Below, piece after piece: positions 1 through 64,000 of a stretch of 64,000 bases of DNA. Each line of letters opens with the position of its first letter. Within the stretch, counting starts at the first letter, position 1. The notes below the pieces were generated by a model. That model saw only the letters and a program-made list of their open reading frames with translations, made no database searches and was not told the origin of the DNA. Made by a program: the position numbers and the translations under genes. The stretch comes from Massilia aquatica (GTDB taxonomy: Bacteria > Pseudomonadota > Gammaproteobacteria > Burkholderiales > Burkholderiaceae_D): NCBI RefSeq assembly GCF_011682045.1, contig NZ_VVIW01000002.1, forward strand, positions 372,001 through 436,000, written 5' to 3'.

Positions 1-1043
1 GCGGGGTGGCGCTCGACCTGGAAGACGCCGGGGCGGTGCGCGCGGTGGCCCTGCGCATGAACAAGCGCCTGGGCGAACTGCAGCCCGAGGCGCGGCTCGA
101 AGGCTTTTCGGTGCAGAAGATGGCGCGCCGTCCCGAGGCGCATGAACTGATCATCGGGGTGGCCACCGATCCGGTGTTCGGCCCGGTAATCCTGTTCGGC
201 CAGGGCGGCATCGCGGTCGAAGTGACGGCCGACCACGCGGTGGCGCTGCCGCCGCTGAACGTGGTGCTGGCGCGCGACCTGATTTCGCGCACGCGCGTGG
301 CCAAACTGCTGGCCGGCTACCGCCACCGCCCCGCCGCCAACATGGACGCCATCATCGCCACCCTGATGCGCATCTCGCACATGGTGGCCGACCTGCCCGA
401 GCTGGTCGAACTCGACATCAACCCGCTGCTGGTCGACAGCGACGGCGCGCTGGCGCTCGACGCGCGCATGCGGGTGGCATTCGCCGACCACTCGGCCAGC
501 ACCCTGGACCGGCTGGCGATCCGCCCCTATCCGCGCGAGCTGGAAGAGCGCATCGACTGGTGCGGCGAGTCGCTGCTGCTGCGCCCCATCCAGCCCGAGG
601 ACGGCCCGGCCCACGTGGCGATGTTCAATTCGCTCACCGACGACGACGTACGCTACCGCATGTTCGTGCGCGTGCGCGAACTCAATGCCTCGCAGCTGGC
701 GCGCTTTACCCAGATCGACTACGACCGCGAGATGGCCTTCATCGCCACCCGCCCCGGTCCCGATGGCGTCAACGAAACGCTGGGCGTGGCGCGCGTGGTG
801 TGCGACCCCGATAACATCGCCGCCGAATTCGCGGTGACGGTACGCTCCGATCTGAAAGGGCATGGGCTGGGGCAGGTGCTGATGGAAAAGCTGATCGCCT
901 ACTGCCGCAGCCGCGGCACGCGCGAAATCGTGGGCGAGGCGCTGCCGCAGAATACTCGCATCACCAAGCTGGCCAGAAAACTCGGTTTCGAGATCGGCAA
1001 GGCGACCGAAGACGGCTCGGTGCATATGCGATTGACTTTGTAG
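1..1043 (+). CDS. Protein acetyltransferase, acetyl-CoA-synthetase-like plus GNAT (5' end missing)
   Basis: C-terminal part of a large Pat/YfiQ-type enzyme; the reading frame is already open at base 1, so the true start lies outside the window. The first ~165 visible residues match the ATP-grasp end of NDP-forming acyl-CoA synthetases (LVELDINPLLVD is the characteristic strand). After a short linker, residues ~185-345 form a GNAT acetyltransferase domain with the acetyl-CoA loop in SDLKGHGLGQVLMEKLI. Known members acetylate lysines of metabolic enzymes such as acetyl-CoA synthetase in the cytoplasm. The family is well recognised; the substrate here is unknown. The frame ends with TAG at 1041-1043. 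Confidence 0.88.
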   Translation, partial: GVALDLEDAGAVRAVALRMNKRLGELQPEARLEGFSVQKMARRPEAHELIIGVATDPVFGPVILFGQGGIAVEVTADHAVALPPLNVVLARDLISRTRVAKLLAGYRHRPAANMDAIIATLMRISHMVADLPELVELDINPLLVDSDGALALDARMRVAFADHSASTLDRLAIRPYPRELEERIDWCGESLLLRPIQPEDGPAHVAMFNSLTDDDVRYRMFVRVRELNASQLARFTQIDYDREMAFIATRPGPDGVNETLGVARVVCDPDNIAAEFAVTVRSDLKGHGLGQVLMEKLIAYCRSRGTREIVGEALPQNTRITKLARKLGFEIGKATEDGSVHMRLTL

Positions 1044-1098
1044 GCACGCTGGTGTGGCACAATGCCCGCCGTCGACATATATATATCCTGACTATCCC

Positions 1099-1446
1099 AT
1101 GAAACCAGCCATCTTTCTCGCACTATTCCTCGGCGCCATGGGCGCCGCCCGCGCCGACATCCTGATCACGCCCTCGTTCATCATCAACATCGAAGAAGAG
1201 TGCCCGGTCGAATACCGCGTGTGCGGCAAAGTCTCTTACACGGGAACGAGCAAGAAGACCGGCCAGGCCATTGTCTTGCGCGGCAAGACCGTGGAAGGCA
1301 AGTGCGATAAGGACACGCCATTTTGCGAATTCGAGGGCTACATCTTCAAGAATGGCGCCACTGTTTACCGGGTCACGTCGGATGGCAAACTGACTGTCTC
1401 GCAGGGAGCTAACATCCTGGTCACGGAAAAAGGCGTGTGGCAGTAA
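1099..1446 (+). CDS. Small secreted protein of unknown function
   Basis: 115 residues. The open frame extends upstream to an ATG at 1054, but the ATG at 1099 begins a clean signal peptide (MKPAIFLALFLGAMGAARA, cleavage before D20), so I prefer it. The mature part (~96 aa) contains four cysteines (in EECPVEYRVCG and GKCDKDTPFCEF), suggesting two disulfides in the periplasm or outside the cell, and ends in a strand-rich stretch. I do not recognise a family. It stands alone between the acetyltransferase and the FNR-controlled chemoreceptor. An AT-rich run (acatatatatatcc) just upstream could be part of its promoter. Confidence 0.6.
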   Translation: MKPAIFLALFLGAMGAARADILITPSFIINIEEECPVEYRVCGKVSYTGTSKKTGQAIVLRGKTVEGKCDKDTPFCEFEGYIFKNGATVYRVTSDGKLTVSQGANILVTEKGVWQ

Positions 1447-1576
1447 GCGTGCGCGAGCCCCACCCATCGTCAATACGTCCGCTGTCATTCTGCCAACGCG
1501 GCAGTCAAAACTGGCGCGAAAAGCCACATAGCTCCTATTTTGTGCACCGGGCACAGCCCCGGTCGCCCGGCCATTT

Positions 1577-1625
1577 TTGATGCATATCAAGGATTTCAGT
1601 CTCCAAGCTCCCTAGACTCGTCCTA
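1577..1625 (+). promoter_or_regulatory. FNR-dependent promoter of the chemoreceptor gene
   Basis: A perfect FNR box, TTGAT-GCAT-ATCAA, lies at 1577-1590. A -10-like hexamer TAGACT starts at 1613, 29.5 bases from the box centre. That predicts a start near 1625, placing the box at -41.5, the class II activator position. The flanks (TTT before, GGATTT after) are shared with the boxes before hemN and ccoN. Confidence 0.8.
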
Positions 1626-1660
1626 TTGAATTAATGCTCTAGGGCAAAAGGAGTATCTCT

Positions 1661-3295
1661 GTGCGCAACAATCTGCCGGTTACAGGTATCGAATACGAGC
1701 TTCTTGAAGGCCAATCCATCGTGTCCAAGACGGACACCAAGGGCAAGATCACCTATGTGAATGCCTCCTTCATCGAGGTCAGCGGCTTTACCGAGGAAGA
1801 ATTGATCGGCAAGCCGCACAACCTGGTGCGCCACCCCGACATGCCGGCGGAAGCCTTCGCCGACCTGTGGCGCAGCATGAAGGAAGGCCGTCCCTGGACT
1901 GGCCTGGTCAAGAACCGGCGCAAGAACGGCGATTTTTACTGGGTGGTGGCGAACGTCACCCCGGTCAAGGAAAACGGCCAGGCGGTCGGCTACATGTCGG
2001 TGCGCACGCGCCCGACGCGCGAACAGGTCAAGGCTGCCGGCGAGTTATACCAGCGCTTCAAGCAGGGCAAGGCCAAGGGCATCGCTATCGTCGACGGCGG
2101 CGCGGTGCGCACGGGTCTCGCCACGCGCCTGCGCGCCGCTGTCAATCTGCCGATCGGTGTCCGGCTTGGCATCCTGATGGCCAGCCTGGCAACGCTGCTG
2201 GCGGTGCTGGGCGCGGCGTCCGGCAGCGCCGTGCTCGGTAGCCTGGGCGCGTTCGGCGCGCTGCTGGCGATCGGCGGCTGGGTCGCGCTGCACCAAGCCA
2301 TCGTCGCGCCGATGCGGCAGGCCCTTGAAGCGGCGCAGGCGCTGGCCGGCGGCGACCTGTCGTTCCTGTGCAAGGCGGACCGCACCGACGACATGGGCCA
2401 GCTGCTGCGCGGCCTGCGCCAGGTGACGGTCAACCTGCGCGCCATCATCGGCGACGTGCGCAACAACGTGGCCTCGATCGAGACGGCCACCCGCGAAATC
2501 GCGGTCGGCAACGCCGACCTGGCCGCGCGCACCGAGTCGCAGGCGTCCAGCCTGGAAGAAACCGCCGCCAGCATGGAGCAGTTCGCGGTCACCGTGGGCG
2601 ACAACGCCGACCGCGCCTTGCAGGCCGACCAGCTGGTGCTGTCGGCGTCAAGCATCGCCGGCAAGGGCGGCCAGGCGGTGGCCCAGGTGGGAGCGACCAT
2701 GGGGCAGATCAGTGATTCGGCTGCCAAGATTGTCGATATCATCAGCCTGATTAACGGGATCGCCTTCCAGACCAATATCCTGGCGCTGAACGCCGCCGTG
2801 GAAGCGGCGCGCGCCGGCGAACAGGGACGCGGCTTTGCCGTGGTGGCGGGCGAAGTGCGCGCGCTGGCCCAGCGCTCGGCGGCCGCCGCCAGCGACATCA
2901 AGCACCTGATCGAGGATTCGGTCACCAAGGTCAAGAACGGCGACCGCCTGGTCGAGGAGGCCGGCGGCACCATGGCCGGCGTGGTCGAATCGGTGCAGCG
3001 GGCCACCACCATCATGGGCGACATCAAGCGCGCCAGCATCGAACAGAAAAGCGGCATCGCCCAGGTCAACGAGGCCGTGGCGCACCTGGACCAGATCACC
3101 CAGCAGAACGCGGCCCTGGTCGAGGAATCGGCCACCGCGGCGGCCAGCGTGGCCGAACAGGCGGTGCACCTGGCGCAGGCGATCTCGGTGTTCAAGTTCG
3201 GCGGCGAGAGCCGGGTGCGGCGGGCGCCGGCGAATCGGCCAGCACATGCCGACTCTGCCGTTTTTGATGCAGGTCAAGGATTTCGCGCGCCCTGA
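1661..3295 (+). CDS. Aer-like PAS methyl-accepting chemotaxis protein
   Basis: 544 residues, GTG start at 1661 with AAAAGGAG 7-8 bases upstream. Residues ~20-120 form an Aer-type PAS domain ([19 protein letters not shown], then HPDMP), the fold that binds FAD in E. coli Aer. Hydrophobic segments at ~165-210 are the membrane anchor, followed by a HAMP region and a cytoplasmic signalling domain whose hairpin tip ([20 protein letters not shown]) lies near residue 370. There is no large periplasmic domain, as expected of a redox/aerotaxis sensor that signals to CheA/CheW. The FNR box upstream and hemN downstream tie it to low-oxygen life. Binding of FAD is inferred from family resemblance. Confidence 0.9.
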
Positions 3296-3312
3296 TCCCT
3301 ACACTCGGTCCC
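3264..3312 (+). promoter_or_regulatory. FNR-dependent promoter of hemN
   Basis: FNR box TTGAT-GCAG-GTCAA at 3264-3277 (one change from the ideal), lying within the last codons of the chemoreceptor gene. The -10-like TACACT begins at 3300, again 29.5 bases from the box centre, predicting a start near 3312, 22 bases before the hemN ATG. It has the same GGATTT right flank as the other two boxes. Confidence 0.75.
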
Positions 3313-3333
3313 ATCGCACAGGAGCCCACCATC

Positions 3334-4764
3334 ATGCTGCATAACGTTATCCCCATCGCCAATCCGCGCCCGATCGACTTCGACGCGGGCCTGATCCGCA
3401 AATTGAGCCAGAACGGTCCGCGCTACACCTCGTACCCGACCGCCGACCGCTTCAGCGAGGCTTTCGGCTACCGCGACTACCTGCATGCGGTGGCGGGGCT
3501 GCGCACGCGCGGCACGGTCAAGCCGCTCTCGCTGTACCTGCACATCCCGTTCTGCGAATCGGTGTGCTACTACTGTGCCTGCAACAAGATCGTCACCAAG
3601 AACCACGACAAGGCGGTTACCTACCTGGGCTACCTGAAACGCGAGATCGAGATGCAGGGCAGGCTGTTCGCCGGCATGAACCAGGTCGAGCAGCTGCACC
3701 TGGGCGGCGGCACGCCGACCTACTTTACCGACGCGCAGATGGAAGAACTGATGGACCACCTGCGCCGCTGGTTCCAGTTCGCGCCCGACGGCAGCGGTGA
3801 ATATTCGATCGAAATCGACCCGCGCACGGTCTCGCGCGAGCGCGTCCTGAGCCTGCGCCGCCAAGGGTTCAACCGCGTCAGCCTGGGCGTGCAGGATTAC
3901 GATCCGGCGGTGCAGGTGGCGGTCAACCGCATCCAGCCCGAGGCGGAAACCCAGGCCGTCATCGACGCCGCGCGCGAAGCGGGCTTCCGCTCGGTGAGCA
4001 TCGACCTCATTTACGGCCTGCCCAAGCAAAGCGTGTTTACGATGGCGCAAACCATCGACAAGGTGATCAAGGCCGATCCGGACCGCATCGCCATCTATAA
4101 CTATGCGCACATGCCGCATCTGTTCAAGCCGCAGCGCCGCATCAACGAGGCCGACATGCCGAGCGCCGACGAGCGGCTCGACATGCTCGGCCTGTCGATC
4201 CGCAAGCTGGAGCAGGCCGGCTATGTCTACATCGGCATGGACCATTTCGCCAAGCCGGACGACGACCTGGCCGTGGCCCAGCGCCAGGGCCGGCTGCACC
4301 GCAACTTCCAGGGCTATTCCACGCATGCCGAGATGGACCTGGTCTCGTGCGGCGTGTCGGCCATCAGCGCCGTTGCCGCCACCTACAGCCAGAACGTCAA
4401 GACGCTCGACGCTTACTATGATCTGATTGACAAGAACGAACTGCCTGTCGCGCGCGGCACCCGCCTGTCGATGGACGACGCCCTGCGCCGCACCATCATC
4501 CAGATGCTGATGTGCCATTTCGAGCTGTCGATGCCATCCATCGAGCAGGCTTACCCGATCGCGTTTTCGACCTACTTTGCGGCCGAACTGGAACGCCTCA
4601 AGGTGCTCGAAGCCGACGGCCTGGTGACGGTCGGCCCCGAGTGGCTGAGCGTGACGCCGAAGGGGCGCCTGTTGATCCGTAACGTGTGCATGGTGTTCGA
4701 CCGCTACCTGAGCCAGGCCGCCCCGGCGCCGCGCGGGTCGACCTCTTATTCGCGGACGATCTGA
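3334..4764 (+). CDS. hemN: Oxygen-independent coproporphyrinogen III oxidase
   Basis: 476 residues, slightly longer than E. coli HemN (457). This is a radical SAM enzyme that oxidatively decarboxylates coproporphyrinogen III to protoporphyrinogen IX without oxygen. The cluster motif is PFCESVCYYCAC (CxxxCxxCxC, residues ~72-82), followed by the glycine-rich LGGGTPTYF SAM-binding strand; the C-terminal HemN domain is complete. The ATG at 3334 follows AGGAG at 3320-3324. It makes heme for the cbb3 oxidase encoded just downstream, and its FNR box implies induction at low oxygen. Identity is certain at family level; HemN is preferred over HemW because of the intact CxC extension and the length. 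Confidence 0.96.
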   Translation: MLHNVIPIANPRPIDFDAGLIRKLSQNGPRYTSYPTADRFSEAFGYRDYLHAVAGLRTRGTVKPLSLYLHIPFCESVCYYCACNKIVTKNHDKAVTYLGYLKREIEMQGRLFAGMNQVEQLHLGGGTPTYFTDAQMEELMDHLRRWFQFAPDGSGEYSIEIDPRTVSRERVLSLRRQGFNRVSLGVQDYDPAVQVAVNRIQPEAETQAVIDAAREAGFRSVSIDLIYGLPKQSVFTMAQTIDKVIKADPDRIAIYNYAHMPHLFKPQRRINEADMPSADERLDMLGLSIRKLEQAGYVYIGMDHFAKPDDDLAVAQRQGRLHRNFQGYSTHAEMDLVSCGVSAISAVAATYSQNVKTLDAYYDLIDKNELPVARGTRLSMDDALRRTIIQMLMCHFELSMPSIEQAYPIAFSTYFAAELERLKVLEADGLVTVGPEWLSVTPKGRLLIRNVCMVFDRYLSQAAPAPRGSTSYSRTI

Positions 4765-4774
4765 CGGAGCAGGG

Positions 4775-5542
4775 GTGAACGCAGTCAACCTGATCCCGGT
4801 ATTCATGGTGGGCCTGCTCGGCAGCGTCCACTGCGTCGGCATGTGCGGCGGGATTGTCAGCGCGTTTTCCGCAGCCCCCGCAGCGGCGCCTGTCGCGGCG
4901 CGTCCGTTTCCGGTCGCCGTGGTGACCGAGCGCGCCGCCCTTGACGGCGCCGCGCGCGTGCTGGCGTATAACACCGGCCGCATCGCCAGCTACATGACGG
5001 CCGGCGCGCTGGCCGGTGGACTGGCCGGCGGCGCCCGCACCCTGGCCGGATTGACCACCTTGCAGGCCGGCGGCTACTGGCTGGCCAACCTGATGCTGGT
5101 CATCCTTGGCCTGTACCTGATGGACGCCTGGCGCGGCCTGGCAAAACTTGAATCCCTCGGACAAATCCTGTGGCAGCGCGCGCGTCCCCTGATGCGCTTC
5201 ATCGTGCCGCTCGACAGCCCGCTCAAGATGCTGGCGCTGGGCGCCCTGTGGGGCTGGCTGCCGTGCGGGATGGTTTACAGCGTCTTGATGACCGCCATGT
5301 TCACCGGGACCAAAGCCGGCGGCGCGCTGGTGATGCTGGCCTTTGGCCTGGGCACCCTGCCGATGCTGCTGGCGCTGGGCATGGCGGGCGACCGCCTGCG
5401 CGCGGCCCTCCAGCAGCGCGCGGTGCGCGTCGTCGCCGGCGTGGTGGTGCTGGTCTTTGGCCTGCTGGGCCTGGTGCGCGCCGCCGGCGGCGGCCAGGCC
5501 AACTGGCTCGACGCCCTGTGCATCACCGGGGGCATGCATTGA
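4775..5542 (+). CDS. TauE/SafE (UreH-like) membrane protein of the cbb3 assembly cluster
   Basis: 255 residues with a GTG start 10 bases after hemN. About six membrane segments with the family hallmark GSVHCVGMCGGI at residues ~16-27 and WLPCGMVYS in the middle, so conserved cysteines flank the membrane core. Relatives are annotated as sulfite exporter TauE/SafE or cytochrome-biogenesis (CycZ/DsbD-like) proteins and usually sit next to ccoI. A role in copper or thiol handling for cbb3 oxidase is an inference from that linkage. Its TGA overlaps the TTG start of ccoI, so the two are probably translationally coupled. Confidence 0.85.
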   Translation: MNAVNLIPVFMVGLLGSVHCVGMCGGIVSAFSAAPAAAPVAARPFPVAVVTERAALDGAARVLAYNTGRIASYMTAGALAGGLAGGARTLAGLTTLQAGGYWLANLMLVILGLYLMDAWRGLAKLESLGQILWQRARPLMRFIVPLDSPLKMLALGALWGWLPCGMVYSVLMTAMFTGTKAGGALVMLAFGLGTLPMLLALGMAGDRLRAALQQRAVRVVAGVVVLVFGLLGLVRAAGGGQANWLDALCITGGMH

Positions 5543-7944
5543 GCGCGCAACCGTTCGCTTGCGCCTGCTACCACTGCGGCCTGCCGATGGCCGCTGGCGC
5601 CAGCTGGTCGGTGCGCATCGACGGCGCGGCCCGTCCGATGTGCTGCCCCGGCTGCGAAGCGGTCGCGCAGGGCATCGTAGATAGCGGCCTGGCCGACTAC
5701 TACCGCACCCGCAGCGTATTCGCCGACCGGGCCGAAGGCGTCGACCTGGTGCCGCCCGAGCTGGCGCTGTACGACACGGCGGTCGTGGCGTCCGATGGCG
5801 AGTCAAGTGACGGCGTATTCTCCCTCGACGGCATCCGCTGCGCCGCCTGCGTGTGGCTGATCGAACGGCGCCTGGCGCGCCTGCCCGGCGTGCGCGAGGC
5901 GCAGGTCAACGTGGCCACCGAGCGCCTGCACATGACGTGGGACAGCGCCACCTGTAAACCAAGCGACATCGTCCAGGCCCTGCGCGGCATCGGCTACACG
6001 GCTTACCCTTACGAAGCGGCGCAGCACGGCGCCCAGCAAGAAAAGAACCGCAAGAAGCAGTTCCGCCAGTTGTTCGTGGCCGGGCTGTCGATGATGCAGG
6101 TGATGATGTACGCGCTGCCGGCCTACATTGCCGACGACGGCACCATGGACGCGCCGATGGCCGCCCTGATGCAATGGGCCTCGCTGCTGCTGACGATACC
6201 GGCGGTGCTGTACTCGGCCCAGCCGTTTTTCAAGGGGGCCTGGGCCAGCCTGCGCGCGCGCATGCCGGGCATGGACCTGCCGGTGGCGATCGGCATCGGC
6301 GCCGCCTTTGGCGCCAGCGTGGTGGCGACCCTGCGCGGCAGTGGCGAAGTGTATTACGACTCGGTGACGATGTTTATCTTCCTGCTGCTGGCCAGCCGCT
6401 ACCTGGAGATGATGGCGCGCCGCAAAGCCGCGCGCGCGCTGGAAGATTTGCAGCGCGCCCTGCCGGCGGCGGCCCAGCGCCTGGCTGATTGGCCCGCGTC
6501 GCGCCAGGCCACCATGGTGGCCGCCGCCAGCCTGCTTGAAGGCGATGTGATCCTGGTCGAACCGGGCAGCGCGGTCGCGGCCGACGGCATCATCCTCGAA
6601 GGGCAGTCCGATGTCGACCTGGCGCTGTTGACCGGCGAAAGCCGCGCCCAGGCGCGCGTGCCGGGCGACGAGTTGCCGGGCGGGGCGATCAACACCACCC
6701 AGGCCATCGTGCTGCGCGTGACCCGCGTGGCCAGCGACAGCACGCTGGCGCGCCTGGTCAAGCTGGTGGAAAAGGCCGGCCAGGGCAAGCCGCAGATCGC
6801 CCAGTGGGCCGACAAGGTGGCCGCCTGGTTCGTGGTGGGCTTGCTGCTGCTGACGGTGCTGGTCTTCATCGGCTGGCAGATGGTCGAGCCAAGCCGCGCC
6901 TGGCAGGTGGCCATTGCGGTGCTGGTGGTGTCGTGCCCGTGTGCGCTGTCGCTGGCCACGCCGACCGCGCTGGCTGCCGCCACCGATGCGCTGGTGCGGC
7001 GCGGCGTGCTGGTGGTCCAGCCGCACGTGCTGGAAACGCTGCAGCGCGCCACCCATATTGTGTTCGACAAGACCGGCACCCTGACCGAAGGCCGGCCGCT
7101 GCTGCGCCACGTGGAGCCGCTGGCGACCCTGGATGCTGCGCGCTGCCTGCAACTGGCGGCGGCGCTGGAGGCGGGCAGCGCCCATCCGCTGGCGCTGGCG
7201 ATCCGTAATGCGGCGGCGGATGGCGCACCGCACGCGACCGAACTGCACAGCGAAGCGGGGCAGGGCGTGGAAGGCGTGATCGACGGCGTGCGCTATCGGC
7301 TCGGGCGCGACGGCTACGCGGGCGCGGCCCCGGCCCCACGCTGGCCCGACGTGAGTAATGTGTACCTCGGCGCCGGCGGCGTGGTGCTGGCGCGCTTCGA
7401 GCTGGCCGACGCGCTGCGCGCCGACGCGCCGGAAGTGGTGCGGCGCTTCAGGGCGCGTGGCCTGACTGTCATTCTTTTGAGCGGCGACGACCAGAGTGTG
7501 GTCAGCCGCACCGGCGCGGCGCTCGGCATCGACACCGCCATCGGCCAGCAGCTGCCGGAGCAAAAGCTGGCCTACGTGCAGCAGCTGCAGGCGCAGGGCG
7601 CGGTGGTGGCGATGGTCGGCGACGGCATCAACGACGCCGCCGTGCTGCGCGCGGCCGATGTGTCGTTCGCCATGGGCGGCGGAGCCGCGCTGGCGCAGCT
7701 ATCGGCCGACTGCGTGCTGCTTTCAAGCCGCTTGTCGGCGCTCGACGACGCCGCCCTGGGGGCGGCGCGCGCGCTGCGCATCATCCGCCAGAACCTGGCC
7801 TGGGCCAGCATCTACAACTGCGTGGCGATTCCCTCAGCGGCCTTTGGGCTGATCAACCCGTGGCTGTCGGCGGCCGGCATGTCGCTCAGTTCCGCGGTAG
7901 TTGTCGTTAACGCACTGCGCCTGCGGCGCATCAAGGCCGCATAG
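5539..7944 (+). CDS. ccoI: Cu+-exporting P-type ATPase for cbb3 oxidase assembly
   Basis: 801 residues from a TTG at 5539 that overlaps the preceding stop (TTGA). This start is needed to keep the N-terminal cysteine cluster (CACYHCGLP, residues 8-16, then CCPGC), typical of CcoI/FixI; the frame is open much further upstream but without homology. Next come a heavy-metal domain (GIRCAACVWLIE, ~98-109), eight predicted membrane helices, the transport motif CPC at 466-468, the phosphorylation site DKTGT at 510, and the GDGINDAAVL hinge at 694. It moves Cu(I) across the inner membrane for insertion into the CcoN CuB centre. ccoS follows without a gap. Confidence 0.95.
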   Translation: MSAQPFACACYHCGLPMAAGASWSVRIDGAARPMCCPGCEAVAQGIVDSGLADYYRTRSVFADRAEGVDLVPPELALYDTAVVASDGESSDGVFSLDGIRCAACVWLIERRLARLPGVREAQVNVATERLHMTWDSATCKPSDIVQALRGIGYTAYPYEAAQHGAQQEKNRKKQFRQLFVAGLSMMQVMMYALPAYIADDGTMDAPMAALMQWASLLLTIPAVLYSAQPFFKGAWASLRARMPGMDLPVAIGIGAAFGASVVATLRGSGEVYYDSVTMFIFLLLASRYLEMMARRKAARALEDLQRALPAAAQRLADWPASRQATMVAAASLLEGDVILVEPGSAVAADGIILEGQSDVDLALLTGESRAQARVPGDELPGGAINTTQAIVLRVTRVASDSTLARLVKLVEKAGQGKPQIAQWADKVAAWFVVGLLLLTVLVFIGWQMVEPSRAWQVAIAVLVVSCPCALSLATPTALAAATDALVRRGVLVVQPHVLETLQRATHIVFDKTGTLTEGRPLLRHVEPLATLDAARCLQLAAALEAGSAHPLALAIRNAAADGAPHATELHSEAGQGVEGVIDGVRYRLGRDGYAGAAPAPRWPDVSNVYLGAGGVVLARFELADALRADAPEVVRRFRARGLTVILLSGDDQSVVSRTGAALGIDTAIGQQLPEQKLAYVQQLQAQGAVVAMVGDGINDAAVLRAADVSFAMGGGAALAQLSADCVLLSSRLSALDDAALGAARALRIIRQNLAWASIYNCVAIPSAAFGLINPWLSAAGMSLSSAVVVVNALRLRRIKAA

Positions 7945-8139
7945 ATGGAATCCTTATACCTCCTGGTGCCCCTGAGCGTGTTCATCGTCATCCTGGCGGC
8001 GTGGGTGTTCTTCGGCGCGGCCGACAGCGGCCAGTTCGACGACCTCGATGGTCCCGGCATGCGCATCCTGCTCGACGACGAAGAACTGCCCGCCGTATCC
8101 GACACGGCACAGCCCTCATTGCGCAGCGACAACGAGTGA
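7945..8139 (+). CDS. ccoS: cbb3 oxidase maturation protein CcoS
   Basis: 64 residues, ATG immediately after the ccoI TAG. A single N-terminal membrane helix (residues ~4-26, [20 protein letters not shown]) is followed by [10 protein letters not shown], the diagnostic CcoS motif, and an acidic tail. Known CcoS proteins are needed for cofactor insertion into the cbb3 catalytic subunit. The tail from ~45 on is longer than the minimal family core. It closes the hemN-ccoIS group; the FNR box for ccoN starts 12 bases after its stop. Confidence 0.93.
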
Positions 8140-8150
8140 TTCCGGCGTTT

Positions 8151-8199
8151 TTGATTCACATCAAGGATTTTTGAGTCCCAGAAATTTACTCTTCTGCTG
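8151..8199 (+). promoter_or_regulatory. FNR-dependent promoter of ccoNOQP
   Basis: A perfect FNR box TTGAT-TCAC-ATCAA at 8151-8164 with the shared GGATTT right flank. TACTCT begins at 8187, 29.5 bases from the centre, so the predicted start near 8199 puts the box at -41.5. It lies between ccoS and ccoN, giving the structural genes their own promoter. Confidence 0.8.
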
Positions 8200-8227
8200 T
8201 CATCGTTGCATTCTCAGGAGAGCCTTT

Positions 8228-9655
8228 GTGGACAGAGCTTTAAATTACAACAACAAGATCGTCAGGTACTTCACGATCGCCACCGTCTTTTGGGGCGTTA
8301 TCGGCATGCTGGTCGGCGTTTTCATCGCCGCGCAGCTGGCCTGGCCGGCCCTCAATTTCGACATCGCCTGGTTAAGCTACGGACGCCTGCGTCCGCTGCA
8401 TACCAACGCTGTCATTTTCGCATTCGGCATCAACGGCCTGTTTGCAACCTCGTACTGGGTGGTGCAGCGCACCTGCCAGGTGCGCCTGTTTTCGGACGCA
8501 CTCGCCATGATGACCTTCTGGGGCTGGCAGGCGATCCTGGTGCTGGCCACCATCACCTTGCCAATGGGTTTCACGCGCGGTAAGGAATACGCCGAGCTGG
8601 AATGGCCCATCGCGCTCCTGATCACCGTGGTCTGGGTGATCTACGCGATCGTCTTCTTCGGCACCATCGTCAAGCGCAAGGTCAAGCACATTTATGTGGC
8701 CAACTGGTTCTTCGGCGGCTACATCCTGGCCGTGGCGATCCTCCACATCGTCAACGGCGCGGTCATGCCGGCCTCGTTCTGGAAATCCTACTCGGCCTAC
8801 GCCGGTGTGCAGGACGCGATGATCCAATGGTGGTACGGCCACAATGCGGTCGGCTTCATCCTCACCGCCGGTTATCTGGGCATGGTGTACTACTTCATTC
8901 CAAAGCAGGCCGAGCGCCCGGTGTACTCGTACCGCCTCTCGATCGTCCACTTCTGGGCCCTGATCTTCACCTACATGTGGGCGGGACCGCACCACCTGCA
9001 CTACACCGCGCTGCCCGACTGGACCCAGTCGATCGGCATGGTCTTCTCGCTGATCCTGCTGGCGCCATCGTGGGGCGGGATGATCAACGGGATCATGACG
9101 CTGTCGGGCGCATGGCACAAGCTGCGTTCGGACCCGATCCTGAAATTCTTGATCGTGTCGCTCTCGTTCTACGGTATCGCTACTTTTGAGGGCCCGATGA
9201 TGTCGATCAAGACCATCAACGCGCTGTCGCACTACACCGACTGGACCGTCGCCCACGTGCACGCCGGTGCGCTCGGCTGGGTCGGATTCATCACCATGGG
9301 CTCGATCTACTACCTGATCCCGCGCCTGGCGGGCAAGAAGGAAATGTGGAGCGTGCGCCTGATCGACACCCACTTCTGGGTCGCGACCATCGGCATCGTG
9401 CTGTACATCGCTTCGATGTGGATCGCCGGCGTGATGCAGGGCCTGATGTGGCGCGCCGTAAACAGCGACGGCACCCTGACCTACACGTTCGTGGAAGGCG
9501 TCAAGGCGACCTACCCGTACTACGTGATCCGCGTCGGCGGCGGCCTGCTGTACCTGACCGGCATGCTGATGATGGCCTTTAACACGTTCATGACCATGCG
9601 CGGCACCGCCAGCGAAGATGCGCGCATTCCGACCCTTTTACCTGCACACGCCTGA
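8228..9655 (+). CDS. ccoN: cbb3-type cytochrome c oxidase subunit I
   Basis: 475 residues. The frame is open from 8048, but the GTG at 8228 ([15 protein letters not shown]) matches the family N-terminus and has CAGGAGAG 6-13 bases upstream. Twelve or so membrane helices carry the heme b, heme b3 and CuB histidines, visible in [26 protein letters not shown] and [17 protein letters not shown]. This is the catalytic subunit that reduces O2 to water at very low oxygen and pumps protons in the inner membrane. First gene of the ccoNOQP operon. Confidence 0.97.
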
Positions 9656-9669
9656 TTTCGGAGCTTGTA

Positions 9670-10284
9670 ATGAAATTTTCACATGAGTCAATCGAGAAGA
9701 ACCCGTGGCTGCTGATCGGACTGGTTTTGCTGGTCGTTTCCTTCGGCGGCCTGGTGGAGATCGTTCCGCTGTTCTTCCAAAAATCGACCACCGAGCCGGT
9801 GGCCGGCCTGAAACCCTACTCGGCCCTGCGCCTGGTCGGACGCGACATCTACGTGCGGGAAGGGTGCTACAACTGCCACTCGCAGATGATCCGTCCGTTC
9901 CGCGCCGAGACCGAGCGCTATGGCCACTATTCGGTGGCCGGCGAATTCGTCTACGACCGTCCGTTCCAGTGGGGTTCCAAGCGCACCGGCCCGGACCTGG
10001 CGCGCGTCGGTGGCCGCTACAGCGATGAATGGCACCGCACCCACCTGGACAACCCGCGCGACGTGGTGCCGGAATCGAACATGCCCGGCTACCCGTGGCT
10101 GGCCAAGACCAAGCTCAATCCGGCCGAGGTGGTCCCGAAAATGCGCGCCCTGCAGCGCCTGTCGACGCCGTACACGGAAGAAGACATCGCCCAGGCCCCG
10201 GCCACCCTGGCCGACAAGACTGAACAGGATGCACTGATCGCCTATTTGCAGGGCCTCGGCATCCAGATCAAAACCAGGAACTGA
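9670..10284 (+). CDS. ccoO: cbb3-type cytochrome c oxidase subunit II (monoheme c)
   Basis: 204 residues, ATG 14 bases after ccoN with GGAGCTTG upstream. One N-terminal membrane anchor (residues ~15-37) precedes a periplasmic cytochrome c domain. The heme site is CYNCH at residues 66-70, followed by SQMIRPF. The distal methionine is probably in [10 protein letters not shown]. It passes electrons from CcoP to CcoN. Its length and motifs are ordinary for the family. Confidence 0.97.
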
Positions 10285-10285
10285 C

Positions 10286-10462
10286 ATGGCAATCGAACAT
10301 ATTTTTGACAGCGCGAGCAGCGTAATGACCGTCATCAGCTTCACTACCTTCCTCGGCATTTTGCTGTGGACCTTTGTCCTCAAGGGCAACAAGGACTTCG
10401 AGACGCAAGCGGCGCTGCCGTTCGCCGACGACGACATCGAAGGGGAGAGTGGTCATGGCTGA
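10286..10462 (+). CDS. ccoQ: cbb3-type oxidase subunit CcoQ
   Basis: 58 residues, ATG one base after the ccoO stop. A single membrane helix (around residues 14-32, MTVISFTTFLGILLWTFVL) is followed by KGNKDFE and a short acidic tail ending FADDDIEGESGHG, typical of CcoQ. Known members stabilise the interaction of CcoP with the core complex. Its last 8 bases overlap the start of ccoP, implying coupled translation. Identified from position and motif. Confidence 0.92.
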   Translation: MAIEHIFDSASSVMTVISFTTFLGILLWTFVLKGNKDFETQAALPFADDDIEGESGHG

Positions 10463-11393
10463 TTTCACCAGCGGTTTCTGGGACCTCTATATCGTCATCA
10501 TCACGATCCTGGCGATCGTCGGCTGCGGCGTGCTGCTATGGTCGCAGTCGACCCACACGGTCGAACCGGGCAGCGACGGCACCACCGGCCACGTGTGGGA
10601 CGAGAACCTGACCGAACTCAATACGCCGCTGCCGCGCTGGTGGATGTGGCTGTTCTACATCACTATCGTGTTCGCGCTGGTGTACTTGGTGCTGTACCCG
10701 GGGCTGGGCAGCTATGCCGGCAAACTGGGCTGGAAGTCGACCGGCGAATACCAGCAGGAGCTGGCCAAGGCCGATGCCGACTACGGCCCGCTGTTCGCCA
10801 AGTACGCCAGCCAGGACCTGAAAGCCGTGGCGGCCGATCCGCAGGCGCACGCCATCGGCGAGCGCATGTTCCTGACCTACTGCGCGCAGTGCCACGGGTC
10901 CGACGCACGCGGCAACAAGGGCTATCCCGACCTGACCGACAAGGACTGGCTGCACGGCGGCGAGCCGTCGGTGATCAAGGAAACCATCATGAAGGGCCGT
11001 AACGGCATGATGCCGCCGATGGGCGCGGCGGTCGGTTCCGAGTCCGATATCGAGAACGTGGCGCACTACGTCAAGAGCCTGTCGGGCCTGACCGCCGATC
11101 CGATCAAGGTCTCCTTCGGCAAGTCCAAGTTCGCCGCCTGCATCGCCTGCCACAGCGCCGGCGGGGTTGGCAACCAGGCGCTGGGCGCGCCCAACCTGAC
11201 CGACAAGGTCTGGCTGTACGGCGGCAGCGCCGAGACCATCATGGAAACGATCCGCAAGGGCCGCACCAACACCATGCCGGCCTTCCACGAGTTCCTGGGC
11301 GAGTCCAAGGTGCACGTGCTGGCGGCCTATGTATGGAGCCTGTCGAACGACCCGGCGCAACAAGCCAAAGCCGCGGAGGTAGCAGCAAAATGA
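10455..11393 (+). CDS. ccoP: cbb3-type cytochrome c oxidase subunit III (diheme c)
   Basis: 312 residues from the ATG at 10455 inside the end of ccoQ; the frame is open further upstream, but MADFTSGFWDLYI is the family N-terminus. Two membrane helices (~10-30 and ~58-78) anchor two periplasmic cytochrome c domains with heme sites CAQCH (143-147) and CIACH (229-233), each followed by a YPDLTDKDWL/PNLTDKVWLYGG strand and a methionine ligand region (GMMPPMG, NTMPAF). It receives electrons from soluble cytochrome c or the bc1 complex. Its TGA overlaps the ccoG ATG (ATGA). Confidence 0.97.
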   Translation: MADFTSGFWDLYIVIITILAIVGCGVLLWSQSTHTVEPGSDGTTGHVWDENLTELNTPLPRWWMWLFYITIVFALVYLVLYPGLGSYAGKLGWKSTGEYQQELAKADADYGPLFAKYASQDLKAVAADPQAHAIGERMFLTYCAQCHGSDARGNKGYPDLTDKDWLHGGEPSVIKETIMKGRNGMMPPMGAAVGSESDIENVAHYVKSLSGLTADPIKVSFGKSKFAACIACHSAGGVGNQALGAPNLTDKVWLYGGSAETIMETIRKGRTNTMPAFHEFLGESKVHVLAAYVWSLSNDPAQQAKAAEVAAK

Positions 11394-12793
11394 ACGAGGC
11401 CCCCACCAAGCCGGCGGTGATCCGGATGTATGCGGCGCGCGAGGAAATCTATCCGCGCGAAGCAAAAGGACGATACGCAAGCTTGCGCTGGGCCTGCGTA
11501 TGGATTACGCAGCTGGTCTTTTACGGCCTGCCGTGGATGAACTGGAACGGCCGCCAGGCCGTCCTGTTCGACCTCGGTGCGCGCAAGTTCTACATCTTCG
11601 GCATGGTGTTGTGGCCGCAGGACTTCATCTACCTGGCGGCACTGCTGATCGTGGCCGCCTACCTGCTGTTCCTGGTGACCGCGATCGCGGGCCGGGTGTG
11701 GTGCGGCTTCGCCTGTCCGCAGACGGTCTACACCGAGATTTTCATGTGGATCGAGCGCAAGATCGAAGGCGCGCGCAGCGCCCGCATCCGCCTCGACCGC
11801 CAGCCCTGGACCGCCGACAAGCTGGCGCGCAAAACCGCCAAGCACCTGGCCTGGGGCGCGGTGGCGCTGTTTACCGGTTTTAGTTTCGTGGCCTACTTTG
11901 CGCCGGTGCGCTCGCTGCTGTCGAACATCGGCGACTTTGCGCTCGGGCCGTGGGAATGGTTCTGGATTTTCTTCTACGCGTTCGCCACCTACGGCAATGC
12001 CGGCTGGCTGCGCGAGCAGGTCTGCAAATATATGTGCCCGTATGCGCGCTTCCAGAGCGCCATGTTCGACAAGGACACCCTGATCGTCACCTACGACCAG
12101 GAACGGGGCGAACCGCGCGGCGCGCTCAGTCCCAAGAACGCGACGCAGGCCGCAAAAGAAAAGGGCGACTGCATCGACTGCAATATGTGCGTGCAGGTGT
12201 GCCCGACCGGGATCGACATCCGCAAGGGCTTGCAGTACGAATGCATCGGCTGCGCCGCCTGCGTGGACGCCTGCAACGGCGTGATGGACAAGATCGACCT
12301 GCCGCGCGGGCTGATTCGCTACTCGACCGACAACGCGATGGACAACAAGTGGTCGGCCAAGCGCATCGGCCAGCGCATCCTGCGCACCCGGGTGATGATT
12401 TACACGGGCCTCTTGGTGCTGATCGTGGCCGGTTTCGGCACGGCGCTGGCGCTGCGCACCCCGCTCAAGGTCGACGTGATCCGCGACCGCGGTTCGATGG
12501 GGCGCGAAGTGGGCGACGGCCAGATCGAGAACGTGTACCGCCTGCAGATCATGAATACGGCGGAAGAGGGGCATACCTTCCGCATCAAGGTCTCGGGCCT
12601 CGATTCGGTGCGCCTGGCCACGCCGGACCAGACGGTGCTCGACGGCGCCAGCACGCGCGCGGTGCCGGTGCGGGTACAGGTCGACCGGGGCGCGGCGGCC
12701 AAAGGCTCGAACCAGATCGAGTTCGAGATCACCGCGGTGGACGACCCGTCGCTGACGGTGCGTGAAAAAGCCGTGTTCATCGTGCCTAAATAA
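11390..12793 (+). CDS. ccoG: Cytochrome c oxidase accessory protein CcoG (FixG)
   Basis: 467 residues, ATG overlapping the ccoP stop by 4 bases, GGAGG 12-16 bases upstream. Polyferredoxin family: about five membrane segments, a cysteine pair in RVWCGFACPQTVYTE, then two [4Fe-4S] motifs, CIDCNMCVQVCP (from residue 261) and CIGCAACVDAC. The C-terminal ~130 residues form an Ig-like periplasmic domain (IgC/FixG_C). Known CcoG reduces Cu(II) to Cu(I) for CcoI and oxidase assembly. It ends in a 14-base tandem repeat. Confidence 0.95.
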   Translation: MNEAPTKPAVIRMYAAREEIYPREAKGRYASLRWACVWITQLVFYGLPWMNWNGRQAVLFDLGARKFYIFGMVLWPQDFIYLAALLIVAAYLLFLVTAIAGRVWCGFACPQTVYTEIFMWIERKIEGARSARIRLDRQPWTADKLARKTAKHLAWGAVALFTGFSFVAYFAPVRSLLSNIGDFALGPWEWFWIFFYAFATYGNAGWLREQVCKYMCPYARFQSAMFDKDTLIVTYDQERGEPRGALSPKNATQAAKEKGDCIDCNMCVQVCPTGIDIRKGLQYECIGCAACVDACNGVMDKIDLPRGLIRYSTDNAMDNKWSAKRIGQRILRTRVMIYTGLLVLIVAGFGTALALRTPLKVDVIRDRGSMGREVGDGQIENVYRLQIMNTAEEGHTFRIKVSGLDSVRLATPDQTVLDGASTRAVPVRVQVDRGAAAKGSNQIEFEITAVDDPSLTVREKAVFIVPK

Positions 12794-12822
12794 GCGTGCC
12801 TAAATAATCGTGCCAGAATAAG
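12781..12822 (+). repeat. Three imperfect 14-base tandem repeats
   Basis: Units starting at 12781, 12795 and 12809 read CGTGCCTAAATAAG, CGTGCCTAAATAAT and CGTGCCAGAATAAG. The first unit contains the last ccoG codons and its TAA. The extra copies look like replication-slippage duplications of the gene end. They fill the ccoG-ccoH gap before the ccoH ribosome site AAAAAAGGAGA. Confidence 0.85.
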
Positions 12823-12839
12823 TAAAAAAGGAGACTCGC

Positions 12840-13388
12840 ATGCAAACCGCCTCACCTCTGAACCCGCCGCCCAAGCCGTGGTACAAGCACCGCTGGCCGT
12901 GGTTGCTGATGCTCGGTCCCGCCATCGTGGTGGTGGCCGGCGTCAACCTCGGCATCATTGCCTATCGCGGCCAGGACGCCATGGTCGTCGACGACTACTA
13001 CAAGAAGGGCAAGGCCATCAACCAGGACTTGCGGCGCGACCGCGCGGCCAGCGCCATGCGCCTCGGTTTCGATGCGCGCTACGATCCGGCCACTGAAAAA
13101 CTGGCCGGGACGTTGAGCAGCGGCGGGCAGCCCTTGAGCGCGCCATTCAGCATCCACCTGGCGCACGCCACCCAGCCTGAAAAGGATCGCAAGCTCGACG
13201 TGATCCCGGATGGAGAGGGGCGTTTTTCAGTGGCCCTGCCGATGCTTGAGCGGGCGCGCTGGCAGGTCGTGGTCGAAGGCGGCAAGAATGACTGGCGCCT
13301 GGCGGCGGCCTGGCACTGGCCGCGCGAGCAGGCGCTGGCGATCAAGGCGGACGCGCTGGAACCGGCTGGGGAACCAGCTAACAAATAA
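12840..13388 (+). CDS. ccoH: cbb3 oxidase assembly protein CcoH/FixH family
   Basis: 182 residues, ATG at 12840 with AAAAGGAGA upstream. After a proline-rich cytoplasmic start (PPPKPWYKHRWPW) there is one membrane helix (~20-42) and the family hallmark VDDYYKKGKAINQDLRRD (~55-72), then a periplasmic strand-rich domain. FixH/CcoH stabilises the cbb3 complex and works with CcoI. It is the fourth gene of the ccoGHIS set, here separated from ccoIS, which lie upstream of ccoN. Confidence 0.9.
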   Translation: MQTASPLNPPPKPWYKHRWPWLLMLGPAIVVVAGVNLGIIAYRGQDAMVVDDYYKKGKAINQDLRRDRAASAMRLGFDARYDPATEKLAGTLSSGGQPLSAPFSIHLAHATQPEKDRKLDVIPDGEGRFSVALPMLERARWQVVVEGGKNDWRLAAAWHWPREQALAIKADALEPAGEPANK

Positions 13389-13402
13389 GAGGGGAGGCTT
13401 GA

Positions 13403-13636
13403 ATGCGACTTGCGATGAAAGTACTGTGGCCCGCCTTCCTGGCGGCGATGCTGGCCGAAGGCTGCTTCTTTGCGCTGTTCGACCCGCGCGAAACGCTGCA
13501 CGTGGGCGAGAGCGCGCTCTCGCCGATGGCGGTGTACACGCTCGGCTTTTTCTTCTTCTGGGTCTTTTGCGCGCTGGCCAGCATGCTGACCTATTATCTG
13601 GTGGTGATTCCGGACGATCCGCATCCGCCGTTCTAG
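13403..13636 (+). CDS. Small two-helix membrane protein at the end of the cco cluster
   Basis: 77 residues, ATG at 13403 with AGGGGAGG 6 bases upstream; a second possible start lies at 13415. Two membrane helices (~5-24 and ~44-66) flank a short loop, with a PDDPHPPF tail. It follows ccoH by 14 bases and is probably co-transcribed, so a role in oxidase assembly or stability is plausible, but I do not recognise a named family. Confidence 0.72.
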   Translation: MRLAMKVLWPAFLAAMLAEGCFFALFDPRETLHVGESALSPMAVYTLGFFFFWVFCALASMLTYYLVVIPDDPHPPF

Positions 13637-13781
13637 GGGCGGTGCCTGGCTGGCGGCTTGCCCGGGCCCGGACGCGCACTCGCTGTCGCATGCGCTCCGG
13701 CTCGGGCAATCCGTGCGTGAACTATACTGTCCTGCTGCTGTCTGATAAATACAGCCAACCACGCCAGGACGGGATACCCGG

Positions 13782-14351
13782 ATGATGAAAATCGACATTC
13801 CAACTTCCAACAAGCAAGTTTTCTTGATCGGCATGCTGATCGCGGTGCCGCTTCTGCTGAGCACGTTCTTCTATTACCTGACCCCGCACCAAAAAGTGCC
13901 GGGGGCCATGGAAACCGGATTGGTCGGCGGCCTACTCGTGGCATCGGGATTGTTCGTCCTGGCTCTCTGCGCAAGCATGCTGATGCGTCACTCGGTCGAA
14001 CTGGGCGCCGACGACATTGTGGTCAGGCATGCCTTCTATACTTTCAGGCTGGCGCGCGCGGACATCCGTGCGCCTGCGATCGAGCGCCTGCCCGACGTGC
14101 GCAGCCTGGGCATCTCGACCAAGAGGAACGGCATCGCCGCCGTCGGATATTATTCGGGATGGTTCAACGCCAGCAAGGGCGAGCGGGTATTCATGGCGGT
14201 GTCCGGCGTACCGGTTGTGGTGTTGCGCTTTACCGGCCATCCGAAGTGCTCGGTGCTGGCCATGAGCAGCAGTGGCAGCCTGGAAACAGACCTCGCGGCC
14301 TGGCTCGCGCAAGGCTCAGCCGCGCCGGCGCGCGGCGGGCTGCCCGCCTGA
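13782..14351 (+). CDS. Membrane protein with a PH-like domain, unknown function
   Basis: 189 residues, tandem ATGs at 13782/13785. Two membrane helices (~11-30 and ~43-65) are followed by a strand-rich cytoplasmic part (VELGADDIVVRHAFYTFRLARADI) resembling bacterial PH (YdbT/YdbS-like) domains. The best candidate ribosome site, CCAGGAC, is weak. It is separated from the cco cluster by 145 bases and converges with fnr, whose stop is 25 bases away. The PH-domain call is tentative. Confidence 0.65.
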   Translation: MMKIDIPTSNKQVFLIGMLIAVPLLLSTFFYYLTPHQKVPGAMETGLVGGLLVASGLFVLALCASMLMRHSVELGADDIVVRHAFYTFRLARADIRAPAIERLPDVRSLGISTKRNGIAAVGYYSGWFNASKGERVFMAVSGVPVVVLRFTGHPKCSVLAMSSSGSLETDLAAWLAQGSAAPARGGLPA

Positions 14352-14376
14352 GCGCCCCTCGCCGGGCGCCCCCGGC

Positions 14377-15144
14377 TTACGCCATCGGGCTGCACTGCTC
14401 GGTGCCGGCGGCCAGTGCCTTGAGCATGGCCGGGTCGAGCAGGGTCAGTTCGCGCTTGTCGACGCTGATCCAGCCCTGCTTTTTAAAGCGCGACAGCAGG
14501 CGGCTGATGCTTTCGATGGTCAACCCCAGGTAGTTGCCGATATCTTCGCGCGACATGCGCAGCTGGAAGCTGGTGGCCGAGTAGCCGCGTGCCGCGTAGC
14601 GTGCCGACAGGTTGACCAGGAACACGGCAAAGCGCTGTTCCGCCCGCATATTTCCCAGCAACAGCATGACATTCTGCTCACGCGTGATTTCCTGGCTCAT
14701 GATGCGGTGGAAATGGCGCAGCAGGGTCGGCACCTGGCCGAACAGTTCTTCCAGGCGCTCGAACGGAATTTCGCACACTTCGCTGTCTTCGAGCGCGACC
14801 GCGTCGCAATGGTGGCGCTCGCCGCTGATGGCGTCCATGCCCAGCAGTTCGCCGGCCATCTGGAAACCGGTGATCTGCTGCTCGCCGTTGGCATTGACCT
14901 GGTAGGTCTTGAAGTGCCCGAAGCGGATCGCGTACAGGTTGCGGAACGGCTCGTCCATCTGGTACAGGCGTTCGTCGCGCAACAGGCGGCGGCGCTTGCC
15001 GATGATGTTGTCGAGCCGGGTGATGTCGTCGTTTTCGAGTCCCATCGGCAGGCAGAGCTGGTGCATGCTGCACCCTGCACAGCTTGCCTTTAGTGCTGCG
15101 ACGTTCAGCATGGCTGCGGGAACGAATGGAAGAGGCTGAGGCAT
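14377..15144 (-). CDS. fnr: Oxygen-responsive transcription regulator FNR
   Basis: 255 residues from the ATG at 15144; the frame is open to 15201 but the shorter start gives the family N-terminus. Cysteines C22, C25 and C31 (CAGCSMHQLC) plus a central cysteine in HHCDAVAL have the spacing of the four [4Fe-4S] ligands in E. coli FNR. A cyclic-nucleotide-type beta barrel and dimer helix lead to the DNA-recognition helix MSREDIGNYLGLTIESISRLLSRF, with the E-SR contacts that read TTGAT. The cluster is lost in oxygen and the dimer falls apart. Three matching boxes in this window upstream of the chemoreceptor, hemN and ccoN are probable targets. No obvious FNR box precedes fnr itself. Confidence 0.95.
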   Translation of the reverse strand: MPQPLPFVPAAMLNVAALKASCAGCSMHQLCLPMGLENDDITRLDNIIGKRRRLLRDERLYQMDEPFRNLYAIRFGHFKTYQVNANGEQQITGFQMAGELLGMDAISGERHHCDAVALEDSEVCEIPFERLEELFGQVPTLLRHFHRIMSQEITREQNVMLLLGNMRAEQRFAVFLVNLSARYAARGYSATSFQLRMSREDIGNYLGLTIESISRLLSRFKKQGWISVDKRELTLLDPAMLKALAAGTEQCSPMA

Positions 15145-15336
15145 AGGGTCTGACGGTTTGTGGCTTGAGCCGTATGATACCCCAATGGAACCTTGGCGCA
15201 CAGGCTATTACCGGCGCAGAGTCGCCATCATCTCCAGTACAGATGCCCGTTTGTCCATGGCAGCAAGGCGTTATCACCGCCCGTGTTGTGCGAGTCCTAA
15301 CAGAGTGCTGCAAGACCCGCCCGGCTTCCCGATCGC

Positions 15337-16584
15337 CTAGCGCGGGCGGAAGCGCACGTCGACGTTCGAGACGTCGCCGGCGACCTTGGCTTTCTTCGGC
15401 TTCTTCGGTTTTTTCAGCACTTCGCCGGTGGTGTTGGTGACCGGCACTCGGTGTTCCGGCGAGAAGCCAGGTTCCTCGATCCGTTCCAGGGTCTGCTTCG
15501 TCAGGATTTCGATGGCGGCCAGCAATTGCACTTCATCCGCGCACACCAGCGAGACCGCCTCGCCCGAGGCGCCCGCGCGGCCGGTGCGGCCGGTGCGGTG
15601 GATGTAGTCTTCGGCCACGATCGGCAGGTCGAAATTGACCACCTGCGGCAAGTCGTCGATATCGAGCCCGCGCGCGGCCACGTCGGTTGCCACCAGAATC
15701 TTCGCTTCGCCCGCCTTGAAGCGCTCGAGCGCGCGCAGGCGGGCCGGCTGCGGCTTGTCGCCATGGATCGAATCGGCCGCGATGCCCTGCGCCTGCAAGG
15801 TCTCGACCAGCTGCTCGACGCCCTTGCGCGTCTTGACGAACACCAGCACCTGGCCCCAGCGGTGTTTTTTCAGCAGATGGAGAAACAATTCCGGCTTGCG
15901 TTTTTTGTCGACCGGCACCACCCACTGGCGGATGCGCTTGACCGTGCTGTTGCGCGGGCTGACCTCGATGCTGAGCGGATCGCTCAGCAACTTGCCGGCC
16001 AGCGCGCGGATCTCGTCCGAAAACGTGGCCGAAAACAGCAGGGTCTGGCGTTTTTTCGGCAGGGCCGCGAACACCGCGTCCAGTTCGCGCGAAAAGCCCA
16101 GGTCGAGCATGCGGTCGGCTTCGTCCAGCACCAGCGTCTCGAGCTGGTCGAATTTGAGCGCGTTCTGGCGGTACAGGTCGAGCAGGCGGCCGGGGGTGGC
16201 CACCAGCACGTCGAGTCCCTTGCGCAGCTTCATCATTTGCGGATTGATGCTGACGCCGCCGTAGGCCACATGGGTGCGTAGCGGCAAGCCGGCGCCGTAG
16301 GCGCGGAAACTCTCGTGCACCTGCTCGGCCAGTTCGCGCGTGGGCACCAGCACCAGCACGCGCACCGCGTTGGCGCCGACCTGGCCCTGCAGGGTCAGGC
16401 GCTGCAACAGGGGCAGGGCAAAGCCGGCGGTCTTGCCGGTGCCGGTCTGGGCGGCGGCCATCATGTCGCGTCCGGCCAGCACGGCGGGAATGGCTTGCGC
16501 CTGCACGGGCGTGGGCGTGCTGTAGCCGAGCGCGTCGAGCGTGCGCACGAGAGGGTCGATCAGACCGAGGGAATCAAAAGACAT
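15337..16584 (-). CDS. rhlE: DEAD-box RNA helicase, RhlE type
   Basis: 415 residues from the ATG at 16584 ([12 protein letters not shown]); a start 21 bases further upstream is possible. Complete helicase core: Q motif ([14 protein letters not shown]), Walker [19 protein letters not shown] ([13 protein letters not shown]), SAT, and motif [12 protein letters not shown]. The lysine-rich C-terminus ([10 protein letters not shown]) is an RNA-binding tail. RhlE-type helicases remodel ribosome precursors and mRNA, especially in the cold. It stands alone, divergent from nothing obvious and 193 bases from fnr. Confidence 0.92.
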
Positions 16585-16657
16585 GGGGAAGCGACCTTGC
16601 GGCAAAAGAACAAGGGCGTAGTTTACTCTGTCCGGCGCTTGCCGGGGCGCAAAAGGC

Positions 16658-16786
16658 CTACGCGCTCGATGCGGCCGTCGCTACTTGCGGCTTGGTCGGT
16701 TCGGGCTTGTCGCCACAGCCGGCCATGGCCAGCATGAGCATGCAGCAGGCGGCAAGCGCCGCGAGCGGGTGACAGCGTGGTTTCAT
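16658..16786 (-). CDS. Small lipoprotein
   Basis: 42 residues encoded from an ATG at 16786 with AAGGGAG 6-7 bases upstream. Basic start ([11 protein letters not shown]), hydrophobic stretch, and a lipobox LAMAGC with the lipidated cysteine at residue 24, then a polar [18 protein letters not shown] tail. Such tiny lipoproteins are common in this group; function unknown. The clear ribosome site and lipobox argue that it is real despite the size. Confidence 0.62.
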
Positions 16787-16858
16787 GGCGCACTCCCTTG
16801 TAAAAAGGATATCCTACCCAAAACCACGCCCGCGCGGCGCGCTGTTAGTGCTTGCTGA

Positions 16859-17530
16859 TCAGAAACGGTAGCTGATACCGGCGCGCAGCACCGGATAGAC
16901 CTTGTAGGCCTCGACGTCGGCTTCCATTTTCACGCGCTCGGTGGCCACGTCGCGCGCCAGCACCGTGCAGACGGCGGCGGTACCGGTACATTGCGAATTG
17001 GTCAGGCGGCCCTTCGGATGACCCTGCCACAACGCGCCCAGGTCGGCGCTGACGTGCCACTTCTTGTCGGTGCTCAGGGCATTGCCCCAGCCCACGCCGA
17101 TGTAAGGCGCGCCCTTGTTGTACTCGATGCCGCCGTTGAGGATGCCGACCTGGCTGGCGGCGTAGGTCTTGCCGTTGATGTTGAAGTTGCCGTTCGAATC
17201 CTGGCGCGCCACCATGCTGATCTTGTTACCGTTGTAGACCACGCCGCCGGTCAGGCGGAACGGGCTGTTATCGATCAGGTGCCAGTCGAACAGCACATCG
17301 ATATTTTGCAGCTTGGCTTTCATGGTGTAGCTCAGGGTGCTGGCGGTATCGTTGTATTCGTGCTGGAAGTAGCTGGCGCCGAAACGGGCGTTCAGCGTTT
17401 TTTCCATCGGGAAAATCACGTGGGCGCCGACGCCGGTGGTGCCGACTTCGCCGGTGACGGCGAACTGGGCGTGGGCGTTCGCTGCCAGCAACATGGCGGC
17501 GGCCGCCAGGACGGTATTCTTGATGTACAT
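16859..17530 (-). CDS. Outer-membrane beta-barrel protein, unknown function
   Basis: 223 residues from the ATG at 17530, where a signal peptide begins (MYIKNTVLAAAAMLLAANAHA, cleavage before Q22). Alternating hydrophobic strands run throughout and the last residues are GISYRF, the terminal-phenylalanine signature of barrels inserted by the BAM complex. A short loop holds two cysteines (SQCTGTAAVC), probably a surface disulfide. Length fits an 8-10 stranded barrel. Similar Massilia-type proteins are annotated only as outer-membrane-beta-barrel proteins. Ligand or role unknown. Confidence 0.75.
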   Translation of the reverse strand: MYIKNTVLAAAAMLLAANAHAQFAVTGEVGTTGVGAHVIFPMEKTLNARFGASYFQHEYNDTASTLSYTMKAKLQNIDVLFDWHLIDNSPFRLTGGVVYNGNKISMVARQDSNGNFNINGKTYAASQVGILNGGIEYNKGAPYIGVGWGNALSTDKKWHVSADLGALWQGHPKGRLTNSQCTGTAAVCTVLARDVATERVKMEADVEAYKVYPVLRAGISYRF

Positions 17531-17854
17531 GCAATGACCTTTGACGAATGACTGGGGATGGCGGCATTGTACCGCTTGCGCGGCAACAAGCTCTGGCATC
17601 GTGGCCCGCCATGCTACCGCAGTCGGGGCTGTCGATCCAGTCCCTTAAGGTAAGCAATTGTCGTTTTTTGTCGCGCTGGCTGACTGTGCCGGCGCGCGCC
17701 GATCGGGCGTTTCTCTTGTATTGACGGGCGTCCCGTCGGGCTTTGTTCCATGCCGGCGCTGTGGTTTCTTGTCGGAATCCATGATAAATTCTGTCGCGCT
17801 TGAAAGCAGGCCGTCTGCAACAAGCCCACGACACATAGACCAGGAGACTTTCGC
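17531..17854. other. 324-base divergent intergenic region
   Basis: Separates the leftward barrel gene from the rightward DUF885 gene and so must carry two promoters. An AT-rich stretch near 17780-17795 (ccatgataaattc) is the best -10 area for the rightward gene, and ACCAGGAGAC at 17839-17848 is its ribosome site. I see no convincing gene or structured RNA. Confidence 0.5.
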
Positions 17855-19690
17855 ATGCATACACCGTTCCGCCGCGCCCTCGCGCCTTGCCTGACCGCCG
17901 CGCTGGTGGCGCTGTCGCTCGGCGGCGCCGCCTTGCCGGCGCTGGCCGCCGCTGGCGCGAGCGCGCTGGCCGGCGTGGAAAAGCGCGATGCGGCCTTCGA
18001 CAAATGGGCCGACGGTTTTGCCGCCGACTGGGTGCGCCTGTCGCCCCAGCGCGCCACCGGCGACCAGTATTTTTCCGGCGCCGAACAGCAAGCGCTGGAC
18101 CGCCAGCTGGCGCCGATCACACCGGCGCAGCGCGCAAAATATACGGCGCTGGCCAAGGCCGGCGTGGCGCGCCTGGACCGTTTTCTGGCCGGCCCGCTCG
18201 ACGCCACCCAACGCGTGTCCGCCGAAACCATGCGCTGGTCGCTGGCCAATCATGTGGCCGGCGAGCGTTTCGACGACCACGCGTTCGTGTTCTCGCAATT
18301 TGGCGGCACGCATATCGCGCTGGTCAACTTCATGACCAGCACGCACCCCATGCGGCGCGCGGCCGATGTCGACAGCTACCTGGCGCGCCTGGCGCAGATC
18401 GGCGAGCGCATGGACCAGGCCAGCGCGCGTGCGCGTGCCAGCGCGGCGCGCGGCATGCTGCCGCCGCGCTTCATCCTCGAACGCGCGCAGGGGCAGGTCG
18501 ACGCCTTCCTCAAGCCGTCGGCCGATAAAAACGTGCTGGTGACCTCGCTCGCCGAACGCAGCACCGCGCTGGCCGACCTGAGCCCGCAAGCGCGCGCCGC
18601 CGCCATCGGCAAGGCCACCGCGATTGTCGGCAAGCGCATTTTGCCGGCGTATGCCAGGACCCAGGCGCTGCTGGCCGAACTGCACCCGAAGACTGGCGAC
18701 GACGCCGGCATCGCGCGCCTGCCCGACGGCGCCGCCGCCTACAGCCACGCCCTGGCCAGCTACACCGGCACCACCCTGAGCGCGGCGCAGATCCACGCGA
18801 TCGGGCTGCGCGAAGTGGCGCGCATCGAGGGCGAGATGGACCGCCACCTGCGCCAGTTGGGTTTTACCGAAGGCAGCATCGACGTGCGCATGAAAGCGCT
18901 CGACAAAACCTTCCAGCCGGGGGCCGACCCCGATCCGCGCGCGGCCATCCTGGCCAGCTACGTCGCGATGGTCAAGGATGCCGAACAGCGCAGCGCCAAG
19001 CTGTTCAACCTGATGCCGCGCGCGCCGGTGGAAGTGCGGCGCGAACCGCCGCTGACCGAAGGCAGCGCCTCGGCGCACTACAGCCTGCCCGCGCCGGACG
19101 GCAGCCTGCCCGGCATCTTCTGGGTACCGATGCGCGGGCCGACGTTCGACATGATCCGCATGCGCAGTTTGGCGTATCACGAAGCGGTGCCGGGCCACCA
19201 CTTCCAGCTCGCCATCCAGCAAGAGCTTGGCGGCCTGCCCAAATTCCGCACGCAGCGCATTTTTGGCGGCGGCAGCGCGCACTCGGAAGGCTGGGCGCTG
19301 TACACCGAGCGGCTGGCGGTGGAGCAGGGCTGGTACGAAGGCGACGTGCCGGGTTTGCTCGGTGCGCTCGGGTCCGAACTGTTCCGCGCGCGCCGGCTGG
19401 TGGTCGACACCGGCCTGCACAGCAAGGGCTGGACGCGCCAGCAAGCGATCGACTACGGCATTGGCGCGGCCGAGGTCGAGCGCTACGTGGTGTGGCCTGG
19501 GCAGGCCTGCGCCTACATGCTCGGCATGCTGCGCATCCTCGAACTGCGCGACAAGGCCCGGCTGGCGCTGGGCGAGCGCTTCACCTTGCCCGCGTTCCAC
19601 GACGTCATCCTCAAAAACGGCTCCGTGCCGATGGATGTGCTCGCCAAAATCATCGACCAATGGATCGCGGAGCAAGCCAAGCCCGCCTGA
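17855..19690 (+). CDS. DUF885 family protein, probable secreted metallopeptidase-like hydrolase
   Basis: 611 residues with a signal peptide (MHTPFRRALAPCLTAALVALSL..., cleavage near residue 30). DUF885 proteins are helical, share a distant M32/thermolysin-like zinc motif, and are seen here in YHEAVPGHHFQ (~residue 443) and downstream EGWALYTERL (~477), which supplies the third ligand glutamate. The C-terminal WPGQACAYMLGMLRILELRDKAR helix is also typical. A role in peptide cleavage outside the cytoplasm is a family-level inference. Single gene with its own promoter; a palindromic repeat follows its stop. Confidence 0.88.
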   Translation: MHTPFRRALAPCLTAALVALSLGGAALPALAAAGASALAGVEKRDAAFDKWADGFAADWVRLSPQRATGDQYFSGAEQQALDRQLAPITPAQRAKYTALAKAGVARLDRFLAGPLDATQRVSAETMRWSLANHVAGERFDDHAFVFSQFGGTHIALVNFMTSTHPMRRAADVDSYLARLAQIGERMDQASARARASAARGMLPPRFILERAQGQVDAFLKPSADKNVLVTSLAERSTALADLSPQARAAAIGKATAIVGKRILPAYARTQALLAELHPKTGDDAGIARLPDGAAAYSHALASYTGTTLSAAQIHAIGLREVARIEGEMDRHLRQLGFTEGSIDVRMKALDKTFQPGADPDPRAAILASYVAMVKDAEQRSAKLFNLMPRAPVEVRREPPLTEGSASAHYSLPAPDGSLPGIFWVPMRGPTFDMIRMRSLAYHEAVPGHHFQLAIQQELGGLPKFRTQRIFGGGSAHSEGWALYTERLAVEQGWYEGDVPGLLGALGSELFRARRLVVDTGLHSKGWTRQQAIDYGIGAAEVERYVVWPGQACAYMLGMLRILELRDKARLALGERFTLPAFHDVILKNGSVPMDVLAKIIDQWIAEQAKPA

Positions 19691-19698
19691 GCCCCTCC

Positions 19699-19918
19699 CA
19701 ACCGGGGTCTGACCTTCATGCCGCTAAGTTAAGCTCTTTTTGCCACAGCACTAGGTTCCGTCATTCCCGCGCAGGCGGGAATCCAAGGCATCTTTGCTGA
19801 GCGACAGTGCCTTGGATTCCCTACGCGGGAACGACGGAGCTTAAGTTAGCGACATCTGCGGGGTGCGCGGTTTTGCAAGAATATGAAATGTTGCGAATTA
19901 AAGCTCTGACCCCGGTTG
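19699..19918. repeat. Nested palindromic intergenic element
   Basis: Three nested inverted repeats: outer CAACCGGGGTC (19699-) with its complement ending at 19918; middle GCTAAGTTAAGCTC (19723-19736) with GAGCTTAAGTTAGC (19837-19850); inner ~34-base arms 19757-19790 and 19808-19838. The inner arm contains ATTCCCGCGCAGGCGGGAAT, the ATTCCC-N8-GGGAAT form of Neisseria-type dRS3 repeats. Related shorter copies occur at 27479 and 32241. Confidence 0.8.
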
Positions 19919-19945
19919 TCGGGCGTTTCTGATGCGTTTGGGGGA

Positions 19946-22522
19946 TCATCTGATGACGTGGAAGTCTTTGCCGTTGATGATAGTGCCGGTGCTGTCGATG
20001 GTGATCAGGTGCATGCCGGTCTCTTGCAAGCCTAGCCTGACGAGCTGGGTCGGGGCGATGCGCAGCAGGTAGTTGCCCGGGGCGATGCCGGCCAGCACGT
20101 AGTAGCCGTCGGCGCCGCTGGTTGTCTTGCCGATCACTTTGCCGCCCCGGTCGAGCAGTTCGAGCTCGAAGTCGCCCATGCCGCGCTGGCCGCCCGCGCC
20201 AGACAGCCAGGTGGTGCCGTCAATCTCGCCCGTGACGCCCACCGCCACTTCCAGCCGGCTGACCTTGCCCGGCCGCGGGACCAGCCGCCGTCCCGCTTCG
20301 CGCGCCTGCCATTGCGGGTCTTCCAGTGTGCCCGGATCGATCGCGATGTCGGCGTGCTGGTGCGCCGGCAGCCGGTTCAGGTAGGCCACGCCGTCGTCGC
20401 CGCTGCGCGCCAGGTGGGCGCCGCCGTTGACGGCAAATCCCGCGCCCTTGATCGGTTCGTCGTCGCCATCCATCACGCCGTTGTCGTTCTTGTCGAGAAA
20501 GACGCGGACCGAGGCCGCGCCGCCGCCGGCCATGGGCACGGCGTCGTGCAGCCAGCGCCCGCTTCGCGGTTCCCGGCCCAGCGCCATGAACAGCTGGACC
20601 CCGCGACCATAGGCGCCGCGGCTGGTGTAGAACGCGCTCACGCCCAGGCCGACGCTGCCCACACCCTTGTTGAGCGAGGCGCTCCAGCGCAGCTGCGGGT
20701 CGGCGAAGGTGCGCGCGACGGCGCCGTTGAGAAGGATGCCGTCGCCGACCAGTTTGTCGGCCGCCAGCGCCAGCGACGTGATGCCGGCCTCGGGCAGGAT
20801 GGCGTATTGCAGCTGGCCGCTGATGCCCACGCCGGCCACGCGCCGGCTGGCCTGCACGCCTCCGTCGGCCTGGCGCGCGCTACCGCTGGCGCGCCAGTGG
20901 AGGTTGCCGCTCATGGCCGTGCCCTGGCTGTACGCGGACAGGCGCGCGCCGGCCTCGTGCCGGGTGGCGCCGGATCCGAGCTGCTCGCGCCGCAGTTGCA
21001 GCGCCAGCGGGATCGGGGTGCGCCCGCCGCCCGGCAGCAGGCCGTCGAGCCGTACCTCGTCGCGGCTGCGCAGCGGGTCGGCGTCGGGCAAAAACAGTTC
21101 GCTGCTAAAGCCGTCCAGGCGCGCGTGACTGGCGCCGAGCGCCATGCCGCCAATCCGCGTCTTGATGCCGATCCGGGCCAGCGTGCCGCCGTCATCGGCG
21201 CGCGCCAGCGCGGCGTCGGCCAGCAGCGCGCGCCAGTAGCCGTGCAGGCCGAGGTTGGCGTAGCGCCGCTGCCGCCCGTCCAGCGCCAAGCGTGCCACGC
21301 CGCCGCTGGCGCTCAGTTGCGGCAGCACCCCGGCTTCGACCTGGGCCAGCGCGCGCTCGCCGCCCTGGACGCTGGCGCTGTAGGCGATGGCGCCGGGCGC
21401 CAGCACCGCCTGGTCGATCAGGAAGCTCTGGCGCTCGACGCGCAGTTGGCCCAGCGGCCCGTGGAACACCAGGCGAAATTCATTGCTGCCGTAGATCAGG
21501 GGCTGGTCGTCGAAACGGTAGCGGCCATCGGGGCGCGCTTGCTGGAAGCCGATCAGGGCGTTGTTGAAGTACAGTTCCACGTCCCAGCCGGGCGCCAGGT
21601 CGCCTTGCAGGGTGTGGCGGTCGGTGCGCCCCGGCTGGCCGAGCGCGCGGTTGGAGATGGCCACGCCGGCACGGCCGCTGCTGGCCAGCGCAATGTCGGC
21701 CACGCCCGTGGCGAGCACGCTGCCGATCTGGATCGTGCGTGCGCGAAAGGGACCGAGCAGGCCGGCGTCGGGGTCGTTGCGGGCCAGGGTCATGCGCGTG
21801 CTGGCGCCGGCCGCGCGGTTGGCCGCGCTGACGTACAGCGCCGCCTCCATGCCCACCAGATCGGTGGTGAGGTAGGCGGTGTAGCCGATCGTGCTGCCGC
21901 CGCGCCGCAGGTCGGCGGACACGGTCTGGTCGATAAAGGGCACGCCGGCCAGCGCGTACGGTGTGTCGAGGCGCGGGTAGGCGGGGGCGGGGGCGGGGGC
22001 GGCGCGCCGCGCCGGACCTGTGCGCGACTGGCGTTCGAGGCGCGCCTGCAGCGGCAGCGGTTCGCGCGCGCGCACGCGCAGCACCAGGCTGGCCATGTCG
22101 ATGTCGAGGTCGAGCGGCAGCCATTGCGCCAGCAGGCGGCTGGCGATGTACAGGTCGTCCGGGTGGCGCAGCACGCGCGCCGCGTCGACACCGGCGCGCC
22201 GCTCGCCGATCACCACCAGGCGCTGCGCCAGGTCGAGCCGGAAGCCGCGTTGCTCGTCGAGGATGTAGCCGCTGGCGATGCCGTCGGCCGGCTCGGTGCG
22301 GATGGCGATGGTGAGCAGGCGCGCCAGTTCGCCGAGCGGCAGGTAGATGTCGTCGCCGTGCTGGTAGGCGCCGACGGCGTCCGACACCAGGTGCTCGCCG
22401 AGCCGCACTTCGAGCACCAGGTCGGGACCGTCGGCGGCGCGCGCCGGCGCCAGCACCAGCACCGCCAATAACCACAGAAGGCAGAGGCGGCAAGCGCGCT
22501 GGCGCAGGCGGTGCGGATGCAT
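19946..22522 (-). CDS. Outer-membrane usher-like protein of a DUF4402 pilus locus
   Basis: 858 residues, the usual usher length. Signal peptide to ~residue 30, an N-terminal domain with GDDIYLPLGELARLL, a long strand-rich central region (~200-650) that would form the pore barrel, then a SdrD/Cna-B-like segment (VFLDKNDNGVMDGDDEPI, ~residue 660) and a C-terminal carboxypeptidase-regulatory-like domain (GADGYYVLAGIAPGNYLLRI). Ushers thread chaperone-bound pilin subunits through the outer membrane. It is the last gene of a leftward operon with a periplasmic chaperone and two DUF4402 proteins; spacing to the chaperone gene is 28 bases. Sequence similarity to classical FimD is low, so the call leans on context. 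Confidence 0.8.
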   Translation of the reverse strand: MHPHRLRQRACRLCLLWLLAVLVLAPARAADGPDLVLEVRLGEHLVSDAVGAYQHGDDIYLPLGELARLLTIAIRTEPADGIASGYILDEQRGFRLDLAQRLVVIGERRAGVDAARVLRHPDDLYIASRLLAQWLPLDLDIDMASLVLRVRAREPLPLQARLERQSRTGPARRAAPAPAPAYPRLDTPYALAGVPFIDQTVSADLRRGGSTIGYTAYLTTDLVGMEAALYVSAANRAAGASTRMTLARNDPDAGLLGPFRARTIQIGSVLATGVADIALASSGRAGVAISNRALGQPGRTDRHTLQGDLAPGWDVELYFNNALIGFQQARPDGRYRFDDQPLIYGSNEFRLVFHGPLGQLRVERQSFLIDQAVLAPGAIAYSASVQGGERALAQVEAGVLPQLSASGGVARLALDGRQRRYANLGLHGYWRALLADAALARADDGGTLARIGIKTRIGGMALGASHARLDGFSSELFLPDADPLRSRDEVRLDGLLPGGGRTPIPLALQLRREQLGSGATRHEAGARLSAYSQGTAMSGNLHWRASGSARQADGGVQASRRVAGVGISGQLQYAILPEAGITSLALAADKLVGDGILLNGAVARTFADPQLRWSASLNKGVGSVGLGVSAFYTSRGAYGRGVQLFMALGREPRSGRWLHDAVPMAGGGAASVRVFLDKNDNGVMDGDDEPIKGAGFAVNGGAHLARSGDDGVAYLNRLPAHQHADIAIDPGTLEDPQWQAREAGRRLVPRPGKVSRLEVAVGVTGEIDGTTWLSGAGGQRGMGDFELELLDRGGKVIGKTTSGADGYYVLAGIAPGNYLLRIAPTQLVRLGLQETGMHLITIDSTGTIINGKDFHVIR

Positions 22523-22550
22523 GGTGACGCGGACTTTGGCCGCGCTCCTG

Positions 22551-23387
22551 TCAGGGCAGGGCCAGCGTGGCTTCGGCCAGCAGGGCGCCGCCGGCTTCGG
22601 CCCGTTCGCGAAAGCGCAGGTGCACGGTGCCGCGCGCCAGGTTCACGCCGGCCGGCATGGCCAGGCTGGCCTTGCGCAGCGGATTGGGGGTGTAGATGGC
22701 CACCCCGGCTGCCCTGGCCAGCACCTGTTCGGCGCCGCCCTGCGGGGTGAAGGCGGCGCTGATGTCGCCATACACCGAGCTGTCGCCGCTGCGCGCGATC
22801 TGGAACACCAGCTGCGCGCCCTGGCTGTTCTTTTGCAGCGCCAGCGCCCCGAGGGTCACGCTGGCGCCTCCGGTCTGGTGCCGCACGATGACGGGAATCG
22901 AGGCGCCGATCAGGGACTTGAGCACCACGCCGATCTGCTGGGCGCCGGCGCTTTGCTGTTCGACGCTGGTGGCGGCGCTGCTGTCGGCCAGTTTTTCGAA
23001 GTGCAGGTGGGAGCGGTATTCGCCGGCCGCCAGCGTCTCCGGTTTGCGCAGCATCACGCGCACCACCTGGGCGCTGCCGGGCAGCAGGGTGACCTGGCGC
23101 GGCGAAAAACTGAGCATGGCGTCGGCGAAGCGGTCGTCCGGCCCGGCCGTGGCGACACTGGTGAACTCGCCGTTCTCGCTCATGCGCCGGTTGACAAGGC
23201 TGATGCGGTAGGTGGCGGGGGTGCTGTCGCTGTTGATCAGTTCAACCTGGGCGGCGCGGGCGTTCTTGGTGAACACCACGCGGGTCGGATTGAGCATCAG
23301 GCCGGCCAGCGCTTGCAGCGGCAGCACGGCCATCAGAGCGGCGGCAAGCAGGCGCGCGGGGCGCGGGAGAGTCAAGGTGGAATGCAT
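22551..23387 (-). CDS. Periplasmic pilus chaperone
   Basis: 278 residues, signal peptide ending near LQALAG. The two immunoglobulin-like domains of PapD-type chaperones are recognisable: LMLNPTRVVFTKNARAAQVELINSD is the first strand pair, and LPGSAQVVRVMLRKPE is the conserved strand before the RSHLHFEKL edge. Chaperones of this kind donate a strand to unfolded pilins and hand them to the usher. It lies between DUF4402 gene 2 (26 bases upstream) and the usher. Confidence 0.87.
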   Translation of the reverse strand: MHSTLTLPRPARLLAAALMAVLPLQALAGLMLNPTRVVFTKNARAAQVELINSDSTPATYRISLVNRRMSENGEFTSVATAGPDDRFADAMLSFSPRQVTLLPGSAQVVRVMLRKPETLAAGEYRSHLHFEKLADSSAATSVEQQSAGAQQIGVVLKSLIGASIPVIVRHQTGGASVTLGALALQKNSQGAQLVFQIARSGDSSVYGDISAAFTPQGGAEQVLARAAGVAIYTPNPLRKASLAMPAGVNLARGTVHLRFRERAEAGGALLAEATLALP

Positions 23388-23413
23388 GGTGGGCCTCGCG
23401 TGACGATGATCGG

Positions 23414-23920
23414 CTATTGATATTCGATGGTGATGTGGAAGGCGCCGCTGTAGTTGCCGGCGCGCTGGCTCGGGCCGACCTGCAAGGTGGCGCCGACCGA
23501 GAGCACCTGGCTGCCGCCGGTGAGCACGCCGCCGCCGGCAGGAACGCTGGTAAACCCGGTCAGTGTCATGCTGCCGGCGCCGGCGCTGATGCTGGCGGCC
23601 CCCGGCAGGCTGACGATGTAGACCAGGTTGGCGTTGGCCGGCGCGTGGTCGCTGATGGCGAACCTGGCCGGCGCCGCCGCCGACGGCAGCAGCAGCACCC
23701 CGCCGCCGGCCGCGCGGTTGCCGTGCGCATCGACGCTGACGCTGCCGGCGGAGATGGCGGCGAAGCGGCCGAAGGCCAGGCCGCCGGCCGGCGCGGCGTT
23801 CAACTGCGCGCGCGCCGGCGCGGCTGCCAGCGCGGTTGCCAGCAAGGCCAGCGCCACGGCCAACGCGCCGCCGCGCTGCGCGTCAGTTGTATTCAACGGT
23901 GGCGATGACATTGCCGGCAT
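23414..23920 (-). CDS. DUF4402 protein, probable pilin subunit 2
   Basis: 168 residues; ATG at 23920 or 23911, overlapping the end of the previous gene by 29-38 bases. Signal peptide to about residue 38 (APARA), then a strand-rich ~130-residue domain ending GNYSGAFHITIEYQ, the DUF4402 C-terminal strand. It is more divergent than its upstream neighbour and may be a tip or adaptor subunit. That role is an inference. Confidence 0.8.
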   Translation of the reverse strand: MPAMSSPPLNTTDAQRGGALAVALALLATALAAAPARAQLNAAPAGGLAFGRFAAISAGSVSVDAHGNRAAGGGVLLLPSAAAPARFAISDHAPANANLVYIVSLPGAASISAGAGSMTLTGFTSVPAGGGVLTGGSQVLSVGATLQVGPSQRAGNYSGAFHITIEYQ

Positions 23921-24425
23921 ACACGCCAGGAACCTGGTTGGCTGCCACGGTCAGGGTGCCGCCCACATACAGCGACTGGGTGCCGCCGGCGGACAGGGTG
24001 CCGCTGGTCGCCTCGCCGCTGGTGCCGTCGGCACCGGTCAGGTCGCTGAATTTGGCCAGGGCCATGGTTTCGCCGGCGCCGCCGGTGTTGGTCAGCACGG
24101 CGCTGCCGGAGTGGGTGATGGTGTAGGTGCTGCCTGGCTCGCCGGTGATGTCGAACCTGGCGGCCGTGGTGGCCGGGCCGCTCATGCCCACCACGCCGCT
24201 GACGCTGCGCGCACCGCTGGTGCTGACGGTGATGGTGCCGCCAACGGCGGCGGCGAAATTGCCGAAGGCCAGCTGGATCGTCGGCGTGATGGCGATCGGG
24301 GTCACCACGGTGCCGCCGGCAGTAGCCGTTGCCTGCGCCGCGTGGGCCGGTACGCCCAGGCCCAGGCCGGCGGCGATGAAAGCGAGTGCGGCCAGGGTGC
24401 GCTTGTGTTGGATCGTCGTGTTCAT
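23883..24425 (-). CDS. DUF4402 protein, probable major pilin subunit
   Basis: 180 residues, ATG at 24425 with AGGAGCTGG upstream. Signal peptide to ~residue 29 (AHA). The mature protein starts ATATAGGTVVTPIAITPTIQLAFGNFAA, the canonical DUF4402 N-terminus, and ends GVYAGNVIATVEYN. First gene of the leftward four-gene operon, as expected of an abundant shaft subunit. Very rich in Ala, Gly and Thr and almost free of charged residues. Confidence 0.85.
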   Translation of the reverse strand: MNTTIQHKRTLAALAFIAAGLGLGVPAHAAQATATAGGTVVTPIAITPTIQLAFGNFAAAVGGTITVSTSGARSVSGVVGMSGPATTAARFDITGEPGSTYTITHSGSAVLTNTGGAGETMALAKFSDLTGADGTSGEATSGTLSAGGTQSLYVGGTLTVAANQVPGVYAGNVIATVEYN

Positions 24426-24794
24426 TCCAGCTCCTTAGTTTGGTCGGTTGTTTTTCTTTGCAGAAGCTCTTTCTGCAAGGGAATAGTACCTGCCATTCCG
24501 CATGGAAAAAGCTGTGTGGCCCGGCCTTGCGGCAAAGCTTGATATGCATCTAAAGCCGGTCGCGGTCCGGCCCCGGAATGTTGCGCAATTGCCGCGCAAG
24601 GGTGGCGCCGGTGGGGCGGCTGGGCGAGGCTTGTCCGGTGTGCTATCTTGCATGCCGGAAAACTTCCAGGCGGACGGCCGGGAGGGCGAAGCCGGTGTTC
24701 GTCGGCGCCGGCGCGGTTTCGTCGGAATCGGTTCCGGCCGCCCGGGTCCGCTTGCTATAGTCGTTTCCACTTCTCCCTGACTGGATTGCTGACC
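24426..24794. other. 369-base divergent intergenic region with inverted repeat
   Basis: Between the pilus operon (leftward) and the LytS-type kinase gene (rightward). It holds an 8-base inverted repeat TTGCAGAA-GCTCT-TTCTGCAA at 24458-24478, about 33 bases from the pilin ATG, which could be an operator or a leader hairpin. A TTGCTATAGTC stretch near 24750 is a candidate -10 area for the kinase gene. No further gene seen. Confidence 0.55.
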
Positions 24795-26063
24795 ATGACG
24801 AGTTTCTTTTTTATCTTCCGGATGACCCTGGCGTGGGGTATCGCCAGCACGGTGCTGGCGATCACGGTGGCGCAGACCATCTTCAGCGAGCGCGAGGCCG
24901 GCGGCTCGCTGCTGCTGCTGGTGCTGGGCACCATGGCGTTTGCCGCCATCACCGCGTTTTCGCATGTGCGCCGGGTGCGCCTGCTCACGGGCGAGGTCAA
25001 TGGCGCCACCTTGTCGAGCCGGCAGCGGCGCCAGATCGAGGTACCGTTCGAGGCCGGCGAGGCGTTCGACATCATCGACGCCGCCATCCGCGACCTGCCC
25101 GGCGCCGAGCAGGTCGACAGCGCGCGCGACAGCCTGCAGGTGCGCGCCAAGATCCGCTACCTGCATCCCTACCGCGGCGGCGTGCTGTGGCAAATGACCG
25201 GCCACAGCGGCCCGAGCGCGAACCAGGTGATCGTCACCGTCACGCCGAACGGCGACGCCGGCAGCGTGACCCTGATCTGCGAGCCGGAGCGCTGGGCCTG
25301 GACCGACTGGTTCCTGGTCGACGGCGGCGCCAATCTCGAAAACGCCGAGGCCATCGGCCGCGCGGTGGCGCGCCGGGTGGCCGAGCGGCGCCGCAGCGAG
25401 CAGGCGGCGGCCGTGCAGAGCGCGACCGAGAAGGAGTTGACCGTGGCCAAACTGAGCCTGCTGCATGCGCAGGTCGAGCCGCATTTTTTGTACAACACCT
25501 TAGCCAGCGCGCAGCTGCTCACGCGCAGCGATCCGGCCCGCGCCGACCAGATGCTGGGCAACCTGATCGCCTACCTGCGCAATTCACTGCCGCGCACCGA
25601 CGACGCGCTCTCGACCCTGGGCAAGGAGCTGGAACGGGCGCGCGCCTATCTCGACATCCTGGTGATCCGCATGGGGCCACGCTTGCGCCTGCAGGTCGAG
25701 GTGGAGGCCCGCTTGCACGACGCGCCGTTTCCCGCCATGATGCTGCAGACCCTGGTCGAAAACGCCATCAAGCATGGGCTGGAAGCGAAGGCGGGCGGCG
25801 GCACGGTGTGGATCATCGCGCGCGTGCATGACGGCGTGCTGGCGCTGACGGTGGCCGACGATGGGCGCGGCTTTTCCAGTGAAGGCGGCGGCACCGGCAT
25901 CGGCCTGCGCAATGTGCGCGAGCGGCTGCGCCTGGCCTACGGCAGCGCCGCCGGCTTTACCATCGTGTCGAACTATCCGAGCGGGGTGGCGGCGACGATC
26001 AGCATTCCTTATTCGGGGACTGCGCACAGCACGGTAACGGCGGAGGCGCAGCAGCATGACTGA
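24795..26063 (+). CDS. LytS/YehU-type sensor histidine kinase
   Basis: 422 residues from the ATG at 24795; the frame is open upstream without homology. Two N-terminal membrane helices (~5-25 and ~36-58), a ~130-residue cytoplasmic segment, then the His_kinase domain with phospho-acceptor HAQVEPHFLYNTLA (~residue 228) and a HATPase domain (TLVENAIKHGLE, DDGRGF, GIGLRNVRERL). It phosphorylates the LytTR regulator encoded downstream; the genes overlap by 8 bases. The signal is unknown. Its location next to the pilus operon hints at surface regulation, but nothing proves it. Confidence 0.9.
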   Translation: MTSFFFIFRMTLAWGIASTVLAITVAQTIFSEREAGGSLLLLVLGTMAFAAITAFSHVRRVRLLTGEVNGATLSSRQRRQIEVPFEAGEAFDIIDAAIRDLPGAEQVDSARDSLQVRAKIRYLHPYRGGVLWQMTGHSGPSANQVIVTVTPNGDAGSVTLICEPERWAWTDWFLVDGGANLENAEAIGRAVARRVAERRRSEQAAAVQSATEKELTVAKLSLLHAQVEPHFLYNTLASAQLLTRSDPARADQMLGNLIAYLRNSLPRTDDALSTLGKELERARAYLDILVIRMGPRLRLQVEVEARLHDAPFPAMMLQTLVENAIKHGLEAKAGGGTVWIIARVHDGVLALTVADDGRGFSSEGGGTGIGLRNVRERLRLAYGSAAGFTIVSNYPSGVAATISIPYSGTAHSTVTAEAQQHD

Positions 26064-26826
26064 TTGTGTGATTGCGGAAGATGAACAGCTGCTGCGCGAC
26101 GAGCTGGTGCAACTGCTGGCGGCCGCCTGGCCGGACCTGCGCATCGTGGCCGCCTGCGACGACGGCGCCAGCGCGCTCGAAGCGATTGCCGCGAACCAGC
26201 CGCAGGTGGCCTTTCTCGACATCCGCATGCCCGGGCTGAGCGGGCTGGAAGTGGCCGGCGCGCTGGCCGGGGTCAGCCCGGCCACGCAGGTGGTGTTCGT
26301 GACCGCCTACGACCAGTATGCGATCGACGCATTCGAGCGCGGCGCGGTCGATTACCTGCTCAAGCCCGTGGTCCTGGCGCGCCTGGAGGCCACGGTGCGG
26401 CGCGTGAAGGCGCGCCTTTCCAGCGGCGCGGTCGACGCCGGCGCGCTGGCCGCCTTGCTGGCGCGGCTCGGGCAGGCGCCGCCCGCCGCGCCCAAGGTGG
26501 AGCCGCTGGTGTGGCTGACCGCCAGCGCGGGCCTTGAAACGCGCCTGATCATGGTCGAGGATGTGGCGTACTTCCAGGCCGACAGCAAGTACACGGTGGT
26601 GATGACGGCGCAGGGCGAAGCGCTGCTGCGCAAACCCATCCGCGAGCTGCTCGACGTGCTCGATCCGGCCACTTTCCGCCAGATTCACCGCTCGACCATC
26701 GTCAACCTCAAGGCGATCGCCTCGATTGCGCGCGACGAGAGCGGACGCGGGGTGCTGCGCCTGCGCACGCGCCCCGAAACGCTGGCCGTCAGCCAGCCGT
26801 TCATGGCGCTGTTCCGCGCCATGTAG
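26056..26826 (+). CDS. LytTR-family response regulator
   Basis: 256 residues. Receiver domain at residues ~3-118 with acidic pair EDE, phospho-acceptor D55 (FLDIRMPG), T/S in FVTAYDQYA and lysine in LLKPV. A flexible Ala-rich linker leads to a LytTR DNA-binding domain from ~150 (VEDVAYFQADSKYTVV ... FRQIHRSTIVNL). AlgR/LytR relatives control exopolysaccharide, pili and autolysis. Pairs with the kinase just upstream. Confidence 0.93.
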   Translation: MTDCVIAEDEQLLRDELVQLLAAAWPDLRIVAACDDGASALEAIAANQPQVAFLDIRMPGLSGLEVAGALAGVSPATQVVFVTAYDQYAIDAFERGAVDYLLKPVVLARLEATVRRVKARLSSGAVDAGALAALLARLGQAPPAAPKVEPLVWLTASAGLETRLIMVEDVAYFQADSKYTVVMTAQGEALLRKPIRELLDVLDPATFRQIHRSTIVNLKAIASIARDESGRGVLRLRTRPETLAVSQPFMALFRAM

Positions 26827-26957
26827 GGGCTGTGTACGCTGGCGCACCGACTTAATCGTTGCTTTTGCTAAACTTATCAAGGTGAGCGGCAAGCCGGTGG
26901 CGGCCTGCGGCTGGCGGTGCGCCTGCCGGGTGCGCCTACTTTTTTAGTGAGGCAAGC

Positions 26958-27449
26958 ATGAAAAACCTACTCATCGCCGCCGTCCTGCTGGGCGCGAGCC
27001 TGTCGGGGCAGGCCCAGGTCAATGTCCGCATCGATATCGGGCAGCCGGGATTTTACGGACGCATCGACCCCGCCGATTTCGGCCGGCCGCCGGTGGTGTA
27101 TACCCAGCCGATCGTGGTCGAGCGCCATGCGCGCGGCGCGCCCGAGCCGGTGTATCTGCGCGTGCCGCCGGGGCACATGAAAAAATGGAGCAAGCATTGC
27201 GCGCGCTACGACGCGTGCGGGCGCCAGGTTTATTTTGTGCGCGACGAGTGGTACACCAACACCTATGCGCCGCGTTACCGCGAGATGCGCGGCGGCGGCG
27301 GGCGCGAGCGCGATCATGGACGCGACCGCGGCTACGATCGTCATGACCGCCACGACCGCGACGGGCGCGGCCACGGCAATGGGAATGGCCGCGGCAATGG
27401 CAATGGTCACGGCAATGGCCACGACCGCGACACAAACGGATTCCGTTGA
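26958..27449 (+). CDS. Secreted protein with Gly/His/Arg-rich tail
   Basis: 163 residues, GAGGCAAGC before the ATG at 26958. Signal peptide to ~residue 20 (SGQAQ). The folded part (~21-110) contains VYTQPIVVERHARGAPEPVYLRVPPGHMKKWSKHC-type sequence with two cysteines (CARYDAC), followed by a low-complexity tail (~115-160) of DRHDRHDRDGR and repeated GNGNG/HGNGHG. Such periplasmic proteins with YxRVPPGHxKxWxKHC motifs recur in Burkholderiales without an assigned role. A GC-rich hairpin 30 bases after the stop may terminate transcription. Confidence 0.75.
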   Translation: MKNLLIAAVLLGASLSGQAQVNVRIDIGQPGFYGRIDPADFGRPPVVYTQPIVVERHARGAPEPVYLRVPPGHMKKWSKHCARYDACGRQVYFVRDEWYTNTYAPRYREMRGGGGRERDHGRDRGYDRHDRHDRDGRGHGNGNGRGNGNGHGNGHDRDTNGFR

Positions 27450-27478
27450 AAACGTCTTTTTGCCGATAGCCCCGCAAT

Positions 27479-27507
27479 CGTCGTTTCCGCCTGCGCGGGA
27501 ACGACGG
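27479..27507. repeat. Short palindromic repeat (dRS3-like half element), possible terminator
   Basis: CGTCGTTTCCGC (27479-27490), loop CTGC, GCGGGAACGACG (27495-27506): a 12-base-pair stem with one wobble. It shares the CGTCGTTCCCGC core with the repeats at 19.8 and 32.2 kb. It lies just after the secreted-protein gene. No T-run follows, so it is not a classical terminator. Confidence 0.7.
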
Positions 27508-27615
27508 TTTCAAGCGCGGCGGTGGCATCGCGAGCTTCCCCTCAATTCGATAGCGTGGGCGCGATTGTCCGGATCACAGTAGACTAAGGTTGTCAAATAA
27601 TTCAGGGAGATTCTC

Positions 27616-28914
27616 TTGCGCGGCGAAATTGTGATTGTCGGTGGTGGGGCGGGCGGTTTGGAGCTTGCCAGCAAACTGGGCCGCAAGCTGGGCCCGTCCA
27701 AGGTGTTCCTGGTCGATAGCCGCCTGTACCACATCTGGAAACCGTCCCTGCACGAAGTCGCCGCCGGCACCCTCGATATCCACCAGGAAGGCTTGTCCTA
27801 CCAGATGCTGGCGCACGATAACGGCTTCAGCTTCGTGTACGGCCCGCTGACCGGGCTCGATGCGGCCGCGAAACGCCTCACCATCGGCGCCATCCGCACG
27901 GCGCAGGAAGAAGAAGTGCTGCCCGAACGCACGCTCGAGTTCGGCGCGCTGGTGATCGCCGTCGGCAGCACCTCGAACTATTTCGGCGTGCCGGGCGCGA
28001 AGGAATACACGATTTCCCTGAACGCGACCGAAGACGCCGAGCGCTTCCGCCTGCAACTGCTCAAATTGCTGGCGCGGGCAGATGCGCGCAAGCCGCACGA
28101 GCCGGCGGCGGGCGTCGATATCGTCATCATCGGCGGCGGCGCCACCGGCGTCGAACTGGCGGCCGAGCTGCGCGAAGCGAGCGCGGTGTACACCACCTAC
28201 GGCTTCCAGCACCTCAAACCCCAGCAGGACGTGCGCATCACCCTGCTCGAAGGCGCGCCGCGCATCCTCGCGCCCTTGCCCGAACGCGTCTCGAACGCGG
28301 CCCTGAAGCTGTTGCACGAGCGCGGCATCAAGGTGGTCAACGAGTGCCGCGTGACTGGCATCGGGCCCGACCAGGTGAGCGACAAGAACGGCAACGTCTA
28401 TCCCTCCGACCTGTGCGTGTGGGCGGCCGGCATCCGCGCGCCGGAATTCCTTGGCACGCTCGGCCTGCCGCTGGCCAAGGGCGGCCAGATCGAGGTCGAC
28501 GGATTTTTACGCGTCAAGGATGCGCCGGACATCTACGCCATGGGCGATTGCGCCGCCTGCGTCGATGCCGGGGGCAAGATGGTGCCGCCGCGCGCCCAGG
28601 CCGCGCACCAGCAGGCCGATTACCTGCTGGCCACCTTCCTGCGCCAGCAGGCCGGCAAGGCGCCCCAGGCCAAGCCGTACGAATACAAGGATTATGGGTC
28701 GCTGGTGTCATTCGGCCAGACCACCACCGTCGGTAGCCTGATGGGCTCGCTGAAGGGCTTGAGCTGGTTCGTGGAAGGTTTCTTTGCGCGCATGATGTAT
28801 GTCAGCCTGCACCTGATGCATCACGCGGCCGTGCTGGGGTCGGTGCGGACCGGCGTGCTGGCGCTGGCGCGCTTCCTGATCAAGCGCAGCACGCCGCAGG
28901 TCAAGCTGCATTAA
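27616..28914 (+). CDS. ndh: Type II NADH dehydrogenase (NDH-2)
   Basis: 432 residues from a TTG at 27616 with AGGGAGA 5-6 bases upstream. FAD-binding GGGAGGLELA at residues ~10-19 and the second Rossmann motif IIGGGATGVELAAEL (~residue 170) for NADH; AMGDCAACV (~311) closes the FAD site. C-terminal helices (~380-432, GFFARMMYVSLHLMHHAAVLG) are the membrane-associating part. It transfers electrons from NADH to quinone without proton pumping. Single gene; its end overlaps the convergent kinase gene by 4 bases. Confidence 0.92.
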   Translation: MRGEIVIVGGGAGGLELASKLGRKLGPSKVFLVDSRLYHIWKPSLHEVAAGTLDIHQEGLSYQMLAHDNGFSFVYGPLTGLDAAAKRLTIGAIRTAQEEEVLPERTLEFGALVIAVGSTSNYFGVPGAKEYTISLNATEDAERFRLQLLKLLARADARKPHEPAAGVDIVIIGGGATGVELAAELREASAVYTTYGFQHLKPQQDVRITLLEGAPRILAPLPERVSNAALKLLHERGIKVVNECRVTGIGPDQVSDKNGNVYPSDLCVWAAGIRAPEFLGTLGLPLAKGGQIEVDGFLRVKDAPDIYAMGDCAACVDAGGKMVPPRAQAAHQQADYLLATFLRQQAGKAPQAKPYEYKDYGSLVSFGQTTTVGSLMGSLKGLSWFVEGFFARMMYVSLHLMHHAAVLGSVRTGVLALARFLIKRSTPQVKLH

Positions 28915-29630
28915 AGCCCGGGCGCGGCCTTGGGCAGGGTCAGGGTCAGCACCGTGCCGCGCTGCTGGGCCGGCATGACCGAGAGCGCCCCGCCCAGGTA
29001 GCGGGCGCGTTCGCGCAGCAGGCGCAGGCCATGGCAGCCGGACGCGTCGCCCGGCTTCTCGCCCGGCCCGACGCCGTTGTCGCGCACCGTGAGCATGATC
29101 TCGTCGCCGCCGTCGTCAAGAATGACGTCGACTTCGGTCGCCTGCGCATGCGCGGCGATGTTGCGCAAGCCTTCTTCCAGCGCCCGCAGCAGGGCCACGC
29201 CGTGTTCGCGCGCACAGGCTTCGTCGTCGTCGGGCAGGCTGCAGCGCGCCAGCAGCTGGTGCTCCTTGCCGAAATCGCTCACCAGTTCGGCAATCGCCGA
29301 TTTGATTCCCAGAAACTCCAACTTATCGTTCCACAGCGACAATTGCATGTCGCGATTGGTATTGATGATGGTCATCAGGAGTTGCTTCATCTGGGCGGTG
29401 CGGTCCTGCAAGGCCTGTTCCTTGGGCATTTGCTGGGTCAGCAGGGCCAGGTGCATGGTCAGGGCCGTCATGGACGAGCCGAGGCTGTCGTGCAGCTTGC
29501 GCGCCAGCAGGCGCCGTTCGTCATCCCAGCAGGTCGTCAGATGGCCGAGCAGTTCAGCCAGGTCGGCATTGCGTTCGGCAAGCTGGCGGTCGGGTGCGGC
29601 GTCGGGCGGAAGGGAGGGCGGTTGGGTCAT
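28911..29630 (-). CDS. NarX/DegS-type soluble histidine kinase
   Basis: 239 residues from the ATG at 29630 (a start at 29660 is also open; neither has a strong ribosome site). A coiled-coil start leads to a HisKA_3 motif (DDERRLLARKLHDSLGSSMTAL, phospho-histidine ~53), then HATPase_c (ALEEGLRNIAAHAQATEV, VRDNGVG, GCHGLRLLRERARYLGG). It has no membrane helix or obvious sensor domain, so it may be driven by a partner. No NarL-type regulator is adjacent, so it is an orphan here. Confidence 0.85.
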   Translation of the reverse strand: MTQPPSLPPDAAPDRQLAERNADLAELLGHLTTCWDDERRLLARKLHDSLGSSMTALTMHLALLTQQMPKEQALQDRTAQMKQLLMTIINTNRDMQLSLWNDKLEFLGIKSAIAELVSDFGKEHQLLARCSLPDDDEACAREHGVALLRALEEGLRNIAAHAQATEVDVILDDGGDEIMLTVRDNGVGPGEKPGDASGCHGLRLLRERARYLGGALSVMPAQQRGTVLTLTLPKAAPGL

Positions 29631-29820
29631 GCTGGGCTCGATGAATGTTTCCCAAATCATACAACAGCTTGCGCGCGCCTGTCGCCGCGTCGCGCGGGGG
29701 CGTTTGGTGAAGTGGCGCCATGGCCATCAGATGCGTGGCGGGAGATGGATTCGCGATACGAGCTTACGACGCCAAGGTCAAGGCGCGGTCGGGGCGGATT
29801 GCCCGCCGCCGCGCAGGCTC

Positions 29821-31437
29821 CTAGTGGTCGATGGCGGCGCACTGGCCGATGGCGTCGAGCAGGTGGTCGATGTCGACCGGCTTGACCAGGTGCTTGTCGA
29901 AACCGGCTTCGAGCACGCGGCGCTGGTCGTCGGCCAGGCCGTAGCCGGTCAGGGCGATCAGCTTGATATGGCGCGTATCGCCATCCTGGCGCAGGCGGCG
30001 CGCCACTTCGTAGCCGTCGATGCCGGGCAGGCCGATGTCGACCAGGGCGACCTCGGGCAGGAAGCTGCGCGCCATCTGCACGCCCTGCATGCCGTCGGCC
30101 GCGTGGCGCACCGGGTAGCCATAGGCGCCGAGCATGGTGGCCATCATTTCGCGGCCGTCGTCGTTGTCTTCGATCAGCAGGATGGTGGGCTTGTGCTCGC
30201 TTGCCCCGGCGGCCGGCGCTTGGTTCACGACCGGGGCCACCGGCGCCGCGCGCGGCAGGCGGATGACGAAGGTGGAGCCGGCGCTGGCGCCGTCGCTGTG
30301 GGCTGACACCTTGCCGCCATGCAGTTCGACCAGGCGCCGCACCAGTGCCAGGCCGATGCCCAGGCCGCCCTGGGCGCGGTCGAGCGTGATCGAGCCCTGT
30401 ACGAACACGTCGAACACATGCGGCAGCAGTTCCGCCGAGATGCCCACGCCGGTATCGCGCACTTCGAGCACGATTTCGTCATCGCCGTCGGACACCGTAA
30501 TGTCGATGCTGCCGCCGGGCGGGGTGTACTTGAGGGCGTTGTCGATCAGGTTGGTGGCGATCTGTTCGAGCCGGGTCGGGTCGCCGTCGACCCAGGCCGG
30601 TTCCACATCGACATTGAGCAGGTAGTTGCCGGTGCGGCCGGTGGCCTTGAAGGTGTCGAGGCAGGCCGACACCAGCGCGGCGACGTCGAGCGTGTGCTTG
30701 TCGAGCAGGATCTTGCCGGACATGGCGCGCGACAGGTCGAGCAGGTCGTCCACGATGCGCGACAAATGCTGGCTCTGGCGCTGGATGATCTGCTTGGCGC
30801 GGCCGACCGACTCGCCGCTCACGCCGGGCAGGCCGATCAGCGAGGCGGCGCTGCTGATGGCGGACAGCGGATTGCGCAGTTCGTGCCCGAGCATGGCCAG
30901 GAATTCATCCTTGGCGTGGCTTTTCGCCTCGGCTTCCTTGCGCTCTTCCATTTCGCGGGTGAGGCGCTTGTTGGTGGCGGTCAGCTCGGTGGTGCGCTGG
31001 CTCAGCTTGTGGGCCTGGCGCTTGAGTTCCTCGTTCTTGGTGGCCAGCGCCACGAACACCTGGACCTTGGCGTGCAGGATCTGCGGGATGACCGGGGTGA
31101 ACAGGAAATCGGCAGCGCCGCGCTGGTAGGCTTTCAGGCGGTCGATTTCATCGGCCAGGAAGGCGGTGACGAACATGATGGGAATGTCGGCCGAGCGGGC
31201 GCGCTGGTGGATCGCTTCGGCGGTTTCGAAGCCATCCATGCCGGGCATGTTGACGTCGAGCAGGATCACGGCAAAGTCGTGCAGCAGGACCTGGCGCAAG
31301 GCTTCCTGGCCGGAACGGGCCGACAGGACGGCGTAGCCCGATTCATCGGCCCATTGGTCCAGCAGACTGGTCAGTGCCAGCAGGCTGGCGGCATCGTCGT
31401 TCACGACGAGAATCTTCGGCTTGTCTAAATTCGTCAC
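29821..31437 (-). CDS. Hybrid kinase: receiver-HisKA-HATPase-receiver
   Basis: 538 residues from the GTG at 31437, which has AGGAA 6 bases upstream and directly precedes [14 protein letters not shown]; the frame is open to 31632 but that extension has no domain. Receiver 1 ~8-125 ([14 protein letters not shown]), coiled coil ~140-175, HisKA with [10 protein letters not shown] (phospho-His ~185), HATPase ([33 protein letters not shown]), and receiver 2 ~420-535 ([23 protein letters not shown]). No membrane helix. Such enzymes relay phosphate inside larger networks; the input is presumably another kinase acting on receiver 1. Confidence 0.9.
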
Positions 31438-32168
<731 letters not shown>

Positions 32169-32240
32169 CACCCGCGAGCGGCGGAGGGCGCGATGGTTTC
32201 CATCGCGCTCAGCCGCCACACGCGCGCTTAGCCGCTACAC

Positions 32241-32320
32241 CGTCGTCCCCGCGCAGGCGGGGATCCATAGCACCTGTGAACAAAGGTGGCATGGATCCCC
32301 GCCTTTTGCGGGGACGACGG
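32241..32320. repeat. Long palindromic repeat (dRS3-like)
   Basis: Left arm 32241-32274 (starting CGTCGTCCCCGCGCAGGCGG) and right arm 32285-32320 pair almost completely around a 10-base loop. The arms match the inner hairpin at 19757-19838 with ATTCCC changed to GTCCCC. It lies between a hypothetical gene and the end of the diguanylate cyclase gene, which converge on it. Confidence 0.8.
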
Positions 32321-32462
32321 TTTTGCGTTTTGGGTTTGAATCGACGGGTTTGACTCGACGCTAATCTGAATGAGGTGTCGAGCAAGTCTGGCATTGAGCC
32401 CAGGTTTGCGATTTGCCACGACAGCGACGATTTTTGCGCCTGCCTGGCTACCGCGAGCGATC

Positions 32463-33461
32463 TCAGCGCCGTGGCGCCACGCCCAGTTTATCCTGCACCA
32501 GCGGCGTGGCCGTTGTCGCTGGCGTGGCCGGCGTGGCCGAGGTCGCACAGAACCGGTTCTTGCCGCCGCGCTTGGCTTCATACAGCGCGTAGTCGGCGAT
32601 GCTGATCAGCGCTTCCACCGTTTCGGCATCGTCCGGGTAAATGCTGATCCCGATACTGGTCGACAGCCGCAAGGTCAGGTCGTTGATGAAAAACGGCTCC
32701 GATACCGCCTCGACCAGCTTGGCCGCCGGTCCGTGCGCGTCCGCCAGGCCCGACACTTCGCCCAGCACCACCATGAATTCATCGCCGCCCAAACGCGCCA
32801 CGGTATCTTCCTTGCGCGACGACGCCACCAGCCGCTGCGCCACGATCTTGAGCACTTCATCGCCATACGCATGGCCGTAGGTGTCGTTGATCGCCTTGAA
32901 GCCGTCGAGGTCGAGATACATGATCGCGGCCTTGTGATGGTTGCGGTTGGCGTGCTGCAAGGTGGTTTCGATGCGGTCTTCCAGCAGGCGCCGGTTCGGC
33001 AACCCCGTCAACGGGTCGTGCAGCGCCAGTTCCTGCTGGGCGCGGCTGTACTGCGCCAGTTCCTTGTAGAGCAGGCGCACTTCGAGCATGTTATGGATGC
33101 GCTTGTGCACTTCGAGCAGGTCGAACGGTTTGCTGATGAAGTCGCGCGCGCCGGCTTCGAGCGCGGCAATCTTGAAAGTGGGCTGGGCCGTCAGCGCCAG
33201 CACGGGCAGATAGCCGCCCTGTTCGATTTCTTTCAGGCCCTTCATGACCTGGAAGCCGTTCATGCCCGGCATCTGCAGGTCGAGCAGGATCAGGTCGTAG
33301 CAGTGCTGGCGGTGTAGCGGGCAGACTTGTTCGGGGAGCATAGTCGAGCTGACGCAGTTATAGCCTTGTTCGCGCAATATCTCTTCCATCAGTTCGATAT
33401 TGTCGGCCGAATCATCTACAACCAGTATTTTTGCGTTCAGTATGTCTTCTCGGCTTGGCAT
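32463..33461 (-). CDS. PleD-like diguanylate cyclase (receiver-GGDEF)
   Basis: 332 residues. Receiver domain ~8-130 with VVDDS, phospho-acceptor aspartate in LILLDLQMPGMNGF, and KPFDLLEVHKR. A coiled linker leads to a GGDEF domain ~155-310: DPLTGLPNRRL, DLDGFKAINDTYGH, and the intact active site RLGGDEF (~residue 234), so it should make cyclic di-GMP. No RxxD inhibitory site is seen five residues before GGDEF (EDTVA), so product inhibition may be absent. The tail has an Ala-Thr-Pro repeat (ATPATPATTATP). Monocistronic, between two kinase genes. Confidence 0.93.
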   Translation of the reverse strand: MPSREDILNAKILVVDDSADNIELMEEILREQGYNCVSSTMLPEQVCPLHRQHCYDLILLDLQMPGMNGFQVMKGLKEIEQGGYLPVLALTAQPTFKIAALEAGARDFISKPFDLLEVHKRIHNMLEVRLLYKELAQYSRAQQELALHDPLTGLPNRRLLEDRIETTLQHANRNHHKAAIMYLDLDGFKAINDTYGHAYGDEVLKIVAQRLVASSRKEDTVARLGGDEFMVVLGEVSGLADAHGPAAKLVEAVSEPFFINDLTLRLSTSIGISIYPDDAETVEALISIADYALYEAKRGGKNRFCATSATPATPATTATPLVQDKLGVAPRR

Positions 33462-33596
33462 ACGTTGTCTCGGTCAAGGCGGAGGGGCGTGCGGCAAAAA
33501 GCGCACGCGCGATTTTAATGTGTTGCTAGTGTAACAGTGTATCGAACATTTCTTGTAGGACAGCGCCGCGTGCGCCGGTAGGACTCCAATTCATTG

Positions 33597-36583
<2,987 letters not shown>

Positions 36584-36587
<4 letters not shown>

Positions 36588-37648
36588 ATGCGCTCCCGCA
36601 GGATGGCGCACGCCAGCGCGGTGCCGGCCACGCGCGCGGCGATCTTGGCGAAGGCCGTGTCGCGGCTGGTGGAGCGGTCGTCGCAAAAGGGCGAAAAGCC
36701 GCAGTCGTCGGTGCTGCCGAGCTGGGAAGGGGAAATGTACTCGGCCGCCTGCAGGATGCGGTCGCGCACCAGTTCGGCTGTTTCGATCCGCGGGTCGATG
36801 GGGTCGATCACGCCGATAAAGACGCGCTGGCCGGGCCGGATGTGCTGGGCGATGATCTTGAGCACGCGCACCGGGTCCGGCTCGCGCGCCATGGCGATGT
36901 AGAAATTGCCGACTTTCAGTTCAAACAGGCTGGGCAGCAGTTCGGCGTAGTCCACGTCCGCGCTGTGGGTCGAGTCGTGGTCGGCGCCGGGGCAGGTGTG
37001 CACGCCGATCAGGGCCTGCTCGGCGCTCGAGAAACGGTCCAGCGCCAGGTTGTTCAGGTCGATGAAGCTCGACAGCAACTCGCCGCTCGGATCGAGCTTC
37101 ATGGCCAGCCGGCCTTCGGTGAAGTCGACCTGCACCTTGTGCGCGCCCTGCGCGAGGCAACGGCGGATTTCGGTCTCGTGCTCGCCCAGCAGGTCGTCGA
37201 TGAACTGGTCGCGCGAATAGCCGGGCAAGCCTTCGGGCGGGTACATCAGCGACAGGGCCGAGGGCGAAATGATGGCCTGCTTGACCGCCACCGTGGCGTA
37301 GCGCCGGGCCAGCGCCAGAAAGCTGTCGGCGTAGCGTTCGTAATGGAACGGGGCGCGCCTCAGGCGCGGCATGCGCCGCGTGTGGCCGTCGGCGAACGGG
37401 ATCTGGAAGCCGTCCGGCGCGGTGTTGGGCGAGCCGTGCACGCAGTAGGTCAGGAAGTTGTGGTATTTGCGTTGCTCGCCATCGCTGATGACGGTCGAGC
37501 CGGTCGCTTCCATGCGCGCGATGGTGTCGCGCACGGCATCCTCGTACAGGGCGTCGAGTTCGCTGTCGCTGAGCGTGCCGCTGTCGAGCGCGGCGATCAG
37601 GGCCTCGGGCCGGGGAATGCTGCCGATTGGTTCGGTGGGAATCATCAT
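36584..37648 (-). CDS. Cobalamin-independent methionine synthase family protein (MetE C-terminal domain type)
   Basis: 354 residues from tandem ATGs at 37648/37645. Only the catalytic (C-terminal) barrel of MetE is present. Zinc ligands look intact: HTC in IGVHTCPGADHDSTH and the late cysteine in GSTDDCGFSPF; GSIPRP at the start and DGEQRK match the folate/substrate loops. Stand-alone proteins of this type (MetE-like, core-MetE) transfer methyl groups to homocysteine or other thiols from varied donors. The true substrate cannot be read from sequence. It overlaps the start of the PAS/GAF kinase gene by 4 bases. Confidence 0.87.
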
Positions 37649-37763
37649 CTGTCTGTCGGCAATCGTGAAGGAATGGGCGGGACTGGTCCCGCAACGTCTC
37701 CTGCGCACTGCATCGGGTGGCGCCTTGCGATTCTAGCCGACCGGCAGCGCATCGCACCACACG

Positions 37764-37926
37764 CTAAGTAAGTGTGCGGAAATTATTGTAATTTATAGCG
37801 AACAAAAGCGGATGCATTGCAAGGCGCGCGCCGCGACGCAGTGCGAGCACTGCTAGCGGTGGGCAACGCAGCAAGGCGCCGCTTATGGTAGCTAGAAATT
37901 ACAATAATTTATGCGCACTTATTTAG
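37764..37926. mobile_element. 163-base palindromic element with 36-base terminal inverted repeats
   Basis: Left end 37764-37799 (CTAAGTAAGTGTGC then AAATTATTGTAATTT) matches the complement of the right end 37891-37926 at about 31 of 36 positions. At the exact centre, GCAGTGC-GA-GCACTGC (37838-37853) forms a perfect apex. Arms are AT-rich and the middle GC-rich (two GCAAGGCG copies). No reading frame inside. It looks like a MITE or other non-autonomous palindromic element; no target duplication is evident. It lies between the PAS-REC gene and the MetE-like gene. Confidence 0.7.
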
Positions 37927-37942
37927 GTACCCTGAGTTCCGA

Positions 37943-38770
37943 TCATACTCCGGCGGGCAGCTGGCGGGAGATTGTCGCCAGCGCTGCTTGCAGCTGTTCA
38001 AGTTCATAGGGTTTTTGCAGCGACTGGTGCGCGAACTCGACGTGGCGCAGCAGGGCGTCGCCGTAGCCGGACGCGAAGATCACGTTCAGGCCCGGATACA
38101 GGCGCACCGCCTCGCGCGCCATGTCGACGCCGGACATGCCGGGCAGGCTGACATCGGAAAACAGCACGTTGTAACTGTTGTGCGCCATCAGCGTCAGCGC
38201 GTTTTCGGCGTCGCCCACGCCGTCGGCTTCATGGCCGAAGGCCTTGAGCATTTCGACCACCAGGTACTGCGAGTCGAGGTTGTCTTCAACCACCAGGATG
38301 CGCAGGCCGTCGGCCGGGGCCGGTACGCTGGCCAGCGGGGCGCTCGGGGTGAGCGCGCACAGCACGCCGCCGACCGTGTCGCCATCGCGCACCGGGGTGA
38401 AATACAGGTCGTAGTCGGCCGATACAAGTGCGCCGTCGCGCACGAAGCCGAGGCGCTGGCGTTGCAGTTGCACGGCGTTGCCGGCCAGGGCGTTTTGCAG
38501 GGTGGCGGGGCTGGCGGCGAGCGGGGCCGGCCAGACTGCGGGCACGCGCCCGCCCGGCGCGCGCGGGTGGCGCGGACCGGCCAGCTCGGCGTAGGCGTCG
38601 TTGAACACGATGATGCGGCGCGGCCCCCACAGCAGCAGCATCGGCAGCGGCGTATTGAGGACGATGTCGACGCACAGGCGCAAGGCGCCGGGCCAGGTGC
38701 CTGGCTCGCCGAGGTCGGTGGCGCTCCAGTCGGCGCTGGCGACGCCTGAGGTGTTACCAGGTGCGTGCAT
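37943..38770 (-). CDS. PAS-like plus receiver-domain protein
   Basis: 275 residues. Residues ~10-145 resemble the PAS fold of hybrid kinases (PLPMLLLWGPRRIIVFNDAYAELAGPRHP ... YFTPVRDGDTVGGVL). A receiver domain follows at ~155-270 (LRILVVEDNLDSQYLV, FSDVSLPGMSGVDMA, SLQKPYELEQL). There is no kinase domain or output domain, so it looks like a kinase that has lost its catalytic core, or a stand-alone phosphate acceptor with a sensor. No clear ribosome site. The palindromic element starts 17 bases after its stop. Confidence 0.78.
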   Translation of the reverse strand: MHAPGNTSGVASADWSATDLGEPGTWPGALRLCVDIVLNTPLPMLLLWGPRRIIVFNDAYAELAGPRHPRAPGGRVPAVWPAPLAASPATLQNALAGNAVQLQRQRLGFVRDGALVSADYDLYFTPVRDGDTVGGVLCALTPSAPLASVPAPADGLRILVVEDNLDSQYLVVEMLKAFGHEADGVGDAENALTLMAHNSYNVLFSDVSLPGMSGVDMAREAVRLYPGLNVIFASGYGDALLRHVEFAHQSLQKPYELEQLQAALATISRQLPAGV

Positions 38771-39059
38771 GTTGAGCTTGCTTCATGAAAGAGGGATAAG
38801 GTGAAGTTGTAGAAACGAAAACGTGAACGAATCGTACACCAAATGGGGTGGAATGGGCCTTTTTGGTGGGGGCGGAAAGTGGCAGTATGTCATGCGCTGC
38901 GTGCGTCGTCTTGCTGGAAGGGCCGTTGTTCTATTGAGTACCACTGGCCGCCGGCACGGCCATCGTTGCACTCCTAACTCTTTGTTTAGCATACGAAATC
39001 ATCGAAAACTGGCGAGATGTGACTATACTGAGTTGTACCTACCCTTGCCGGGAGACGTG

Positions 39060-39485
39060 ATGAAACTTGAAGACAGATTGCTAAGGTCGATAAAGCTGCG
39101 TAGCGGCAATGTCGTCCTGCGTACGGAGCTTGCCGGACTGGGTAGCAATTCGCAGCTTTCCGAGGCACTTCGCGCCTTGCAAGCCAAAGGTGTGCTGGTC
39201 CGCATCGGAACAGGGGTGTACGCCAAGACAAGGAAGAGTGTCGCTACCGGCGCCACCATTCCGGCAGGAAGTCTCGAAACACTGGCGACCGAAACACTGA
39301 AAAAGATGGGCGTGATGTTGAACTCTGGGCGAGCTGCGGACTCTTACAATGCAGGCGACACGACGCAGCTACCAGGACTATTTGTTGCAAATACAGGCCG
39401 TCGGCGCATCCGCAGGAAAATTGCCGTGGGAGGCCGCTCGGTCGTCTATGAGAACGATTACGGACAAGCAAAAACAGACACTTGA
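39060..39485 (+). CDS. AbiEi-like antitoxin (DUF6088 type)
   Basis: 141 residues from the ATG at 39060 with GGGAG 5 bases upstream; the open frame reaches back to 38823 but without coding character. Winged-helix start (MKLEDRLLRSIKLRSGNVVLRTELAGLGSNSQLSEALRALQAKGVLVRIGTGVYAK), a layout shared by DUF6088/AbiEi antitoxins that bind DNA and repress their own operon. The downstream toxin gene overlaps it by 38 bases. Base composition is visibly lower in GC than the neighbours, in keeping with horizontal transfer. A TATACT at 39024 is a possible -10. Confidence 0.78.
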   Translation: MKLEDRLLRSIKLRSGNVVLRTELAGLGSNSQLSEALRALQAKGVLVRIGTGVYAKTRKSVATGATIPAGSLETLATETLKKMGVMLNSGRAADSYNAGDTTQLPGLFVANTGRRRIRRKIAVGGRSVVYENDYGQAKTDT

Positions 39486-40494
39486 AGATCTCGCTGCCGA
39501 AGGGCTGCTGCGGGGCTTGCCTGTGCAGACAGCGGAAAAAGACATCCATATCACCGACTTGCTGAAAGCACTGGGACAGCTTCGCGTGTCTCACGACCAC
39601 TTCAGCGATCTGGATGCGCGTCGGGGGGAGCGGATGCGTTACGACAGCGGGATTCAGCTGGTGTTTGCTGGCGGTACCTGTTTGTCCAAGGCATATGGAC
39701 TTGTCAATCGCATGTCTGAAGACGTTGATATCAAGGTGGTGCTGTTGCCAACATCGCAACCGCTGAAAAAGGGAAGGGGCGACCGGGTTCGCCTGGCGGC
39801 GCTGCACGATGCGATTGTAACGCTCACAGGCAAGCTGAATTTTCGTTTGCGAAACTCAGACGATGACGATGGCAATCCACGGATTTGCGATCGGCATCGT
39901 TACTGCATGCTCCGCGCTGGCTTTGATTCGGCGTACGAGCAACTGCCCAGCTTACGCCCGGAGCTCAAACTTGAACTGATTCAGCGCCATCCACTCTTGC
40001 CGCTCGAGAAGCGGGAGTTCGGCTATCTTTATGAAGCGTTGGCCGGAATGATTCCACGCGCACCGTTGACCATGGACTGTATATCGGTGGCAGAAACGGC
40101 AGCGGAAAAAGTCTTGTCCTTGCTGCGTCGCTGCGCTTCCAAATGGAACGGTGCGCTTTCCAGGGGCGATAACGACCCGGCCTTGGTGCGGCATGTCTAC
40201 GATGTTGCGCGAATTGCCAAGTTATCGGGAGAATCCATCGCTTCGGCAAAAAGCGTCTTCCCGCAGCTTGTCATGCGGGATCGCGATGAATTCAAAGGCC
40301 GCAACCCTGACTTTGATGCCGATCCGGGCGCGGTTCTTCAACGGACTTTCATTGCGGCCGGTTCGAATGGGGATCTGAAAGACGCGTACAAGCGCCAACT
40401 TCTGCCGCTTGTGTTTACCAGCGACCCGCCTTCGTTCGAACAATCATTTGCGCTATTCGAATCGGTGGCTCGTGAGCTGTTGTCCTCGATCTGA
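39448..40494 (+). CDS. AbiEii/AbiGii-family nucleotidyltransferase toxin
   Basis: 348 residues from the ATG at 39448 (MRTITDKQKQTLEDL); the frame is open 99 bases further upstream. Nucleotidyltransferase core: GGTCLSKAYGLVNRMSEDVDIKV (~residues 71-93) contains the GGT-S and the D-x-D catalytic pair, followed by an all-helical domain with ERxDLxD-like and AAEKVLSLLRR segments. Related toxins (AbiEii, MenT) transfer nucleotides, in some cases to tRNA 3' ends, and give phage resistance by growth arrest. Makes a type IV-like toxin-antitoxin pair with the gene upstream. Confidence 0.85.
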   Translation: MRTITDKQKQTLEDLAAEGLLRGLPVQTAEKDIHITDLLKALGQLRVSHDHFSDLDARRGERMRYDSGIQLVFAGGTCLSKAYGLVNRMSEDVDIKVVLLPTSQPLKKGRGDRVRLAALHDAIVTLTGKLNFRLRNSDDDDGNPRICDRHRYCMLRAGFDSAYEQLPSLRPELKLELIQRHPLLPLEKREFGYLYEALAGMIPRAPLTMDCISVAETAAEKVLSLLRRCASKWNGALSRGDNDPALVRHVYDVARIAKLSGESIASAKSVFPQLVMRDRDEFKGRNPDFDADPGAVLQRTFIAAGSNGDLKDAYKRQLLPLVFTSDPPSFEQSFALFESVARELLSSI

Positions 40495-40686
40495 TCGGTG
40501 CGGAAGTACATAGGGCCGGCCCAGGTAAACATGCTGATCAATCGGACCACCCAGGTTTGTCCAGAGCCTCACAGGCAACGATAGTCTCGTAAGCACGCTC
40601 TCTTGCGTTCTCCCGGCTGCACACCGATACCGCTTCCCAGTTTTACCCGCATACCTGAAACCGGCTCAGGTCGGTAATCTACAAGC

Positions 40687-40770
40687 AAAAAAAAGCCCGC
40701 TCAGAGAGCGGGCTGAATCTATTTTCTTGGAGGAGAATAGAGGAGACAGATGCAGTATGCTGCACTGCGG
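40687..40770 (-). ncRNA. Candidate small RNA with anti-Shine-Dalgarno motifs
   Basis: Read on the minus strand: a 5' hairpin GCAGT-GCAGCAT-ACTGC (40768-40752), a single-stranded stretch containing TCTCCTC (40746-40740) and TCTCCTCC (40736-40729), then AGCCCGCT-CAGAG-like hairpin AGCCCGCT/AGCGGGCT (40714-40694) followed by eight T. This is the architecture of trans-acting sRNAs that block ribosome sites. CTGACA and TTTATT upstream are a weak candidate promoter. The alternative is a plus-strand leader peptide (ATG 40750, 23 codons) using the same GGAGGAG as ribosome site. Confidence 0.45.
40694..40714 (-). terminator. Rho-independent terminator for leftward transcription
   Basis: Perfect 8-base-pair stem AGCCCGCT (40694-40701) / AGCGGGCT (40707-40714), 5-base loop, with eight A on the plus strand to its left (T-run on the minus strand). 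No annotated leftward gene lies to its right, which is why a small RNA is proposed. Confidence 0.8.
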
Positions 40771-40846
40771 AAAATAAATCTAATTGATGTTTGTGATGTC
40801 AGTTATCTGTTCTGTTTATAGCTCAAAGACAAACAAGGGGTGATTC

Positions 40847-41074
40847 ATGGCAAGTATCGTCAAGCACAGGAAAGTCAACATCGTCGTGCTCGAGCAGGAC
40901 GAGCCGATCGGCGCGCATTGCCACCCGGGCGATATCGCCATCCGCGCCGCCGCCGACGGCTGGTGGACCAGCTTCATCGGCGCGGACGGCGCGGTCGACA
41001 GTTACGACATTCCCTATCCAAGTTACCTGGAAGCCTTGTGGGCGGCCAAGGCGGCGGCCGAATTCGGCGTGTGA
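40847..41074 (+). CDS. Small conserved hypothetical protein
   Basis: 75 residues, AAGGGG 6 bases before the ATG. Hydrophilic start (MASIVKHRKVNIVVLEQDEP) then a mixed alpha/beta pattern with GWWTSFIGADGAVDSYDIPYPSYLEALWAAKAAAEFGV. The last third looks like one amphipathic helix. No signal peptide or known motif. Similar-sized proteins occur in related genera, but I cannot name a family. It sits alone between the candidate small RNA and the TonB receptor operon. Confidence 0.65.
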   Translation: MASIVKHRKVNIVVLEQDEPIGAHCHPGDIAIRAAADGWWTSFIGADGAVDSYDIPYPSYLEALWAAKAAAEFGV

Positions 41075-41185
41075 CGCGGCGCTGGTGTCGGCAAACTGCC
41101 ACGACACGCAAGAAACCAACGGTAAGGAATAGCTGTTAACGTGCGCTGCTTTGTGCATGACAGAAAATGTTCTACGATAGCAAGC

Positions 41186-43081
41186 ATGCGTAAACTGCCA
41201 TCTCTGACCATTTCCATCGCATGCGCCGGCTTGTTGCATGCCGCTGGCGCGCGCGCGGAAGTGGCGCAGGTGTCCCTGCTCGATTTTTCGCTGGAGCAGT
41301 TGTCCGACATCGTGGTCAGTTCGGTATCGCGCCAGCCGGCGCGCCTGGCCGACGCCCCCATTTCGCTGTATGTGATCGGCGCCAGCGATATCGAGCGCGC
41401 CGGCGCGCGCACCCTGCCCGAGGCGCTGCGCCTGGCCCCCAACCTGCAGGTGGCGCGCAGCGACGGCGCCAATTACGCGATCACCGCGCGCGGCTTTTCG
41501 ACCACCATCGAAAACAAGCTGCTGGTGCTGATCGACGGGCGCAGCGTGTATTCGCCGCTGTTTTCCGGCGTCTTCTGGGATGCCCAGGATGTGGTGATGG
41601 AAGACATCGAACGCATCGAAGTCATCAGCGGTCCGGGCGCCACCATCTGGGGCGCCAACGCGGTCAACGGCGTGATCAACATCATCACCCGCAACGCCGC
41701 CGACAGCGGCGGCGTGCTGCTGTCGATGGACGGCGGCCGCCTGGAACGCGGCGCCACGGTGCGCCAGGGCGGCCGGCTGGATGGCGGCGGCGCCTACCGC
41801 GTGTACGCCAAGGCGATCGACATCGACGATTATCCCGATGCGCCCGGGGGCGGCATGGAGCGCCGCCAGGCCGGTTTTCGCAGCGACTGGAAACACGGCG
41901 CCGGCGCCGCCAGCCTCAGCGCCGACGTGTACCGCAGCAATGTGCACCGGCGCGGCGGGGCCGAGATGCGCGGCAAGGGCGCCAACCTGCTGGGGCGGGC
42001 CAGCGGCACCCTGGCCGACGGCAGCGACTGGCGCGTCCAGGCCTCGCTCGACCATACCGAACGGGTGCAGGACGGCACCGGCGCCCAGCGCCTCGACGTG
42101 ATCGACCTCGAACTGCAGCACGGCACCCGCCTCGGCCAGCGCCACAACCTGCAGTGGGGTGGCGGCTACCGGCACGCCTGGGACCGGGTCAATGGCGGCA
42201 CAGTGCTCGAGTTTTTTCCCGCAGACAAGGATCTGCGCTGGGCGAATGTGTTCGCGCAGGATAAGATACAACTGAGCAGTACCTTGCGGATGAGCATTGG
42301 AGTCAAACTGGAACACAATACGTACACCGGCACCGAAACGCTGCCCAGCATGCGCATGGCCTGGAACGCCAGTCCCACCAGCGTAGTGTGGGGGGCGCTG
42401 TCGCGCAATGTGCGCGCGCCGTCGCGCTTCGACCGCGATCTTTACGTGCGCAACGCCAACGGCGGCTACAGCATCGCTGGCGGGCCGGCGTTCGTCGCTG
42501 AAACGGTGCGCGTGGCTGAAATCGGCTACCGCGCCCAGCCGCTGCCCAGCCTGTCGTATTCGCTGACCGCCTTCGCCAGCGATTACGACAGGCTGCGCAC
42601 GCTCGAACCGCGCCCGTCCGCCCCTCAGCCGGCGGCCCAGTTCGCCAACCTGGGCGAAGCCAATACGCGCGGCCTGGAATTCTGGAGCCGCTGGCAGCCG
42701 CTGCCGCGCTGGCGCCTGGTGGCGGGCCTGGTGCTGCAAGATATCGACGCCAGCCTCGACCCCGCCAGCCGCGACGCCTCGGCCGCGCTCGGCGTCGGCA
42801 CCAACGATCCGGGCAGTTACTGGTCGCTGCGTTCCTCGCACGAGCTGTCCGACGCCCTGCAGGCCGAGCTGGCGCTGCGCCGGGTCGGCCAGTTGCCGCA
42901 GCCGATGGTGCCGGCCTACTACGAGCTTGACGTGCGCGTGGCCTGGCAGCCGCGTCCGCATCTGGAGCTGGCGCTGTCGGGCCAGAACCTGCTGCATCCC
43001 TCGCACGCCGAATTCGGACCGCCCGCCACGCGCCGCATGATCGAGCGCGCCGTGTCGCTCCAGCTGAGCGCGCAGTTTTGA
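41186..43081 (+). CDS. TonB-dependent outer-membrane receptor
   Basis: 631 residues from the ATG at 41186, where a signal peptide begins (MRKLPSLTISIACAGLLHAAGARA); a start 45 bases upstream is also open. Plug domain ~40-165 (APISLYVIGASDIERAGARTLPEALRLAPNLQVAR, then IEVISGPGATIWGANAVNGVINIITR), followed by a ~22-strand barrel ending LQLSAQF with terminal phenylalanine. Somewhat short for a siderophore receptor. Co-transcribed with a YfiR-family gene and a CHASE8 kinase gene, a combination that suggests the receptor feeds a signalling pathway or is controlled by it. Substrate unknown. Confidence 0.9.
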   Translation: MRKLPSLTISIACAGLLHAAGARAEVAQVSLLDFSLEQLSDIVVSSVSRQPARLADAPISLYVIGASDIERAGARTLPEALRLAPNLQVARSDGANYAITARGFSTTIENKLLVLIDGRSVYSPLFSGVFWDAQDVVMEDIERIEVISGPGATIWGANAVNGVINIITRNAADSGGVLLSMDGGRLERGATVRQGGRLDGGGAYRVYAKAIDIDDYPDAPGGGMERRQAGFRSDWKHGAGAASLSADVYRSNVHRRGGAEMRGKGANLLGRASGTLADGSDWRVQASLDHTERVQDGTGAQRLDVIDLELQHGTRLGQRHNLQWGGGYRHAWDRVNGGTVLEFFPADKDLRWANVFAQDKIQLSSTLRMSIGVKLEHNTYTGTETLPSMRMAWNASPTSVVWGALSRNVRAPSRFDRDLYVRNANGGYSIAGGPAFVAETVRVAEIGYRAQPLPSLSYSLTAFASDYDRLRTLEPRPSAPQPAAQFANLGEANTRGLEFWSRWQPLPRWRLVAGLVLQDIDASLDPASRDASAALGVGTNDPGSYWSLRSSHELSDALQAELALRRVGQLPQPMVPAYYELDVRVAWQPRPHLELALSGQNLLHPSHAEFGPPATRRMIERAVSLQLSAQF

Positions 43082-43715
43082 GCGCGCTGTGCGCCATGTC
43101 GCCGCGCGCCTCAGGCGGCTCAAGGGCCGCGCGCGGCCTGCCGCTGCGCCTGGCCGCGTGCGCCATGCCGCTGCTGCTGGGACTGTCCATGGCGCTGGTG
43201 CTCGCGCCGCCGCTGGTGCGCGCCGCGCTGCCGGCCGGCGCCGCGGTGCTGCCCGAACGCAGCATCAAGGCCGCCTTCCTGTACAAATTCCTGGGCTATG
43301 CCGAATTTCCGGCCTCGGCCTTTGCCGACGCCGGCGCGCCGCTGGTGATCGGCGTGGCCGGCGCCGACGAGCTGGCGGCCGACCTGGCGCGCATCGTGGC
43401 CGGGCGCGCGGTGCAGGGCAGGCCGGTGCTGGTGCGCCCGCTGCGCGAGCACGACCCGCTCAGCGGGCTGCACCTGCTGTTCATCGGCGGCGACGATCCG
43501 GCCCGCCTGCGCACGGCGCTGCGCGCGATCGGCGCCATGCCCACCCTGGTCGTCACAGAATCGCAACAAGGACTGCAACAAGGCAGTGTCATTAACTTCA
43601 GGATCGTCGAAGAGCGCGTGCGCTTCGATGTCTCGCTGGAAGCGGCCGACCGGAACAGCGTCAAGCTCAGTTCGCGCCTGCTGACAGTGGCCAATCACGT
43701 TCACAAGGGAGCACC

Positions 43716-43719
<4 letters not shown>
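43078..43719 (+). CDS. YfiR-family (DUF4154) periplasmic protein
   Basis: 213 residues from a TTG at 43078 overlapping the receptor stop (TTGA); an ATG at 43096 is an alternative. Signal/anchor segment ~25-50, then the DUF4154 domain: RSIKAAFLYKFLGYAEFPASAF, LLFIGGDDPARL, and GSVINFRIVEERVRFDVSLEAADRNSVKLSSRLL, the family C-terminus. In Pseudomonas, YfiR is a redox-sensitive periplasmic repressor of the cyclase YfiN. Here the partner is more likely the membrane kinase encoded next, whose start overlaps by 4 bases. Confidence 0.9.
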
Positions 43720-45608
<1,889 letters not shown>

Positions 45609-45631
45609 GCTGAGCCCGGTAGAAGGGGACG

Positions 45632-45664
45632 AAAAAAAACGGAAGCCGAAGCTTCCGTTTTTTT
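45632..45664. terminator. Bidirectional Rho-independent terminator
   Basis: A-run then ACGGAAGC-CGAA-GCTTCCGT then T-run (45633-45664). It is a symmetrical hairpin with a GNRA-like CGAA tetraloop, serving both the rightward kinase operon and the leftward PEP-CTERM gene, which converge here. Confidence 0.93.
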
Positions 45665-45677
45665 CAAGCCAGGCAAA

Positions 45678-46226
45678 TTACGCTTGCTTGGCTGCCTTGC
45701 GGCGACGTGCCAGGAAGCCGAGCACGCCCAGGCCAGCGAGCATCATGCCGTAGGTTTCCGGTTCTGGTACCGGGGCCAGCATCACGGTGCCGCCGAAGCT
45801 GCCGCCGGTGCCCGACACCATCTTGCCGCTGACCTGCAGGTAGTAGCTACCGACGTCCAGGTTGTCGGCGCGCAGGCTCCAGATGTCGACGGCGCCCGTG
45901 CTTTCCCGGGTGCCGGCGGTGATCAGGCTGCCGGTGTTGCTGAACAGGTTCAGGCCGGTGATGTCCAGGCCGGTCGACGCGTTACGCGTGATCGACGACA
46001 CGATGGCGTCGAAGTCGTGATCGACGGTCGTGACCGAGAAACGGAACTTGTCGGCGAAGGTGTTGTTTTGGTTGTTCAACAGGAACGAGCTGCCGAAATT
46101 GGCGGTGTTGTCCAGCACAGCCAAAGCTTGTGGTTTGTTGGAAATGTCAGCAGCGAACGCCGCCGTCGAACCGAGTGATGCGGTCGCCAGGACAGCCGCA
46201 GCAATCAGGGATTTCATATGTTTCAT
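45678..46226 (-). CDS. FxDxF-type PEP-CTERM protein
   Basis: 182 residues from the ATG at 46226 (ACGAGGTAAC 6-8 bases upstream); the frame is open to 46277. Signal peptide to AAFA (~residue 25), a strand-rich domain containing FADKFRFSV, the FxDxF hallmark, and a C-terminal sorting signal: VPEPETYGMMLAGLGVLGFLA followed by RRRKAAKQA. Exosortase (elsewhere in the genome) would cleave at PEP and pass the protein to the surface or the exopolysaccharide matrix. The long upstream region carries an 18-base palindrome. Confidence 0.9.
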   Translation of the reverse strand: MKHMKSLIAAAVLATASLGSTAAFAADISNKPQALAVLDNTANFGSSFLLNNQNNTFADKFRFSVTTVDHDFDAIVSSITRNASTGLDITGLNLFSNTGSLITAGTRESTGAVDIWSLRADNLDVGSYYLQVSGKMVSGTGGSFGGTVMLAPVPEPETYGMMLAGLGVLGFLARRRKAAKQA

Positions 46227-46603
46227 AAATGTTACCTCGTAGAAAAAATCAGCCGCGCAAGACGGCCTGGTTATCAAGAATCGGGGAGCTTCATGCTAGC
46301 AAAGGCGCGTTCAAAATCGGTATTCCGGCACAACGTGCGCGCAACACCTCAGCATTCTTGCATCGTCAAATTAATTGCTCCCCTATAAGTCCATTTTTAC
46401 ATGTTCATAGGAGAGCGCGTCCGATTCTAATGCAAATATACAAAGATTACCAAGCTATTGTATTGACTGTAGGTTAATACCTACACAAACTCGCGGTGAT
46501 CTCCTTGGAAGAGTACGCTTCTTCGTCTAACGTGCTCGGACGCAGGCGGCCGTTAAAGTGTAAGAGAGTGTGACACAACAACAAAGCGTTGTAGAAAAAG
46601 AAA
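46227..46603. other. Long upstream region of the PEP-CTERM gene
   Basis: About 375 bases between the PEP-CTERM start and the tRNA terminator, unusually AT-rich for the window. It holds the palindrome at 46468-46485 and stretches such as cattgtattgact that could be -35/-10 areas. No gene is supported: the open frames here lack ribosome sites and coding character. Confidence 0.5.
46468..46485. promoter_or_regulatory. Perfect inverted repeat, candidate operator
   Basis: TGTAGGT-TAAT-ACCTACA: 7-base arms around 4 bases, about 240 bases upstream of the PEP-CTERM ATG. The symmetry and AT-rich setting suggest a dimeric regulator site. The regulator is not identifiable from this window. Confidence 0.5.
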
Positions 46604-46633
46604 AAAGGCCTGAAGATTGCTCTTCAGGCCTTT
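46604..46633 (-). terminator. Terminator downstream of tRNA-Arg
   Basis: On the minus strand AAAGGCCTGAAGA-GCAA-TCTTCAGGCCTTT, a 13-base-pair stem with a GCAA tetraloop, followed by a T-rich run. It begins 15 bases after the tRNA 3' end. Confidence 0.92.
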
Positions 46634-46647
46634 CAACTTACGAATAA

Positions 46648-46724
46648 TGGTGCGGCTGGCAGGAATTGAACCCACGACCCCTTGGTTCGTAGCCAAGTAC
46701 TCTATCCAGCTGAGCTACAGCCGC
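46648..46724 (-). tRNA. tRNA-Arg (anticodon ACG)
   Basis: 77 bases including encoded CCA. Acceptor stem GCGGCTG pairs with CAGCCGC. Anticodon arm is CTTGG-CTACGAA-CCAAG, giving ACG, read as ICG in the mature tRNA. T arm is GTGGGTTCAATTCCTGC. D arm GCTC...GAGT is ordinary. Reads CGU/CGC/CGA arginine codons. Confidence 0.97.
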
Positions 46725-46904
46725 GAAAGACAAGATTATAGCAACGATTTGAGGAATGTCAAAGTTCCCTGGATAAAAAAGTTCGCCGGTCTGTGCCATC
46801 CCATGCGGGCGGGCAAATGCGCGCAGTGCTTGACCCACATCGCCAGCCAATGCTAATTTACTAACGGCTTCATTCATCCACCGGTTCAGCACAGGAGCAA
46901 CACC

Positions 46905-47423
46905 ATGACCAGCCCAGATTCCGCTGTCGATTTCCATCTCACGCGGGTGTTCGATGCGCCGCGCGACCTTGTCTTCAAGACCATGACCGAAACCGATCAT
47001 CTGCAGAAATGGTGGGGGCCGCAAGGCTGCACCATCAAGGTGATCCGGCACGAGGCGCAGGCGGGCGGCGTATTCCACTATTGCATGGGCTTCGGTCCGG
47101 GCGTGGACATGTACGGCCGCTTCGATTACCGCGAGATCAGCGCGCCGGAACGGCTGGTGTTCGTGAACGGGTTCGCCGATGCCGAAGGCAAGCGGATCAG
47201 TTACGCGATGAGTCCGACATGGCCGCTGGAAGTGCTTAACACGGTCACCTTGACGGAAGAGGGCGGCAAGACCACGCTGACCCTGGTGTCGACCCCGCTT
47301 GATGCCAGCGAGATCGAGATCGAGACCTTCAAGTCCGGCCACGCGTCGATGCAGCAGGGTTTTGGCGGCATGTACGATGTGTACGCGCAATACCTGGCGA
47401 CCGTGCGCGCCGCCCAGTCATGA
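46905..47423 (+). CDS. SRPBCC / AHSA1-like domain protein
   Basis: 172 residues, AGGAGCAAC upstream of the ATG. Activator-of-Hsp90-like START fold: FHLTRVFDAPRDLVFKTMTETDHLQKWWGPQG is the diagnostic N-terminal strand-helix, with GGVFHY and FNxTGxx-type MYGRFDYREISAPERLVFVN following. These proteins have a hydrophobic cavity; ligands are usually unknown. Its stop overlaps the ATG of the YceI gene (ATGA), so the two form an operon. Confidence 0.9.
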   Translation: MTSPDSAVDFHLTRVFDAPRDLVFKTMTETDHLQKWWGPQGCTIKVIRHEAQAGGVFHYCMGFGPGVDMYGRFDYREISAPERLVFVNGFADAEGKRISYAMSPTWPLEVLNTVTLTEEGGKTTLTLVSTPLDASEIEIETFKSGHASMQQGFGGMYDVYAQYLATVRAAQS

Positions 47424-47986
47424 AAACAGCCCTCTTTTTCCTGCTGGCCGGCATCACCAGCGCCGCACTGGCCGCGCCGGTCACCTACCAGATCGATCCG
47501 ACCCATACGTTTCCCAGCTTCGAAGCCGATCACATGGGCGTGTCGGTCTGGCGCGGCAAATTCAACAGCAGTTCGGGGAAGGTGTCGCTGGACAAGGCGG
47601 CCGGCCACGGCATGGTCGATATCAGCATCGACCCGGCCAGCATCGACTTCGGCCATGACGTCCTCAATACATGGGCGGCCGGTCCGGACCTGTTCGATGC
47701 GGCCAGGTTCGGCGCGGCGCGCTACAAGGGCAAGCTGACCGGCTTCAAGGAGGGCGCGCCGACCGAGCTGCAAGGCGAACTGACCCTGCATGGCGTGACC
47801 AAACCGGTCAGGCTGCAGATCAAGAGCTTCAAGTGCATCGCGCACCCGATGCATAAGCGCGAGATGTGCGGGGCGGACGCCTACGGCAGTTTCAAGCGCG
47901 ATGAGTTCGGCCTGACCGCCGGCAAGGAATACGGCTTCAAGATGGATGTCGAGCTGCGCATCCAGGTGGAAGCCGTGGCCGATTAA
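47420..47986 (+). CDS. YceI-family periplasmic lipid-binding protein
   Basis: 188 residues with signal peptide (MKTALFFLLAGITSAALA, cleavage before A19). Lipocalin-like YceI fold: YQIDPTHTFPSFEADHMGVSVWRGKFN, GMVDISIDPASIDFGHDVLN, GELTLHGVTKPVRLQI, and an extra CIAHPMHKREMCGADAYGSFKRDEFGL loop typical of the family. Binds isoprenoid-like lipids in known structures. Its end overlaps the convergent ene-reductase gene by 4 bases. Confidence 0.92.
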   Translation: MKTALFFLLAGITSAALAAPVTYQIDPTHTFPSFEADHMGVSVWRGKFNSSSGKVSLDKAAGHGMVDISIDPASIDFGHDVLNTWAAGPDLFDAARFGAARYKGKLTGFKEGAPTELQGELTLHGVTKPVRLQIKSFKCIAHPMHKREMCGADAYGSFKRDEFGLTAGKEYGFKMDVELRIQVEAVAD

Positions 47987-49041
47987 GCCTGCAGGGCAGG
48001 GTAGTCGGTGTAGCCGTCGTCGTTGGCGCCGTAGAATTTCTCCGGACGCGGGGTGTTGAGCGGGGCGTCCAGTTGCAGGCGGCGCGGCAGGTCGGGATTG
48101 GCGATGAACCAGATGCCGAAGGCCACCGCGTCGGCTTCACCGGACGCCACCAGGGCTTCGGCGCTCTCTTTGGTCAGCTTTTCGTTGGCGATGTAGACGC
48201 CGCCGAATTCCTGCTTCAGGTACGGTCCCAGGCGGCCTTCGCCCTGCGACTCGCGCGCGCAGATAAAGGCGATGCCGCGCTTGCCCAGCTCGCGCGCCAC
48301 GTAGCCGAAGGTCGCCTTCGGATCGGAGTCGCTCATGTCGTGCGCGTCGCGGCGCGGCGCCAGGTGCATCCCGACCTTGCCCGCGCCCCAGACGGCGATG
48401 CAGGCGTCGGTTACTTCGAGCATCAGGCGGGCGCGGTTTTCGACCGGACCGCCGTAGTTGTCGGTGCGCTTGTTGGTGCCGTCCTGCAGGAACTGGTCGA
48501 GCAGGTAGCCGTTGGCGCCGTGGATTTCCACGCCGTCGAAACCGGCCAGTTTGGCGTTCTCGGCACCTTGACGGTAGGCGGCCACGATGCCCGGAATCTC
48601 TTCCAGATCGAGCGCGCGCGGTACCGGATAGTCGCGCTGCGGACGCAGCAGGCTCACATGCCCCTTGGCCGCGATCGCGCTCGGCGCCACCGGGGCGTCG
48701 CCGTCCAGCAGGTCGGGATCCGAAATGCGGCCCACGTGCCACAGTTGCAGCATGATCTTGCCGCCGGCCTGGTGCACGGCTTCGGTCACCAGTTTCCAGC
48801 CTTCGACCTGCGCGTCGGACCAGATGCCCGGCGTGTCGGCATAGCCCACGCCCTGCGGCGTGACCGAGGTCGCTTCGCTCAGGATCAGGCCGGCGGAGGC
48901 GCGCTGCACGTAGTACTCGGCCATGAGCGCGTTCGGCACGCGGCCGCCGCCAATGGCACGGGCGCGCGTCAGCGGCGCCATGATGATGCGGTTTTGCAGC
49001 GTCAGATCGCCAATGGTGATCGGGTCGAATAATGTACTCAT
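47983..49041 (-). CDS. Old-yellow-enzyme family ene-reductase (NemA type)
   Basis: 352 residues, FMN-dependent TIM barrel. Start MSTLFDPITIGDLTLQNRIIMAPLTRARA; LQLWHVGRISDP, GVEIHGANGYLLDQFLQDGTNKRTDNYGG (substrate-binding H/N pair and FMN contacts) and the late GVYIANEKLT region are intact. Reduces activated C=C bonds, nitrate esters or N-ethylmaleimide with NADPH. Immediately downstream of an ArsR gene (9 bases between), forming a typical electrophile-response operon: the ArsR protein is probably its repressor. Confidence 0.93.
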   Translation of the reverse strand: MSTLFDPITIGDLTLQNRIIMAPLTRARAIGGGRVPNALMAEYYVQRASAGLILSEATSVTPQGVGYADTPGIWSDAQVEGWKLVTEAVHQAGGKIMLQLWHVGRISDPDLLDGDAPVAPSAIAAKGHVSLLRPQRDYPVPRALDLEEIPGIVAAYRQGAENAKLAGFDGVEIHGANGYLLDQFLQDGTNKRTDNYGGPVENRARLMLEVTDACIAVWGAGKVGMHLAPRRDAHDMSDSDPKATFGYVARELGKRGIAFICARESQGEGRLGPYLKQEFGGVYIANEKLTKESAEALVASGEADAVAFGIWFIANPDLPRRLQLDAPLNTPRPEKFYGANDDGYTDYPALQA

Positions 49042-49050
49042 GCGTTGCTC

Positions 49051-49377
49051 CTAAAGTCCCTGGTTCAGATGGTCGAGGAAGGCCTTGATGGTGTCCTCGT
49101 TGCGTTTGTAATAGATCCACTGGCCGACCTTGTGCCCGGTAATGAGCCCGGCGCGCTGCAGCGCTGCCAGGTGGGCCGAGACGGTCGATTGCGCCAGCCC
49201 CGTGCGCGCATCGATCAGGCCGGCGCACACCCCGGCCCCGAGCATGTGTTCCTGCCCGGAGAAATGGACATGCGGCTCCCTCAGCCAGGCAAGAATCTGG
49301 CGGCGCATCGGGTTGGCCAGAGCCTTGTGAATGGCGTCGGTTTGCATATCGGGTTTTTCCGAATCTAATATCGTCAT
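49051..49377 (-). CDS. ArsR-family regulator, copy 1
   Basis: 108 residues from the ATG at 49377; the frame is open to 49458 but this start lies within the palindromic operator. Winged helix: HKALANPMRRQILAWL, then AGLIDARTGLAQSTVSAHLAALQRAGLI (recognition helix) and GQWIYYKRNE (wing). The metal site ELCVCDL of true ArsR is absent; cysteine remains in GVCAGLI, which could sense electrophiles or redox. About 80% identical to the ArsR at 52565, also at DNA level. Upstream of the ene-reductase and divergent from solenoid gene 1. Confidence 0.9.
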   Translation of the reverse strand: MTILDSEKPDMQTDAIHKALANPMRRQILAWLREPHVHFSGQEHMLGAGVCAGLIDARTGLAQSTVSAHLAALQRAGLITGHKVGQWIYYKRNEDTIKAFLDHLNQGL

Positions 49378-49387
49378 CTTACGATAT
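49368..49387. promoter_or_regulatory. Palindromic operator over the ArsR-1 start
   Basis: ATATCGT-CATCTT-ACGATAT: 7-base perfect arms around 6 bases, spanning the ArsR ATG. Size and position fit an autoregulated ArsR/SmtB operator. It might also affect the divergent gene starting at 49492. Confidence 0.7.
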
Positions 49388-49491
49388 ATAAAAAAATCCT
49401 GCTTGCCGGGGACCAAAAGCGGGGAGGGCGTTGACGTTATACTCACCTTTCCCGGCATGGCCGCCGCCCCCTTGTGACTTTTCAGGACTGC

Positions 49492-52400
49492 ATGAACAAC
49501 ACCATCACCACATTGACCACATGGGACGGCTGGCCGCGCCTGTCATCCCTTGACCTGCGCGAGCGCTTCCCGGATGCCTGCGTCGGCGCGCGCCGCAACC
49601 CGCGCGCGCCGCTGTATCGACGGTAGCGCCGCCGGCGGGCGCGAGATCGACGACGAACCGGTGCGGCTGCTGCTCCTGAGCGGGCCGATCCGCATCGATC
49701 CCGCCCTGTGGCAGGGCCTCGACAATGCTGACTGGACCCACCTTGCAGTCGATGGCGACCTGCATCTGGACGGGCTCGGCCATGATGACGGCATGGCCCG
49801 GCTGTTTTTCGTCAGCGGCGACCTGCATGCCGATTCGGTCAACCTGGGCGAGTTGCCGAGCAACGCGGTGGCGGGGCGCATCGTCAGCCACTGCGCCTGG
49901 CTGTACGCGGGCGACGATTGCGCCATGCGCACGGCGCCCGAACTGCGTCTGCACACCCGCTTCCTGTTCGCCTGGTTCTACAGCATCGACGATCTGGAGA
50001 TCTGTCCGGAGGCGGTGATTTTCATCCTCGGCAATGGCGATTACTGCGCCGACCTGGGCTTGCCCAATCCGGCCTTCCAGTGGCACGAAGACGTCCATGT
50101 GCTGGCCGAACCGTGCGTGGCGATCGTGCCGCGCGAGGGCGCCGATGCCGACGGCTGGATGAAGGACGCGATCGAGCGGGCCTTGTCGCGCGGCCAGTCG
50201 ATTTACCGCGAGGGCGTCGATCTCGCCAGCTACCCGTATCACCGGGCGGCGCAGGAGGCGGCCGGCCTGAGCGATTTCCGCAGCGCCTACCTGCTGCACC
50301 GGAAGTCGGCGTCGATCTCGCCGGGCTACTACGAAGCCTGGTACGGCATGGGCGACGCCCTGTTCGGTGCGGGTGCCTACCGCCAGGCGCTGGCGGCCTG
50401 CCACCGGGCCGGCGGCCTGTTCCCCCCGGACCAGCACGGGCTGGTCAATCAAGCCTGGAACGACGGCGCGCTGTGCGCTCTGTTGCTGGGCCAGTTCGAC
50501 AGCGCCATCGCCCTGGCCAGCCTGTCGATCGACCACAACCACGACACGCAATACAAGGATGACGGGCACGCCCACGCTTACCGCTACCGGGCCGAGGCCT
50601 GGCTGCTGTCGGGCCGCCTCGATGAGGCCCTGGCCGACCTGGAACAGGCCCTGGCCCTGTGCCCCGGCGACGAGGCCTCGCTCTGGCTGACGGGACTGGC
50701 GCACCACCAGCGCCAGGACAGCGCCCAGGCGCGCTTCTACCACGACGAAGCGAACAAATACCACAGCACCTACGAGGCGTTTTACGATACCGAGGGCAGC
50801 ACCGCCCATCTGTATGACGCGCCCACCGAGGTCGACTGGCACACGCTGGCGCTCGACGCGCTGGACCCGCCGCCGAAGGACGAAGCGTACTGGCGCAATT
50901 TCATGCGCCACCACGACGCCAACCAGCTGTGGCGGGTGCCGCCCGCCGAGCGCAGCGCCACGCTGTGCATGGAAGTGGTGCAGGCCGCCGGGCCGCACCA
51001 GACCGACTACATCAAGGACATTCCCGCCGCCGCCTACACGCGCGAACTGGCGCAGCATCTCGTAGCGAGCGCGCCTGGCCTGCTGGGCGTGATTCCCGCG
51101 CACCTGGTCGACAAGGCGCTGTGCCTGTCGGCGCGGCCCGGCAGCGACGGCTTTTCGCTCGACCATGTGCCGCTGGCGCTGTGCGACGCCGACATCTACA
51201 CGCGCGCAGTGCAGTGCGGCGAGCGCATCGACCGGGTGCCGCCCGCGCACGTGACCCGGGACCTGTGCCTGGCCGCCGTGCGCGCCCACCCGGGCATGCT
51301 GGCCAGCGTGCCCGGCGAACTGCTCGACGACGCGCTGATCGCGGCCGCCATCGCCCGCGGCGACTACGCCAGTTTCGACCAGGACCTGCCCGAACTGTAC
51401 AAGACGCCGGCGCTGCTCGAACGCGCGCTCGATGAGGGCAAATGCGCGCTCGACGCCATCCCCGGCAATCGCTTCGACGCCGCGCTGTTCGCATTCGCGC
51501 GCCAGCGCTACGGCGATGATGCCGACTGGCCCGACATCGTCGCGCGCCACGGCCAGGCCGTGGTGGAAGCGGGCGCCGCCGCACTCGTATGCTGGAGCGT
51601 GTTCTGGGACGAGCCGTTCATGCTGGCGCAGATCGCCAGGCGCAAGAAGCAGCGCCTGGCGCCGTCCGGCATTCCCGAGCGCTGCTACAACGAAGCAGTG
51701 GCCGAGGCCGCGTTCCGGCGCGAGCCGGACCAGCTGCACTGCATCCCTTCCGCCTTTGTGACCCAGGCGATGTGCGACCAGGCCAGCGGCGCCAATCCCG
51801 GCGCGCTCGCGCGCATTCCGCTGCGCTTTCGCACGAGCGCCATCTGCGCCAGGGCGCTCGCCGCCAACCCCGCCAATCTGCCGCTGGTGCCGCTGGCGCT
51901 ACGCAGCGTCGACGCCTGCGTGCGCGCCGTGCGCCAGAAAAAGGAGCACCTGGGCAGCGTGCCGTGCGCGCTGCGCGCGGAGGTGATCGAGATCCTGGTG
52001 GCGGACCACCGCAAGAGAATCGACGAAGCGTGGCTGAACCTGAACCGCGGCCAGGGCGAGCCGCGCGAACCACGCGACTTCGACGCGCACCGCTTCGCCC
52101 AGGTGGCGCGCGAACTCGACATGCTGAACGCACGCGAAGACTACCCGCGCGCGCTGGTGCAGGCCGCTCTGGCGGAGAACATGCTCGATGGCGCCGACTG
52201 GCCCGATCTGGCCCTGTGGGCGCACGTGCTCGACAAAAAGCGCGCCATCTGCGATGAACTGGGATTATGGGATCTGCACGAGGCGACCTGCCGCAAGACC
52301 ATCGCCATACTCACGCAAGGCGAGCCGGGGTCCTACCCCGGCAGCGCGACGGCGATCCGCAGTGCGCTGCGCTGGAGCTACTTCCGCCTGGGCACGCGTC

Positions 52401-52561
52401 GCCTGGATGCCGGCCTGCCGCCCGACGCCCTGCAGGCCGACCTGGCCCTGGTCGAACAGGCGCTGGCCATGGTCGGTCCGCATGAAGACGAGGCGACCCT
52501 GAAACCGTTCAGGAAAGGCCACGCGGCGCTGCTGGCGCTGGTGGCGGCGCAACAGGCCTGA
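49492..52561 (+). CDS. Giant repeat protein 1 (strand-rich domain, TPR, DUF4116-like repeats); frameshifted start
   Basis: Unknown family with two relatives at 53.5-59.6 kb. The ATG at 49492 (CAGGA upstream) begins TTWDGWPRLSSLDLRERFPDACVGARR, which aligns with the relative's TSFDGFERLSPDQLEERFPDACVGERR, but stops at 49626. The rest of the homology continues in the next frame, open from a TTG at 49550, so ~1,020 residues result if the shift is bridged. Loss of one CG in the run at 49601-49609 would explain it. Order: strand-rich domain with VDGDLHLDG and FFVSGDLHADSVNL (~50-230); TPR-like helices (~250-430); repeats of about 24 residues with CxxAV...LxxVPxxLR (~470-840); helical tail. No signal peptide or membrane helix. 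Confidence 0.7.
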
Positions 52562-52564
52562 GGC

Positions 52565-52891
52565 CTACAAGCCCTCGTTGATCTGGTCGAGGAAGGCCTT
52601 GATGGCTTCCTCGTTGCGCTTGTAATAGATCCACTGGCCGACCTTGCGCGAACTGATCAACCCGGCGCGCTGCAGCGCCGCCAGGTGGGCCGAGACGGTC
52701 GATTGCGCCAGCCCCGTGCGCGCGTCGATCAGGCCGGCGCACACACCGACATCGAGATTGTGCTCCTGATGCGCGAAGTGCACGCGCGGCTCCTTGAGCC
52801 AGGCAAGGATCTGGCGCCGCATCGGATTGGCCAGCGCCTTGTGGATGGCGTCGACCGGCGAATCTGGTGTGGTTGAATCGGATTGTGTCAT
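52565..52891 (-). CDS. ArsR-family regulator, copy 2
   Basis: 108 residues from the ATG at 52891. Same winged-helix sequence as copy 1 (HKALANPMRRQILAWL, GLAQSTVSAHLAALQRAGLI, GQWIYYKRNE) with differences mainly in HVHFSGQEH versus RVHFAHQEH and the N-terminus. It lies 5 bases after the DUF1304 gene and is probably co-transcribed with it. Its 3' end is 3 bases from the convergent solenoid gene 1. No metal motif. Confidence 0.9.
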   Translation of the reverse strand: MTQSDSTTPDSPVDAIHKALANPMRRQILAWLKEPRVHFAHQEHNLDVGVCAGLIDARTGLAQSTVSAHLAALQRAGLISSRKVGQWIYYKRNEEAIKAFLDQINEGL

Positions 52892-52896
52892 CGGTC

Positions 52897-53259
52897 TCAG
52901 TGCGACAGCAGGTACAAGGCCAGTGCGATCGCCGCCGGCACGGTCTGGATGAACAGGATGGTCTTCTTGACCGTCAGCGCGCCCCACACGCCGGCCACCA
53001 TGATGCAGGCCAGGCCGTACACCACGAACGCGCGCGCCACCTCGGGCTGGGGATGGAGCAGGCCGACCGCCAGCGCCGCCACCAGGAAGCCGTTGTAGCA
53101 GCCCTGGTTGGACATGGCCGGCCCCATGATCTCGGCTTTTTCGGCCGTCAAACCGAACACGCGCCGCCCGCGCGTCTTGAACAGCACTGTTTCGAGCAGG
53201 ACGAAGTACACGTGCGCCAGCAGGATCAAACCGATCAGCACTTGTGCGGCAATGGCCAT
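52897..53259 (-). CDS. DUF1304 family membrane protein
   Basis: 120 residues, AAGGAG 7 bases before the ATG. Four membrane helices with the family pattern LILLAHVYFVLLETVLF, NQGCYNGFLVAALAVGLL and TVPAAIALALYLL. DUF1304 proteins are small inner-membrane proteins of unknown function, often paired with ArsR or MarR regulators. Leads the leftward DUF1304-ArsR operon and is divergent from solenoid gene 2. Confidence 0.92.
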   Translation of the reverse strand: MAIAAQVLIGLILLAHVYFVLLETVLFKTRGRRVFGLTAEKAEIMGPAMSNQGCYNGFLVAALAVGLLHPQPEVARAFVVYGLACIMVAGVWGALTVKKTILFIQTVPAAIALALYLLSH

Positions 53260-53339
53260 TCATGGCTCCTTGTTATGGAATGTGGGAAGCGTAGTGTAAC
53301 CGGGCGCAAGGCGCATGGCGACTGGCTGGAGGCGGAAAG

Positions 53340-53371
53340 TTGGCAGAAGCACTATTTGTTAATGTTATAAT
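53340..53371 (+). promoter_or_regulatory. Candidate promoter of solenoid gene 2
   Basis: A perfect TATAAT at 53366-53371 in an AT-rich patch (ttgttaatgttataataatg), unusual in this GC-rich region. TTGGCA at 53340 is the best -35 but the 20-base spacing is too long, so an activator may be needed. It leaves a leader of about 170 bases before the ATG at 53551. Confidence 0.35.
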
Positions 53372-53550
53372 AATGTTCCGCCGGTTTCTGCCGCGCCGAT
53401 CCACTGCTTCCATGCTTTCATGGCCACCCCTTTCTCCATCTTGATCACCTGGAACGGCGTCACGCGCATGGCGAGGCGGCCGTGCTCCACTACAAGGCCG
53501 CCTGCCAGCGCGCCTCCATATTGATCGACCGACCTGATGAACAACAACTG

Positions 53551-56500
53551 ATGAACGCCAACTTTACTGCGCTGGGGCCCGTGAGCGGCTACCCGACCAT
53601 CACCATCGCCGACTTTATCGCGCACTTTCCGCATGTGGAAACCAACGAGGAAGCCGCCGGCGACGGCGACTACGCCTTCAGCGACTACCACGCGGACGTG
53701 AGCATCATCCTGCTCACCGGCGATGTCTTCATTTCGCAGGAGCGCTTGAAGGATCTGCACGAGAACTTTCACCTGAAGCTGGCGGTGGACGGCAATCTGC
53801 ATGTCGACGGCGCGCCGGCCAACCTGTTTTATGTCAGCGGCGACGTGTTTTGCACAAGCGTCGACCTGGCCATCTTCGACTTGCACGAACCGGTCGGCGG
53901 CGCCATCACCGCCAGCGACTGCGCATGGATCGTCGGCGAGGAGCCGGCCCTGGTGCTCGATCCGCCCCTGGTGCGGCTGGAGACGCCGTATCTGTTCGCC
54001 TGCTGGTACCGGGTCGGGCCGATGGCGCTGTCGCCGTCCACGGTGCTGTTCATCTGCGGCGAGTGGCGGTACTCGGGCGCTTTTGCAGAACCGCGCGCGG
54101 TCTTCATCGGCGCCCCGATGGTGTTCGTGCTCGACCAGCGCTTCCTGTGGCCGTTCGAACACGCGACGGCCAACGAGCCGCAGTGGCGCAAGGGCGAGAT
54201 CGAAGGCGCCCTGCGCGCGGGCGAGGACATCCTGCGCAAGGAGGTATCGATAGCCAGCGTTCCGTTCGCGCAGGGCGCCGCCGACGCCATCCTGCTGGGC
54301 GACTACCGCAATGCCTATCTGCTGCACAAGCAGGCGGCGGCTGTCTCGCAGGGCGACTACACGGCGTGGTGCGGCATGGCCGACGCCCTGTTTTCGCAAG
54401 GTGCGTTCGCCCAGGCCTTGCCCGTGTACCAGCAAGCGAGCGCGCTGTTCCCGGACAACCAGACTGGCATGATCAACGAGGCGGCGCAAAACGCGGCGCT
54501 GTGCGCGGTGCGCTGTGGCGACCCCGCCACGGCGGTGCGCATGGCCACGCTGGCGATCGGGCACGCCACCACGCTGCGCGAGGACCCGTCGGAACTCTCG
54601 TTTGCGTACGAACTGCGCGCCGAGGCTTATCTGCAAATGAACGATCTGGCGCTGGCCGAGGCCGATCTCACGCACGCACTGGCGATCGACCCCGGCACCG
54701 GCTACGGCAACTGGCTGATGGGCGCCCTGCATTGCCGCCGCGACGAACTGGCGCTGGCGGCCGCGTGCCAGGGCAGGGCGGTGGCGGTTAATTCGGCCTT
54801 TGCCGCGCCGTACGCCAGCCACGCGGGGATCGACTTCCTGTATCCGGCCCCGGTCGATGTCGACTGGACCTCCCAGCCTGGAAGCGCCGGCGTGGCGCCG
54901 GTGCGCGACGAAGCATTCTGGGGCGTGTACCTGCGCTACGAGGATCCCAATCAAATCCGGCGCGTGCCGGTGGAGCTGCGCACGCCGGCGCTGTGCATGG
55001 CTGTTCTGGAGCAGTATTCGTGGGGCCCGAACGTCAGCTTCACCCAGTATTTTCCCGACGCGGCGTTCACGCGCGAGATGGCCGAAAACATGGTGCGGCG
55101 CTCGCCCGCCAACATCGCCGACGTTCCCGCGCGCCTGGTCGACGCCGCGCTGCTCGATCTGGTGGCCAACTCCGGGCATGGCCTGCGCCTGTCCCATCTG
55201 CCGCCGCACATGATCGACCATGCGGTCTGCCTGCGCGCCGTCATGGGCGGCGAGGATCTCGCCCAGGTGCCGCCAGAGCTGCTCGATGACGCCATGCGGG
55301 CGGCCGCCGTCCTGCACATTGGCGTGCACGCCAGCGAATTGCCTGCATGGGCCACCAAGCCCGTGCTGCGGCTGGCCGTGGCGACCTACAAGCAGGCGCT
55401 CGACAGCATTCCGTGCTTTGCCTTCGACCGCGACCTGTACGAACTGGCGCATGCAACCTGGGGCGTTGACGCCGACTGGCCCGAGATCGTGGCCCGGCAC
55501 GGGCAAGCCGCCTGCCTGGACGACAACTTCTGGACCGGCGCGGCCAGAACATGCTGGCGCGTGTTCTGGGACGAAGCGTTCATCCTGCGGCAAATGGCGC
55601 GCACCGACGGCGCCCACCTCAGGCCCGAACATATTGCGCCCGAATGCATGACGCGCAAGGTGGCCGAGGCTTGTCTTGCGCAGCATCCGGACTGCCTGGA
55701 GTGCATACCGGCCATCTGGATTTCGCAGTCCGCCTGCGAACGCTTCATCGCGGCCTACCCGAAGCGCCTGGGCAGCGTGCCGGTGGCCATGCGCACCGCC
55801 AGCATCTGCGCCGCCGCCATGGAGGCAGCGCCCGGTCAGCTGGCGCTGGTGCCGATCGCCCTGCGCAGTGTGGCCTTTTGCGTGGCCGCCGTACGCGCCG
55901 ATTCGGCCTGCGCCGACGAAGTGCCGAATGCGCTGATGCGCGCCGTCTTCGCCATCCTGCTCGAGCAGCACGGCGACGAGCTCTATCGCGACTGGCTGAC
56001 CATGCGCCGGGGCGACGGCGCCTTGTGCGCCGAGCCGCCCGATATCGACCTGGCGCTGGCCGACTTCCATACCGTGGCCGAGGCCCCGGCCAGCGCGGAC
56101 TTCGACGGCGACGAGATAGCCGAGGCACAGTGGATGATCGGCTATTGCCATCATCTGCGCGGCATGCATGCCGAGGCGGCGCTGTGGCGCGAAAAATCAG
56201 GCTTTGAAGAAGGCTACGACGAGATGGGCTTCGACGAACCGGTGGCACCGTGCGACGCCGACGCCCGCCCGGCCGAGCGCGACGCGGCGCTATCGCCCAC
56301 GGCGGCGCCGCAGCAGGCGGTCCGGCGCATCACCAGCTTCGACGGCTTCGAGCGCCTGTCGCCCGATCAGTTAGAGGAACGCTTCCCCGACGCCTGCGTC
56401 GGCGAGCGGCGCGATCCGCAGGAACCGGGCAGTTCGTGCAGCACCGACAACGGCGCCTGCTGGCCCGACAGCGATGCGCTGATCCTGTTCCTGCCCGGCG

Positions 56501-57723
56501 ATGTGATGATCGACGATCGCCTCCTGCAGCACAGCGCCGATCCCGGCTGGACCCACATTGTGGTCGAAGGCGACCTGTATCTGGAGGGCCGCGACGCCGG
56601 TGTGCGCGGCGCGCGCGGCATCGACCGGGTGTATTTTGTCGGCGGCGACCTGCATGCGCGCTCGCTCGACCTGACCCGCATCCCCAGCAATGCGGTAGCG
56701 GGGCGCATCGTCACCGACTGCGCCTGGCTGTGGGCCGAGGACGACTGCGCCATGCGCACCGCCCCCGAACTGCGCCTCGATGCCGGCTTCCTGTTCGCCT
56801 GGTTCTACACCGTCAACGACATGACGATCAGCCCGGACACCGTCATCTTCATCCTCGGCAACGACGATTATTGCGATGACATGGGACTGCCCAATCCCGT
56901 CTTCCAGTGGCACGAAGATATTTACGTGCTGGCCGAACCGTTCGTCTGCATCGTCGAAGAAGAGCGCAGCGACACCAACGGCTGGGTCGACACGGCGATC
57001 GAACAGGCGCTGGCGCGCGGCGAGTCGATTCTCCGCCATGGCGTCGACATGGCCTGCTACCCGTATCACCGCGCCGCGCAAGCGCAGGCCAGCGCGCGCG
57101 AGCACCGCAGCGCGTATCTGCTGCATAAAAAATCGGCCGCCACCTCGCCCGGCTTCTACCCATCCTGGCTGGGCATGGGCCGTGCCCTGTTCAACGCGGG
57201 AGCGTACGAGCAGGCGCTGGACATGTTCATCCAGGCCGGTACGCTTTTCCCCGCCGAACAGACTGCCATCGACAATCGTGGATATGAGCTGGCATCGCTC
57301 AGTGCCGTGTACCTGGGCCGGTTCGAGGATGCCATCGCCTGGGCTACCCTCTCGATCGCCCATAACGAGGACGCTGAGGATGCGGAAGAAGCGCACGGCT
57401 ACGCCTACCGCTGCCGTGGCGAAGCGCACCTGCTGGCGGGTAGCCTCGATCTGGCGTTCGCCGACCTGCAAGAGGCGCTCAAGCGCGACCGCTACGACTG
57501 GACTTCGCACTGGCTGCTGGGACAGGTGCACTACCAGCGCGGCGAACATGAGCGTGCGCGCTTCCTGCACGGCGCCGCAGCGCGCGGCGCGCGCTATTTC
57601 GCGCCGTATTACGATACCCGCAGCGGCACCGCATTTCTGTATCCAGCCCCGTGCCAGCTTGACTGGGACCAGGTTCCACTCGACACAGTGCAGCTTCCCC
57701 CGGCGCCGGATCACGACCAGTAA
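53551..57723 (+). CDS. Giant repeat protein 2, one and a half modules
   Basis: 1,390 residues from the ATG at 53551; a GTG at 53482 with GAGG upstream is an alternative. Module A: strand-rich domain ~1-230 (LLTGDVFISQERL, LAVDGNLHVDG, FYVSGDVFCTSVDL), TPR-like helices ~236-416 (GMADALFSQGAFAQALPVYQQA), ~24-residue DUF4116-like repeats ~460-815 (SICAAAMEAAPGQLALVPIALRS). Module B repeats the strand-rich domain from ~926 and the TPR part to ~1350, then the protein ends at a TAA exactly where module A continues into its repeats. No signal peptide, membrane helix or catalytic motif. Function unknown; scaffold or ligand-capturing roles would suit such repeats. Confidence 0.85.
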   Translation: MNANFTALGPVSGYPTITIADFIAHFPHVETNEEAAGDGDYAFSDYHADVSIILLTGDVFISQERLKDLHENFHLKLAVDGNLHVDGAPANLFYVSGDVFCTSVDLAIFDLHEPVGGAITASDCAWIVGEEPALVLDPPLVRLETPYLFACWYRVGPMALSPSTVLFICGEWRYSGAFAEPRAVFIGAPMVFVLDQRFLWPFEHATANEPQWRKGEIEGALRAGEDILRKEVSIASVPFAQGAADAILLGDYRNAYLLHKQAAAVSQGDYTAWCGMADALFSQGAFAQALPVYQQASALFPDNQTGMINEAAQNAALCAVRCGDPATAVRMATLAIGHATTLREDPSELSFAYELRAEAYLQMNDLALAEADLTHALAIDPGTGYGNWLMGALHCRRDELALAAACQGRAVAVNSAFAAPYASHAGIDFLYPAPVDVDWTSQPGSAGVAPVRDEAFWGVYLRYEDPNQIRRVPVELRTPALCMAVLEQYSWGPNVSFTQYFPDAAFTREMAENMVRRSPANIADVPARLVDAALLDLVANSGHGLRLSHLPPHMIDHAVCLRAVMGGEDLAQVPPELLDDAMRAAAVLHIGVHASELPAWATKPVLRLAVATYKQALDSIPCFAFDRDLYELAHATWGVDADWPEIVARHGQAACLDDNFWTGAARTCWRVFWDEAFILRQMARTDGAHLRPEHIAPECMTRKVAEACLAQHPDCLECIPAIWISQSACERFIAAYPKRLGSVPVAMRTASICAAAMEAAPGQLALVPIALRSVAFCVAAVRADSACADEVPNALMRAVFAILLEQHGDELYRDWLTMRRGDGALCAEPPDIDLALADFHTVAEAPASADFDGDEIAEAQWMIGYCHHLRGMHAEAALWREKSGFEEGYDEMGFDEPVAPCDADARPAERDAALSPTAAPQQAVRRITSFDGFERLSPDQLEERFPDACVGERRDPQEPGSSCSTDNGACWPDSDALILFLPGDVMIDDRLLQHSADPGWTHIVVEGDLYLEGRDAGVRGARGIDRVYFVGGDLHARSLDLTRIPSNAVAGRIVTDCAWLWAEDDCAMRTAPELRLDAGFLFAWFYTVNDMTISPDTVIFILGNDDYCDDMGLPNPVFQWHEDIYVLAEPFVCIVEEERSDTNGWVDTAIEQALARGESILRHGVDMACYPYHRAAQAQASAREHRSAYLLHKKSAATSPGFYPSWLGMGRALFNAGAYEQALDMFIQAGTLFPAEQTAIDNRGYELASLSAVYLGRFEDAIAWATLSIAHNEDAEDAEEAHGYAYRCRGEAHLLAGSLDLAFADLQEALKRDRYDWTSHWLLGQVHYQRGEHERARFLHGAAARGARYFAPYYDTRSGTAFLYPAPCQLDWDQVPLDTVQLPPAPDHDQ

Positions 57724-57735
57724 AGAGGTGACAGG

Positions 57736-59637
57736 ATGGCGACACTGAAAGACCAGGCCTACTGGGACGACTACATGCGCAAGCAGCCGCGCAATCCGTC
57801 CATGCTTGGCAGCGTGCCGCAGCAGTTTCGCACGACCGCGCTGTGCGAATGGCTGATGGGGCAGTGTGGCGAGAACGCCAGCTTCGTCCGGTTCATACCG
57901 GAGCAGGCGTTCACGCGCGCCCTGGCCGAAGCGGCGCTGGCGCGATCGGCCGCGCTGCTCGGGCACATTCCGGCGCGGCTGATCGACAAGCAGCTGTGCA
58001 TGTCGGCGCGCGCCGGCGACCATGGTTTCGACCTTGCGCACGTGCCGCCCGAGGTCATCGACCGCGAGCTGTGCGTGCATGCCCTGCAATGCGGCGCCAG
58101 TCTGGCCGACGTTCCCTCCGCCTTGCTGGACAAGGCCATGTGCATGGCCGCCGTCATTCTTGGTCGCCATCAGCCCGACCAGGTGCCGGTGGCGCTGATC
58201 GACGACGACATCATCGCCGCGGCCATCGCGCACGGCAGTGTCGACAGCTTCAACGACGGCTTGCCGGAACTGTTCAAGTCACCCAACTATTTGACCATGG
58301 CGATCGAGCGCTACAAGAGCGCACTCGACGCCATTCCCGGCAACCGCTTTAGCGGGCAGCTGTACGAGTGCGCTCAGCGCCTGTACGGCAGCGACGCCGA
58401 CTGGCCCGCCATCGTGGCGCGCCACGACGAATCGCGCATGGCGCGCGAGCCCGACGCCTTGTATGCCGAGGTATGCTGGAGCGTGTCCTGGACCGAGCCG
58501 GTGATGCTCGCGCAGATCGGCAAAAAGAAGAGCGAGGGACTGTGGCCGTTCGAAATCCCGCCCGAACGCTTTACCAGGGCCGTCGCCAAAGCCTGTGTCG
58601 ACGTGCATCCGCTCCACCTGAATTCGGTGCCGATGCACTGGATCGACCAGGCCATGTGCGAACGCGTCAGCCTGGCGTACCCCGACCTGCTCGACCTGAT
58701 TCCGGTGGCCCGGCGCACGGCCAGGCTGTGCGCGCGCGCCATGAAGGCCAGTTACACCACCCTGGGCATGGTGCCGCTGGCGCAGCGCAGCGTCAAGATG
58801 TGCGTGACCACCGTGCTCGCCAACCAGGACCGCTCGGACCAGGTGCCATTGGCCCTGCGGCGCGAGGTGTTCGACATCCTGGTCGCCCGGCATGCCGAGC
58901 ACTTTTACGCCAGCTGGCTGTACATGCACCGTGGCGACGCCGCGCTGTGCAGCGAGCCGCGCCGGGTCGACCTGGCGCTGGCCGACTACCGCCACGTCGT
59001 CGACACTGGCGTGAACGGGGAGATGCTCCAGTACGATGTCGACCGGAGCCTTTTCATGATCGGGTACTGCCGCTTCCTGCTCGGCGACACGGCCGGCATG
59101 TCGGCCGAGGAGTGCGCCGAGCATGCCAGGTCGTGGTTCGGCGAGGCGCTTGCGCCGGTCGACGTCGACCGCCCGCAACTATTCCTGCTGGTGGGCGATG
59201 CGCAGGGATTCAACGAGCGTGGCGACCACGCCCGCGCCCTGATCCAGGCGCAGCGTGCCGGTGAGCTGCTCCACGCCGCCGGCTGTGCCGACCCGGTATT
59301 ACTGGCCGAGGTGGCCGGCCAGAAGCGGCTTGCCCTGAACGGCCTTGGACGGTGCGACGAGAGCGACCAACTGTGCGAGGAGGTGATGGACACGCTCGGT
59401 GACGACTTGATGTACGATGACGACCCGGCCTGCAACCGGCTGCGCGTGGTGGTGCGCGCCTGCTGCCTGCAACTGGCCACGCGTCTGTTGGACGCTGGGC
59501 CCACGCCTGAAGCGCTGGAAAAAATCCTGGACTTGCTCGATGCCGGCGCCGACGTGGAAGCCGGTCCCGGCGAAGACGAAGACGTGACGCGCCCGTTCAC
59601 CGAACTGCGGGCCAGGCTGGCCGCGCGCGCGCCCTGA
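57736..59637 (+). CDS. Giant repeat protein 3, second half of module B
   Basis: 633 residues, AGAGGTGACAGG before the ATG. It starts [12 protein letters not shown], which lines up with KDEAYWRNFMRHH in the middle of protein 1 and RDEAFWGVYLRYE in protein 2. It then has the repeat array ~15-395 ([53 protein letters not shown]) and the helical tail. It is in the same frame as protein 2, with only TAA plus four codons between them. So it is the missing part of module B, translated by reinitiation or separated by a nonsense change. Function unknown. Confidence 0.85.
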
Positions 59638-59687
59638 GCGCCACACCGGCGCGCCCCCGGTGGTATACTTCAGCGACCTTTTTCTCC

Positions 59688-59736
59688 GGCAGGGACGACC
59701 CTGCCACCGACGGAGCCAGGCTTGGACGACCTTGCC
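59688..59736 (+). promoter_or_regulatory. Guanidine-II (mini-ykkC) riboswitch
   Basis: Two hairpins with ACGA loops, the class hallmark: GGCAGGG-ACGA-CCCTGCC (59688-59705) and GGCTTGG-ACGA-CCTTGCC (59719-59736, two mismatches mid-stem), 13 bases apart. The ribosome site AAGGAG (59741-59746) follows at once. Guanidinium binding of both loops frees the ribosome site. The downstream gene is the guanidinium exporter gdx/sugE, the usual partner. Confidence 0.92.
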
Positions 59737-59752
59737 AACCAAGGAGTTTGTC

Positions 59753-60073
59753 ATGGCATGGATCTATTTGTTCGTTGCGGGTTTGCTGGAAGTGGGCTGG
59801 GCGGTCGGCCTGAAATACACGCATGGTTTTTCGCGCCTGGTGCCCTCGGTACTGACCCTGGCCGCCATGTCCGGCAGCGTCGGCATGCTTGGCCTTGCGC
59901 TGCGCCACCTGCCGCTGGGGACCGCCTACGCCATCTGGACCGGCATCGGCACGGTCGGCACGGCGATCTTCGGCATGCTGGTGCTGGGCGAACCGGCCGG
60001 CGCCATGCGCCTTGGCTGCATCGCCCTGATCGTCGCCGGTATCCTCGGGCTCAAACTGCTCTCGCCGGGCTGA
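59753..60073 (+). CDS. gdx: Guanidinium exporter (SMR family, Gdx/SugE)
   Basis: 106 residues from the ATG at 59753. Four membrane helices; the essential glutamate is E13 in [21 protein letters not shown], the Gdx-type sequence rather than Emr[15 protein letters not shown] in helix 3 and [25 protein letters not shown] in helix 4 complete the family pattern. Works as an antiparallel dimer exchanging guanidinium for protons. Control by the guanidine-II riboswitch just upstream makes the function secure. Confidence 0.96.
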
Positions 60074-60170
60074 TACGCCGGCGTTCTCGATGGTGCTCCT
60101 GTGCCAATTTCGCCGCAGCGCCGCCGCCGCCGCACAAGACAAGTGAGCCATCCGGGCGTATGCTGGTGAC

Positions 60171-61103
60171 ATGAAAACGATTTCCATCATCGACTCCCAT
60201 ACCGGCGGCGAACCGACCCGCCTGCTCATCGACGGCGGCCCGGACCTGGGCAGCGGGCCGCTGGCCGAACGGCGCGAGCGCTTCCGGCGCGACTTCGACC
60301 ATGTGCGTTCGGCCGTCGTGTGCGAGCCGCGCGGCTCCGATGTGCTGGTCGGCGCGCTGCTGTGCGAGCCGTTCGCGCCCGGCTGCGTGGCCGGCGTCAT
60401 CTTCTTCAATAACGTGGCCTACCTCGGCATGTGCGGGCACGGCATGATAGGGGTGGTGGTCTCGCTCGCGTTCATGGGGCGCATTGGGCCGGGGCGGCAC
60501 CGCATCGATACGCCGGTCGGCGTGGTCGAAGCCGAGCTGCATGAGGACGGATCGGTCACCATCGACAACGTGGCCTCGTACCGCACGCGCCACGCGGTCA
60601 CCGTGCAGGTGGACGGCATTGGCGCGGTGACCGGCGACGTGGCCTGGGGCGGCAACTGGTTTTTCCTGGTCTCCGGCCATGGCCTGGCGCTGCACCGCAC
60701 CAACGTCGACGCGCTCACCGCCTACTGCGTGGCGCTGCGCGATGCGCTGGAGGCGAACGGCGTCAGCGGCGACGATGGCGCCCTGATCGATCATATCGAA
60801 CTGTTCGCTCCATCGACCACGGGCGCCGACAGCCAGAGTTTCGTGCTCTGTCCCGGCAAGGCCTACGACCGCTCGCCCTGCGGCACCGGCACCAGCGCCA
60901 AGCTGGCCTGCCTGGCGGCCGACGGCAAACTGGCCGAACACGTGCAATGGCGCCAGGAGAGCATCATCGGCAGCGTGTTCGAGGCTTCGTACCGCTACGA
61001 CGGCGAGCGCATCATGCCGAGCATTCGCGGCAAGGCCTGGGTCAACGCCAGCGCGCAGCTGCTGTTCGACGAGAGCGACCCGTTCGTGTGGGGCATTCGC
61101 TGA
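60171..61103 (+). CDS. Proline racemase family, probable 4-hydroxyproline 2-epimerase
   Basis: 310 residues. Two catalytic cysteines are present: in [11 protein letters not shown] (~residue 87) and [14 protein letters not shown] (~residue 236), the pair that defines proline racemase/hydroxyproline epimerase rather than dehydratase. [11 protein letters not shown] starts the protein as in the family. It would convert trans-4-hydroxy-L-proline to cis-4-hydroxy-D-proline or racemise a related substrate. The other hydroxyproline-pathway genes are not adjacent, so the exact substrate is not settled. Confidence 0.9.
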
Positions 61104-61116
61104 GCCGCCCCGGTGC

Positions 61117-62097
61117 TTACTCGGTAAAGCGCTCGAAGTCGGTATTGGCGCGGGTCAGGTAGTACCACTCCGAGTTCGGCCCCGCGTTCACATCGGGGAA
61201 CAGGATCTTGCCATCGAAGTCGGCCAGTACCGGGGTGCCGTCGGTGCGCATGCCGATTTGCTCGCCTTTGGCCACCGGGTCGAAACTGGCCCACACGCGC
61301 GAGAACTGGTCGCCGGCGTCGAGTTTATCGTGCACCACCACCATCGACAGTGCTTCCATCTGGTCGAGCGCGATCGGTTCCGGCTGCGGTGCCTCGATCA
61401 GGCCGAGGAAGGCCAGTGTATTGACGATGGCGCGGTAGCCCACGTCGGGCGCGGCCGGGTCGAGGTGCTGGCCGCATTCGAGCGTGAGCGCGTAGCCGCC
61501 GGTGCTGCGCATGTATTCGGTGGTGCCCATCCCGTAGCGCAGTACCAGGTCGAGGGTCGAGGCGTCGCCGCTTTTCAGGCGCCGCTGCACGCCCTGGCCA
61601 TAGGTGGCCAGCCAGCCGTCGACAAAACGGCGCACGCCCAGGCGGCGCGCCAGTGCGCGCTCCTGTTCGGCGTGGCGGAACGGTTGCAGGGTGCCGTCGT
61701 TGTTGCGCGGGCCGACCATGACGAAGGGCTGGCTTTGCGCATTGAAGGAGTGCAAGTCGAGCAGGACATCGTGCTGCCCGAGCAGGGGGCACAGCCAGTT
61801 GGCGACGCGGTCTTCGAAGTCCTGCGGCTGTGGATTGGGGAACAGGTTGCGGTTCAGGTTACGCTCGCCCGAGCGCTGGTTCAGCGCGTAGGCGAGGGGA
61901 TTGGTCACCGGGACAAAGGTCACGCTGCCGGCCGCCACGTGCAGCGCGCCGCTGTCGATTTCTTCGATTACGCGCAGGATCGCCTTGGTGCCGCAGGTTT
62001 CGTTGCCATGCACGGCGCCGGTGACGATCAGGCGCGGGCCGGCGCCAAGGCCGGTGTAGTTGATCGATTTGAATTGCAGCTCGCGTGCGGTGGTCAT
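61117..62097 (-). CDS. Succinylglutamate desuccinylase/aspartoacylase family hydrolase
   Basis: 326 residues. Zinc site: H and E in VTGAVHGNETCGTKA (~residues 27-37) and the third ligand in LLDLHSF (~113); RNLNRNLFP is the substrate arginine loop. The C-terminal beta domain (GEQIGMRTDGTPVLADFDGKIL) is that of the AstE/AspA-like M14 subgroup. Hydrolyses an N-acyl amino acid; which one is not evident and no arginine-succinyltransferase genes are nearby. Converges with the epimerase gene 13 bases away. Confidence 0.88.
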   Translation of the reverse strand: MTTARELQFKSINYTGLGAGPRLIVTGAVHGNETCGTKAILRVIEEIDSGALHVAAGSVTFVPVTNPLAYALNQRSGERNLNRNLFPNPQPQDFEDRVANWLCPLLGQHDVLLDLHSFNAQSQPFVMVGPRNNDGTLQPFRHAEQERALARRLGVRRFVDGWLATYGQGVQRRLKSGDASTLDLVLRYGMGTTEYMRSTGGYALTLECGQHLDPAAPDVGYRAIVNTLAFLGLIEAPQPEPIALDQMEALSMVVVHDKLDAGDQFSRVWASFDPVAKGEQIGMRTDGTPVLADFDGKILFPDVNAGPNSEWYYLTRANTDFERFTE

Positions 62098-62184
62098 GGT
62101 CTGGACGGTCCTGTGGATTGGTGGTCGTCTATTTTAGCGGACAATCGCTGGCGCCTGCCGGCGGCCCATGGCATCATCTGGCGC

Positions 62185-63306
62185 ATGAAAAATCCCACCT
62201 CCACAGCGCGCATCGAAGGCATGGACACGCTGCGCGCGCTGGCCGTCACCCTGGTCGTGCTGCACCACTACGTGCTGTTCGTCAGCCGCGCCGATACCTT
62301 CGGCTGGGTGGGGAGAATCGGCTGGATCGGGGTGGACCTGTTTTTCGCCTTGTCCGGTTACCTGATCGGCAACCAGATCTTCGCCGCCATGCGTTCGCCG
62401 CGCGCGTTTTCGCTGGCGCGCTTCTACGGCCGGCGCGCGCTGCGCACCTTGCCGGTGTTTTACGTGATGCTGGCGATTTACTACTGTTCGCCGTGGTTCC
62501 GGGCCGGCCTGGAACTGCCGCCGCTGTGGCGCTTCCTGACCTTCACGCAAAATATCAACCTGGCGCCGGGCACCGCGTTTTCGCACGCCTGGTCGCTGTG
62601 CATCGAGGAGCAGTTCTATCTGGTGCTGCCGGCGCTGGCCCTGGCGATCGCCTCGCTGCGCGGGTCCCTGCGCTGGAGCTGGGGCGCCATTGCGGTCGCC
62701 ATCGTGGCCGGCATGCTGGTGCGCGCAACGATCTGGCGCGAGCTGGTCGTCGGCCATCCTCACGGTTCGCGCAACTACTACCAGTATATTTATTACTCGA
62801 CCTTGTGCCGCTTCGATGAACTGGTGGCCGGCGTGGCGCTGGCGCTGCTGAAGAACTTTCACCCGCGCCAGTGGCGCAGCTTGACCTCGAACGGCAACCT
62901 GGCCTGCGGCGCCGGCATGGCGCTGCTCGGACTGGCGATCTGGCTGTTCCTCGACGAGCGCCAGGGATTCGGCGTGACGGTGTTCGGCTACCCGCTGCTG
63001 GCGCTGGGCTTTGCGCTGCTGATCGTGGCGGCCCTGAGCCGCGATTCGCTGCTGCGCACCACGCGCGTACCGGGTGCGGCCAGCATGGCGCTATGGTCGT
63101 ATGCGATCTACCTGACGCACAAGCAGGTGTGCATCCTGGCCGCCACCCCGCTCAGGGAGCACGGCTACGGGGCCGGCTCGCCGGTCGCCATCGGCACCAT
63201 GCTGGCGCTGTCGGTATTGTCTGGATGGGTGCTGTACCGTTGCGTGGAGCGGCCGTTCATGGCAGTGCGCGCGCGCTACCTGCCGACCAATTTCAAGCCG
63301 CTCTGA
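62185..63306 (+). CDS. Acyltransferase 3 family membrane protein
   Basis: 373 residues from the ATG at 62185; the longer open frame to 61258 is antisense to the hydrolase gene and is not coding. Ten or so membrane helices. Motifs: GMDTLRALAVTLVVLHHY with the active-site histidine, GWIGVDLFFALSGYLIG, RRALRTLPVFY, and AWSLCIEEQFYLVLP. OafA-type enzymes O-acetylate surface polysaccharides or other sugars at the inner membrane. No glycan genes nearby to suggest the acceptor. Its end overlaps the next, convergent gene by 31 bases. Confidence 0.92.
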   Translation: MKNPTSTARIEGMDTLRALAVTLVVLHHYVLFVSRADTFGWVGRIGWIGVDLFFALSGYLIGNQIFAAMRSPRAFSLARFYGRRALRTLPVFYVMLAIYYCSPWFRAGLELPPLWRFLTFTQNINLAPGTAFSHAWSLCIEEQFYLVLPALALAIASLRGSLRWSWGAIAVAIVAGMLVRATIWRELVVGHPHGSRNYYQYIYYSTLCRFDELVAGVALALLKNFHPRQWRSLTSNGNLACGAGMALLGLAIWLFLDERQGFGVTVFGYPLLALGFALLIVAALSRDSLLRTTRVPGAASMALWSYAIYLTHKQVCILAATPLREHGYGAGSPVAIGTMLALSVLSGWVLYRCVERPFMAVRARYLPTNFKPL

Positions 63307-63755
63307 TGGGGCACGGCGTCGATCACGCCGAATGCGGCCGCGCTGTCGCCCAGGAAGTCGAGTACGGCGCGCGGGTCGCCTTCGTTCACTTCAATGGCGG
63401 CGCGCAGGCCGGGCAGGGCATCTTTGGTGTACGGGCTGCGGTAGGCGCTGATCAGCAGCGCGACCAGGTCGAGCGGCTGGCCGCCGTGCTGCACGCGGCT
63501 GCCGATCATGCCCAGGATGACCCTTTGCATGTCGGGCGTGGGGTTGGCGATGTGCGAGAAAATCATCGGCGTGTTGGCGATTTTTTCGCACACGGCGCGC
63601 TCGATCTGGTCCGGCTTGAGGTCGGACGCGATGTCGAAATGCGCGCCGCTCCAGTGGGTGCGCGCGTGCGCGTGCCCGGGAGGGAAGGAGTCGAGGGTGT
63701 CGAAGCCGCACACGCGGCTCACGTAGGCCAGGGCCTGGGTCAGGATTGGGAACAT
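63276..63755 (-). CDS. Conserved hypothetical protein
   Basis: 159 residues from the ATG at 63755 (MFPILTQALAYVSRVCGF); a start 18 bases upstream is possible. Soluble, mixed alpha/beta, no signal peptide, with FDTLDSFPPGHAHARTHWSGAHFDIASDL near the N-terminus. I do not recognise a family. Its last 31 bases overlap the convergent acyltransferase gene. Confidence 0.68.
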   Translation of the reverse strand: MFPILTQALAYVSRVCGFDTLDSFPPGHAHARTHWSGAHFDIASDLKPDQIERAVCEKIANTPMIFSHIANPTPDMQRVILGMIGSRVQHGGQPLDLVALLISAYRSPYTKDALPGLRAAIEVNEGDPRAVLDFLGDSAAAFGVIDAVPHQSGLKLVGR

Positions 63756-63806
63756 CCCTCCAGTGTAGCGCAAGATGTTCTCCTTGTGGTTGCGCGGGCC
63801 AGTGCC

Positions 63807-64000
63807 TCAGGCGCTTGCGTGCGCCGCCCCAAAGTGCCCGGCGCGGAAGTCCTCGACCGCCTGGAACACCTCTGCCTGGGTATTCATCACGAACGGGCCG
63901 TATTGGGCGATCGGTTCGTTCAGCGGGCGCCCGGCGATCAGGATCAGGCGACTGTCCTGGGCGGCCATGATGCGCACGCCGTCGGCCTGCGCCGCATTCG
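63807..64000 (-). CDS. Pirin family protein, C-terminal end (continues past the window)
   Basis: Stop TGA at 63809-63807; the frame is open to the window edge, so only the last ~64 residues are present and the start lies outside. IMAAQDSRLILIAGRPLNEPIAQYGPFVMNTQAE is the conserved C-terminal cupin strand set of pirins. Pirins are iron-binding bicupins; some are quercetinases, others transcription cofactors. Family assignment is firm, the function of this copy is not. Confidence 0.87.
   Translation of the reverse strand, partial: NAAQADGVRIMAAQDSRLILIAGRPLNEPIAQYGPFVMNTQAEVFQAVEDFRAGHFGAAHASA

Follow-up and report, generated by a model that had tools for sequence, protein, structure and literature searches.

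Does an ArsR-family regulator placed back to back with a very large gene, seen twice within a few kilobases, constitute a single functional system? The question is raised by a 64,000-nucleotide stretch of the Massilia aquatica genome (henceforth the window), for which a sequence-only reading had proposed two copies of one undescribed ArsR/giant-protein system. By comparing the locus with its relatives, we came to favor, on balance, an account in which the stretch holds two unrelated things: an ArsR–OYE–DUF1304 unit of ordinary make-up and, in the slot between its DUF1304 gene and an SMR transporter gene, a tandem repertoire of giant binding proteins.

The very large plus-strand open reading frames beside the ArsR and DUF1304 genes were confirmed, while their earlier division into three single proteins was not. 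The first family copy, P1 (49492..52561, +), is 85% identical to its M. mucilaginosa orthologue and falls in one tree class with M. mucilaginosa 1. It begins with an ATG at 49492 in a different frame, the open frame runs from 49550, and its reading frame is broken near 49603 by a 2-base difference from the orthologue. What had been read as protein 2 is two copies fused in frame: P2a (53551..56286, +; boundary approximate), which lacks the C-terminal tail, and P2b (56287..57723, +), which has only the head and TPRs and ends with TAA at 57723. P3 (57736..59637, +) is what P2b lacks, its solenoid and helical tail, in an open reading frame of its own, the stop at 57723 being followed by an ATG at 57736. 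Orthologues of P2a are found in the genome G138 and in M. mucilaginosa, and the P2a–P2b fusion recurs in G138. The SMR-family transporter gene (59660..60073, +; PF00893) forms the conserved right border of this variable slot, which houses the tandem paralogues; a fourth copy (P4) lies 76 kb upstream. At one P4 locus (L131), another HTH gene, ArsR-like by eye, lies 2.5 kb off.

A full family copy comprises, in order, a strand-rich head, TPRs, a VPxxLR α-solenoid and a helical tail. The VDGDLHLDG-like strands, TPRs and VPxxL motifs noted from the letters alone were borne out, with several of the VPxxL motifs spaced by 24 residues. The Pfam TPR_2 profile matches P1 with 35.1 bits and P2 with 52.4 bits (cut-off 27), and P3 has no Pfam TPR match. 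AlphaFold predicts a strand-rich head with TPR helices and an entirely helical array (pLDDT 73.6 for the P2b model and 76.3 for the P3 model). Scans against Pfam, NCBIfam, PADLOC and PHROGs assigned neither head nor array to a family: the head of P1 (49661..50233, +), delimited by the head alignment, has no convincing Pfam family, and the PHROGs scan, which covered the heads only, left all 15 heads unmatched at E 0.01. A sequence search of the PDB gave a single weak leucine-rich-repeat match for the head (E 0.11); for P1, it retrieved TPR proteins along with designed TPR fusions. Fold searches, in which the head was always folded together with the TPR part, recovered TPR and other helical-repeat proteins, judged by their titles, as the best 50 of 1589 and of 1056 matches. 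The peak 19-residue hydropathy means of P1, P2 and P3 (1.72, 1.93 and 1.38) are internal and fall within the helical-repeat regions, and these proteins likely lack membrane helices. Profile and structure searches revealed no recognized catalytic domain in any of the giant proteins. As the best reading, we infer that they form a lineage-restricted repertoire of probably cytosolic, protein-binding proteins: the head and solenoid would serve as recognition surfaces for other proteins, and the diverged copies would cover different partners.

The genes facing them are of a more familiar kind. ArsR-1 (49051..49377, −; alternative possible starts at 49347 and 49458) passes the NF033788 model with 63.5 bits when scanned as 49051–49458, and its duplicate ArsR-2 (52565..52891, −) does so with 67.0 bits (cut-off 55). 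The partner of ArsR-1 is an old yellow enzyme (OYE) or N-ethylmaleimide reductase-like gene (47983..49041, −; PF00724, 258 bits), which reaches 380 bits against PRK10605, under the cut-off of 403; OYE adjoins ArsR in all 11 congeneric genomes examined, pointing to ArsR-1 as the probable regulator of the OYE unit. The DUF1304 gene of this unit (52897..53259, −) matches PF06993 with 108.9 bits. Over 99 codons, the two ArsR copies share 82% protein identity, in line with the roughly 80% first estimated; their DNA identity, put earlier at close to 90%, is 84% over 300 bases. Two copies occur in three of the seven carrier genomes, and the ArsR gene was duplicated within the carrier clade. ArsR-1 also matches PADLOC Csa3 models (best E 4.8e-17), a match probably attributable to the ArsR HTH. 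In having ArsR next to OYE and a single palindrome at the ArsR start, the unit resembles the known ArsR/SmtB-regulated OYE (NemA-like) units, and the ArsR duplication is its sole oddity.

That palindrome, the perfect ATATCGTN6ACGATAT at 49368..49387, is a candidate ArsR operator by motif count and conservation: allowing up to two mismatches, it has one match in 64 kb against 0.01 expected, and all 11 genomes examined have it at the corresponding position, their ATCGT/ACGAT arms carrying no more than one change. Most likely, ArsR acts through it as a repressor of the OYE gene and of its own promoter. The initial proposal, an ArsR-controlled giant-protein system acting in stress or defense, could draw on the palindrome lying 105 bp ahead of P1 and on the proximity of ArsR to a giant gene, about 1 kb at most, in each of the seven main-locus genomes. 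However, each locus has one palindrome, only at the OYE-linked ArsR; it is absent from the three ArsR-2 copies examined, and none was found ahead of P2 or of the orthologues adjoining DUF1304. Moreover, 11 stretches (not all independent) carry family genes without a gene matching ArsR1 or ArsR2 at E 1e-5, and 4 of the 11 congeneric genomes have ArsR–OYE without giant genes. The proposal thus fails on the homologues lacking ArsR that it had itself named as its test. Synteny and operator position led us to reject a joint ArsR/giant unit, which we regard as very unlikely; by the same sequence comparisons, ArsR appears to belong to the neighboring enzyme operon and not to the giant genes. Via the palindrome, ArsR could have an effect on P1 alone.

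A tree of 25 heads with their TPRs shows classes common to several species, with differential loss, indicating that the giant copies are ancient paralogues, retained in some species and lost from others. P1 and P2a lie far apart in it, against the 82% likeness of the two ArsR copies; a recent duplication of ArsR and giant gene as one unit, as suggested by the shared layout, was accordingly rejected in favor of distant paralogues beside closely related regulators. The family is found in 7 of 17 genomes of the genus. Its fusions, splits, frameshift and deletions might also be read as drift in an expanded family that is decaying and has little current function: P1 bears its frameshift, P2a and P2b are fused, P2b and P3 are split, and cut-down copies occur in G111, G192, G138 and M. 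mucilaginosa. Against this, six orthologue comparisons (620–1390 codons) gave giant-gene dN/dS values of 0.28–0.40, the separated P3 included (0.40), and orthologues are kept across species; we consider decay unlikely. The rate of change has a bearing on the binding repertoire as well: the giant-gene values point to selection on the proteins and, set against 0.06–0.10 for OYE and DUF1304, count in its favor, and ArsR-1, with a dN/dS of 0.41, counts against it by showing that fast change is not confined to the giants.

The solenoid is not restricted to this family. The same 7 of 17 genomes possess another tandem family, characterized by WG repeats (PF14903), whose solenoid is homologous to that of the giant proteins (BLAST 3e-11; hhalign probability 98.4). 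The two families further share tandem arrays and long and short forms, and differ in that WG repeats take the place of head and TPRs and in the location of the loci, which for the WG family lie elsewhere (contigs C24 and C77). The proposed resemblance of the array to DUF4116 did not hold at the level of profiles: P1–P3 have no match to PF13475 at E ≤ 1, no window protein reaches its gathering score, and the single match in the genome itself is a WG paralogue with 22.5 bits (cut-off 24.9). What is shared is short helical repeats and the α-solenoid fold, as seen in the all-helical AlphaFold model of P3 and, for PF13475, in a model built from contacts that is described in PMC8078820; this fold, however, is not specific to DUF4116.

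With no enzyme domain found, and with head, TPR and solenoid being typical parts of assemblies, a scaffold or cytoskeleton-like role was weighed, wherein the strand-rich head polymerizes or docks and the solenoid holds the assembly. It gains from the distribution of bactofilin, which is missing from exactly the seven family-carrying genomes of the genus and present in the other ten. Yet three of three carriers outside the taxonomic family (G305, G564 and G610, with G001 and G009 left out) have bactofilin, so that clade membership seems to account for the split within the genus; in the sample that includes these three, 263 of 399 genomes have it. Further, comparison of the head with bactofilin (PF04519) gave an hhalign probability of 37.7 over 28 columns, not a convincing match, and none of the 15 heads matches bactofilin in Pfam. 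The profile comparison and the outside carriers together speak against bactofilin either as a relative or as the thing replaced, and we hold a scaffold to be improbable.

If the giants bind proteins, which proteins might these be? More weakly, we infer incoming antibacterial effectors as partners, a polyimmunity-like role that we deem possible, if rather unlikely. The corresponding alternative is a polyimmunity locus proper, in which diverged tandem immunity proteins neutralize effectors injected by competitors through type VI or other polymorphic toxin systems, and we view it with similar reserve. The account of homogeneous polyimmunity loci in PMC3482391, as tandem, variable paralogues whose number differs between relatives, is matched here by tandem diverged paralogues with copy numbers differing between species, and fast protein change is also in its favor. 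One type VI effector cassette, which contains PAAR-like, Tox-GHH2 and VgrG-like genes, also includes a short form made of head and TPRs; in the immunity column of PMC3482391, Tox-GHH2 has a dash. However, this is the sole toxin-cassette context, and there the gene directly after the toxin is a different one (326 aa), a better cognate with a homologue in the sister cassette; no copy of the giant family was found in that sister cassette, making the family protein optional. At the other family loci, including that of the window and unlike polyimmunity loci, no toxin gene was seen among the neighbors, mostly read by eye, except for a gene with RTX-type repeats adjoining P4 (L050). Of the 17 genomes of the genus, 16 have VipB, whether family carriers or not (the exception is 48% complete), so the presence of type VI secretion does not explain the distribution of the family. 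Finally, at about 1100 aa, the giants far exceed the usual immunity proteins in size.

Wider contexts were also considered. PADLOC revealed no defense island, with the giants matching only weakly at the TPRs of P1 (E 0.0054), and the immediate neighbors (47.4–62.1 kb) belong to the YceI, OYE, SMR, proline-racemase and AstE/AspA families. Mobile-element cargo was likewise rejected: the P2b head had no plasmid or phage match (tblastn, E 1e-3), and the head profile had no match in viral contigs. In its most specific form, the binding repertoire would be an undescribed intracellular protein-capture system with exchangeable strand-rich heads (VDGDLH and TPRs, or WG repeats) on a shared VPxxLR α-solenoid, spread through tandem duplications and losses and directed against competitor-injected proteins, which we offer as a tentative and, taken whole, doubtful proposal.

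Among the papers listed by searches on DUF4116, on WG, immunity and type VI, on TPR, immunity and Tox-GHH2, and on ArsR, OYE and DUF1304, no title or abstract describes the family. Once relatives are compared, the tidy picture of a regulator facing a giant gene dissolves: a single duplication of ArsR next to a variable slot had produced it. If the binding repertoire is real, the bacterial protein-recognition systems would gain a large modular class, and a first role would be suggested for DUF4116-like solenoids, which are seldom named in the open literature.

Three giant repeat-protein ORFs lie on the plus strand of the window: P1 (49492–52561), P2 (53551–57723) and P3 (57736–59637). Their family combines a strand-rich head with VDGDLH-like motifs, TPRs, an α-solenoid of VPxxLR repeats (the array) and a helical tail. 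The neighbouring OYE (old yellow enzyme), ArsR-1, ArsR-2 and DUF1304 genes are on the minus strand. P1 starts with an ATG at 49492 in one frame and is open from 49550 in another; in its orthologue from Massilia mucilaginosa CCM 8733 (85% identity), the frame is uninterrupted at this break, the two differing by 2 bases within a short CG run. P2 is a single long ORF with two family copies, P2a, which is devoid of the tail, and then P2b, which has the head and TPRs only; this fusion is also carried by the congeneric genome G138. P3 is the array and tail expected after P2b, from which it is separated by a stop and a new ATG. Given that P2 comprises two copies and P3 is the remainder of the second, the window contains three family copies. 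A fourth, P4, is found 76 kb before P1, on contig C22 from 345528 of the 7.47 Mb, 99-contig genome.

The family is rare and has ordinary neighbours; none of the libraries searched contains its head. The head profile matched 7 of the 17 genomes of the genus, 9/288 in the family sample, 4/399 in the order sample and 2/398 in the phylum sample, with the window genome included in each of these overlapping samples. A search with P1 recovered 24 of 294 family genomes, many by TPR or array alone. Full-length relatives (about 1130–1180 aa) occur in G305, as a tandem pair, and in G610, which has an additional protein with two heads; G564, G009 and G001 possess short head+TPR forms. One short head+TPR gene (L055:7828–9570) lies immediately downstream of a response-regulator receiver gene, in the same orientation. 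None of the searches run against plasmids, phages and viral contigs gave a match.

In a tree built from 25 head+TPR sequences, with G001, G009 and M. mucilaginosa 2 flagged as long branches and three inner forks unsettled, the classes are P1 and M. mucilaginosa 1; P2b, G138, G111 and G192b; P2a, G138 and M. mucilaginosa 3; P4, M. mucilaginosa and G138; the short forms of G181 and G138; and, without a window member, G148, G181, G192a and M. mucilaginosa 2. These classes cross species; the copies are old, with differing losses among species. By a simple counting method, dN/dS of the giant genes was 0.40 (P1), 0.28 (P2a), 0.40 (P3), 0.33 (P4), 0.37 (P2 versus G138) and 0.34 (G148 versus G181), with domain-wise values scattered from 0.26 to 0.53 and no domain consistently fast. 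The neighbours gave 0.08 and 0.10 (OYE), 0.06 (DUF1304) and 0.10 (ArsR-2), and ArsR-1 gave 0.41.

The sequence-only reading had proposed an ArsR gene facing away from a giant-protein gene, a layout present twice, as a candidate system. The genes are real, but tblastn with eleven window proteins against the fetched stretches undoes the grouping. The order YceI, OYE, ArsR, DUF1304, giant genes, SMR, proline-racemase family and AstE family is kept in seven main-locus genomes of the genus (the window genome, M. mucilaginosa (G170), G148, G181, G138, G192 and G111), some borders falling beyond the end of the fetched stretch. Two ArsR genes are present in three of them, namely the window genome, M. 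mucilaginosa and G138, the last having both copies adjacent with no giant gene in between. In four congeneric family-free genomes (G094, G125, G222, 81% complete, and G231, 48% complete), OYE and ArsR still border the slot at one end, with SMR, racemase and AstE at the other, and its contents, judged by eye only, are genes of the EamA-type permease, SDR, tautomerase, LysR, response-regulator or peptidase kinds; no DUF1304 was found by tblastn in the fetched stretch of G125. Conversely, ArsR proved not to be conserved beside homologues: 11 other family-gene stretches (L046, L050, L054, L055, L056, L061, L131, L132, L072, L073 and L074) have no ArsR-1 or ArsR-2 match at E 1e-5, these being partly non-independent (L046/L131/L050 are one locus in three genomes and L055/L132 one locus in two). 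At the M. mucilaginosa copy of P4, a different HTH gene (L131:3318–3650), ArsR-like by eye and with no ArsR-1/2 match, lies 2.5 kb off.

The palindrome ATATCGTN6ACGATAT (49368–49387) occurs once in the window against 0.01 expected. Its core, ATCGTN6ACGAT with at most one arm change, was found at the OYE-linked ArsR in 11/11 genomes, giant genes present or not, and at 0/3 of the ArsR-2 copies. Because the core tracks the OYE-linked ArsR in this manner, the sequences point to its own OYE unit as the most likely target of ArsR control. P1 starts 105 bp beyond the palindrome, and an effect of ArsR on P1 in the window is possible.

Among AlphaFold models of six window and M. mucilaginosa sequences, that of P2b has strands at 65–190 and TPR helices at 255–441 (pLDDT 73.6), and that of P3 is all-helical (pLDDT 76.3, pTM 0.40). 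The fold matches listed are proteins with TPR or other helical repeats; the TM-scores for P3 were low. Pfam yielded two stray weak matches to heads, in one member each (E 0.07 and 0.14). The head is related to small proteins of the same clade: it matched one of them, L087:1150–1869 from G148, with an hhalign probability of 96; the N-terminus of this protein resembles a signal peptide by eye. Comparable open frames of 249–254 aa in other genomes match the head profile. These small proteins (239–254 aa; also in L138, L141, L142 and L146) may represent the head exported as a single domain. A bactofilin-like head was rejected by profile comparison. Exactly the 7/17 genus genomes with the giant family lack bactofilin itself, which the remaining 10 have; since three carriers outside the bacterial family possess it, this split is probably a clade effect.

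The solenoid of the giant proteins recurs in large WG-repeat proteins (BLAST 3e-11, hhalign probability 98.4), which form tandem arrays in the window genome at C24:2303–10868 (L059) and C77:213848–227499 (L060), the latter with roughly alternating long and short forms. The WG-repeat family occurs in the same 7/17 genus genomes, which may be one clade, so that the co-occurrence of the two families could be a single event.

Profile scans found no enzyme domain in P1–P3. A type VI cassette of G001 has the order DUF2169, thiolase-like (a weak PF08545 match, E 0.033), PAAR-like, Tox-GHH2, a 326-aa gene, a head+TPR relative, HEAT-like and a VgrG-like piece. The two adjacent cassettes of this genome (L056:1–11440 and L075:5639–9998) code for homologous toxins, one matching Tox-GHH2, with downstream genes of 326/351 aa, candidates for immunity, homologous to each other; the neighbouring cassette also has a homologue of the HEAT-like protein, and no copy of the head+TPR relative was found in it. 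Given this sister cassette, the head+TPR relative looks like an optional extra, and the 326-aa gene beside the toxin is the better candidate for immunity. With VipB in 16/17 genus genomes, type VI presence fails to separate carriers from non-carriers. At the P4 locus (L046, L131 and L050), the gene after the giant gene in L050 has nonapeptide repeats of the RTX type (PF00353), and HNH and DUF1963 genes lie upstream in L131.

Polyimmunity loci are described as tandem, variable paralogues, and no immunity family is shown for Tox-GHH2 as far as that description extends (PMC3482391). Immunity, the most specific form of a binding role, is putative for the giant family and, in our judgment, rather unlikely; the broader reading, that the family constitutes a cytosolic binding repertoire, is one that we slightly favor.
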